This document shows, piece by piece, positions 1-40,596 of a stretch of DNA of 40,596 bases. The DNA lies in contig REBL01000143.1 in NCBI GenBank assembly GCA_007692755.1, positions 1 through 40,596 of the forward strand, read 5' to 3'. The DNA is from Nodularia sp. (in: cyanobacteria) (lineage in GTDB: Bacteria; Cyanobacteriota; Cyanobacteriia; Cyanobacteriales; Nostocaceae). A model generated the notes under the pieces. It was given only the letters and a program-made list of their open reading frames with translations. It was not told where the DNA came from and did no database searches. Numbering within the stretch: the first letter of the stretch is position 1; each line of letters starts with the position of its first letter. The translations under genes were made by a program, and so were the position numbers.

Positions 1-340
1 ATTCGATAAATATATTCAAAGCCTGTTGATAATTGCGCCGTGCTTCTTCATATTCTCGCAATTCTTGGGCAACTATTCCCAAATTATGGTATGTTGTGGC
101 TTGGGAATAGCGATCGCTATATTCGATGTCGATATTCAAAGCCTGTTGATAATTGCGCCGTGCTTCTTCATATTCTCGCAATTCTTGGGCAACTATTCCC
201 AAATTATGGTATGTTGTGGCTTGGGAATAGCGATCGCTATATTCGATGTCGATATTCAAAGCCTGTTGATAATTGCGCCGTGCTTCTTCATATTCTCGCA
301 ATTCTTGGGCAACTATTCCCAAATTATGGTATGTTGTGGC
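1..340 (-). repeat. 120-bp tandem repeats encoding 40-aa TPR units
   Basis: Three head-to-tail copies lie at 1-120, 121-240 and 241-340 (the last partial). They are identical except for four bases near position 8-11 of the first copy. Each full junction carries a HIP1 site inside the palindrome ATAGCGATCGCTAT. 120 bp keeps the frame, so copy number can change without breaking the protein. The array continues past the window edge. Confidence 0.95.
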
Positions 341-3151
341 AACTGCTGACTTGATTTGTGTTTCTTCTAGACCCCTAAGTTGTTGGCACAATTTTAGATT
401 TTTTTGATAATATTCTCTCGCTTTTTGATAATTGCGTGTTGCTAGGTAGCTGCTAGCCAGCATACCAATTGCTATCAATATTTCATAATTATGATCACTT
501 ATAATTTCAGATGGATAAGCTTCTTGAGCTTTGCAGACTAATTCTGCTAACTTCAACATCTTTTGGACATCACTTTTCAATTCTAAGTATTTATATAAAC
601 AAAAGTAGATGCTAATACTTTCTTTTTTCTGCAAACAAATTTTCAGGGCATTATAAAGGTTTTCATATTCCCAGTTACAGAACAATATACCCAATTGACG
701 CTCTTGAGCATCTTTAGAGTCCATTAAATGCTTATAATATTCTGCCAAACCTATATAGTAGTTTTTAAATCCTTCTTGTAAAGTTTCACAGATTCTCTCA
801 TCAATAGATGCTAATTTAGTCTTTAAAAAGTAGGGAAAAATAGGTTGAATGCTTAGTAAGTTATGAGTATTCTCAATCAGTGAGAGTAAACCCCAGTTAA
901 TTGCTTCTTGAATGGCATCATCTAATTTATCAAAACAGTAATCATGTAATGGTTCTAGCTTTTCTAGTTCCTTGATGTAAACCGGAATAGCTCCACGACA
1001 AATAAATCCACTAAAAGGAGCCAAACACAGCAACAATTTCTGTGCATCTGGTGACAAATTACTGTGAGAATATTCCACACATTTCAAAATACTCTTAGTC
1101 TTATCCTCACTCACCACATCCAAATTGACATCAGCACTTTGCAACCCCTGCAAAATCTCCTGGGGTGATTGCCTTTGCAAATTCGTCAACACAACTTCCA
1201 TCGCCAGGGGATACCCTGCCAACAATTTCATCAATTTTTCAAAATCTGCATCTTGACGAATCCCATCAACAAGGTGTGCAGCTACATTCCGTTCTAAAAT
1301 TTTCTCTGCTAATTCCGTCCTGGCTTCTTGATCTAATCCTTGTAACTCATAAATATTCTGTTTAAAAGTCTGACTTTGTAGCCATTCTTCCCGACTACGT
1401 GAACCCAAAACCACCCGCGTTTTACCACCTACCAACTTGCCGATAAAATCCCGGATTTGCTCACGTTCTGCCTCTGGTAAAGTATTTTGAATCGCCAATT
1501 GTTGCCCAGTCACCGATTCCAAATTATCCAAAATCACAGCGTAAGCTGCACCCCGCAACTTTGCCACTAATTTCTGTACCTGTGCAGACTGACTCATGGC
1601 TTGAAACTGCGCCTGTTCAAATTTACCATACACCTGCTGACCAATATCAAACAAAATTTGTGTCAGCGTCCAGGCTTTTTGGTCATAGCCAAAATAAAAT
1701 ACATCCTCAACAAAATGTGTCCTCTGCCACCATTCCCTTAAATAATTTAACAAGGTTGTTTTACCTGTTCCCCCCATACCTTGCAACAGCAAAATATTAT
1801 GCCTGAGCAAAGCTTTCTCAATTTTGAGAATCTCCAAATCCCGACCAATAAATCCATATTCCGGCGAGGAGAAACGATATTGACTACCAACAGATTCGTA
1901 ATATTTCTCTTCTTCTTCTGGTGTAAACTGCCGTAAATTAAAATTCACTACCTGATGAGAATAAACCACAGGTAATAACCAATCTTCTAAATTAATATAT
2001 TTATTGAAATAGGCTTTACGTTCTTTATCATTGAACAGTTCCAGCCTCCCCAGCCTGATAGCTTCAGTCATGGGTTTATGATCAAACAAATGTTGATAAA
2101 GCTGTGACATCATCAACTTGGCCGCCGACACAGTGACAGAATACCCCATAGCCACCACCATCTGCATCCCTGCGGTCATTAACCGGCTTCCCAGACTGGT
2201 TTCACGAGAATCTTCACTTAACCCCTCCTCGCTGGCGGAGTTCCTCACCTGTTTCCCCGACTGACAAGCATTGAGAATACACACAGGAATCCCCTTTCCT
2301 GTCAACAATGCAGCTAATTCTGAAGCCTCTACCAAATCCACCTTTCCCTGAGACTCGCCCTCAAAGCAGACAAAAGCTTTCACCCCATCAAAGGGCTGCA
2401 AATCACCACGTCCATAGCGCCCTTTATAGAAATAGCGTTCAGGTTTGCTGGGAGACTGAACCTGTTGATAATTTAGCAGCGCCCCGTGCATATCCAAATG
2501 AACGATGTGGTAAAATCCCGCACCTTTTGCTTCCAAATGCTGAGACAAACTTTCATAAGTTCCCGGACGCAGCAACTCCACATTTACCCGCAAATTGCTA
2601 TTGTCAATCAACTCCAGCAACGGGCGAGAAATTGTCCGATAGCCCACATCCCTCTCCTCATCTGGACGCGCCACCACCACCAGCAGATTAATCACAGGCG
2701 ATAACTGCACATTAGCTGATACAGGTGCAGGTCTGACATTCTTCCGCAACATTACACAGTCTACCGCCAGTGGTCGGTATAATTCTGGGTCTTGTAGAGC
2801 TTCCCAGTGTAAAGCGTGAAATTCTGGGGTTTTCGCCACGATTTCAATCTGTACTTGACTCAGATTACCCCGCAGTTGTCGATATAAGCTGTAAGCATTG
2901 AAATCTGCCTGAAAAACTTGCTTAAATAGGCTTTCACCGTATGTTTTAACGCTGGCTGCTGCTCTTTCTGCGATCGCAGTATCACTAAAAGGAAACGTTA
3001 CCCATTCTTCAAAATACCACTCTAGTAGTTTTTCTTCCTTGGGGGTAAAGGGGTCAGTAATCGTAACTGGGTATTCTCCGCCATCAAATTTGAGAATTGC
3101 TGCAAATCCGGTATCTATTCGCCCTTCTTCCCGAATTGTGATGACTGTCAT
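1..3151 (-). CDS. CHAT protease / NB-ARC ATPase / TPR protein (C-terminus beyond window)
   Basis: Partial gene of about 1050 codons read continuously from ATG at 3151 to the left edge, with frame checked at several points. An N-terminal region of about 170 residues precedes a CHAT (caspase-like) domain. The catalytic His is H222 in the HLDMHG motif and the Cys is C296 in CILNACQSG, so the dyad looks intact. An NB-ARC/STAND-type P-loop ATPase follows, with Walker A GMGGTGKTT (Lys about 464), a Walker B-like AVILDNLES, then a winged-helix-like stretch. The C-terminus is TPR repeats, the last three being near-identical 40-residue units. This architecture (peptidase effector, NTPase switch, repeat sensor) is typical of cyanobacterial STAND proteins linked to signalling, programmed cell death or antiphage defence. 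The target is unknown. No Shine-Dalgarno sequence is evident before the ATG. The gene is divergent from the next one. Confidence 0.9.
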   Translation of the reverse strand, partial: MTVITIREEGRIDTGFAAILKFDGGEYPVTITDPFTPKEEKLLEWYFEEWVTFPFSDTAIAERAAASVKTYGESLFKQVFQADFNAYSLYRQLRGNLSQVQIEIVAKTPEFHALHWEALQDPELYRPLAVDCVMLRKNVRPAPVSANVQLSPVINLLVVVARPDEERDVGYRTISRPLLELIDNSNLRVNVELLRPGTYESLSQHLEAKGAGFYHIVHLDMHGALLNYQQVQSPSKPERYFYKGRYGRGDLQPFDGVKAFVCFEGESQGKVDLVEASELAALLTGKGIPVCILNACQSGKQVRNSASEEGLSEDSRETSLGSRLMTAGMQMVVAMGYSVTVSAAKLMMSQLYQHLFDHKPMTEAIRLGRLELFNDKERKAYFNKYINLEDWLLPVVYSHQVVNFNLRQFTPEEEEKYYESVGSQYRFSSPEYGFIGRDLEILKIEKALLRHNILLLQGMGGTGKTTLLNYLREWWQRTHFVEDVFYFGYDQKAWTLTQILFDIGQQVYGKFEQAQFQAMSQSAQVQKLVAKLRGAAYAVILDNLESVTGQQLAIQNTLPEAEREQIRDFIGKLVGGKTRVVLGSRSREEWLQSQTFKQNIYELQGLDQEARTELAEKILERNVAAHLVDGIRQDADFEKLMKLLAGYPLAMEVVLTNLQRQSPQEILQGLQSADVNLDVVSEDKTKSILKCVEYSHSNLSPDAQKLLLCLAPFSGFICRGAIPVYIKELEKLEPLHDYCFDKLDDAIQEAINWGLLSLIENTHNLLSIQPIFPYFLKTKLASIDERICETLQEGFKNYYIGLAEYYKHLMDSKDAQERQLGILFCNWEYENLYNALKICLQKKESISIYFCLYKYLELKSDVQKMLKLAELVCKAQEAYPSEIISDHNYEILIAIGMLASSYLATRNYQKAREYYQKNLKLCQQLRGLEETQIKSAVATTYHNLGIVAQELREYEEARRNYQQALNIDIEYSDRYSQATTYHNLGIVAQELREYEEARRNYQQALNIDIEYSDRYSQATTYHNLGIVAQELREYEEARRNYQQALNIFIE

Positions 3152-3591
3152 GGGTTAAGCTTGTCCGCAGGTATGATTACACACCTATATACTACATAAT
3201 ATTGCTTGGGGTTTTGCGGGTCACCACAAGAAAAAGCGCTTTAATCCCAAACTATGCAAGAATATTACATTAAATTGGTTTGATGTAATTTTTTCTCCAA
3301 GCTTCTTTGAAAATTTAATATAATTAGTATTTAATTAGACTAATAACTTAAACAATATTTAGTGAATTTACTAATAGTATAGTTACAGTTACTTGTAATT
3401 AGAAAACGCTACAGTTACTACGAGATATAGTTATCGCTCTTCAGAATAAAAAATTAGTGGACACTTTTGAGTTCCTAGCTACGTCACCTATCTGACTGTG
3501 CTAAGTCTGCTGCGGTTTCTCAAAAGCAAACACTTGTTGTGCATGAAAAAAACAACTAACAAGCAACTAACAAACCCTTTAGAAGGTATCA
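3152..3591. other. AT-rich divergent intergenic region
   Basis: 440 bases between the divergent CHAT and glycosidase-like genes. It must hold both promoters. I see no gene, RNA or repeat family here. The AGAAGG Shine-Dalgarno at 3581-3586 belongs to the downstream gene. Confidence 0.5.
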
Positions 3592-4866
3592 ATGTTCGTA
3601 GATGATATGGCTAGTAATTTTTATTACGCAGGGATATGGCGGTTGAGGAAAACTAACACATCATTTAAGGCTATGAAATCAGGTTTCATTGTGCGATCGC
3701 TCAAGAGTTTCTTTCCCATTCTTGTCTTCATATCATTTATTACAGCACTATTACTGAATAGTTTAAATCCTGCGATGGCACAGCTACCGCGTCAAGAGAT
3801 TCGCGGAGTTTGGATTACTAACAATGATTTCAACACCCTCAGAGATCGTGCCAAAGTCCAATCAGCCATGACTCAATTACGGGAGCTAAACTTTAACACC
3901 ATCTATCCTGTAGTGTGGAATTCTGGTTATGTAATGTATCCCAGTGCCGTGGCACAACGCGCAGGTATCCAGCCCTTTGTCTTTCGAGGTGCAGATGGAC
4001 ATGATATTCTTCAAGACTTAATTACCCAAGCCCATCGCCGGAGACTCTTAGCAATTCCCTGGTTTGAGTTTGGTTTCATGGCTCCCCCAACATCAGAACT
4101 AGCCTTAGATTATCCCCAGTGGCTGACACAAAAGCAGGATGGTAGTCAAACTTCCATTAGTGCGGCTGGTGAAGTTGTCTGGCTCAATCCCTTCCATCCC
4201 GAAGTGCAGCAATTTATTACTAATCTCGTGGTAGAGACTGTGACTCAATATGATGTCGATGGCATTCAGTTTGATGATCACATGAGTTTGCCCCACGAAT
4301 TTGGTTACGATCCATATACAATTGCCTTATACACCGAAGAAACCAAAAATCGTCCTCCCAGCAATCCCGAAGATCAGGCATGGGTACGCTGGCGGGCAGA
4401 TAAAATTACAGCCTTTATGGTGCAACTCAACCAATCTGTAAAAGCCAGAAAACCCAACGCGATTTTCTCGGTTTCTCCCAACTACTACGACTTTGCATAT
4501 AAGTTTCAACTCCAAGACTGGCTGGCTTGGATGCGGCAAAATATTGTAGACGAGCTAATTGTGCAGATTTATCGCCCCGATTTGCAAAGCTTCGTGTCTA
4601 ATATTTCCCGCAGAGAAATTCAAGAAGCCCAACAAATGATTCCCACCGGCATCGGTATTATGACAGGGTTACGCAATCGACCTGTTTCCATACAACAAAT
4701 TCAGTCTCAGGTTAGGGCTGCCCAAGGACGTGGTTTAGGTGTAACCTTTTTCTACTACGAAACACTTTGGAACTCTGCCCCAGAGCCTGCAAGCAAAAGG
4801 ATAGCGGGATTTAAAAGTCTTTTCCCCACTCCTGCCTTCCGTTCAGCAATGCAGTCTAGAAACTAG
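3592..4866 (+). CDS. Exported GHL10 family glycosyl-hydrolase-like protein
   Basis: 424 residues from ATG 3592, chosen because AGAAGG sits 5 bases upstream. An in-frame ATG at 3673 would place the signal peptide right at the N-terminus and is a real alternative. The hydrophobic segment FFPILVFISFITALLL ends in AMA-Q, a good signal peptidase I site. The mature part begins with REIRGVWITN and continues through YPVVWNSGYVMYP, VDGIQFDDHM and FSVSPNYYDFAY, which match the TIM-barrel GHL10 (DUF187) family found in cyanobacteria and Bacteroidetes. The family is thought to act on cell-wall or extracellular polysaccharide; the substrate is not established. The gene is monocistronic and convergent with ilvA. 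Confidence 0.88.
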   Translation: MFVDDMASNFYYAGIWRLRKTNTSFKAMKSGFIVRSLKSFFPILVFISFITALLLNSLNPAMAQLPRQEIRGVWITNNDFNTLRDRAKVQSAMTQLRELNFNTIYPVVWNSGYVMYPSAVAQRAGIQPFVFRGADGHDILQDLITQAHRRRLLAIPWFEFGFMAPPTSELALDYPQWLTQKQDGSQTSISAAGEVVWLNPFHPEVQQFITNLVVETVTQYDVDGIQFDDHMSLPHEFGYDPYTIALYTEETKNRPPSNPEDQAWVRWRADKITAFMVQLNQSVKARKPNAIFSVSPNYYDFAYKFQLQDWLAWMRQNIVDELIVQIYRPDLQSFVSNISRREIQEAQQMIPTGIGIMTGLRNRPVSIQQIQSQVRAAQGRGLGVTFFYYETLWNSAPEPASKRIAGFKSLFPTPAFRSAMQSRN

Positions 4867-4876
4867 GTAAAAAGTT

Positions 4877-4931
4877 CTGAGTGCTGAGTGCTGAGTAAGT
4901 TTTTTCTCCCCTGCACCCTGCACCCTGCCCC
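4877..4931. repeat. Heptamer short tandem repeats
   Basis: Three CTGAGTG/A units at 4877-4897 and three CTGCACC/CTGCCCC units at 4911-4931 fill the gap between two convergent genes. These are the STRR-type heptamers common in Nostocales spacers. Confidence 0.8.
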
Positions 4932-4945
4932 CCTGCCTACCTCAG

Positions 4946-6457
4946 CTACCCCAAAAAAAGCTTGTATGCAGGGTTCTGGCTTTCATCCCAATAGCGGTAG
5001 CCAAGGGTATCCAGAAATGCTTGCCACTCCTCCATCTCTTGGGGGGGTACTTGCATTCCTACCACAATGCGCCCATAATCTGCCCCATTGTTGCGGTAGT
5101 GGAACATACTAATATTCCAGTTGGGACTCATGGAACCAACAAACTTCATTAATGCACCAGGACGTTCGGGAAACTCAAAACGATAAAGTAATTCATTATG
5201 TGCTAGAGGAGAATGCCCACCAACCATGTGCCGCAGATGTAACTTTGTTAGTTCATCATCTGTTAAGTCAATGGTTTTGAATCCACAGCTTTCAAAGGTT
5301 TCTACCATTTTTCCTGCGTCGGCACGGTTTTGAATTTGCACACCGACGAAAATATGCGCTTCGGCTTGATCGGCAATGCGATAATTAAACTCGGTGAGAT
5401 TACGTTGGTCAATACAGTCACAAAATTTCCGCAGACTACCCTGTTCTTCGGGAATGGTCACTGCAAAGATAGCTTCGCGACGTTCCCCAAATTCTGCTCG
5501 TTCTGCGACAAAGCGGAGGCGGTCAAAGTTCATGTTAGCACCGCAAGCCACGGCAATTAAGGTTTGTCCTTGGATTTGTTCACGTTCGGCATAGGCTTTA
5601 GCTGCTGCGATCGCTAAAGCACCAGCTGGTTCTAAAATTGATCGTGTATCCTCAAATACATCTTTAATCGCCGCGCAGGTATCATCTGTATCTACCAGAA
5701 TGATTTCATCCACATAGTTTTGGCACAAACGAAAAGTTTCTTCTCCCACTTCCCGCACCGCCACCCCATCAGCAAATAAACCCACCTGAGACAACCGCAC
5801 CCGATGTCCAGCTTTCAGTGATTGCGACATCGCATCAGCATCCACAGGTTCCACACCAATAATCTTAATTTCTGGACGCAATCGTTTGACATAAGCCGCA
5901 ATTCCAGAAATCAATCCCCCACCACCAATAGCCACAAAAATCGCATGAATGGGTTGCTGATATTGCCGTAAAATTTCCATGCCAATTGTCCCCTGTCCCG
6001 CTATGACATCAGGATCATCAAAGGGATGAATAAAAGTTAGTCCCTTTTCTGCTTCCAGTTCACGGGCGTAAACATAAGCATCATCGTAGGCATTGCCATG
6101 TAATAGCACCTCTCCCCCCCTGGCTTTGACTGCATCTATTTTCACTTGGGGAGTCGTCACCGGCATGACAATAATTGCTCGTGTTCCCAGGCGACTAGCA
6201 GCTAAGGCGACACCTTGGGCATGATTCCCCGCCGATGCCGCAATCACACCCTGCGCCAGCAATTCCGGTGAAAGATTCACCATTTTGTTGTAAGCACCCC
6301 GCAGCTTAAAAGAAAAAACTGACTGCATATCCTCCCGCTTCAGCAACAGTTGATTATTCAGTCGTTTCGAGAGGTTGGGCGCATACTCCAGTGGTGTTTC
6401 CTGGGCAACATCGTAGACACGGGCAGTCAGAATCTGTACCAAGTAGTCGCAATACAT
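4946..6457 (-). CDS. ilvA: Threonine ammonia-lyase, biosynthetic
   Basis: 503 residues, the normal length for the biosynthetic long-form enzyme. It is PLP dependent and converts threonine to 2-oxobutanoate plus ammonia, the first committed step of isoleucine synthesis, in the cytosol. The PLP lysine is K51 in SFKLRGAYNK. The substrate loop is SAGNHAQGVA and the phosphate-binding loop is GGGGLISGIA. From about residue 330 there are two ACT-like regulatory domains, starting with REAIFAVTIPEEQGSL and repeated at LLYRFEFPERPGALMKF, implying allosteric control by isoleucine/valine as in E. coli IlvA. The gene stands alone, with a 69-bp gap to the small gene downstream of its start region. Confidence 0.96.
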   Translation of the reverse strand: MYCDYLVQILTARVYDVAQETPLEYAPNLSKRLNNQLLLKREDMQSVFSFKLRGAYNKMVNLSPELLAQGVIAASAGNHAQGVALAASRLGTRAIIVMPVTTPQVKIDAVKARGGEVLLHGNAYDDAYVYARELEAEKGLTFIHPFDDPDVIAGQGTIGMEILRQYQQPIHAIFVAIGGGGLISGIAAYVKRLRPEIKIIGVEPVDADAMSQSLKAGHRVRLSQVGLFADGVAVREVGEETFRLCQNYVDEIILVDTDDTCAAIKDVFEDTRSILEPAGALAIAAAKAYAEREQIQGQTLIAVACGANMNFDRLRFVAERAEFGERREAIFAVTIPEEQGSLRKFCDCIDQRNLTEFNYRIADQAEAHIFVGVQIQNRADAGKMVETFESCGFKTIDLTDDELTKLHLRHMVGGHSPLAHNELLYRFEFPERPGALMKFVGSMSPNWNISMFHYRNNGADYGRIVVGMQVPPQEMEEWQAFLDTLGYRYWDESQNPAYKLFLG

Positions 6458-6526
6458 GGGGTTAACAGGTAGGCCAATTTGAGATAGATGGTTAATTTTA
6501 CCCTTAGTTGTGTACCTAGCTAACCA

Positions 6527-6838
6527 TTAGTTCTTGTTCACATCACGAGCCATGTTGAGAAAGTAGTCATCCATTTTGGCATTCTGACGACGGCTTCTAA
6601 TCATGGGAGTTTCAGGAGTCTTATCCTGAGTCTTAGCAATTATTTGTTGATTTGCCGATTGCTTTATACCTTGCGCGGCATCATTTTCTAAGAAATAATC
6701 AGACTTAGTGAATCCCAAAAGCTTGGTAAAAGGACTAATTATATTTTTGATAAAACCCAAGAAACTTTTGAAAACAACACCGAACAAGCCTTCAAGACGA
6801 AGGAACAAGTTCTGAAAAATTTGAGTTAAACGAGACAT
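6527..6838 (-). CDS. Small conserved-looking cyanobacterial protein
   Basis: 103 residues. I do not recognise a family. The N-terminal half is rich in Leu and Phe with an amphipathic pattern (FQNLFLRLEGLFGVVFKSFLGFIKNI), suggesting a membrane-surface helix. The C-terminal half is polar and ends in a short KMDDYFLNMARD segment. A similar short YFL motif occurs mid-protein (SDYFLENDAA). It lies upstream of ilvA on the same strand, 69 bp away, so co-transcription is possible. Confidence 0.65.
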   Translation of the reverse strand: MSRLTQIFQNLFLRLEGLFGVVFKSFLGFIKNIISPFTKLLGFTKSDYFLENDAAQGIKQSANQQIIAKTQDKTPETPMIRSRRQNAKMDDYFLNMARDVNKN

Positions 6839-6906
6839 AACAGCACATACTATGATTGCATATTACTATTGTGACGCAACTAAATAGGTTGAGCCATCTT
6901 TGAGAA

Positions 6907-7044
6907 ATATAGCAATCCTATTTGATTTATGAACGGTATTTTTTTAACGTTCGCGGAGCGTGGCGTTAGCCATACCGCAGAGACACAGAGATCACAGAGG
7001 TTAAGAAGGAAGAGATGTTCACATTTCATTTAGGATTGCTATAT
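6907..7044. mobile_element. MITE-like element with 14-bp perfect terminal inverted repeats
   Basis: ATATAGCAATCCTA at 6907-6920 is the exact reverse complement of 7031-7044. The similarity extends inward to about 23 of 28 bases. The 138-bp unit has no coding capacity. Its interior holds a GTTCGCGGAGCGTGGCG segment and a CAGAGACACAGAG-type tract, both familiar as Nostocales extragenic repeats. TA at both edges could be a target duplication. Confidence 0.7.
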
Positions 7045-7057
7045 ATCGCTCAGTATT

Positions 7058-7375
7058 TTACACTGGCTTTTTCATGCTGTTATCTTCTTGAGCAAAGAGT
7101 TCTATCAAAGCAATTGTACCTACAAAAAAGGTATAAATAGCATATGTGATTGGCATTTTTTGTTTTGTCGGTGCATAAAAAGCAGCAATTCCCGCTTCAA
7201 TTAAGTGCGCCGTAATCGCAAAACGTTCCAGCCAAAAAATAAAATTCAGGCTACTGGGAATACTAATGTTATTCATGGCTGCATAAATATTCCATAATTC
7301 CCAGCCGATAGCACCAGAAATAAAAATTGTGGATATAACCTTAATCATCGTCGCCAGTGTTTTCAGAATATTCAT
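7058..7375 (-). CDS. Small integral membrane protein of unknown function
   Basis: 105 residues with about three predicted membrane spans: residues 9-30 (MIKVISTIFISGAIGWELW), about 43-66 and about 76-95 (ITYAIYTFFVGTIALIEL). I cannot name a family. It starts only 21 bp downstream of the SpmA-SpmB fusion stop on the same strand, so the two are probably an operon and the small protein may be an accessory subunit (inference). Confidence 0.65.
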   Translation of the reverse strand: MNILKTLATMIKVISTIFISGAIGWELWNIYAAMNNISIPSSLNFIFWLERFAITAHLIEAGIAAFYAPTKQKMPITYAIYTFFVGTIALIELFAQEDNSMKKPV

Positions 7376-7396
7376 GCAGGTTCAGGGTAACTTTGC

Positions 7397-8710
7397 TTAA
7401 AACATTATCCGGCAAATTGCCAGAGATGCTAATATTCCCGCAGCATCAGCACACAACGCCGCCGGCAGTGTGTATCTGGTGCGAACAATGCCAATACTAC
7501 CAAAATATACAGCCATCACATAAAAAGTAGTTTCCGTTGAACCTTGCATGGTAGAAACGAGGAAAGACAGAAAACTGTCGGGGTCATTTTTGACAATTTC
7601 TGACATTAACCCAAATGAGCCACCACCTGACAATGGACGAATTAATACCATTGGTAAGGCTTCTGGTGGCAGGGTGATGAGTGAGGTAATGGGAGAAACT
7701 ATGGATGTCAAGATATCCAGAGCGCCGCTAGCACGAAACATTCCAATAGCCACAAAAATTGCAACTAAAAACGGAATAATCCGAATGGCAATTTCAAAGC
7801 CTTCTTTTGCCCCTTCGGTAAGAACTTCGTAAACTTTCACACCTCTAAAATAACCAAATAAGAGAAACAAACAAATTAAAATAGGTAGCAGCCAGTTGGA
7901 AAGGTTACTGAGAAAAACCATGCTGAAAATATATGGTAATCCTCTGATTGAAAGCCGATCAAAAACAACCACTAAAAATGCCACAATTAGCCCGCCAAAA
8001 ACGATATTACCGATTATTCCAGGAGGAATTAATTCGGATTCTGGAGTTTCATCGGCTGCGGTTTTGCTGTCTGTTTCGGTAGTTTCTAATTCAGATTTTA
8101 AATGAGTCACGACAGAAGATGAACTACGGGCTAAAAGTTTACTAGCAATAATGGCCACGGCTGTGGAGACAATAGTAGCAATAATTGAAGGTAGAATAAT
8201 TGCGGCGGGATTGCTAGCCCCAGCACTGGCGCGGACAGTGATTACACCGAGGGGTAATAGTGTCACAGAGGAGGTATTAATGGCTAAAAACAAACACATC
8301 GCAGGTGTTGCTGTTCCCGGATTGGGATTGAGTTTATTCAGTTCTGCCATCGCTTTTAAACCCATCGGGGTAGCAGCATTCCCTAGTCCCAGGGCATTGG
8401 CGGCCATATTCATCACCATCGCGGACATAGCTGGGTGATTAACGGGAACTTCAGGAAAAAGTCGGCTCATGACTGGACGAATCAAACGAGCAATAAATAG
8501 CATCATCCCTGCGGCTTCGGCAACCTTCATAATTCCTAACCACAGCGCCATCGCCCCAATTAGTCCAATGGCTAGAGTGACCGCACTTTCTGCTGCTGTA
8601 AAGGAAGCTTCTGTTAAAGCGGCCATGTTGCCTTTATAAGCTGCTACTACTGTCGCGGAAACAATCAGGAACAGCCAAATCGGATTAAGTGGCGACGATG
8701 ATTTTTTCAT
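7397..8710 (-). CDS. SpmA-SpmB fusion, nucleoside-recognition (Gate) domain membrane protein
   Basis: 437 residues. The first half (to about 200) matches spore maturation protein A, with the signature run NMAANALGLGNAATPMG and CLFLAINTSSVTLLP. After a Ser/Thr/Glu-rich linker (about 195-225) the second half matches SpmB (AKEGFEIAIRIIPFLVAI, RPLSGGGSFGLMSEI, STMQGSTETTFYVMAVYFGS). Both belong to the Gate/nucleoside-recognition family of polytopic membrane proteins. In Bacillus, SpmA and SpmB are separate and affect spore core dehydration. Fused forms occur widely in non-sporulating bacteria, where the role is unknown, presumably small-molecule transport. It is transcribed ahead of the small membrane protein. 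Confidence 0.9.
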   Translation of the reverse strand: MKKSSSPLNPIWLFLIVSATVVAAYKGNMAALTEASFTAAESAVTLAIGLIGAMALWLGIMKVAEAAGMMLFIARLIRPVMSRLFPEVPVNHPAMSAMVMNMAANALGLGNAATPMGLKAMAELNKLNPNPGTATPAMCLFLAINTSSVTLLPLGVITVRASAGASNPAAIILPSIIATIVSTAVAIIASKLLARSSSSVVTHLKSELETTETDSKTAADETPESELIPPGIIGNIVFGGLIVAFLVVVFDRLSIRGLPYIFSMVFLSNLSNWLLPILICLFLLFGYFRGVKVYEVLTEGAKEGFEIAIRIIPFLVAIFVAIGMFRASGALDILTSIVSPITSLITLPPEALPMVLIRPLSGGGSFGLMSEIVKNDPDSFLSFLVSTMQGSTETTFYVMAVYFGSIGIVRTRYTLPAALCADAAGILASLAICRIMF

Positions 8711-9080
8711 CTAAATTTTTAACTCTGAATAAATAATTCTCTGCATATTACGCGATCGCGAAGCGCTGCTGCAAGCAGATTGAGTTGGTTGTGCTTAAAC
8801 GACATGATCACAGCTTACTGTAATCATGAATACAAACTAATCTAGTAATTGACTTGATCAAGTTCGAGTGCCTTGGTGGAAATGCTGCCCATGACTATCA
8901 AGAACTGCTGGACATTCGGGACTTTGGCGGACATGACCAAAATCCGGCAATCCTAAATAAGTTACGAACAGAAATATCCCCGATTTCTTTTCGATACCTG
9001 TAGAGTGGCTTACAGGAGGGTAGAATTCGGGGGTATGAGCTGATCTATATTTGCCAGCAATTCAAGTGTTTTAGAGATAT
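8711..9080. other. Intergenic region upstream of the SpmA-SpmB gene
   Basis: 370 bases. It contains a HIP1-containing GCGATCGCGAAGCGCTGCTGC tract near 8751, a GTA-N8-TAC palindrome at 8820-8833 and the coding-like remnant described separately. No complete gene is seen. Confidence 0.4.
8830..9003 (+). pseudogene. Possible gene remnant without start codon
   Basis: An open stretch of 57 codons with no ATG/GTG near its beginning ends at TAG 9001. Its translation (with segments such as CLGGNAAHDYQELLDIRDFGG and KLRTEISPISFRYL) has protein-like composition and unlike-spacer base content. I cannot identify the parent family. It could equally be chance. Confidence 0.22.
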
Positions 9081-9404
9081 TTATTTGTTGACAGACAGCT
9101 CTTTTTGATGGTTAACGAGCGCCAAATATTCATTGCGAGTTCCATCTAATCGGTAGTGGTCGCAAATTTGGCAGAGTTTGAAAATATCTGATCTGCTAAA
9201 TAGTTTTTGATGCTCAATTTTGTTGTCATTCCTCCACCGCCAGAATGTTGTCCGATCAATACGTCGATTGCTATCGGGCCATCTTCGTTGGGATAAAAAC
9301 TCTATCAACTCATCCTCATGCAGAAAATAGTCTTTTGGCAACTTAATAAGTTTTTCTCTTAATTCTGTTAGCGATATAAGTGGATCTAGCTTCGATAGTT
9401 TCAT
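9081..9404 (-). CDS. Small putative HTH DNA-binding protein
   Basis: 107 residues, not recognised to family level. The middle (about 50-85) reads RIDRTTFWRWRNDNKIEHQKLFSRSDIFKLCQI, resembling a MerR- or excisionase-like winged-helix segment, where a helix with aromatic and arginine residues is followed by a wing. The N-terminus is amphipathic helical and acidic (LPKDYFLHEDELIEFL). Composition is rich in Lys, Arg and Glu. It is isolated, with 500 bp of AT-rich DNA upstream and a possible remnant downstream, which is the setting of accessory or horizontally acquired DNA. The DNA-binding role is inferred from pattern only. Confidence 0.5.
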   Translation of the reverse strand: MKLSKLDPLISLTELREKLIKLPKDYFLHEDELIEFLSQRRWPDSNRRIDRTTFWRWRNDNKIEHQKLFSRSDIFKLCQICDHYRLDGTRNEYLALVNHQKELSVNK

Positions 9405-9903
9405 GCCAACAAGCGCTGATATTTTTATATGAGTCCAATTATGTGGAAGCTTTATGCACTAGACTTTTATACTATTAAATTCCACCGTAACTTTATGAAG
9501 TTAATAGCGAATTAAAATATGAGGTTATTAGATGAATGTATATTTATATTGACTATGGCTACCTCACTTTCGCTACAAAAATACTATGGAGTCACATTAT
9601 TTATTTACAGAGAATAAACTGATTGATAAGCAAGTGCAACCCATATGCAACAGATTTGCTATTCTATATAGGTGAGCAGATTATCCAGATAAATTGTCGA
9701 ATTCATCCGGATATAAAGAAATTCATTTCCATGATTTTACCGTTTGTATCAAAAGGCATAATTTGTTTTCTAAAGGTTTTATAGATAGTTAGATTGATTA
9801 TAGATATTCATGGCTAAAGTGGCAATGTAAGAAACATGACAAATGGGGAATAAAAATTACTAAGGTATCAGCTAATAGATAGATTAATCAGTTGCTAGTG
9901 GCA
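9405..9903. other. AT-rich intergenic region, no gene seen
   Basis: About 500 bases, markedly AT-rich. Only very short ORFs (20 codons or fewer) are present. No repeat family, tRNA or clear terminator is recognised. Confidence 0.4.
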
Positions 9904-11121
9904 CTATGTAGGCTTATGATCTAAACGATTTGCTTGCTCTAGGGCTGCTTTTTCTTTGGCTCTTTTGGCATAAGATTGTAATTGGGCGCGATCGCAACCT
10001 GTAAGAATAATCAAATTTTCCCAACTCATTCCCCGCATTAACATTTCTACACACCAAGTATGTTGGGTTTGCGCGATCGCTGGCGGTTCTCCTTGAGGCG
10101 TTAACAATCCCTCTGTCCATGCTTGCCAATGTTGCAATAAATCTGATTCGGCGATCGCTTCACCTGTTTGGTTGAGAAACATCGCCGGTTGATCATCTTT
10201 ACGATTCTTCAGCCATTTAATTAAGGGGTTGTTGCTGTAAGAACCATAGCGTTTGCCCAGAATCCACTGATTAACAGGGACTTGGCGGCGAAATTCTGGG
10301 GCGGTAATTTGCAGAAAGTGTCCAGAAGCATCACAGATTTGCTGGTTTTGCTGCAAGCTGACAATTTCTTTCAAAGATAAGCCAGCCCCAAATAATACAT
10401 AAGCCAAGGCATAATCTTGTGTTCCCAACTTCTTAGCTTGTTGCAAAATTTGGTGAACTAAACCCACAGGTAAATCTGCCACTTCCTGCACATTGCCCTC
10501 AACTGTGGCTGTTGTTCCTGAATATGACATCGCACCGTGTAAAAACAACTCGACTAAATTCTCCAGAAAATCATCCCTATCCACCCACAATTCGTTAAAT
10601 TCACTAGTAAATTCAATGACCGCATACCCCAAAATCATGCCATTGAGCAAACTAGCTAATTTTTCTGCTGGAAGATAGGTATTTAAATTTCCTTGCTGGA
10701 TCACAGTGGCTAAATACTCAGCTACGTAGCGGTTAGCTTCAGTTAACCCATGTCCCAAAGCCCGGCGATTTTCCATCGGGTATTGGTTAGCCTCACCCAC
10801 CACAGACCGCACTAACTCCGGTATCCGTTCTAAAGCGTCTAAGCTTTCACTTGCATAATCTTTGAGTGCCTGATATATGTCACCAGAAGGAGTCGCCCTC
10901 TGCACCAGCGACTCTCCTAAATTCTTGAAAGCTGCGGATTCTTCCAGCACAGACAATAACAGTCCATGCTTGTTACCAAAATTCCGGAATAAGGTAACTT
11001 CGTTGACTTCGGCTTTTTCCGAGATTTGGCGGGTTGTGGTGGCGCTGACTCCCTGAACTGTAAATAATTCTAGTGCTGATTGAATTAGACGTTGACGAGC
11101 TGAAATAGATTGAGATGTCAT
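9904..11121 (-). CDS. TetR/AcrR regulator fused to a degenerate tyrosine-recombinase-like domain
   Basis: 405 residues from ATG 11121. An upstream in-frame ATG at 11148 would overlap the operator, so the inner start is preferred. Residues about 9-60 form a TetR HTH (IQSALELFTVQGVSATTTRQISEKAEVNEVTLFRNFGNKHGLL), followed by a TetR ligand/dimer domain to about 200. The last 190 residues have the layout of a tyrosine recombinase catalytic fold: YVLFGAGLSLKEIVSL (Box I position), RRQVPV (beta2-3), FLNQTGEAI, HTWCVEMLMRGMSWENLIILTGC (Box II and GH position), then QSYAKRA. The Box I Arg is Ser, the HxxR Arg is Gln and the GH His is Cys. Only the terminal Tyr remains, so it should be catalytically dead. 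It is divergent from desC and probably regulates it and itself. Confidence 0.85.
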   Translation of the reverse strand: MTSQSISARQRLIQSALELFTVQGVSATTTRQISEKAEVNEVTLFRNFGNKHGLLLSVLEESAAFKNLGESLVQRATPSGDIYQALKDYASESLDALERIPELVRSVVGEANQYPMENRRALGHGLTEANRYVAEYLATVIQQGNLNTYLPAEKLASLLNGMILGYAVIEFTSEFNELWVDRDDFLENLVELFLHGAMSYSGTTATVEGNVQEVADLPVGLVHQILQQAKKLGTQDYALAYVLFGAGLSLKEIVSLQQNQQICDASGHFLQITAPEFRRQVPVNQWILGKRYGSYSNNPLIKWLKNRKDDQPAMFLNQTGEAIAESDLLQHWQAWTEGLLTPQGEPPAIAQTQHTWCVEMLMRGMSWENLIILTGCDRAQLQSYAKRAKEKAALEQANRLDHKPT

Positions 11122-11131
11122 AAAAAATAAT

Positions 11132-11146
11132 GCAAGTGGTACTTGC
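11132..11146. promoter_or_regulatory. Palindromic operator 1 for the TetR-fusion regulator
   Basis: GCAAGTGGTACTTGC is a perfect 6-3-6 inverted repeat. It lies 11 bases upstream of the preferred regulator start, in its 5' leader. It matches a second site 47 bp away centre to centre. TetR proteins usually bind such palindromes in divergent promoters. Confidence 0.75.
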
Positions 11147-11178
11147 ATAATAATGAGCGGACTGCTAACATTATAAAT

Positions 11179-11193
11179 GTAAGTGGCACTTGC
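11179..11193. promoter_or_regulatory. Palindromic operator 2 in the desC/tetR divergent promoter
   Basis: GTAAGTGGCACTTGC differs from operator 1 at two bases and keeps 5 of 6 inverted-repeat pairs. It directly follows TATAAA (11172-11177), a candidate -10 for desC. It also lies just upstream of a perfect TATAAT on the minus strand (11170-11175), a candidate -10 for the regulator. Binding here should affect both promoters. Confidence 0.7.
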
Positions 11194-11295
11194 TTTTTTT
11201 TACTGTAACTAACTGCTGTGCAGAGTAGGCAAAATCCGACTGGGGTTGCACCAAGAATTAGCAAATCGCTTGATCATTTATTAACAGGAATTTTT

Positions 11296-12153
11296 ATGAC
11301 TGCGAAGTTTCTGAACTTAACTCCTGATGCCGGGAATTTACCTCCTCTGAGGTGGATAAACGTGGTATTTTTTGGTGCATTTCATGCCTTAGCTCTTTTA
11401 GCTCCTTGGTTTTTCTCTTGGCCAGCATTAGGTGTGCTGGTGTTTCTCCACTGGTTATTCGGGAGTATCGGTATTTGCTTAGGATATCATCGACTATTGA
11501 GCCATAAAAGTTTTCAAGTACCTAAGTGGTTAGAATATGCGATCGCCACGATTGGAGCCTTAGCTCTACAAGGAGGGCCAATTTTTTGGGTAGGTGGACA
11601 CCGCCAGCATCACGCCCACACAGAAGATGTCAACCTAGATCCATACTCCGCACAGCGAGGATTTTGGTGGAGTCATATGTTGTGGATTCTTTACCCCCGG
11701 TCGGAATTTTTTGATTATGAATCTTATCAAAAATATGCGCCTGATCTAGCACGAGACCCTTACCATCGCTGGCTGGATCGCTACTTCCTGCTTTTACAAA
11801 TTCCCCTCGGTTTGCTGTTGTACGTTATGGGCGGTTGGTCTTTCGTAATTTACGGTACATTTGTCAGGTCTGTCTTACTGTGGCATTCCACTTGGTTTGT
11901 CAACTCAGCATCACACCTGTGGGGTTATCGAACCTTTGCGGCTGATGATGGCGCACGTAACCTGTGGTGGGTATCGCTGGTAACTTATGGAGAAGGCTGG
12001 CACAATAACCATCACACTTATCCTCACATGGCGAAATCGGGATTGTCTTGGTGGGAGATTGATATGACTTGGTGGAGTATTAAAGTTTTGCAGACTTTGG
12101 GTTTAGCCAAAAAGGTAATTTCTGTTCCCCCTCACAGCGCCGCGCTCAAATAA
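11296..12153 (+). CDS. desC: Acyl-lipid Delta9-type fatty acid desaturase
   Basis: 285 residues from ATG 11296, chosen because AGGAA lies 5 bases upstream. A GTG at 11218 is in frame but gives an unlikely 26-residue extension. The three His boxes of the DesC/stearoyl desaturase family are present: HRLLSH at 65-70, HRQHH at 102-106 and HNNHH at 236-240. They coordinate a di-iron centre. Hydrophobic segments flank the first two boxes. In cyanobacteria DesC introduces the first double bond into lipid-bound acyl chains using ferredoxin, in thylakoid and plasma membranes, and is temperature-linked. The substrate preference (sn-1 or sn-2 form) cannot be read here. It is divergent from the TetR-fusion gene and convergent with the acyl-ACP synthetase gene. 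Confidence 0.93.
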   Translation: MTAKFLNLTPDAGNLPPLRWINVVFFGAFHALALLAPWFFSWPALGVLVFLHWLFGSIGICLGYHRLLSHKSFQVPKWLEYAIATIGALALQGGPIFWVGGHRQHHAHTEDVNLDPYSAQRGFWWSHMLWILYPRSEFFDYESYQKYAPDLARDPYHRWLDRYFLLLQIPLGLLLYVMGGWSFVIYGTFVRSVLLWHSTWFVNSASHLWGYRTFAADDGARNLWWVSLVTYGEGWHNNHHTYPHMAKSGLSWWEIDMTWWSIKVLQTLGLAKKVISVPPHSAALK

Positions 12154-12265
12154 ATTGTCCCCAAAATATTACCAAAACCTCAACGACCGGGAAACCACCT
12201 TTTCAAAGGATTTGGAGGATTTTCCCGTCTCCTCTACTTAGGGCATATTTCCCTAGTTATTGGGT

Positions 12266-14239
12266 TCAGGGAAACATTTCGTGAATTAAATCGCTGTAAC
12301 TTTCTACCACAACATGACGCTTAATTTTGAGAGTTTGAGTCAACATCCCATTTTCTTGTGAAAACGGCTCGGAAATTAAGCGGAAGGGAACAATACGGTC
12401 ATTCGGACTATATCCAGGCCTGTTGCGGACTTCTCTATCTAACTCTTGGCGAAATAAATCCTGAAGGCGTTGGCTATCTAAATTAATGGTTTCCCGGTGA
12501 TCTGGGGTGGTTTCTGTTGACTCTGGTTTCTGGAGTTGCAACCCCTGATTTTTTGCCCAATCCTCAAGGTTATCCCAATTGGGAACAATTAAGGCTCCGA
12601 GCGAGCGCTTGTCTTGACCAACCACGATAATTTGATCTATATAATCACTCCGCAGACAAGCATTTTCAATCGGTTCTGGCTCTACATTCTCACCATTACT
12701 CAAAACAATCGTATCTTTTTCTCGCCCTGTCAAGACTAAATCCTGCTGCACTGTCAGAAAACCTAAATCTTCAGTATTAAACCAGCCTTTGGGATCAATA
12801 GCTTTATTTGTGGCTTCTGAGTTGTGATAGTAACCCTGCATAATCTGAGTCCCTCGCGCTAGGACGAGGCCTTTTTCTCCTTGGGGTACAGTTTTGCGCG
12901 TTTGGGGGTCAACAATCCAAATTTCGGTTCCTGGAATTGGTATTCCGGCTGATCCTCGCAAATTATGCTCAGGTCGTCTCGCTGTCAAAACTGCGGATGT
13001 TTCAGTCAGACCGTAGCCTACGAGTACCTCTATACCAATAATTTCATAAAATGTTTCTAAGCTGGGACTGAGACTACCACCACCACAAATAGTCTGTTTC
13101 AATTCTGGGGCTATTTGTTCACGGACTTTTTGGTAAATCAATCTATCGGCTAGTGCATGAAGAGGCCAAAGGGCGGCTGTCTGGGTTCTAGCCTTTTGGC
13201 GTTGCCACATCGAAGGGTTTTGTTGTTCTAAACTTAATCTATGCAGAATTCGCCTAGCTTGAATATAGCGATCGCTTATAGCTAAAAAATAGTTGATTAA
13301 ACGCCGTTTTGGAGCAGACTCTTGGCGAAACTGTTTCTGTACTTGATCATGAATAGATTCTAATAGTCGAGGTACAGAAACAAAGTAATGAGGTTTTTGG
13401 GTTTTCAGATCCCGCTTGATCTGACGCAGATTTGTATAAACCAAAGTACAACCTTGAGAGAAAGCAAAATATTCAATCGCCCGTTCATAAATATGCCAAG
13501 TGGGAAGAATACTCAACACGCTATCGCCTGGTTGTAACTGCAAAACTGTTGCTAAACTAGTCACTTGATGCAACAAATTTCCGTGACTAAGCATTGTCGC
13601 TTTCGGCTTTCCGGTAGTTCCAGAAGTGTAAACCAAGGTGGCTAAACTTTCGCGAGTTTGCTGAACTGGTGAGAAAGTTTGATTACCCCCAATTTCCATT
13701 ACCTGGGAAAAATTCAGCACCTTCAGCCCCGGCTTTGTCTCAACTTCCTCATCTGAAAGTAAAATCGCTAATTGAATCGGTAAATCATGTATCTGGTCTA
13801 GCAGTTTGTTGAGAGTAGCCTGATTTTCTACTACCAAAGCAGTAGCTTCACTATTACTGAGAATATATACTAATTCATCCTGAGATGCTTGAGAACTACG
13901 CACAGCATCCACTGCACCAGCTGCCATAATTCCTTGGTCAGCAATTAACCAACGCGGATTGTTTTCGGAAAATAAGCCAACTTTTGACCTGACTGATACA
14001 CCCAAAGACTGTAAACCAGCCGCAAACTGTTGAATTTGCTTCCACAATTGAATGTAAGTCAGACTTACATCTGGCTGGGCGTGGGGGTCGTGTAAGGCGA
14101 TAACATGACTAAACCGTTCGGCTGCTATTGACCAAATTTCAGGTAAAATTTTAACACTACCGTAATCAGTTTGGTCTTCTAAATGCTTATGCTCTTCTAA
14201 CGTCAGGCTAGAACCACTAACAAAGGAAGGACTGTTCAT
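12266..14239 (-). CDS. aas: Long-chain acyl-ACP/acyl-CoA synthetase (AMP-forming)
   Basis: 657 residues, the usual length of cyanobacterial Aas/FadD proteins. It activates free fatty acids via acyl-adenylate. In cyanobacteria the acceptor is acyl carrier protein and the enzyme recycles fatty acids released from membrane lipids. The adenylation motif TLVYTSGTTGKPKATMLSHGN is near residue 210. Further signatures are GYGLTETSA, GWFNTEDLG and GREKDTIVLSNGENV. The C-terminal TLKIKRHVV carries the probable catalytic lysine. The gene is convergent with desC, so fatty-acid desaturation and recycling sit side by side, though not in one transcript. Confidence 0.92.
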   Translation of the reverse strand: MNSPSFVSGSSLTLEEHKHLEDQTDYGSVKILPEIWSIAAERFSHVIALHDPHAQPDVSLTYIQLWKQIQQFAAGLQSLGVSVRSKVGLFSENNPRWLIADQGIMAAGAVDAVRSSQASQDELVYILSNSEATALVVENQATLNKLLDQIHDLPIQLAILLSDEEVETKPGLKVLNFSQVMEIGGNQTFSPVQQTRESLATLVYTSGTTGKPKATMLSHGNLLHQVTSLATVLQLQPGDSVLSILPTWHIYERAIEYFAFSQGCTLVYTNLRQIKRDLKTQKPHYFVSVPRLLESIHDQVQKQFRQESAPKRRLINYFLAISDRYIQARRILHRLSLEQQNPSMWQRQKARTQTAALWPLHALADRLIYQKVREQIAPELKQTICGGGSLSPSLETFYEIIGIEVLVGYGLTETSAVLTARRPEHNLRGSAGIPIPGTEIWIVDPQTRKTVPQGEKGLVLARGTQIMQGYYHNSEATNKAIDPKGWFNTEDLGFLTVQQDLVLTGREKDTIVLSNGENVEPEPIENACLRSDYIDQIIVVGQDKRSLGALIVPNWDNLEDWAKNQGLQLQKPESTETTPDHRETINLDSQRLQDLFRQELDREVRNRPGYSPNDRIVPFRLISEPFSQENGMLTQTLKIKRHVVVESYSDLIHEMFP

Positions 14240-14347
14240 TAAGACCTCTTATAAACCTCGTCTCCTTCCACCACACTTTGATCACTATATTACTTACCAC
14301 TACCTCAGCTGATAATCTGCCGAATGGGAGAGTCTTAATTTGTTTCA

Positions 14348-14371
14348 CGCAGAGGCGCAGAGTCGCAGAGA
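14348..14371. repeat. CGCAGAGN octamer tandem repeat
   Basis: Three consecutive 8-mers (CGCAGAGG, CGCAGAGT, CGCAGAGA) lie in the spacer between the divergent synthetase and exonuclease genes. This is a family commonly seen between Nostocales genes. Confidence 0.7.
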
Positions 14372-14498
14372 GTCAGAGTTGAGAATATTTAATGAAATGT
14401 ATATCAACCGCTAAAGGTATCAGCGTGGATATGCAAAATGTTAATTTGGAAAACTGTGATTAACTTTATCTTACTCAACGATCAGGAAATATACGCTC

Positions 14499-15419
14499 AT
14501 GCCATACTTAAATTCTGCTAGTAATATTCGTGCCAAAGTCGCTGAATATACCAATGCCAAAACTTTGTGGCTCGATACAGAAGTGGCTGACTATCAAACT
14601 CGTAATCCTCGACTGTCACTGATTCAGGTCTTGGATGATCCTACAGATATGAGTGGCGATCGCGTTTTTCTTTTCGATGTGCTGGATCAGCCTGATATAG
14701 TTGCTGACTTTATTGAGCAAATCATGGTCAATCCTGATATTGAGAAGGTATTTCACAATGCCAATTATGATTTAAAGTTTCTGGGTAATAAAAGGGCGAA
14801 AAATATCACTTGCACTTTAGAAATAGCGAAGAAAATCCCCTATTATATTTTGCCATTACCTAACTATCAACTAAAAACTTTAGCGACAGCCCTGTGCAGA
14901 TTTAATTATATTGACAAACAGGAACAAAGCAGCGATTGGGGTAGGCGACCTTTAAGTGAAGGGCAGATTGAATATGCTTACTTAGATTGTATTTATCTGG
15001 CTCAAGTACATTTGCAGTTATTAGAGTTACAAGTGGCAAGTAACCCAGATCCCCAAAAAGAAGATTTAACAGCGCTCGATGCCAGATACACAGAATTGTC
15101 AGAACATTGGCAGTTGTTAAAGTCGGAATTTGAGCATTTGCAAGAACGCTTAAAAAAAGCTATGCAGGCTCAAAATGTGATGGAAACTTCTGTCTGTAAG
15201 TTAACTAGTTATGAGCGGAAATCTGTAAAAGTGCCATTTACGGAATTAGTCAGACTGGTACAAAACCAATCTGTGAATCTAGATTTTCCGATTACACTGA
15301 CTCAGAAAATTCAAAAAGATTTAGGTGAGAATTTGGAGCAATTGTCTGTAGATATTGACACAACTACATCTTGGCGACTGTCTACCAAAAATCAAGAAAA
15401 TGGGGATCAGCAAGAGTAA
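14499..15419 (+). CDS. RNase D-like 3'-5' exonuclease
   Basis: 306 residues. A DEDDy exonuclease domain covers about residues 1-185. Exo I is LDTE (D26, E28), Exo II is VFHNANYDLKFL, and Exo III is EYAYLDCIYL with the Tyr and Asp spaced as in RNase D. The remaining 120 residues lack a clear HRDC domain and instead have a heptad-like helical stretch (LSEHWQLLKSEFEHLQERLKKAMQAQN), so it is a shorter cyanobacterial variant. The family trims tRNA and other RNA 3' ends. AGGA at 14484-14487 may serve as ribosome binding site. The gene is monocistronic. Confidence 0.88.
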   Translation: MPYLNSASNIRAKVAEYTNAKTLWLDTEVADYQTRNPRLSLIQVLDDPTDMSGDRVFLFDVLDQPDIVADFIEQIMVNPDIEKVFHNANYDLKFLGNKRAKNITCTLEIAKKIPYYILPLPNYQLKTLATALCRFNYIDKQEQSSDWGRRPLSEGQIEYAYLDCIYLAQVHLQLLELQVASNPDPQKEDLTALDARYTELSEHWQLLKSEFEHLQERLKKAMQAQNVMETSVCKLTSYERKSVKVPFTELVRLVQNQSVNLDFPITLTQKIQKDLGENLEQLSVDIDTTTSWRLSTKNQENGDQQE

Positions 15420-15761
15420 AGCTGCTAAATAGTCCAATATTTGATCTAGTTTGAGCGCATATTGTTCAGAAAATTTAATATTAATTAAACTTTCGATTCA
15501 CAAAGCCAATTCTGCATAAAGTATAAGGAAAAACATAAAAACCTAATATAATTGTCTAAAATATAATTCACATAACAAATAGATAATTTATCCAGGATAA
15601 ATATGCTTATGCTTCATACCTAATCAAGCAGGTGAACGCTAATTGAAATAAATTCGGCGCAGGCTGAAGAAAAGATAGTGTGAGAAGCAATTTTGTGTTG
15701 AGGCATCAACTAAATTGAGTGTTAATTGTAATCCAGGTGTAATGACGGTTTAGGGTAACTT
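15420..15761. other. Intergenic region, nothing recognised
   Basis: 342 AT-rich bases between two same-strand genes. No small ORF, RNA gene or repeat family is recognised. It presumably carries the promoter of the TPR lipoprotein. Confidence 0.4.
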
Positions 15762-16604
15762 ATGAAACTGCGGCTATTTGAGCAAGAACAGGTGAAGGTT
15801 AAAAGAACATTGACCATAGCTGTGGTTACCGCATTGAGTGCAATTACCAGCATTTCTTGTAGTCAGAATAAAGATGTATTGGTCACAGAAATTGGGATTA
15901 GTCCTCCTAACAGTCGGATAGCGCAAACATCCGAAGCCGGCAATCTCTATGTTCAGGGGAAGAATCAACACCTCAGAGGTGACTTGCAAGGAGCGATCGC
16001 TACCTATAGCAGAGTTATTGATATAGATTCAGATTATGCTCCCGCCTATCAGAGCCGAGGATTAGCTTACTTTGATGCGGGGGACAAGCAAAGGGCGATC
16101 GCTGATTACAATCAAGCTCTCAATCTTTCTCCTAATGATGCCGAAGCCTACAATAGTCGCGGAAATGCCCTCGCTTCTTTAGGAGATAACCAACGCGCGA
16201 TCGCTGACTATAACGAAGCTATTCGCCTCTCGCCCAGGTATACTGAAGCCTATAATAATCGGGGAAATGCTCGCGCTGCCCAAGGAGACAATAGCGGGGC
16301 GCTAGACGACTTCAACCAAGCCATTAGCCTCGATCCTCGCTATGCCATTGCTTTCAATAACCGTGGAAATGCCCGCGCTGCTCAAGGAGATAGAGAGGGT
16401 GCGATCGCTGATTATAACGAAGCTATTCGCCTCAATTCCAGTTTTGGCCCCGCCTACAATAACCGTGGAAATGCCCGTGCTGCTCAGGGAGACAGACAGA
16501 GAGCGCTCCAGGACTTGCAACAAGCCGCAGGCATTTTTCAAGCACAAAATAACAATGACTTATATAAACAAGTGATGAACAATATTAGAGAGATCGGGCA
16601 GTAA
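15762..16604 (+). CDS. TPR-repeat lipoprotein
   Basis: 280 residues. The N-terminus has a charged stretch (KVKRTL), then a hydrophobic core and a lipobox-like AITSISC at about 27-33, suggesting a lipoprotein. Six consecutive 34-residue TPR units follow from about residue 65 to 268, with the consensus AYNNRGNARAAQGD-ral.dynqAi.l.p. The three central units are strongly alike, so they probably arose by duplication. HIP1 octamers encode the Ala-Ile-Ala of four of the repeats. TPR arrays bind protein partners; no partner is indicated by neighbours. A hairpin follows the stop. Confidence 0.87.
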   Translation: MKLRLFEQEQVKVKRTLTIAVVTALSAITSISCSQNKDVLVTEIGISPPNSRIAQTSEAGNLYVQGKNQHLRGDLQGAIATYSRVIDIDSDYAPAYQSRGLAYFDAGDKQRAIADYNQALNLSPNDAEAYNSRGNALASLGDNQRAIADYNEAIRLSPRYTEAYNNRGNARAAQGDNSGALDDFNQAISLDPRYAIAFNNRGNARAAQGDREGAIADYNEAIRLNSSFGPAYNNRGNARAAQGDRQRALQDLQQAAGIFQAQNNNDLYKQVMNNIREIGQ

Positions 16605-16633
16605 CGGCACTCAATTGGGGATTTGGGATTTTA

Positions 16634-16660
16634 GATTGACCTTCAGGTATCAGGTCAATC
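16634..16660 (+). terminator. Hairpin downstream of the TPR lipoprotein gene
   Basis: GATTGACCT and AGGTCAATC form a perfect 9-bp stem with a 9-base loop, 30 bases after the stop codon. The T-rich tail is weak (CAATTTTG), so it is only a candidate terminator. Confidence 0.45.
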
Positions 16661-16709
16661 AATTTTGCATTTGGGATTGTGAATTATTTACGTATCCCAA
16701 ATACCTCAT

Positions 16710-17054
16710 CTATTTACCTAATAAAGATTCAAATTCAGCTTGTAAAGAAGTGATTTCTGCCAGCCTAGCGACGAGTATATTCTCATTACCAGCATCAATT
16801 AAGCGGATTTTCCAATAACGAATACTCTCGGCGTTATTTAACCAAAACTGGACTACAGTATCTATTACTTGGTCGTTATTCCAACCCCATTTAACTGGTA
16901 AAGGTTCCACAGTTTCTAGTAAAGCATCTAATGTACATCTATGGCTACTTAGATATTCTACGCCTCCTCTCTTTGGTTGGTTTATGGTCTGTTGTTGATG
17001 GTTGAAAAATTGCCAAGTAGAAGATACGCCTACAATGTCAAAGATATATTTCAT
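16710..17054 (-). CDS. Conserved-looking hypothetical protein
   Basis: 114 residues from ATG 17054, chosen because GGGAGG lies 6 bases upstream. A longer ORF from 17132 has no such site. The family is not recognised. The sequence starts MKYIFDIVGVSSTWQFFNHQQ and includes a motif TLDALLETVEPLPVKWGWNNDQVIDTVVQFWL. It ends in a helical ARLAEITSLQAEFESLL stretch. No signal peptide or membrane span is seen. It is convergent with the TPR lipoprotein and divergent from the permease. Confidence 0.7.
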   Translation of the reverse strand: MKYIFDIVGVSSTWQFFNHQQQTINQPKRGGVEYLSSHRCTLDALLETVEPLPVKWGWNNDQVIDTVVQFWLNNAESIRYWKIRLIDAGNENILVARLAEITSLQAEFESLLGK

Positions 17055-17279
17055 TCCAATCCTCCCAATGATTAATGAGTTGTGTGGAAAATCTTTATTC
17101 TGCTCACCAATTGTTGCAAATAAGCCTCTCAAGCTATCTAGAAAAACTATTTTTTTGCCGATGATATGGCAATATTCTTTTTTGGTAGATTAGCACTCTC
17201 ATCCAGCGAGTGCTATAATTTTGTTAGGTATTTATTGTATTATTAAAGATTTTTGAGCATTATTTAAGGGGTAGATTAT

Positions 17280-18194
17280 ATTTTTAATAATTTCTTAATA
17301 AATGGTGGAGGTGAATTAGCCGCTTTAGCTGCTGCGGGTTTGTGGGCGATCGCTTCGGTGGTATATGGCATTGTGGGACAGCATATTCCGCCGCTACGAC
17401 TGAATTTGATCAAGGGGATAGTCGCGATCGCCCTGCTAATTTTAACCATCTTGCTAACTGGGGAATCCTTGCCCATATCTGCCCCCATGCCCATTTTGCT
17501 GCTGTGCTTGAGTGGGGTGATCGGTATTAGCTGGGGTGATACTGCTTTTCTGGGGGCGATCAATTACTTAGGCGCACGTCGTGTTTTACTTCTCAGCACC
17601 CTTGCACCTCCCATGACTGCGATCGCGGCGATGATTGGGCTTCAGGAAAGTTTAAATATCGGTGCTTGGTGTGGAATTTTCATCACTATTTCGGGAGTGG
17701 CTTGGGTAGTCACAGAAAGAGTTCCCGGTACCAGCGATGATTCACCCGCGCACCTATGGCGAGGTATCAGCTTGGGCTTATTAGCCGCGATCGCTAATGC
17801 CATTGCTACAGTTATCTCTCGCATAGCATTTACTACTGGCAGCATTACACCTCTATGGGCGGCTTTATTGCGTTTGGGTGCAGCCGAATTGATTCTTTTC
17901 GGGTGGATGTGGTTACCCAACCCTCAGGCGCAAGCATTATCCTCTCCCTACGGGCAAACTAGGCGAGTTCTTCTTGCCACTTGCTTTGCGGCTTTTTGTG
18001 GGACTTATTTGGGCATTTGGCTACAACAGACAGCAATTAAATTGACGGCGGCGGGAATTGCTTCGACCTTGTTGCAGACTAGCCCGATATTTGTCATTCC
18101 TATTGCCATCTGCATGGGTGAAAAAGTTAGTTGGCGCGCGATCGCTGGTGTAATTATTGCCATCCTTGGCATTGGATTGTTGTTTTTTTCCTAG
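17280..18194 (+). CDS. EamA/DMT-superfamily permease, probable ATT start
   Basis: About 304 residues with ten hydrophobic spans arranged as two EamA repeats, the second starting near LWRGISLGLLAAIANAIATVISR. DMT permeases export metabolites or drugs; the substrate is not predictable. No ATG, GTG or TTG precedes the first span in frame. The first usable standard codon is TTG 17340, which falls inside span 1 (LAALAAAGLWAIASVVYG). The open frame extends upstream to ATT 17280, 8 bases after AAGGGG (17266-17271), and gives an N-terminus beginning I/M-FNNFLINGGGELAAL. I therefore place the start at ATT 17280, with TTG 17340 as the conventional fallback. The final codons are hydrophobic (IAILGIGLLFFS). 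Confidence 0.85.
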   Translation: MFNNFLINGGGELAALAAAGLWAIASVVYGIVGQHIPPLRLNLIKGIVAIALLILTILLTGESLPISAPMPILLLCLSGVIGISWGDTAFLGAINYLGARRVLLLSTLAPPMTAIAAMIGLQESLNIGAWCGIFITISGVAWVVTERVPGTSDDSPAHLWRGISLGLLAAIANAIATVISRIAFTTGSITPLWAALLRLGAAELILFGWMWLPNPQAQALSSPYGQTRRVLLATCFAAFCGTYLGIWLQQTAIKLTAAGIASTLLQTSPIFVIPIAICMGEKVSWRAIAGVIIAILGIGLLFFS

Positions 18195-18679
18195 CCGAAC
18201 ACTCAATTTAGATGCAACAAAAGAGCGGTGAAAGTGCCACCTTCCCAGCCCACCATCAAGTTTTCCAGTTCTCAGGGATTTCCCAGAAATAAATTATCCA
18301 TCTTGTGGGGTGGACATTATGGCAATTTGGCAGACAAAATTTCTCTGTTGCAGTTTTAATTGAGATATCAGCTGGGTCACTGAGACAAATAGCTTCGTTG
18401 TCTGAGGAATAAATTACCTCTAGTCTCAGAAATCCCACACAATTGCCAGTTGCTGATACTCGCGCTGTAGAATGCCCCTAAATGGTTGATACAGGTAGTT
18501 ACAGCACGAGTTCACCACTTCACTGCAACTGGCTAAAAATCGAACCAAAAACACATAGCACTTCAGGACTGATGCAGGCGGAAATCGAGGCTTTGGCGCA
18601 TCATTTCTGAGAAAGATAATAACTAAATAAGCAAGAAGACTCCCGCGACACTGCGACAGCAGTTAGTAGTGATGAGGAG
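18195..18679. other. Intergenic region, no supported gene
   Basis: 485 bases. A 60-codon minus-strand frame (18256-18438) has no ribosome binding site and unconvincing composition. Short coding-like fragments near 18560-18610 may be decayed sequence, but I cannot identify them. Confidence 0.35.
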
Positions 18680-18904
18680 TCAAGAATTAGATAATTTCTC
18701 TGGTTTCACTTTTTTGATTAATTCCATATAGATATTAACCTCGCTAACTTCTAAATCATGCTCAATTCTGGTAACTCTCCAATTTTCCTTGTTTAGGTAA
18801 ACTTCCTCTCCTATTCTGGGAGTAAATTGTAGGTCATAGAACTTTTTGAGATAATTTTTTTGTTTTTCTTCCCATAATATTACTTTGGCTATTTCTTGGC
18901 TCAT
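18680..18904 (-). CDS. Small hypothetical protein
   Basis: 74 residues from ATG 18904, preferred because AGGAGA lies 4 bases upstream. An ATG 24 bases earlier lacks such a site. Rich in Lys and Glu, no membrane span. The pattern QFTPRIGEEVYLNKENWRVTRIEHDLEVSEVNIYMELI suggests a small beta-rich domain of the type that closes on itself, but no family is recognised. It is flanked by gene-poor spacer on both sides. Confidence 0.6.
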   Translation of the reverse strand: MSQEIAKVILWEEKQKNYLKKFYDLQFTPRIGEEVYLNKENWRVTRIEHDLEVSEVNIYMELIKKVKPEKLSNS

Positions 18905-18928
18905 TGCTTCTCCTGTTTTGTTACTCAA

Positions 18929-19284
18929 TGAAAGTCAGTATTTTGATGACAGGCATAGGTCAAGTTTATCTTACTAATTCAATGAAATAGCGTAGTTAAA
19001 ACCACATTTTTAGAATTGATATTTTAGTCACAATGTAAAATTATGGATTTATACAACGCCAAGCCTAAGTTTACTCAAATAAAAAAATGCCCAATTGTGA
19101 TTAGGATTATTCCAATTCCCATTCAAGTGAGGTACAAGCAGTCATAATTAAACGCAGATGGACGCAGATAAACGCAGATAGTTGTGTACTTTATTAGACT
19201 GGCAAATGCTATACTAAGAATTGCGAATTGTTTTGGTCAGTGTGTGGTATTTTGGGCATTGACTTTAAATATTAAGTAAAAAAT
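18929..19284. other. Intergenic region with a 10-bp tandem repeat
   Basis: 356 bases. The only recognisable element is three AAACGCAGAT/GGACGCAGAT units at 19150-19179, an extragenic repeat type. The promoter of the cupin gene must lie downstream of it. Confidence 0.5.
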
Positions 19285-19890
19285 ATGTTAAGTCAAGATT
19301 GGTTAGTAACAGATGATGGCACGAGTGAAGCCTGGGAACAATCACCAGATAATTTAGAAATATTGACAAGTCAATATCGACTCTATCGGTTTTTAACGGA
19401 ACTCGAAGATATTCTTCAGAAATTCCAAAGCGATCGCCTGCGACTCCAAGCAATTTTTCCCCTAGTGCGGCGATTATTAACCAGTTCGGAATGGCTGCAA
19501 GGTGAATATCTTGAACCAAATCCCGAAACAGGCTGGTCAGTCCTTACACTATATGATGAGCCGGATTTTCCCTTGACTGTGCAGACAGTCGCCTGGCTAC
19601 CGGGAAAAGTTTCACCAATTCACAACCATGCTACTTGGGGAGTTGTCGCGCTGATTAGTGGAGAAGAAAAAAATACACTTTGGAGACGGACTAATAAAAA
19701 CGGTAGCATTGAAAAAGCCGGAGATATTATTTTAAATCCAGGCGAAATTATGGGCTTGATGCCTGATGCAATTCATCATATTGAAGCACTAGGTGATGAA
19801 CCGACAATTAGCTTCAATTTGTATGGTGAAACAAACTATCAACAGCGTTTTGAATTTGATCTTGTTACCTGTACTGCTAAAAACTTTTAA
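19285..19890 (+). CDS. Cupin, cysteine-dioxygenase-like metalloenzyme
   Basis: 201 residues. Cupin motif 1 is WLPGKVSPIHNHATWGVVALISGEE, with the metal-binding His pair in HNH and a Glu. Motif 2 is PDAIHHIEALG-----SFNLYGE. The layout matches the cysteine dioxygenase/COG5553 branch, non-haem iron enzymes that oxidise small thiols. The N-terminal 80 residues are helical and lack a known domain. It leads the thiol/arsenic gene group, which fits a thiol substrate, but that is inference. Its stop is 61 bp upstream of a truncated pstB. Confidence 0.82.
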   Translation: MLSQDWLVTDDGTSEAWEQSPDNLEILTSQYRLYRFLTELEDILQKFQSDRLRLQAIFPLVRRLLTSSEWLQGEYLEPNPETGWSVLTLYDEPDFPLTVQTVAWLPGKVSPIHNHATWGVVALISGEEKNTLWRRTNKNGSIEKAGDIILNPGEIMGLMPDAIHHIEALGDEPTISFNLYGETNYQQRFEFDLVTCTAKNF

Positions 19891-19951
19891 TGTCGATGTT
19901 AGACAGTTCAGTGTATTCGAGAACGACTGATGTATTGACCATGAATATTGA

Positions 19952-20485
19952 GCATATATCGCACTGCGTCGGCGCATAGGTACAATATTCCAAAAGCCCA
20001 ACCCTTTCCCCTTCTCAATTTGGAAAAACCTCGCATTTCCCCTACAAGAACACGGAACCAAAAACCGCGAAAAACTTGACTGGCTGATTGAAACCGCACT
20101 GCAAGACGTGGGACTATGGACAGAAGTAAAGGATCGGCTGAATACCTCCGCCTTATCTTTATCTGGTGGACAAAAACAGCGCTTATGTATTGCCCGTGCT
20201 TTAGTTTTGCAACCAGAAGTTTTATTATTTGATGAACCCTGTAGCGCCCTTGACCCAATTTCTAGCGGAATAGTTGAAGATTTAATCGCCAGTCTGCGAG
20301 GACGTTATACAGTAGTAATTGTAACTCACAACCTTGCCCAAGCGAGACGAATTGGCGATTATGCGGCGTTATTTTGGGTACAAGCCGAAGTAGGGCGATT
20401 AATCGAATATGGTACAGTCGAACAGATTTTTACCACCCCACAGCACGCCTTAACTGCTGCTTATGTCAATGGTATTCGCGGTTAA
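19952..20485 (+). pseudogene. pstB: 5'-truncated phosphate ABC transporter ATPase (pstB remnant)
   Basis: 177 codons open from an upstream TGA at 19949 to the normal PstB C-terminus. Visible motifs are LRRRIGTIFQKPNPFPFSIW (Q-loop), LSGGQKQRLCIARAL (ABC signature), VLLFDEPCSALDP (Walker B) and IVTHNLAQARR (H-loop), with the typical ending QHALTAAYVNGIRG. About 90 N-terminal residues, including the Walker A loop, are absent. Only 61 bp separate it from the cupin stop, so the 5' part was deleted. The product cannot bind ATP normally. PstB powers phosphate import, and arsenate can enter by the same route, which explains its place beside arsM and arsS. Confidence 0.9.
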
Positions 20486-20572
20486 ATCCTTTTTAGCTTC
20501 AGCTTCGTATTAGTCTACAAAGTCCTAATTCAGACCTTGCTAAATTTGAACTTGAACTTTGATTTCTTGCTT

Positions 20573-20588
20573 CTTTGCGCCTTTGCGC
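20573..20588. repeat. CTTTGCGC octamer repeat
   Basis: Two CTTTGCGC units followed by an ACGTACTTCGTACTTCGCTTCGC stretch in the pstB-arsM spacer. It is an extragenic repeat type of Nostocales and shows that the two genes are not tightly coupled. Confidence 0.55.
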
Positions 20589-20663
20589 CTAACGTACTTC
20601 GTACTTCGCTTCGCTGATGCGTGAAACTAACTCACACCTTTGTCATACAACCAAAAAATTATC

Positions 20664-21632
20664 ATGACCTATCTTGAAACAACCGCTAACTTTTATAGTG
20701 AAGTCGCCGAAACACCACAAGTGGGATTATGCTGCGTCCAAAGCAGTCCTCTACAACTACCAGGACTCAAAATTTCCTCCCAGATGCAGGAAATGAACTA
20801 TGGTTGCGGCACAACCGTACATCCCACAGAACTAACTAACGACCCAACAGTACTTTATGTAGGCGTTGGTGGTGGCTTAGAAGCACTGCAATTTGCTTAC
20901 TTCTCCCGCCGTCCTGGGTCAGTAATTGCGATTGAGCCGGTAGCGGCTATGCGGTCAGCAGCGATGCGGAATTTAGAACTGGCTGCTCAAGAAAATGACT
21001 GGTTTGAGGCGAATTTTGTCGAAATTCGCGAAGGAGATGCCTTTGCTTTACCGGTTCCTGATGCTTCTGTCGATGTGGTAGCCCAAAATTGTCTATTTAA
21101 TATCTTTAAACCCGCAGATTTGCAGTTAGCTTTACAAGAAACCTTTCGAGTTTTAAAGCCCAACGGACGCTTAATTATGAGTGATCCCATTGCGACTCGT
21201 CCCATTCCCGAACACCTGCAAAATGATGAACGGTTACGCGCCATGTGTCTATCGGGAGCAATGACCTATGAACAGTATATTGAATATCTGGTAAATGCTG
21301 GCTTTGGTCAAGTAGAAATCCGGGCGCGTCGTCCTTATCGTCTCCTGAATCGCCAAAACTATAATTTAGCAGAAAACTTGCTGCTAGAAAGTCTCGATTC
21401 TGTAGCTTTTAAAGTAGCAATTCCTGAAGATGGAGCTTGTATTTTTACAGGGAAAACAGCTATCTACTCCGGTGTAGAACCCTTCTTTGATGACCAAGCC
21501 GGACATATTCTGCAATCGGGAGTACCTGCGGCGGTATGTGATAAAACTGCTAGAAATTTAGGTAAAGCCGCTCCTGAAGAAATCCTGATTACAGATTCAA
21601 CTTGGCATTACAATGGTGGTGGATGTTGTTAG
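20664..21632 (+). CDS. arsM: Arsenosugar-pathway arsenite methyltransferase
   Basis: 322 residues from ATG 20664; an in-frame TTG at 20640 would add eight residues. A class I SAM-dependent methyltransferase: motif I VLYVGVGGGLEALQFAY, motif II-like VIAIEPV, and DASVDVVAQNCLFNIF. Cys residues in GLCC, NYGCGTT, QNC and the C-terminal NGGGCC can bind As(III). The long C-terminal arm (about 240-322) is typical of the ArsM version found next to ArsS. It methylates arsenite, giving dimethylated arsenic that serves as arsenosugar precursor and as detoxification product. arsS follows 48 bp downstream and is probably co-transcribed. Confidence 0.9.
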   Translation: MTYLETTANFYSEVAETPQVGLCCVQSSPLQLPGLKISSQMQEMNYGCGTTVHPTELTNDPTVLYVGVGGGLEALQFAYFSRRPGSVIAIEPVAAMRSAAMRNLELAAQENDWFEANFVEIREGDAFALPVPDASVDVVAQNCLFNIFKPADLQLALQETFRVLKPNGRLIMSDPIATRPIPEHLQNDERLRAMCLSGAMTYEQYIEYLVNAGFGQVEIRARRPYRLLNRQNYNLAENLLLESLDSVAFKVAIPEDGACIFTGKTAIYSGVEPFFDDQAGHILQSGVPAAVCDKTARNLGKAAPEEILITDSTWHYNGGGCC

Positions 21633-21680
21633 TAATTTTCCCTTAAGTATTTTTTTTGTAGCACAGAATGAAGATTAAGA

Positions 21681-22694
21681 ATGGTTCAGCAAAAAGTAAA
21701 TCCGTTATCTTTAGATTCAGACATCACACCTTTTAGAAAAAAGCTGAATTTACCCCTAACAAAAAACCCAATTACTGTTTTACAACTTAATTTGGGTAAA
21801 CGTTGTAATTTAGCTTGTAGCCACTGTCATGTAGAAGCCAGTCCCAAACGCACTGAAGAACTTTCTCCAGAAATTTGCCAGCAATTAATTGTATTAATTG
21901 AAAAATTTCCCCAAATTAAAGTTGTAGACCTGACAGGTGGCGCGCCCGAAATGCTCTATGGCTTTAAACCAATTGTAGAAGCAGCGCGATCGCATGGGAA
22001 ACAGGTAATTGTGCGCTCTAACTTGACTATTTATTTTGAAGAAGGTTTTGGGGATATTCCCGAATATTGCGCTGAAAATCAAGTCAGAATTGTGGCTTCT
22101 TTGCCTTGCTATCTCTCTGACAACGTTGATCAAATGCGAGGAAATGGTGTATATGATGCCTCAATTCTTGCTCTGCAATGGCTGAACCGTCTTGGCTATG
22201 CTCAAGACCCCAATTTAATCCTCGATTTAGTTTATAACCCGCAAATTCCCACTTCCGAGAATTTTTCCCTCACACCCAATCAAGCTAAACTTAAGCAAGA
22301 TTATAAAATGTTCTTACAAGAACATTTTGGTATTAGTTTTAATGACTTGTTTGCAATTACCAACCTACCCATTGGACGTACTAAGTTTTCTTTAGAACGC
22401 CAAAAGCTATACAGACCTTATCTCCAGTTTTTAGAATCTCATTTCAACTCTACAACGATTGAACATTTAATGTGTAGAGATGAACTTTCAATTGACTATT
22501 TGGGTAATGTCTATGACTGCGACTTTAACCAGATGGAAAATTTGCCTTCAAAAACTGATGATGGCGAAACCTTAAATGTTGCTAAGTTGTTGGCTGCTGG
22601 CACATTAGATTTAATTACAGAAATCAGGACTGCACATTACTGTTACGGTTGTACTGCTGGGTCTGGTTCTAGTTGTGGCGGTACTTTAATTTAA
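21681..22694 (+). CDS. arsS: Arsenosugar biosynthesis radical SAM enzyme
   Basis: 337 residues. The radical SAM cluster motif is CNLACSHC (CxxxCxxC) at about 39-46, in LNLGKRCNLACSHCHVEASP. DLTGGAPEM is the GGE-like SAM motif. The C-terminal DUF3641-type region has several Cys (MCRDELSIDYLGNVYDCDFNQM, CYGCTAGSGSSCGG), likely binding auxiliary Fe-S. ArsS is linked to adding a 5'-deoxyadenosyl-derived ribose to dimethylarsinous acid, the step that creates the arsenosugar skeleton. Together with arsM it marks an arsenosugar locus. Convergent with the anti-sigma gene. Confidence 0.92.
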   Translation: MVQQKVNPLSLDSDITPFRKKLNLPLTKNPITVLQLNLGKRCNLACSHCHVEASPKRTEELSPEICQQLIVLIEKFPQIKVVDLTGGAPEMLYGFKPIVEAARSHGKQVIVRSNLTIYFEEGFGDIPEYCAENQVRIVASLPCYLSDNVDQMRGNGVYDASILALQWLNRLGYAQDPNLILDLVYNPQIPTSENFSLTPNQAKLKQDYKMFLQEHFGISFNDLFAITNLPIGRTKFSLERQKLYRPYLQFLESHFNSTTIEHLMCRDELSIDYLGNVYDCDFNQMENLPSKTDDGETLNVAKLLAAGTLDLITEIRTAHYCYGCTAGSGSSCGGTLI

Positions 22695-22724
22695 TCATAT
22701 CTTGCACCCGTTGCAATCAACTGC

Positions 22725-22772
22725 CGGGGGTTCAAACCCCCGTCTAATAGCGAAAGTCGCTTAAAGACGACT
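22725..22772. terminator. Palindromic repeat / candidate bidirectional terminator
   Basis: CGGGGGTT-CA-AACCCCCG forms a strong stem at 22725-22742, followed by a second imperfect hairpin (AGTCG...CGACT) to 22772. It sits exactly between the convergent arsS and anti-sigma genes. The sequence resembles an extragenic palindrome family of Nostocales. No long T tract is present, so the terminator role is inferred. Confidence 0.5.
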
Positions 22773-22783
22773 GGGGAAAGATG

Positions 22784-23569
22784 TCAAATTTGTGAACTTT
22801 GCATAACTATAGTTCCGGTGGGACGAGAAACATTTGGATCTGTCTCCAAGGTGATTACTAGCCCGGAAAATTCCGGGTGATAAAATTCTTTGTACATTTG
22901 AGCAGTAAATGGTAACTCATGAGAAGCAGTTCCCCAAGCATAGGGCTTGACTTCACCACAGGGAAACTTTTCGTTAGCCACAACTGTCCACAAAAAGTAA
23001 AAATATCCAGGAGGAGGGGCGGAAAGATTTTGGAAAACCATCACCGCTTTTTGTTGCTCAGGATTGATAATCACGCTTCCTGAACTGTTATCTGTTGATT
23101 TAACCCCTTGAAAAGTAAACAATCGCGTTTGCGAATTTTGGAGTAGGTTTTTAACTACTTGAGCTTGGGTAAAATCTTGGCGTAAACGCTGGTTATCTGC
23201 TGTGACAACACCCAAATTTTGCCGTAGTCGATAGTTATCAACTCCTAGAACCACTACAAACAATGCTGCTATACTACCAGCCATTTTTATCCACCGTTGA
23301 GACGTTCGCGTAGCGACTCCTGGGGAATTTCTTTTGACCTCAGTAGCTTGTTCCAGAATTTTTGGTAATAAATTGGCTGGTGCTTCTACTTCGGTGAAAC
23401 CATCTACAACTTGTCGCAAAACTTCCTGCAAATCCTCCACTTCAGCTATAAGTTCTGGATGCTGATCAAGTAATAGCCGAAACTCTGCCATTTCTTCAGG
23501 GGTGAGATCATCGACGACAAACCCCGCAGCTAGGTTTTTCATGTATTCGGGATCGAAAGATTTATTCAT
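22784..23569 (-). CDS. Anti-sigma factor, RskA-like
   Basis: 261 residues. The N-terminal anti-sigma domain (about 1-80, KNLAAGFVVDDLTPEEMAEFRLLLDQHPEL) lacks the zinc HxxxCxxC motif. One membrane span follows at about 92-110 (MAGSIAALFVVVLGV), then a coiled stretch and a periplasmic RskA-type domain (MVFQNLSAPPPGYFYFLWTVV, GTIVMQ ending). It overlaps the sigma gene by 4 bases (ATGA), the usual translational coupling of sigma/anti-sigma pairs. By family, it holds the sigma factor at the membrane until an outside signal releases it. Confidence 0.88.
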   Translation of the reverse strand: MNKSFDPEYMKNLAAGFVVDDLTPEEMAEFRLLLDQHPELIAEVEDLQEVLRQVVDGFTEVEAPANLLPKILEQATEVKRNSPGVATRTSQRWIKMAGSIAALFVVVLGVDNYRLRQNLGVVTADNQRLRQDFTQAQVVKNLLQNSQTRLFTFQGVKSTDNSSGSVIINPEQQKAVMVFQNLSAPPPGYFYFLWTVVANEKFPCGEVKPYAWGTASHELPFTAQMYKEFYHPEFSGLVITLETDPNVSRPTGTIVMQSSQI

Positions 23570-24159
23570 AAATCCGAATCTAGTAAGATGCGTTTGAGTT
23601 TTAATAATCCTTGGCGGGTGCAGGTTTTGACTGTACCGAGAGGGATGTCAATTTGTTTGGCAATTTCTGACTGACTTAATCCTTGGTTGTAAGCTAGTTC
23701 AATTACTTGACGCTGTTTTTCGGGGAGTTGTCCCAAAGCATTGTAAATTCGCCCGGCGCGCTCTGCAAAAGTTGCTTGTTCAACAGGCGTTGGAGAAGGT
23801 GTTGCTTCATTCGACATTGTTTGTCCCCAGCGTTCCACAAGTTTGAGTTGTCTATTACGTGCGCGTAGTTTATCAATGGCGCGCGATCGCGTTACAGTTA
23901 CCAGATAACGCACAAAAAAGCGACAATCTGGATTGCTAGATGCTTTTCGCCACAAGGTGAGAAAAATTTCTTGAGTTAAATCTTCGGCTTCTTGGGAATT
24001 AGCCAATATTTTCAATGCTAATCCATATACCAGACGACCATGACGATTAAACAGAGTGCTTAATGCTGAGGAGTCGCCATTTTTGAGAGCCACAAATAAA
24101 GCTTCATCTGTAGTAGCTGAAGGTTCGCTGCAATTTGGCTGGGGAAGTTTAGGCTCCAT
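23566..24159 (-). CDS. ECF sigma factor, SigK-like
   Basis: 197 residues. Sigma region 2 is at about 30-100 (LFNRHGRLVYGLALKILANSQEAEDLTQEIFLTLWRKA). Region 4 is at about 135-192 (LGQLPEKQRQVIELAYNQGLSQSEIAKQIDIPLGTVKTCTRQGLLKLK). There is no region 3 and no extra C-terminal domain. ECF sigma factors direct RNA polymerase to a small regulon and usually to their own operon. The gene faces away from the thioredoxin/CcdA genes, 293 bp apart, so that intergenic region is the first place to look for its target promoter. A link to arsenic or thiol stress is inferred from position only. Confidence 0.92.
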   Translation of the reverse strand: MEPKLPQPNCSEPSATTDEALFVALKNGDSSALSTLFNRHGRLVYGLALKILANSQEAEDLTQEIFLTLWRKASSNPDCRFFVRYLVTVTRSRAIDKLRARNRQLKLVERWGQTMSNEATPSPTPVEQATFAERAGRIYNALGQLPEKQRQVIELAYNQGLSQSEIAKQIDIPLGTVKTCTRQGLLKLKRILLDSDL

Positions 24160-24452
24160 GCTGTGTTAAAAACAGGACTGAACAGATACCGGAGCAATTT
24201 AGGGATAAGCTTTGTTCCATCACCTCTCTCCAAAACTCAAACAAGTAAATCTTGCCTTTAAAAAATACCATCTATTCTGATGACGACTGCCGAAAGTAAT
24301 CGGATTGCTGAATTTTTGAATTTAATTAAATCCAATTCTGATCCTCACTCGTCTTATAAACAGATGCGCCACAATTCACAGATTCCATCTCTAAATGAGG
24401 ACTAAGGCGCATTGTGCCAGAACTATATCGTTGAAGTGTGAGAAAAAGAACA

Positions 24453-25004
24453 ATGTATAAACCGAGCAAATTTTTCTTAAGTCTAGTGTGTTTGAGTGGA
24501 TTGGTTTTGACAGTATCATGCAGCGCAACGAACCCAGATAATATTTCTCAGAATCAAGCCTCCCCATCAACTACAGATGTTGCTCAGTCAAATCCCTGTG
24601 CGTCTAAAAATCCCTGTGCGGCTAAAAACCCCTGCGCTGCTAAAGCCAAATCTGTAGGAGGTCCCTTAGCCCAAGAAATTCAAGATAAACCAGTATTAGT
24701 AGATGTGTTTGCTAGCTGGTGTGCCGCCTGCAAGAATATTGCGCCAACATTATCACAACTGGAAAAAGACTATGAAGGAAAAGTCCATTTTGTAGTTTTG
24801 GATGTTAGCGATAAAGCCACCACAGCTCAAGCAGAAGCGAAAGCAAAAGAATTAGGACTAAGTGAATTTTTAGCTGCCAATAAGTCTCAAACAGGAATGC
24901 TGACCATTGTTGAGCCTAAAACCGGCAAAATCCTAGCACAGCACCGCAACAATCCGAATTTAGCAGATTACAAAACGGTTCTTGATACTGCTTTAACTCA
25001 ATAA
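24453..25004 (+). CDS. Thioredoxin-fold lipoprotein with NPCAAK repeats
   Basis: 183 residues from ATG 24453; a GTG at 24438 is an alternative. It has a lipoprotein signal: MYKPSKFFLSLVCLSGLVLTVSC with lipobox LTVSC, so it is probably anchored outside the plasma membrane. Residues 47-64 are three tandem hexapeptides NPCASK-NPCAAK-NPCAAK, giving three extra Cys. A thioredoxin domain follows with the unusual active site WCAAC (C90, C93) in place of WCGPC. It ends 11 bp before the CcdA gene, so they should be one operon, with CcdA supplying electrons. The Cys repeats could bind a metal or arsenite; that is inference. Confidence 0.87.
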   Translation: MYKPSKFFLSLVCLSGLVLTVSCSATNPDNISQNQASPSTTDVAQSNPCASKNPCAAKNPCAAKAKSVGGPLAQEIQDKPVLVDVFASWCAACKNIAPTLSQLEKDYEGKVHFVVLDVSDKATTAQAEAKAKELGLSEFLAANKSQTGMLTIVEPKTGKILAQHRNNPNLADYKTVLDTALTQ

Positions 25005-25015
25005 ATCACCAAAAA

Positions 25016-25867
25016 ATGAAACAGATATCTCAGTCTTCCACTGAGGAGAAAGCTCCTCGGCGTTCTAAAATATCGAAAAAATGGCTAGTTTACGGTGGAT
25101 TGGGATTGCTATCTCTGATTCTAGTGATCACCCTGGGGCCTGTAATCAGTCACCCTGTTGAACGGGTAATTTCCATTGTAGAAAACCGCTATCAACAGTG
25201 GTTTGACCAACAAAATACAACAAATCCCTTGGTATTACTGCCTTTGGCGTTTATTGGTGGGGTACTTGCTAGTGTATCTCCCTGTATCTTGGCACTTTTA
25301 CCAGTTAACCTCAGTTACATTGGCACATTAAAAATTAACTCCCGTTGGGATGCGTTTAGTAAAGCTGGTTTGTTTGTCCTGGGAGCAGTGACAATTTTAA
25401 GTCTATTTGGCTTAGTCTCATCCTTCGCCGGAGCCGTGATGGTGGATTACCGGGGCTATATCAATATAGTCGTGGGAGTGATTATGGCTGTAATGGGTCT
25501 GTGGTTAATGGGGGTGGTACAACTTCCCCTACCGCAGATGAATGTAAATCTCCCCCAGGCTGGCCCTTATGGGGTGGGTTTGACTTTTGCCCTGGTGAGT
25601 TCTCCCTGTGCTAGTCCGGTGCTGTTTGCGGTGCTGGCTGCGGCCGCTGCTACAGGTTCGCAGGTATTGGGGACACTAACGATGGTTAGCTATGCGCTGG
25701 GTTATACTATCCTGATTTTTCTCGCGAGTTTATTTACAGGTCTGGCGAAACAAAGTAATAAGTTGTTGAAACATTCTGAGGGTATTATCCGCTTTGGCAG
25801 TGTAGCGCTAATTGTGACTGGGGCATATTACCTATTTACTGGCACTCAATGGTTTGTAGGAGGTTAG
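25016..25867 (+). CDS. ccdA: CcdA/DsbD-family thiol-electron transporter
   Basis: 283 residues, N-terminally extended by about 65 residues compared with minimal CcdA. Span 1 is at about 23-45, then a loop and six further spans. The two conserved Pro-Cys motifs are SVSPCILALLPVNLSYIG and SSPCASPVLFAVLAA, whose Cys pair carries reducing equivalents across the membrane from cytosolic thioredoxin. It follows the thioredoxin lipoprotein by 11 bp. A truncated thioredoxin reductase frame starts 2 bases after its stop. This copy is probably dedicated to the locus rather than to general cytochrome c maturation (inference). Confidence 0.88.
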   Translation: MKQISQSSTEEKAPRRSKISKKWLVYGGLGLLSLILVITLGPVISHPVERVISIVENRYQQWFDQQNTTNPLVLLPLAFIGGVLASVSPCILALLPVNLSYIGTLKINSRWDAFSKAGLFVLGAVTILSLFGLVSSFAGAVMVDYRGYINIVVGVIMAVMGLWLMGVVQLPLPQMNVNLPQAGPYGVGLTFALVSSPCASPVLFAVLAAAAATGSQVLGTLTMVSYALGYTILIFLASLFTGLAKQSNKLLKHSEGIIRFGSVALIVTGAYYLFTGTQWFVGG

Positions 25868-25869
25868 TC

Positions 25870-26130
25870 ATGGTCGATGCGATCGCTGTAGATTCTTCTC
25901 AATACCCTTTTGCGATCGCTTCTGATGATACCCTAGAAGTTAAGGTTTGTGCTGTGATCATCTGTACGGGAACCACTGCGAAAAGATTACATCTGCGGGG
26001 TTAAGAAAAATTTTGCAATAACGGCATTTCTGCCTGTGCAATCTGCGATGGGGCAAATCCTCTGTTTGCTCATGCAGACATTGCTGTGGTTGGTGGCGGT
26101 GATTTGGCTATAGAAGCTGTATCTAACTAA
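25870..26130 (+). pseudogene. trxB: Thioredoxin reductase fragment with in-frame stop
   Basis: One frame from ATG 25870 reads as the middle of a TrxB/NTR protein: VIICTGTTAKRLHLRG, then TAA at 26002, then [21 protein letters not shown] with the redox CAIC motif and [15 protein letters not shown]. It ends at 26128. Both the FAD-binding N-terminus and the rest of the C-terminus are missing. The premature stop replaces a residue in a position usually Glu/Ser. The fragment begins 2 bases after ccdA, so an intact trxB was once the third gene of the thioredoxin-CcdA operon. Confidence 0.9.
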
Positions 26131-26195
26131 AACTATTATCACAGATTGCAGGCTTAAGAAACCATTCATCCGCGCTCTAAATCAAAGTTCGTAGT

Positions 26196-26211
26196 GAGGA
26201 CTTCAGTCCTC
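26196..26211. repeat. Short extragenic palindrome
   Basis: GAGGACT-TC-AGTCCTC is a perfect 7-bp hairpin within a GTAGTGAGGACTTCAGTCCTC sequence type common between Nostocales genes. It lies after the trxB fragment and may act as a terminator or simply be a repeat. Confidence 0.55.
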
Positions 26212-26341
26212 TCTTTCAGGAAACCTGACTTAAAACCCTTAACGATGATTAAAAATAATACTAAATGGCAAACAATAAAAAAGTTAGCACACTTAGCCCA
26301 AAAAACTGTAAATACAACTATTTTATCGATAAAAATCACTT

Positions 26342-27190
26342 ATGCTACAACCTGCAATAACTAATTTGCTCCTTCCCCAACGTCAAAAGCCAACTATTGC
26401 AGATATTTTAACCAGGAATTGGCAAAAGTTGGTAAAATTCACCTTCCTGATGCTCATAGCATTTGGTGTTGTCTTAATATTTACCGCCGAGCCAGCTTGG
26501 GGACAAGAATCTGCTCAAAATGCTCCAGGATTTAATCCCCAAATCTGGTTGCGAAATGCTTTGCAGTGGATTGATGGTTTGGGTGCTGTGGGACCATTGG
26601 CATTTATCCTACTCTATATTATTGCTACCGTCGCCTTCCTACCAGGGTCAATCGTTACCCTTGGTGCAGGTGTTGTCTTTGGCGTGGTTCTGGGTTCGAT
26701 TTACGTCTTCATTGGTGCAACTCTAGGAGCAACCGCAGCTTTCTTAGTTGGGCGTTATTTGGCTAGAGGTTGGGTTGCTAAGAAAATCGCAGGTAATAAC
26801 AAATTTCGGGCGATTGATGAAGCTGTGGGTAGGGAAGGATTAAAAATTGTCCTATTAACGCGACTTTCTCCTATCTTCCCTTTTAACTTATTGAACTATG
26901 CCTATGGCCTGACAGGTGTTTCTCTCAAAGATTACTTTCTTGGTTCCGTTGGCATGATTCCCGGCACAATTATGTATGTTTACATCGGTTCCTTAGCTGG
27001 TAACATTGCCACAATAGGGACTGAGGCTCAACCCGATAACCCCGGTGTACAGTGGGCAATTCGGATTATAGGTTTTATTGCTACAGTTGCGGTGACGGTT
27101 TATGTTACTAAAGTTGCTCGTAAGGCTTTAGAAGATGAAGTTTTAGAATCTACAGATAATGACGAAAATCAACAAATTAATCTGAATTAA
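26342..27190 (+). CDS. TVP38/TMEM64 family membrane protein
   Basis: 282 residues. The N-terminal span at about 33-50 is followed by a possible cleavage region (AEPAWGQES). The SNARE-associated/VTT domain spans about 75-225, with the signature FLPGSIVTLGAGVVFGVVLG, GATLGATAAFLVGRYLAR, LLTRLSPIFPFNLLNYAYGLTGV and MIPGTIMYVYIGSLAG. Family members are linked to lipid scrambling and, near mercuric-reductase-like genes, to metal or redox transport. The flavoprotein gene lies 125 bp downstream on the same strand. This pairing recurs in bacteria, so a shared task is likely. Confidence 0.9.
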   Translation: MLQPAITNLLLPQRQKPTIADILTRNWQKLVKFTFLMLIAFGVVLIFTAEPAWGQESAQNAPGFNPQIWLRNALQWIDGLGAVGPLAFILLYIIATVAFLPGSIVTLGAGVVFGVVLGSIYVFIGATLGATAAFLVGRYLARGWVAKKIAGNNKFRAIDEAVGREGLKIVLLTRLSPIFPFNLLNYAYGLTGVSLKDYFLGSVGMIPGTIMYVYIGSLAGNIATIGTEAQPDNPGVQWAIRIIGFIATVAVTVYVTKVARKALEDEVLESTDNDENQQINLN

Positions 27191-27200
27191 AGCCGTGTTT

Positions 27201-27228
27201 GTAATTCGTAATTCGTAATTCGTAATTC
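27201..27228. repeat. GTAATTC heptamer repeat, four perfect copies
   Basis: Four exact 7-mers lie between the TVP38 and flavoprotein genes. This STRR-type array is prone to copy-number change. Confidence 0.85.
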
Positions 27229-27315
27229 TTAGTAACATATAAGACTACTATGTAATAAAAAAGCGCTGTGAAGCAGATTTATAAATCAATTATTAATCAT
27301 TAAGAGAGTTTAGTA

Positions 27316-28863
27316 ATGTCAAATTATGAATTTCAAAAAGTTACTCTTCCACCAATGGATGAGTATAACCAAAAATTAATTTCCTATGTTCATCCTCCTG
27401 ATTGGGTAAATCCTCAACCTGTTGATTGTTATGATTTAGTAGTCATTGGTGCTGGTACGGCGGGATTAGTTGTAGCCGCAGGTGCAGCAGGTTTAGATGT
27501 GGGATTGAAAGTTGCTTTAATTGAAAAGCATTTAATGGGTGGGGATTGTTTAAATGTCGGTTGTGTTCCCTCTAAATGTATTATTCGCTCATCTCGTGTT
27601 GTCGGCGAAATGTGGAATGCGAAAGCTTTAGGAATTAATCCTCCAGAAAAAATAGACGTTGATTTTCCAGCAGTAATGGAACGGATGCGCCGTTTAAGGT
27701 CGGGTATTAGCCATCATGATTCTGCTCATCGGTTTCAACAGTTGGGAGTGGATATTTTCTTGGGGAGTGGTCGATTTGCAGGTGATAATATCATTGAAGT
27801 TGGTGAACAAAAACTTCGCTTTAAAAAAGCTGTGATTGCAACTGGTGCTAGGGCTGTGCGACCATCGATTCCGGGACTGGAAGCAGCTGGATTTCTCACG
27901 AATGAAACAGTATTTTCTCTCACCGAACTTCCGCCACGTTTAGCTGTAATTGGTGGTGGTCCTATTGGTTGTGAATTGGCTCAAGCTTTCCAACGTTTGG
28001 GTTCTCAAGTTACCTTATTTCATAAAGATGCTCACATTTTAAATAAAGAAGATAGCGAAGCCGCAGAAATTATTCAAAATCGTTTTATTCAGGAAAATAT
28101 ACATTTGGTTTTGAATAGCCAAATCCAAAGTGTAGAACCAACCCCAGAAGGAAAGCTGATTAACTTCCTCAGCAATGGTTCTCAAAGGTCAATTGTTGTT
28201 GATGAGATTTTAGTGGGTGCGGGACGCGCACCGAATGTTGAAGGTTTAAATTTAGCTGCTGTGGGGGTGGAATTTGACCAAAGACAGGGTGTGAAAGTTA
28301 ATGATTACCTCCAGACAACAAACCCCAAAATTTATGCCGCCGGCGATATCTGCATGAACTGGAAATTTACTCACGCAGCTGATGCAGCAGCGCGAATTGT
28401 AATTAAGAATACTCTGTTTTCTCCCTTTGGCTTGGGAAAATCCAAACTTAGTAGTATAGTCATGCCTTGGGTAACATATACTGACCCAGAAATTGCTCAT
28501 GTGGGAATGTATGAGCAGGAGGCTCAAAAACAGGGTTTTGATATCAATACAATCAAAATTCCTTTTAGTAGTGTAGACCGAGCAATTACAGATGGTGAAG
28601 AAGATGGATTTGTGAAAATTATCCATAAAAAAGGTTCCGACCAAATTTTAGGAGCAACAATTGTCTCCCGTCATGCTGGAGAAACTATTAGTGAAATAAC
28701 TACAGCCATTGTCAATAAAATTGGGTTAAATGGGTTATCTGGTGTAATTCATCCTTACCCCACTCAAGCAGAAGCGATTAAAAAAGCCGCAGATGCTTAT
28801 CGCCGGACTTTGTTAACACCAACATCAAAAAGAATTTTAGAATTGCTCACGAAGTTGTCTTAA
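27316..28863 (+). CDS. Mercuric-reductase-like pyridine nucleotide-disulfide oxidoreductase
   Basis: 515 residues. FAD motif DLVVIGAGTAGLVVAAGAAG at about 40. The redox disulfide is C78 and C83 in GGDCLNVGCVPSK. The NAD(P)H motif LAVIGGGPIGCELAQAF and the second FAD motif KIYAAGDICMNWKFTH follow. The dimer domain has HPYPTQAEAIKKAADA in place of the His-Pro-Thr-Glu of dihydrolipoamide dehydrogenase. The N-terminal HMA domain and the C-terminal vicinal Cys pair of true MerA are absent, so mercury reduction is unlikely. It is probably a reductase for a low-molecular-weight or arsenical disulfide. Its place after the TVP38 gene and in the arsenic/thiol region supports this, but the substrate is unknown. 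Confidence 0.9.
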   Translation: MSNYEFQKVTLPPMDEYNQKLISYVHPPDWVNPQPVDCYDLVVIGAGTAGLVVAAGAAGLDVGLKVALIEKHLMGGDCLNVGCVPSKCIIRSSRVVGEMWNAKALGINPPEKIDVDFPAVMERMRRLRSGISHHDSAHRFQQLGVDIFLGSGRFAGDNIIEVGEQKLRFKKAVIATGARAVRPSIPGLEAAGFLTNETVFSLTELPPRLAVIGGGPIGCELAQAFQRLGSQVTLFHKDAHILNKEDSEAAEIIQNRFIQENIHLVLNSQIQSVEPTPEGKLINFLSNGSQRSIVVDEILVGAGRAPNVEGLNLAAVGVEFDQRQGVKVNDYLQTTNPKIYAAGDICMNWKFTHAADAAARIVIKNTLFSPFGLGKSKLSSIVMPWVTYTDPEIAHVGMYEQEAQKQGFDINTIKIPFSSVDRAITDGEEDGFVKIIHKKGSDQILGATIVSRHAGETISEITTAIVNKIGLNGLSGVIHPYPTQAEAIKKAADAYRRTLLTPTSKRILELLTKLS

Positions 28864-29033
28864 TACTTTTGAAATTAAAAAATTCATTTTTGTCATCGGC
28901 TTATCCAGTTATAAGCTAATATTTAAAACATGATATTAATTATTGTGGCTAAAAGTAAATTGTTGGCATTGTAGATTCAATAAATTAATACGAAGCTAAA
29001 CGCCAAAAAGGATTTAGGAGACCACAGAACGAA

Positions 29034-29615
29034 TCAGGTAGTTGTTGCTTTCTCCTCATTAATCTGCCGGGGATACTGAGGACGGCAAGGATTCCCCCAA
29101 CATACCTGTGCAGAAGGCATGGTAGCCAAAACACTACTACGAGCGCCAATCACAGCGTTAGCCCCAATTTGCACTCCTGGCGCGACAAAACAATCTGCTG
29201 CGATCCAAACACCATTTTCAATGGTAATGCTTTGTGTTTTCAAGCCAAAAGCAGGATCTTGAAGATCATGGCTACCAGTACACAGATAACTTTTCTGGGA
29301 AATTACGCAGTGTTCACCAATAATAATTTCGTCGAGACTGTATAAAACTACATCATCACCAATCCAACTGTAGTCGCCAATGGTGATTTTCCAAGGGTAG
29401 GTGAAACGGGCTGTAGGTCTAATTAAGACATTTTTGCCAATTTTAGCGCCAAATAGTCGCAGTAAGAAGCAACGTAAACTACTGGCAAAATGAGGAGTTA
29501 GGGGAAAAGCGATCGCCTGCACAAGCCACCAGAACAAAATATACCAACCAGACCGCCCTCGGTCAAACCAGGATTGGTCATACTTACGTAAGTCTACAAA
29601 AGGTTTATTAGTCAT
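29034..29615 (-). CDS. WcaF-type hexapeptide-repeat acetyltransferase
   Basis: 193 residues. The C-terminal 110 residues are left-handed beta-helix hexapeptide repeats (IGKNVLIRPTARFTYPWKITIGDYSWIGDDVVLY, ENGVWIAADCFVAPGVQIGANAVIGARSSV) with the catalytic-type His in TGSHDL. The N-terminal half matches WcaF-like exopolysaccharide O-acetyltransferases (SGWYILFWWLVQ, LRLFGAKIGKNV). It probably acetylates a sugar in exopolysaccharide synthesis. In Nostoc a protein of this kind (HpsU) belongs to hormogonium polysaccharide synthesis, which may apply here. A heptamer array overlaps its start codon. The glycosyltransferase gene lies 49 bp upstream on the same strand. Confidence 0.88.
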   Translation of the reverse strand: MTNKPFVDLRKYDQSWFDRGRSGWYILFWWLVQAIAFPLTPHFASSLRCFLLRLFGAKIGKNVLIRPTARFTYPWKITIGDYSWIGDDVVLYSLDEIIIGEHCVISQKSYLCTGSHDLQDPAFGLKTQSITIENGVWIAADCFVAPGVQIGANAVIGARSSVLATMPSAQVCWGNPCRPQYPRQINEEKATTT

Positions 29616-29645
29616 TAGTCATTGGTCATTTGTCATTGGTTATTA
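29611..29645. repeat. GTCATTN heptamer array overlapping a start codon
   Basis: Five 7-mers (GTCATTA, GTCATTG, GTCATTT, GTCATTG, GTTATTA) run from inside the first codons of the acetyltransferase gene into its upstream spacer. Read on the minus strand they give ATGACNA repeated, placing ATG triplets at 7-base intervals in all three frames. Confidence 0.8.
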
Positions 29646-29664
29646 GTGATTACTGACCTAAAAT

Positions 29665-30597
29665 TTATTGTTTTTTATTTATGGATAATAAGCCTTGAAT
29701 AGCAGCATTTAAGTAACCAATTTGCCCATAAGCATACACAAGTTTGTCAAAACGTTCGGCTGGATTAGAAAAATATTGTAATGCTTTGTATAAACCCCGC
29801 AGAAATCGCTCGCTACCTCGTTGCAACTGACCAAAATCGGCTTTACCTGCTAGTTGTTCACGATAGCATTCACTGATACCCTGCCACCAGCCTCGATTTA
29901 GAAACCAAGCGCGGTTGAGACGTTCAGGAGCGACATTGTGAGCCACTAAGGCTTCGGGAAGGTATGCAACTTGCCAACCACGCTGGAGGGCAAATTCGGT
30001 CATTTGTAGTTCTTCGTTGGATAATAAGTTTTTTCCGACTCGACCAAGCTGAGGGTCAAAACCACCGATTTCTTCCAGAAAACTGCGGCGTAGGGAGTAA
30101 TTCAAGCCTCTGGGGGTTAAACCTGGCTGCTCAATCAAAACCATGCGATCGCCTAAATCGTATGCGCCTAAATTACCCGATAATCCCGGAGATAGCCAGC
30201 TTGGCGGTTCGATATTGGGCGGCCATAAGAGGGTCACTTTGCCGCCGGCGATCGCGAGTTTAGAGTTATTCTCATAGGCAGCATATAACACTTGCAACCA
30301 GGAAACACTCGCTACGGCATCGTCATCTAAATAAGCGATAATGTCTGCACTGGCAACTTTTGCCCCCGTATTTCGAGCTACAGATAAACCAATGGTAGGT
30401 TCAAAGACATATTTAACACGGGAATCGCCCAGTCTTTCTTCTACCACTTCACGGGTGCGATCGCTAGACCCATTATCCACAACTATAACTTCAAAGTCAG
30501 CAGAAAAATCCTGTGCCAACAAACTATCAATCGCAGCGCCTAAGTAAGACTCTCGATTGTGAGTGCAGATGATGGCAGAAATTTGGTGGTCTGGCAT
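29665..30597 (-). CDS. Family 2 glycosyltransferase
   Basis: 310 residues. GT-A fold starting ISAIICTHNRESYLGAAIDSLL, with the nucleotide-sugar motif EVIVVDNGSSDRT and the metal-binding DDD of YLDDDAVASVSW at about 92. GGFDPQLG and NEELQMTEF are the acceptor-side motifs. No membrane span, so it acts at the cytosolic face. The pairing with the acetyltransferase points to exopolysaccharide synthesis, perhaps the hormogonium slime of filamentous cyanobacteria; the exact sugar is unknown. The 49-bp gap holds only heptamer repeats, so the two genes may be co-transcribed. Confidence 0.9.
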   Translation of the reverse strand: MPDHQISAIICTHNRESYLGAAIDSLLAQDFSADFEVIVVDNGSSDRTREVVEERLGDSRVKYVFEPTIGLSVARNTGAKVASADIIAYLDDDAVASVSWLQVLYAAYENNSKLAIAGGKVTLLWPPNIEPPSWLSPGLSGNLGAYDLGDRMVLIEQPGLTPRGLNYSLRRSFLEEIGGFDPQLGRVGKNLLSNEELQMTEFALQRGWQVAYLPEALVAHNVAPERLNRAWFLNRGWWQGISECYREQLAGKADFGQLQRGSERFLRGLYKALQYFSNPAERFDKLVYAYGQIGYLNAAIQGLLSINKKQ

Positions 30598-30670
30598 AAA
30601 ATAGATGTTAAATTTAATTATTTATCAGTTGTCAGTTTAGTAGAAACACAGAGTTTTTGGTGTTAACATC

Positions 30671-31468
30671 TCAAGCCTGTTGAATATTACTGTGTAAAAC
30701 TACCAGAGTTTCTGCCAATTGACTCAGACGAGTTTCTAGATACTGCTTGCGTCCCAAAAGTTGGCGTAATTTTTGGTGTCGGGCGATCGCCATACTGACA
30801 ACGGGTAATTGCTCTGATGGACACGGACGTGACCAGACTTTACCAGAGTCATCCAAACCACAGAGGTTATAACCAGTATTGGCAGATTTATAAGATACTT
30901 TCCCACTGGTTGTACAAATTTCTTCCACGTAGTCCATCAATTGGTCAACTTCCCCGTGGCGCAGTGTCGCAGTTCCTTTGTGTTCTGGTTCTTTGAGATT
31001 AGATTCTAACCAACCATTCACAATCGGGCCTTCTAAGTAAATATTTTGAATTTGCTGCAAGATTGTTTGGAGTTCTGTCTGCCAACCGGCGATATGTTCC
31101 TGAATTTCTTGCAATATATTCATTGCTAATGCCGGATTAGCGCCGTGACGATGGCTACTGAAGGTAGGATTTTTGAACTTAGGTAGGCTGGGTGTTCTGC
31201 CCCCAATATCTTGTGCTGGAAAGGTTTGCACAGAGCTATGCTGAGGAAATAAATTCTGCTCGGCAGAATAATCACTTGGGGATTGTGTCCCTAGTTCTTC
31301 TATCTGTTTTTCCGATGATGTATCTGCACTGGCTGTAGATTCCGTGGCACCAACGCTAATCCTAAAGGAAAAAGACGACTTTAAGGAATCACCCGCTTCT
31401 GTGGGCAGAGTGCTACGATTCCCTAAATCATGTAAAGTTGCCTCAATCCGTTTTAAACCTGTTTTCAT
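30671..31468 (-). CDS. Hypothetical protein with C-terminal helical domain
   Basis: 265 residues, not recognised. Residues about 1-105 are low in hydrophobics and rich in Ser, Thr and Glu (probably disordered). Residues about 108-265 are helical, with EIQEHIAGWQTELQTILQQIQNIYLEGPIVNGWLES and a final long coiled-coil-like stretch (MAIARHQKLRQLLGRKQYLETRLSQLAETLVVL). A central GYNLCGLDDSGKVWSRPCP segment carries two Cys. It probably belongs to a cyanobacteria-restricted family. Divergent from cobU, with a 171-bp shared upstream region. Confidence 0.75.
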   Translation of the reverse strand: MKTGLKRIEATLHDLGNRSTLPTEAGDSLKSSFSFRISVGATESTASADTSSEKQIEELGTQSPSDYSAEQNLFPQHSSVQTFPAQDIGGRTPSLPKFKNPTFSSHRHGANPALAMNILQEIQEHIAGWQTELQTILQQIQNIYLEGPIVNGWLESNLKEPEHKGTATLRHGEVDQLMDYVEEICTTSGKVSYKSANTGYNLCGLDDSGKVWSRPCPSEQLPVVSMAIARHQKLRQLLGRKQYLETRLSQLAETLVVLHSNIQQA

Positions 31469-31639
31469 AAGAGTATCCTCAAATGTGCTGTACCCAATAG
31501 TGTTGAATAGTTCCGAATGGGTTTGTTGAGTTGATGGCTTTCGCCAATTTTGGCATAAAAAATCATCACTAATGATGGTAATTTTAGCTTTGAAAAGTTA
31601 TTAGTAACAAATAATAGTCATTCTAGTAAGGGTACAGCT

Positions 31640-32194
31640 TTGGGCAAAGTCATTTTAGTTACAGGGCCAGCTAGGTCTGGTAAAAGTGAATGGGCAGAAA
31701 CTTTGGCAATACAGTCAGAAAAAATCGTGGTTTATGTGGCAACAGCGACTGAAAACCCAGACGATGCCGAATGGCAAAAGCGCATTCAAAAACATCAACA
31801 ACGTCGTCCCTCAGATTGGTCTACACTCTTAGTCCCTGTGGAACTATCTGCTACCTTGGCTGATGCTAAACCCAATACCTGCCTTTTGGTTGATTCTTTG
31901 GGTACTTGGGTAGCTAATCTTTTAGAACAAGATGAGGATACCTGGAGAAATACCCAGGCAGAGTTATTAGAAACGGTACAACTAGTAGCTGCTGATATGG
32001 TATTTGTCGCCGAAGAAACAGGTTGGGGCGTAATTCCAGCTTATCCTCTGGGTCGCCAGTTCCGCGATCGCTTGGGTTCTCTCATCCGCTTGTTAGGTAC
32101 TATTTGTGAACCTGTTTATTTAGTGACTGGCGGTCATGTCCTCAATCTCAGCGTTTTGGGGACACCATTACCCAGTTCTGACAATTTAATTTAA
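31640..32194 (+). CDS. cobU: Adenosylcobinamide kinase / guanylyltransferase
   Basis: 184 residues, standard length. It phosphorylates adenosylcobinamide and transfers GMP to it, forming the nucleotide-loop precursor of B12. The P-loop is VTGPARSGKSEWAE at residues 7-20, directly after the start. AEETGWGVIPAYPLGRQFRDRLG is the family signature. The start is TTG 31640, as no ATG lies upstream in frame and TAAGGG sits 7 bases before it. The Cys-rich hypothetical follows 51 bp downstream on the same strand. Confidence 0.93.
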   Translation: MGKVILVTGPARSGKSEWAETLAIQSEKIVVYVATATENPDDAEWQKRIQKHQQRRPSDWSTLLVPVELSATLADAKPNTCLLVDSLGTWVANLLEQDEDTWRNTQAELLETVQLVAADMVFVAEETGWGVIPAYPLGRQFRDRLGSLIRLLGTICEPVYLVTGGHVLNLSVLGTPLPSSDNLI

Positions 32195-32245
32195 AATTAA
32201 GTATTCCAACTGAAAAATATCCGGTCAAAACTTTACAATTTCGAT

Positions 32246-32677
32246 ATGGCAACCACACAAGAAGTTAAAGAGTATCTTGCCTACTGGTTTCAGTTGGGTA
32301 AGAAAGTCGTAGTTGGCAATGGTAAGGCAACCTTTTTGCCCACACCAGTCATCAAAGGCGATCGCTACAGTCAAGAATTTGAAGAATGTTGGCAAACCAT
32401 TCTCTCCCAAACCACAGGCGACTGTTACCTAGAAGGTACTGATGAAACCATTCGCGAACTACTCACACCAGCTTGGGAAGTGACGGCTTGTGGGCGTTGT
32501 GAAATGCCAGTCCCCATGCGAAGCCTTGGTATGCCTGCCTTATTATGTCCTTGCAATGATTTACCCGATTGGCCTAATACTGAATTACCCGCGCCACGCT
32601 CCCCCGTTAGTAACCAAGAGCAGTTAAGGGTAATTAGACAAAGACTTCAGAATCATACTTCTACAACAAATAAATAA
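32246..32677 (+). CDS. Cys-rich conserved-looking protein downstream of cobU
   Basis: 143 residues, function unknown. The N-terminal half reads as a small alpha/beta domain (EVKEYLAYWFQLGKKVVVGNGKATFLP). The second half has CGRCEMPVPMRSLG and PALLCPC, a four-Cys CxxC...CxC arrangement suitable for zinc or a metal cluster. The Pro-rich C-terminus ends in QEQLRVIRQRLQNH. No signal peptide or membrane span. It lies 51 bp after cobU, so it may be in the same transcript, but nothing here shows a role in cobalamin synthesis. Confidence 0.75.
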   Translation: MATTQEVKEYLAYWFQLGKKVVVGNGKATFLPTPVIKGDRYSQEFEECWQTILSQTTGDCYLEGTDETIRELLTPAWEVTACGRCEMPVPMRSLGMPALLCPCNDLPDWPNTELPAPRSPVSNQEQLRVIRQRLQNHTSTTNK

Positions 32678-32991
32678 GCTTTTTTTGTCGTTTCCTGTAT
32701 TTGATGCCATCACAAAAAAAAAGGCTTTTGTCCAGGACGTAAATTAGCAGTAGACATATCCGCAAATCAGTATCAAAGCCTTGTACAACCAGGGTAAACA
32801 CCTAACTTTCGGAAAAGTCTAGTACATTCTTTCTGGACAAGCCATGAAACCAGATTTAATCTCTCTGGCACAAATGCACAGGGAGTAAAACTGTTATTCC
32901 GAAAGAGACTAAAGTCATATTTCTTCACAGTGAAGAGACTATTTATTGTTTATGCTTAAATTGCCTTGGCAATTGCTACGCATTTATTAAT
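32678..32991. other. Intergenic region with an A/T-rich inverted repeat
   Basis: 314 bases. AAGCTTTTTTTGT near 32676 and ACAAAAAAAAAGGCTT near 32713 can pair and may terminate the cobU transcript. The remainder should contain the histidine kinase promoter. No gene or riboswitch is recognised. Confidence 0.4.
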
Positions 32992-35088
32992 ATGGGTAAA
33001 AAATTCACTGGGTTAAAGTGGTTTTATAACTTACCAATTCGCCGGAAACAATTAATTGGTTTATTCTCTTCAGAAATAATTTCAATTGTAGGACTCTTGG
33101 GGGTTGGAGCAGTTTTAATTATCAATGGAGGACGGAGCGTATTAGTTAATCAAGCACAATCTGAGCTAGCTGTAACTGAGATTAATTATAATATCAAAAT
33201 CGATCAAATGGGATTTGGGTTTCGGGGACAATCTGATAACAGTGCCATTATTGCTGCTGCGAGAGAACCAAAATTAGACCCAGAATTAAAGCAACAAGTC
33301 CAGCAGATTCTTCAAAATGAAATCAAAGCTAGAAATATTGAATATGCGACATTAGTAGGTAGAGACTTACGAATTATTGTTAATGCTAATAGAGATCGCA
33401 CTGGTGAAATTTTTAACCCTAATAATTTAGTTACCCAGGTATTAACTCATCCTCAACAAATTAAGTCTAGTGAAATTATCAGTTGGGAAGAATTAACTCA
33501 GGAATCACCAAAAATACTTCCCAAATTAAAACCGCAGCAACTATTGATTCGCTATACAATTACACCAGTAAAAGAGCCAGAGACCCAGGAAGTTATTGGG
33601 GTTTTAGTTTCTGGAGATATTGTCAACCAAAAACCTCCCATAGTCAAAGAAACTGTTTTAACTTATGGTGGCGGTTATAGTGCAATTTATTTGCTCCCAG
33701 GGGAGGGAGATTTTAAATTAGCTACAGCTTCATTAGCTAAGGATAACAACAAAAATTCTTCTCCTATTTATCCCCATGCAGATAAAATTTTATTGGATAC
33801 CCCTTTACCCGACAATTCATTACTTCAAGCTGCTATCGCAGTACCAGGTAAAAAGGTGGCTCAACGGATAAAATTACAGGGTAAAACTTATACTATGGCT
33901 GCAACCACAGTCTCTAACTTCTCTGGTAAACCAATCGCCATATTAGTCAGGGGTACTCCAGAGACAGATTTAAATGCTTTACTTCAGCAAAGTTTGCTTA
34001 TCCAAAGCGTGATTGCTATTTTGGCTTTAGTTATAGATGTGGGATTAGTAATTCTTTTGGGGAGAGCAATCGCTTATCCAATTAAACTTTTACGAAAAAC
34101 GACTCAGGCATTTTCCGCAGGTAATATCCATGAACGTGCCAAGATAATTGCAAATGATGAGATAGGAGACTTAGCCACAAGTTTCAATTTGATGGCTGAC
34201 GAACTTGTACAAAGAGAACAAACTATTCATCAGCAAATGCAACAACTCCAAGATACTTTACAAAAGTTACAAGACAACCAAAGCCAGTTGATTCAAAGTG
34301 AAAAAATGTCCAGTTTAGGACAAATGGTAGCTGGAGTTGCCCATGAAATAAATAATCCTATTAGTTTTATTTATGGCAACATTAATTATTTAGAAAATTA
34401 TATTAATGATTTATTGCAACTTTTGGCTCAATATCAACAAGAGTATACTCAACCCCCATTATATATTCAAGAAAGCATACAAAATATAGAACTAGATTTT
34501 TTGGTAGAAGACTTGCCAAAAATCATCAATTCCATGCATATTGGAACCAAACGAATTAGCCAAATAGTTAACTCTTTACGTATTTTTTCTCGATTAGATG
34601 AATCTGAGTATAAGGAAGTAAATTTACATGAAGGAATTGAAAGCACACTGTTGATTCTCAGTCATAAATTAAAGAGACAAGCAGTGTCAATTGAGCTAAT
34701 TAAAGAGTATGGAGATTTCCCTTTATTAAAATGCTATTCCGGTCTACTTAATCAAGTATTTATGAATATTATTAGTAACGCCATTGATGCTCTTCAGGAA
34801 AAGAGTGAGAATGATTCACTATTTACTCCCACAATTACTATTTGCACTAACCAAATTAACAGCAAATGGGTAGCAATTAATATTATAGATAATGGTATGG
34901 GAATTAAAGAAGAAATCCACTCTAGTTTATTCGAGCCATTTTTTACTACTAAACCAATAGGTAAAGGTACAGGTTTGGGATTATCTATTAGTTATCAGAT
35001 AGTTGTAGAAAAACATGGTGGTAAACTCACTTGCTATTCTGAGGTAGGAAAAGGAACAAAATTTGTGATTGAAATTCCTATTCGGTAA
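32992..35088 (+). CDS. Membrane sensor histidine kinase with extracytoplasmic Cache-like domain
   Basis: 698 residues. Span 1 is at about 23-45, then about 290 extracytoplasmic residues of Cache-like pattern (YATLVGRDLRIIVNANRDRTGEIFNP and GGGYSAIYLLPG). Span 2 is near 338-358. HAMP is at about 360-415 (RAIAYPIKLLRKTTQAF to DLATSFNLMADELVQRE). A coiled coil leads to the His box MVAGVAHEINNP (H451). N box NQVFMNIISNAIDAL, G1 DNGMGIKEE and G2 GTGLGLSISYQI complete the HATPase. No receiver domain is present and no response regulator gene is adjacent, so it is an orphan kinase. The ligand is unknown. Confidence 0.92.
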   Translation: MGKKFTGLKWFYNLPIRRKQLIGLFSSEIISIVGLLGVGAVLIINGGRSVLVNQAQSELAVTEINYNIKIDQMGFGFRGQSDNSAIIAAAREPKLDPELKQQVQQILQNEIKARNIEYATLVGRDLRIIVNANRDRTGEIFNPNNLVTQVLTHPQQIKSSEIISWEELTQESPKILPKLKPQQLLIRYTITPVKEPETQEVIGVLVSGDIVNQKPPIVKETVLTYGGGYSAIYLLPGEGDFKLATASLAKDNNKNSSPIYPHADKILLDTPLPDNSLLQAAIAVPGKKVAQRIKLQGKTYTMAATTVSNFSGKPIAILVRGTPETDLNALLQQSLLIQSVIAILALVIDVGLVILLGRAIAYPIKLLRKTTQAFSAGNIHERAKIIANDEIGDLATSFNLMADELVQREQTIHQQMQQLQDTLQKLQDNQSQLIQSEKMSSLGQMVAGVAHEINNPISFIYGNINYLENYINDLLQLLAQYQQEYTQPPLYIQESIQNIELDFLVEDLPKIINSMHIGTKRISQIVNSLRIFSRLDESEYKEVNLHEGIESTLLILSHKLKRQAVSIELIKEYGDFPLLKCYSGLLNQVFMNIISNAIDALQEKSENDSLFTPTITICTNQINSKWVAINIIDNGMGIKEEIHSSLFEPFFTTKPIGKGTGLGLSISYQIVVEKHGGKLTCYSEVGKGTKFVIEIPIR

Positions 35089-35435
35089 CATTTGAAAACC
35101 CCAGCCCGGTAAGTGCTTCTGATAACGGTAAACGGGGATTACATTTGGTGGTATTTTGTTTGGTAGATAGCAGAAATCGTTAAAAAAAATACATTGAAAT
35201 CTCTCACCAGTCCTCTCAAAACGACGTTCGCTATGGTCAGGGACTTGAAACCCCGGCGGTTTATTGCGACTAAACTTGCCGTCCTCATATTTAATGTATA
35301 TATTTGATACAGTATGATGGGCTTTTTGCCATTAGACACAAATTCAAAGTTATACATAATAGAACATTTACATCTGTAGAAATAGCCATCAAGATTACGC
35401 TACCAAACCAGGATTTTTACCCAATAATTATTATT

Positions 35436-35675
35436 ATGGAGCAAAATCAGCACAAACAGCGCCACGCCGCAGATCAAGAGTTACAGAAATCTCTAGAGTA
35501 TTTAGAGGATATTTTGCAAGAAAGTTCCACTGGAAGTGAAGCGAAACCAAAACTTGCTCATGGCAGAATAGATGAAGTGGAACTCATTGAAGATTTAATC
35601 GATATTGATTTAGCAGAGTTGGAGGATGCTGTTGCTGATATTGAAGCATATCTTGACAAAAAACACCAAAAATAG
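35436..35675 (+). CDS. Small acidic hypothetical protein
   Basis: 79 residues from ATG 35436; the frame is open further upstream to 35304, but that 5' part looks like spacer. It is very acidic and helical (ELQKSLEYLEDILQESS, DEVELIEDLIDIDLAELEDAVADIEAYL), with no known family. The 3' end is only 3 bases from the stop of the convergent methyltransferase gene. A regulatory or partner-binding role is possible but not supported. Confidence 0.6.
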   Translation: MEQNQHKQRHAADQELQKSLEYLEDILQESSTGSEAKPKLAHGRIDEVELIEDLIDIDLAELEDAVADIEAYLDKKHQK

Positions 35676-35678
35676 GAT

Positions 35679-36464
35679 CTACGATTGATGAATTATTTGC
35701 CGTTGAGCTTCATACATCATTAAAGCAGCTGCGATCGCCACATTCAAAGATTCTACTCCTGGACTCAGGGGTATTTTCACCTGCTTATCTGCCATACTAG
35801 CTAAATCAGGCGATAAACCCGCCCCTTCATTACCTAATAAAATTAAACTGGGTTTGCGCCAGTCTACATCCCAGTAAGTTAAATTTGCCGTCGGTAAAGT
35901 TGCAACTACCTGCATTCCGGCTTCCTGACTTTGTGCGACTGTCGCTTGCAAATCTTCACTGACTGCTGTAGCGACGCGAAACCACTGACCCGCAGAAGCC
36001 CGTAAAACCTTGGGACTATCTACATCTACACTATCGTCACTCAGCCATAACCCCGTTGCGCCAGTAGCCGCCGCCGTGCGAATTATCGTCCCTAGATTAC
36101 CAGGGTCTTGGATAGTTTCCAAGGCGATAACTAAACCACTAAAGGGGACTTGAGTTTGATGAATCAACCGTTGGGCTGTGGCAATTACACCATCTGGTTG
36201 AACTGTGGTCGCGATCGCTGCTAAAATTTCTTTACTAACAATTTCCACCCGTTCACTGTGGCTACAAGCTGCTTCCCAGAGTTCCGGGTGAGCTGTTTGC
36301 CATTCAGGGGTACAGCAAACTGTTACCAGGGGATAATTCATCACACAGGCTTCTTGGAGAAGGTGTGTGCCTTCGAGTAAACATAGTTGCTGCTTGTGCC
36401 GCTCTTTGGTAGAGTGCAGCTTGCGGATTTGTTTGACTAAAGAGTTTTGTAGACTGGTTAACAC
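35679..36464 (-). CDS. SpoU/TrmH-family RNA 2'-O-methyltransferase
   Basis: 261 residues. An N-terminal substrate-binding domain (LVKQIRKLHSTKERHKQQLCLLEGTHLLQEA) precedes the knotted SPOUT fold. Motif 1 is PGNLGTIIRTAAATGATG, motif 2 is LILLGNEGAGLS and motif 3 is VKIPLSPGVESLNVAIAAALMMYE. Members methylate ribose 2'-OH of rRNA (RlmB-like) or tRNA; which one cannot be decided here. It is transcribed just downstream of, and in the same direction as, tRNA-Leu(CAG), 44 bp apart. Confidence 0.92.
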   Translation of the reverse strand: MLTSLQNSLVKQIRKLHSTKERHKQQLCLLEGTHLLQEACVMNYPLVTVCCTPEWQTAHPELWEAACSHSERVEIVSKEILAAIATTVQPDGVIATAQRLIHQTQVPFSGLVIALETIQDPGNLGTIIRTAAATGATGLWLSDDSVDVDSPKVLRASAGQWFRVATAVSEDLQATVAQSQEAGMQVVATLPTANLTYWDVDWRKPSLILLGNEGAGLSPDLASMADKQVKIPLSPGVESLNVAIAAALMMYEAQRQIIHQS

Positions 36465-36508
36465 AATTAGGGGTGAAAGATTTTGGCTTCAACCAAAATT
36501 AATTAATA

Positions 36509-36589
36509 TGCGGAACCCGGGACTTGAACCCGGAAGCCTTGCGGCACTAGAACCTGAATCTAGCGCGTCTGCCATTCCGCCAGTTCCGC
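36509..36589 (-). tRNA. tRNA-Leu (anticodon CAG)
   Basis: 81 bases. The acceptor GCGGAAC pairs with GTTCCGC, followed by discriminator A at 36509. The anticodon stem CTAGA/TCTAG closes the loop TTCAGGT, giving CAG. There is a long class II variable arm (TGCCGCAAGGC) and the T arm GGGTTCAAGTCCC. No CCA is encoded. Confidence 0.95.
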
Positions 36590-36618
36590 TGGCATCGATT
36601 TGTATCGACAATTTCTTA

Positions 36619-36646
36619 TTGTTACTTAAATATTGATTCTTGTCAA
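36619..36646 (-). promoter_or_regulatory. Candidate sigma70-type promoter of tRNA-Leu(CAG)
   Basis: On the minus strand, a perfect TTGACA (36641-36646) is followed after 16 bases by TAACAA (36619-36624), about 30 bases before the tRNA 5' end. Confidence 0.5.
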
Positions 36647-36895
36647 GTGTAATAGCGAAGCGATCGCCTCAGGGGGGGCTTTGCCCATAGCTAAATGTTC
36701 TGTTATATTTCTTGCCTTCCGGGAAAGCTAAAATTATTAAATCCTCATAAAGCTTGCTACAGCTTGCTTACAGCCTTTAATTAATATCCAAAGCCCAATT
36801 TATTTATACAAGATATCTGACAAAATGTAGACTAACCAACTCTTTACTGTAGAATCAAAACCAACTTCTAACCTATAAAATTACCTATTGTTTTT

Positions 36896-36900
36896 GGAGG
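36896..36900 (+). promoter_or_regulatory. Shine-Dalgarno site that fixes the murA ATT start
   Basis: GGAGG lies 7 bases before ATT 36908. No ATG, GTG or TTG is in frame at suitable spacing; the first standard one (TTG 36968) is 67 bases away and would drop 20 residues. Confidence 0.7.
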
Positions 36901-36907
36901 TAGGCTT

Positions 36908-38287
36908 ATTAATCCTTCTAGCGGCTTACCAGATGCCAAGCTTTCTCCGGAAGCAGACTCCTCAGTCTTGCAAATCTGGGGTAGGCATCCTTTGCGAGGT
37001 CATGTAAAAATTAGTGGGGCTAAAAATTCAGCACTAGTGATCATGGCTGGCTCCTTGCTGTGTTCAGGCGATTGTCGTATCCGCAATGTCCCCTTATTGG
37101 CGGATGTAGAGCGGATGAGTCAGGTTTTGTCAGCTTTAGGTGTTCGCCTCACCAGACAAGGCGACATTTTAGATATCAACGCCAGCGAAATTACCACATC
37201 CAAAGCTCCCTATGAACTAGTTACCCAACTCCGGGCAAGTTTTTTTGCCATTGGGGCAATCTTGGCGCGGTTAGGAACGGCACAAATGCCATTACCCGGT
37301 GGTTGTGCCATTGGAGCTAGACCAGTTGATTTGCACGTCCGTGGACTGCAAGCGATGGGCGCGGAAGTGCAAATTGAACATGGCATTTGTAACGCGTATG
37401 TTCCAGGTAGTAGTGGCAGACTACAAGGAGCCAAAATCTACTTAGATAGTCCCAGTGTGGGAGCAACGGAAACTTTAATGATGGCCGCCACTCTCGCAGA
37501 TGGCGAAACCATTCTCGAAAACGCTGCACGGGAGCCAGAAGTAGTTGATCTGGCAAATTTCTGTAACGCCATGGGAGCCAAGATTCAGGGTGCTGGCAGC
37601 AGTCAGATTAGAATCTTGGGTGTACCCAAGTTGCACTCTCTTGACTACAGCATTATTCCTGACCGCATTGAGGCGGGAACCTTCTTAGTTGCTGGAGCCA
37701 TCACGCGTTCAGAAATTAGTCTGTCGCCAGTGTTACCAAACCACTTAATCCCAGTCATTGCTAAACTGCGAGAAATTGGTTTAACGATCATCGAGGATGC
37801 ACCAGACTGTTTACGTATCCTGCCAGCAGAAACTCTGAGAGCTAGGGATATTGAAACCTTGCCTCATCCGGGTTTTCCCACAGATATGCAAGCCCCATTT
37901 ATGGCTTTATTGAGTGTGGCAGATGGTGACAGCCTGATTAACGAATCTGTCTTTGAAAATCGCCTGCGTCATGCCTCCGAGTTGAATCGCTTGGGAGCAG
38001 ACATTCGCGTCAAAGGCAATGCTGCCTTTATCAGGGGAGTACCGAAGTTATCGGGCGCACCAGTTATAGGCACAGATTTACGGGCATCAGCAGCGTTAAT
38101 TTTGGCAGGACTGGCAGCTGAAGGACAAACGACATTTCAGGGATTACACCATCTTGATCGCGGTTATGATCGGATTGATCTGAAACTACAGCAACTAGGA
38201 GCGAAAATTCTGCGCGTGGGCGATGTACCAGCAGATACAGAATTAACTTCTAGTAGCAGTATTCCCCCAGCGTCGATTTCGACTTAG
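36908..38287 (+). CDS. murA: UDP-GlcNAc 1-carboxyvinyltransferase, probable ATT start
   Basis: 459 residues if started at ATT 36908, or 439 from TTG 36968. It transfers enolpyruvate from PEP to UDP-GlcNAc, the first committed step of peptidoglycan synthesis, in the cytosol. The N-terminus reads [41 protein letters not shown], a continuous, conserved-looking start for cyanobacterial MurA. The catalytic Cys is C133 in [14 protein letters not shown]. Other family motifs are [38 protein letters not shown] and [13 protein letters not shown] single Cys-type MurA, not fosfomycin-resistant by this residue. Monocistronic, with a heptamer array downstream. Confidence 0.96.
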
Positions 38288-38290
38288 ATA

Positions 38291-38318
38291 GGGGAGTGGG
38301 GAGTGGGGAGTGGGGAGT
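38291..38318. repeat. GGGGAGT heptamer repeat, four perfect copies
   Basis: Four exact 7-mers start 4 bases after the murA stop codon. STRR-type array. Confidence 0.85.
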
Positions 38319-38352
38319 AGGGACTAAGATTTTCTACTCAGCACTCTCTTGT

Positions 38353-38376
38353 ACAGACGCGATCTATCGCGTCTGT
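38353..38376. repeat. Perfect 11-bp-stem extragenic palindrome
   Basis: ACAGACGCGAT and ATCGCGTCTGT form a perfect stem around CT. It belongs to an AGACGCGAT-type palindrome family common in Nostocales intergenic DNA. It may also serve as the murA terminator. Confidence 0.75.
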
Positions 38377-38448
38377 CCTCATGACTCAGCACTCGTTATA
38401 CTAGTTATGGAAGGCTGTTGATATTTTGTTTTTCCAGCTTGCTATATC

Positions 38449-39324
38449 ATGTCCTTGTTTAAAACTCCGCTCATCGGTTTAAAAGCTGACTCCTTTCGTC
38501 ATCCATTAGACCTTCAAGCCACCACATCTCTCAAGCAGATACCAGGTCTGGATATGATGGTGCGAAATTGGCTCGGTCCAATGGCAGAACAGGTTTTTTA
38601 TGTAGAAAATATTGCCGCCAGTGTGCTAGTTGGTGAAAAACAACTGCCTAACTTATACAAATTATTGTTAGAAGCTTGTAAAATTCTGGATATAGAACCT
38701 CCCCAGTTATATATCCGCCAACATCCGGCTCCTAATGCCTATACTTTTGCTATGCGGGGTAAGCAACCTTTTATTGTCATGCACACTTCCTTGGTTGATA
38801 TGCTCACACCAGAGGAAATACAGGCAGTAATTGCCCATGAGTTAGGGCATCTCAAATGTGACCACAGCGTTTATTTAACACCTGTAAATATATTGGTGTT
38901 AGCAGCCGCAATTGTACCCAATGTTGGGACATTTCTGGCTCAAGCCATACAGTCACAATTATTAGAATGGGTACGCTGTGCTGAGTTTACCTGCGATCGC
39001 GCTGCATTGCTAGCCACCCAAGACCCCAAAGTGGTGATGTCGGTATTAATGAAGTTAGCAGGTGGTTCACCTATCCTCGCGCCCCAACTAAACTTAGATG
39101 CCTTTGTTGACCAAGCTCGTGCTTACGATGATATTAGTAAAACCGAACTCGGTGAAATGGTCAAAGAAGCCCGCACATCCCAATTAAGCCATCCAGTCCC
39201 AGTCCTACGCGCTAGAGAAATTGACCGTTGGTCTAGCAGTACAGAATATCAATCTTTACTGCAAGGTGATCTACTGAAGTCTAAAAATGAAACTGCTTCT
39301 CAAGGTAGGTGGCGCAATTGGTAG
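38449..39324 (+). CDS. M48-family zinc metalloprotease
   Basis: 291 residues. The zinc motif is VIAHELGHLKCDHS (H130, E131, H134). The third ligand Glu lies in CAEFTCDRAALL, the family ExxxD arrangement. The N-terminal region (MVRNWLGPMAEQVFYVENIAASVLVGEKQLPNLYKLLLEACK) and QLYIRQHPAPNAYTFAMRGKQPFIVMHTSLVDML match a cyanobacterial/plant branch of M48. One moderately hydrophobic segment (VNILVLAAAIVPNVGTFLAQAI) may be membrane-associated, but there is no multi-span HtpX layout. Probably a quality-control protease; the substrate is unknown. Confidence 0.92.
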   Translation: MSLFKTPLIGLKADSFRHPLDLQATTSLKQIPGLDMMVRNWLGPMAEQVFYVENIAASVLVGEKQLPNLYKLLLEACKILDIEPPQLYIRQHPAPNAYTFAMRGKQPFIVMHTSLVDMLTPEEIQAVIAHELGHLKCDHSVYLTPVNILVLAAAIVPNVGTFLAQAIQSQLLEWVRCAEFTCDRAALLATQDPKVVMSVLMKLAGGSPILAPQLNLDAFVDQARAYDDISKTELGEMVKEARTSQLSHPVPVLRAREIDRWSSSTEYQSLLQGDLLKSKNETASQGRWRNW

Positions 39325-39420
39325 CTTTACCTTTGCTCCTCCAGTCGCCTGCATTACGGCGGAACACCCAACCCACCGCAATAATTAAGTGAATAACATC
39401 CAAGTGTGATTTTTGACACT

Positions 39421-39672
39421 CTCCCCTCTCCTTAGTAAGGCTATCCATTACCCGGATCTTTCTTAACATTTGCGAGAGCGATCGCTCACCAAATCGCAAA
39501 GCCTTAAACCTTCGTTGTCCATTCTCAATAAAAGTGGGTTTTTAGCGAGAACAGCAAGGGCTAATTTGTCAAGCCAGCAATAAAGATAAGTCCTTATGAC
39601 CCTTGCAAAACAAAGGTTTCAAGATTGTTAAGAATTTTGTGGGTAATGGATAGCCTTAGTAAGGAGAGGGGC
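39421..39672. mobile_element. MITE-like element with about 31-bp terminal inverted repeats
   Basis: 39421-39453 and 39641-39672 are inverted repeats that agree at all but one base over about 31 positions (core GGGTAATGGATAGCCTTA). Weaker similarity continues inward (TTCTTAACA). The 252-bp unit holds no ORF of note. A common GAGAGGGGCTGGGGGTGAGG extragenic sequence abuts its right end, so it may have inserted into an older repeat. Confidence 0.7.
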
Positions 39673-39799
39673 TGGGGGTGAGGTTCTATATTTTATTAAA
39701 TCCGCATTCCTTCGTTTTGCAAGATTCCGAGAGCTAAACACACCCCATTTCCCACTCCCCACAGATAAAATCAGATAGCCACAAAAAAATTTTATTTAC

Positions 39800-39829
39800 T
39801 TGTTGCAAATTAACTAAATAGGCTATACA
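39800..39829 (+). promoter_or_regulatory. Candidate promoter of tRNA-Leu(CAA)
   Basis: TTGTTG (39800-39805) and TATACA (39824-39829) are separated by 18 bases, with the -10 ending 17 bases before the tRNA. Confidence 0.4.
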
Positions 39830-39846
39830 ATTAGAACTGCACCCAA

Positions 39847-39930
39847 GGGCGGGTGGCGAAATTGGTAGACGCACCACACTCAAAATGTGGCGGCCTTGCG
39901 GTCATAGGAGTTCGATTCTCCTCCTGCCCA
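39847..39930 (+). tRNA. tRNA-Leu (anticodon CAA)
   Basis: 84 bases. GGGCGGG pairs with CCTGCCC (one G-T), with discriminator A at 39930. Anticodon stem CCACA/TGTGG encloses CTCAAAA, giving CAA. Long class II variable arm. T arm GAGTTCGATTCTC. No CCA is encoded. It is a second Leu isoacceptor in the window, on the opposite strand to the CAG one. Confidence 0.95.
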
Positions 39931-40001
39931 CTTTAAATAGTATTGAAAGTATATGTTAAATTTGACATATATTTTTTTACCTAAAATCAGAAGCGAAAAC
40001 C

Positions 40002-40262
40002 ATGCAACTTAAAAGATGGGAATCTCCCCGTAGAGAAGGGAGAAACGATAAAGGCAGAGGCGGTTCAGCCAGAACGCGGCAACTGAAAAAACAAAGGCAG
40101 ATGTTACGCCAACGGCTAAAAGAAGCTAACAAACAAAACAATAACCAAAATTATGGCAAGGGGGAAGAAAAAAATCTTCCCCCTTTTTTGTCTTCGGTAT
40201 ACACACAAGTATACCTAGAGCGAGTTTCGAGCGACAAACAGCAGATGCAAATCAGCATTTAA
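40002..40262 (+). CDS. Small basic hypothetical protein, C-terminus doubtful
   Basis: Up to 86 residues from ATG 40002. The first 45 are strongly basic (KRWESPRREGRNDKGRGGSARTRQLKKQRQMLRQRLKEANKQ) and look like a nucleic-acid-binding or ribosome-associated peptide. No family recognised. A strong intrinsic terminator (40158-40189) falls inside the frame, so the last 35 residues would rarely be translated. Either the real gene ends before it after a sequence change, or the transcript is a short RNA and the frame is incidental. Confidence 0.45.
   Translation: MQLKRWESPRREGRNDKGRGGSARTRQLKKQRQMLRQRLKEANKQNNNQNYGKGEEKNLPPFLSSVYTQVYLERVSSDKQQMQISI
40158..40189 (+). terminator. Strong intrinsic terminator
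   Basis: AAGGGGGAAGA and TCTTCCCCCTT form a perfect 11-bp stem with a six-A loop, directly followed by TTTT. It lies inside the small basic ORF and marks the end of a transcript that starts near or within the tRNA-Leu(CAA) region. Confidence 0.88.
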
Positions 40263-40293
40263 ATCATTCTTCCTAAATATATGCTCAAGGTAC

Positions 40294-40324
40294 TTGACAT
40301 TACATAGGGGTAAGATGTTATAGT
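40294..40324 (+). promoter_or_regulatory. Promoter of tRNA-Gln
   Basis: A perfect TTGACA (40294-40299) and TATAGT (40319-40324) are separated by 19 bases; TTATAG gives an 18-base spacer. The tRNA begins 17 bases after the -10. Confidence 0.7.
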
Positions 40325-40340
40325 GATTCAAGTCAATCGA

Positions 40341-40412
40341 TGGGGCGTAGCCAAGTGGTAAGGCAGCGGGTTTTGGTCCCGCCATCCCTAGGTTCGAATC
40401 CTAGCGCCCCAG
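40341..40412 (+). tRNA. tRNA-Gln (anticodon TTG)
   Basis: 72 bases. TGGGGCG pairs with CGCCCCA, with discriminator G at 40412. Anticodon stem GCGGG/CCCGC encloses TTTTGGT, giving TTG. T arm CTAGGTTCGAATCCTAG. No CCA is encoded. Confidence 0.96.
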
Positions 40413-40418
40413 TATTTT

Positions 40419-40450
40419 AAGGAGTAGAGTAATCTGCTCCTTATTTTTTT
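40419..40450 (+). terminator. Intrinsic terminator of tRNA-Gln
   Basis: AAGGAGTAGA and TCTGCTCCTT pair over 10 bp (one G-T) around GTAA, followed by ATTTTTTT, 6 bases after the tRNA. Confidence 0.85.
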
Positions 40451-40596
40451 GTTTTTATCGCAGTTTTCAATGAGCCGGAGTACAGATTCATCTGTGGTTA
40501 ATTATTTTGGCGTTGCTGATATAAAGTATGAAATGCCAAAATTATAGCAATCGCCAAGGTAATTTAAGCATAGAATGTAACAATACCTTTTTCTAT

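Follow-up and report, generated by a model that had tools for sequence, protein, structure and literature searches.

We have analysed a stretch of 40,596 nucleotides from Nodularia sp. (in: cyanobacteria), which is called the window below. On its minus strand, an open reading frame of 414 amino acids at 9904..11148 (ORF list of the window) encodes a TetR/recombinase-like fusion protein, and a fatty-acid desaturase gene, which we take to be DesC-like judging by its His boxes, lies divergently beside it, with 174 bp separating their start codons. In the window the desaturase gene is followed by a gene for an AMP-binding ligase of the acyl-CoA synthetase type; this ligase gene was found at no locus besides the window's own, though many loci offer only 1.5 kb of flank. 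A 107-aa ORF (9081-9404, minus strand) lies downstream of the fusion gene and is present also in the loci L007-L009 and L036-L038; it has no Pfam match at E 0.001. The window's ORF list holds no ORF of at least 80 aa on the plus strand inside the fusion gene. The genes and protein parts are as follows.

9904..11121 (-): fusion gene of TetR and a putatively dead recombinase, 405 aa from the second ATG
10534..11121 (-): TetR part with the DNA-binding HTH and the ligand/dimer core, residues 10-205 of the 414-aa ORF, matched by TetR_N
10477..10533 (-): variable linker, residues 206-224
9907..10476 (-): domain of predicted tyrosine-recombinase fold without the catalytic set, residues 225-414
11296..12153 (+): fatty-acid desaturase, predicted target (PF00487, E 6.4e-19)

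Translation likely starts at the second ATG (11121), which the initial annotation also gave, and not at the upstream ATG. This is favoured because the in-frame codons from the upstream ATG spell the candidate operator B described below, and because many relatives measure 399-409 aa. That is, the upstream frame at 11122-11148 (MQVPLALFF...) runs through the operator, and the 414-aa database records probably begin the protein 9 residues too early. Residues are nevertheless numbered here on the 414-residue ORF, with the catalytic positions placed by alignment to XerA.

The anatomy of the fusion protein is nearly certain. The N-terminal ~200 residues match TetR_N well above the Pfam cut-off (whole protein, E 4.2e-11, 42.9 bits against a cut-off of 24), and were rightly called TetR before. 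For the second half, the Phage_integrase match of the whole window protein (E 8e-4, 19.6 bits) stays under the Pfam cut-off of 27.1, and the C-terminal half alone reaches 22.3 bits (E 1.2e-4). Of 26 C-terminal halves from the family, one of them the window's, 25 give a Phage_integrase match with E no higher than 1 (lowest 2e-12), families other than Phage_integrase match at most 3, and a precomputed PF00589 hit is present in many relatives. In addition, NCBIfam gives weak XerC (E 5.7e-4) and XerD (E 0.025) matches on the second half, and a profile of the 26 halves reaches XerA (PDB 4a8e) at E 1.1e-9 over positions 3-181. The second half is thus predicted to take the catalytic-domain fold of tyrosine recombinases, and the earlier proposal of such a C-terminal domain is confirmed at the level of these matches. 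A full-length structure model has a pTM of 0.49 and leaves the domain arrangement open. A core-binding domain is absent from the N terminus, where Pfam finds the TetR half. A known TetR effector domain, which the initial annotation had named as the finding that would speak against it, was looked for and rejected: beyond chance, residues 225-414 give only integrase/Xer matches (among the best 25 of 27 NCBIfam rows), and the sole other match in the whole-protein scans, CPSase_L_D3 at E 0.084, is at chance level. Automated annotation has seen both domains as well, since the relative P0243 is named 'AcrR family transcriptional regulator/site-specific recombinase XerD'.

The fusion is genuine and has been conserved in many genera of cyanobacteria. 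Both halves are found in at least 41 of 386 genomes of the phylum (listed rows, own genome included, one with an in-frame stop). In a set of 5.8 billion proteins, 2262 of the 7998 candidates scored match at E 1e-3 or better; the 120 matches listed span the whole query at 75-92% identity, and the nearest named organism among them is Nodularia. At 173 loci with the TetR part, counted with repeats of one gene, 154 carry the fusion in one frame, 14 are TetR-only, and 5 are split by a frame break. The set analysed consists of 70 fusions and 9 TetR-only proteins, all less than 85% identical; left out were the 5 split genes, L002 and L003, which are further TetR genes from the window's genome, the truncated L096, and rows at or above 85% identity. 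Mean pairwise identity among the 70 fusions is 71% for the HTH, 54% for the recombinase-like domain and 50% for the TetR core, and the gap between the two profile matches varies from 8 to 67 aa in 68 fusions. Between the window and 7 relatives, dN/dS is 0.11-0.27 for the domain, 0.04-0.09 for the TetR part and 0.31-1.23 for the linker; that is, the recombinase-like domain is under purifying selection.

The catalytic set, on the other hand, has been lost across the whole fusion family. At the catalytic positions, the window has the following residues.

10375..10377 (-): Ser258 replacing the Box I Arg (Arg in 2 of 70 fusions)
10063..10074 (-): Ala359-Gln360-Thr361-Gln362 replacing HxxR (His in 0 of 70, Arg in 13 of 70)
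9994..9996 (-): Cys385 replacing the GH His/Trp (Trp 24, Cys 19, His 1 of 70)
9970..9972 (-): Tyr393 at the nucleophile position, retained (Tyr 60, Phe 6, Leu 3, Cys 1 of 70)

The three replacements noticed earlier (Ser258, Gln362 and Cys385 for the Box I Arg, the HxxR Arg and the GH His) are correct, and two further losses can be added, as the HxxR His is Ala359 and the beta-hairpin has no Lys. From the set R-K-H-R-H/W-Y, the window keeps the Tyr alone. Over the 70 non-redundant fusions, the Box I position is Ser in 47, the HxxR Arg position is Gln in 49, and the HxxR His position is acidic in 42 (Glu 37, Asp 5). The hairpin Lys, scored as any Lys at residues 279-287, occurs in 4 and is missing in 66. 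No fusion has the complete set. The fullest one, L032, has both Arg, the Trp and the Tyr without His and Lys, while L183 keeps both Arg and has lost the Tyr. The domain has invariant residues of its own in 70/70, namely Trp341, Trp365, Asn293 and Pro308. The recombinase activity itself has presumably been lost along with these residues. Judged by its sequence, the molecule is a TetR repressor, and falls outside the tyrosine recombinases by both catalytic set and core-binding domain.

The palindrome pair and the divergent desaturase gene are central features of the locus that were absent from the initial annotation. The desaturase gene is divergent from the regulator gene at 69 of 70 fusion loci, and at all 10 TetR-only loci checked (the 9 kept rows and L155). 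The exception is L161 (genome G402), where the desaturase gene lies on the same strand; this diverged fusion has no palindrome pair, and perhaps it is a copy that has moved and acts on a different target. By location, then, the fusion is a TetR protein tied to a desaturase gene as in the DesT/FabR/MadR class, and it would regulate this gene. The 174 bp between the start codons contain two copies of TGCAAGTnnnACTTGCA, and the following elements can be placed there.

11131..11147 (no strand): candidate operator B, TGCAAGT-nnn-ACTTGCA, 17 bp, 14/14 letters, just before the tetR start; putative binding site
11163..11168 (-): CTARCA-like element, here TTAGCA, conserved, ~21 bp before B (by eye)
11178..11194 (no strand): candidate operator A, 12/14 letters, on the desaturase side, 47 bp start to start from B; putative binding site
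11201..11206 (+): TACTGT next to operator A, a possible -10 box for the desaturase promoter (by eye)

With a site threshold of at least 11/14 letters, the TGCAAGTnnnACTTGCA pair is present at 68 of 70 fusion loci, 42-85 bp apart from start to start. The spacing is 44-48 bp in 60 of the 68 (27 at 47 bp, 22 at 46 bp), and a pair 38-90 bp apart never arises in 1580 dinucleotide-shuffled versions of these 700-bp regions, which cover both fusion and TetR-only loci. The two remaining fusions are L161, with no site at the threshold, and L199, with one palindrome and a weak second site. The 15-bp core of B occurs without mismatch once in its own 5.56-Mb genome, at the fusion gene, and the 17-mer occurs without mismatch once in each of 3 related genomes, again at the fusion gene. 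A single perfect site per genome at this gene looks like a local switch, and a wider regulon finds no support among the perfect sites, which in the 4 genomes lie only there. Imperfect sites, with 1-2 mismatches, are dispersed and exceed a reversed-pattern control by about 2 to 4 fold. In a related genome, a further palindrome, TGTAAGTATGACTTACA, is seen at G284:C1:320989-321005, ~3 kb from the palindrome pair.

With 10.5 bp per helical turn, a spacing of 46-47 bp amounts to ~4.5 turns. Two bound dimers would then sit on opposite faces of the DNA, and ~30 bp lie between the palindromes. Linker length does not correlate with operator spacing (rho -0.15, p 0.22), so that a linker tuned to this spacing was dropped; the spacing could be set by the promoter layout alone. 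We have also set aside the CTARCA-like element as a binding site of the recombinase relic, because it stays ~21 bp from B when the spacing between the palindromes is altered (e.g., L032, L172, L185 and L194, with L102 as exception), and because it is found by eye in 8 of 9 TetR-only upstream regions as well. It is probably a promoter element.

Considering that some relatives carry the TetR part without the domain, palindrome number can be compared between the two types. Eight TetR-only relatives are usable; L158 was omitted, since its contig stops directly behind the TetR part. Six of them have one palindrome (L113, L160, L162, L166, L168 and L169), L167 has a second, weaker one, and L112 has two, as does its near relative L155 (by eye). 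Three changes are required to account for the TetR-only rows in a tree of the TetR part, for which the bootstrap had not settled and in which L169 has a long branch. These rows are placed as the f27 clade (place unresolved), as L169 inside the f28 fusions, and as L112/L155 inside the f18 fusions. The fork joining L169 to the f28 fusions has a support of 98/69, and the nearest row, L195, has two palindromes, so this lineage has probably lost both the domain and the second palindrome. When the three independent pairs were drawn in 200 random pairings, a mean of 1.8 went in the same direction and 1.2 showed no difference (median p 0.5). Overall, the association between the domain and a second operator is suggestive, not proof. 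As a separate observation, L112 and L155 (genomes G011 and G543) have lost the domain and kept both palindromes, which makes them a natural domain-deletion pair. No separate copy of the domain was found in G011 at E 0.01, and G332 and G177 give only weak domain matches (E 2-3e-7) in frames of 336-337 residues. In the f27 rows L113, L114, L162, L166, L167 and L168, but not L160, TTGACA stands where the fusions have the right arm of operator A.

Based on the above analyses, we propose that the fusion is a repressor of the desaturase gene, and that its dead recombinase domain couples TetR dimers on the two operators; we consider this reading, and the coupling role within it, about evenly balanced between right and wrong. 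TetR dimers on A and B would block the divergent promoters of both genes, and the recombinase relic would couple the bound dimers, either by holding the ~30 bp of DNA that separate them or through a domain-domain contact with the neighbouring relic. Core sites gripped by recombinase domains measure about 28-34 bp, a length to which the gap between the operators comes close, and recombinases exchange C-terminal helices. The TetR core, the usual sensor in TetR proteins, would sense an acyl compound, as DesT does, and thereby release the protein from the operators. The initial annotation had suggested a second DNA-binding module, perhaps bridging two operators; the two candidate operators support this in part, and the bridging itself is what we infer. 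A recombinase-like grip on DNA is weakened by the acidic residues in the catalytic pocket and by the near-neutral window domain (pI 7.1; family median 8.0, range 4.8-9.6). A tight coupling geometry is disfavoured by the linker and spacing data and by L112/L155, and coupling as such by L161, which lacks the pair and the divergent desaturase, and by L199.

The same features can be read differently. The TetR part alone may repress from the two operators, with the relic serving off the DNA, where it would offer a partner protein a docking site or provide an extra surface for oligomerisation. This is a possible but less probable explanation, and it agrees with the acidic residue that replaces the catalytic His in 42/70, with the near-neutral charge of the window domain, and with the fact that the domain can be lost, as TetR-only relatives stand beside the same desaturase gene and two of their groups are nested among fusions; a XerD catalytic domain is also known with the FtsK gamma domain (PDB 5dcf). 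It leaves unexplained why the pair accompanies 68/70 fusions while 6/8 TetR-only relatives have one palindrome, though the independent events are few. Alternatively, the relic could be a sensor of a ligand or of membrane or temperature state that releases the TetR dimers, with the operator pair as a plain feature of the divergent promoter. The polar or acidic residues now in the catalytic pocket and the family-specific W341, W365, N293 and P308 would fit such a role, but the TetR core, which is usually the sensor, has been kept at 50% mean identity, and we know of no recombinase-fold sensor; we therefore regard this as rather unlikely.

Much further down stands a domain that still cuts or nicks DNA, as a recombinase or topoisomerase under TetR targeting. 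The Tyr kept in 60/70, and the sets of L032 (both Arg, Trp and Tyr) and L183 (both Arg), are what speaks for it, yet the HxxR His is found in 0/70, the hairpin Lys in 4/70, the Tyr is gone in 10/70 including L183, and L032 has neither His nor Lys. On the residues at the catalytic positions we reject a still-active recombinase, and we give the whole idea very little chance. Even less credit goes to an error of annotation or assembly, or to a remnant in decay: a frame break splits 5/173 loci and a few matches contain a stop codon, but 154/173 loci (repeats included) have both halves in one frame, the dN/dS of the domain is 0.11-0.27, and the conservation across many genera refutes it.

Among the known systems, by analogy the fusion would work most like MrpR (YopR), the master repressor of the Bacillus prophage SPbeta, which, according to the available part of its report, has a recombinase fold with lost activity and keeps a Tyr, Tyr304, that its authors found important for DNA binding (PMC10516654). 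Both have a recombinase-fold CAT domain without the residues for activity, and both keep the Tyr without the rest. In the same available part, MrpR has its own core-binding domain and keeps the Lys, whereas the cyanobacterial fusion has no such domain and 66/70 fusions lack the hairpin Lys (PMC10516654). MrpR is described there as a phage repressor and with no TetR part, while ours is a TetR-borne host gene beside a lipid gene. SroF of phi3T is grouped with MrpR among the closest systems, and no paper on it was found in the literature searched. XerA, XerC and XerD differ from the fusion, which has no complete catalytic set, no core-binding domain and an N-terminal TetR. Crypton-derived recombinase domains have been domesticated in animals (KCTD1, ZMYM2 and others), where they were co-opted in other host proteins; they are of different origin and have no known TetR link. 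To our knowledge, DesT, FabR and MadR have no comparable extra C-terminal domain. Like the fusion, these three are TetR proteins tied to a fatty-acid desaturase gene, and they bind acyl-CoAs, as far as the available part of the source goes (PMC8872791). An acyl-CoA or acyl-ACP may be the ligand of the fusion as well, by analogy from its neighbourhood only.

The initial annotation knew of no described regulator of this kind. This has to be narrowed, as MrpR is a recombinase-fold repressor in the available part of its report (PMC10516654). The TetR fusion itself is not described in the literature searched, that is, titles and abstract openings, mostly on neighbouring questions, with bioRxiv preprints and most subscription papers outside; nor is a regulator for this divergent promoter named in them. 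Because of the palindrome pair, a single purified protein and short DNA fragments would suffice to test the idea directly.

If the proposed reading is true, dead recombinases would have been recruited not only as phage repressors but also into a conserved regulator of the host. The fusion also shows a module swap, in which TetR occupies the place of the recombinase's core-binding domain. Desaturase control is central to the cold acclimation of cyanobacteria. We tentatively suggest, as a scenario that is somewhat more doubtful than the coupling itself, that a site-specific recombinase was stripped of its chemistry early in the history of cyanobacteria and then served a host repressor as its coupling arm. 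Its domains, clamped on the ~30 bp between two operators 4.5 helical turns apart or joined across them, would lock the TetR dimers together, and the resulting switch would set membrane lipid desaturation in many cyanobacteria.
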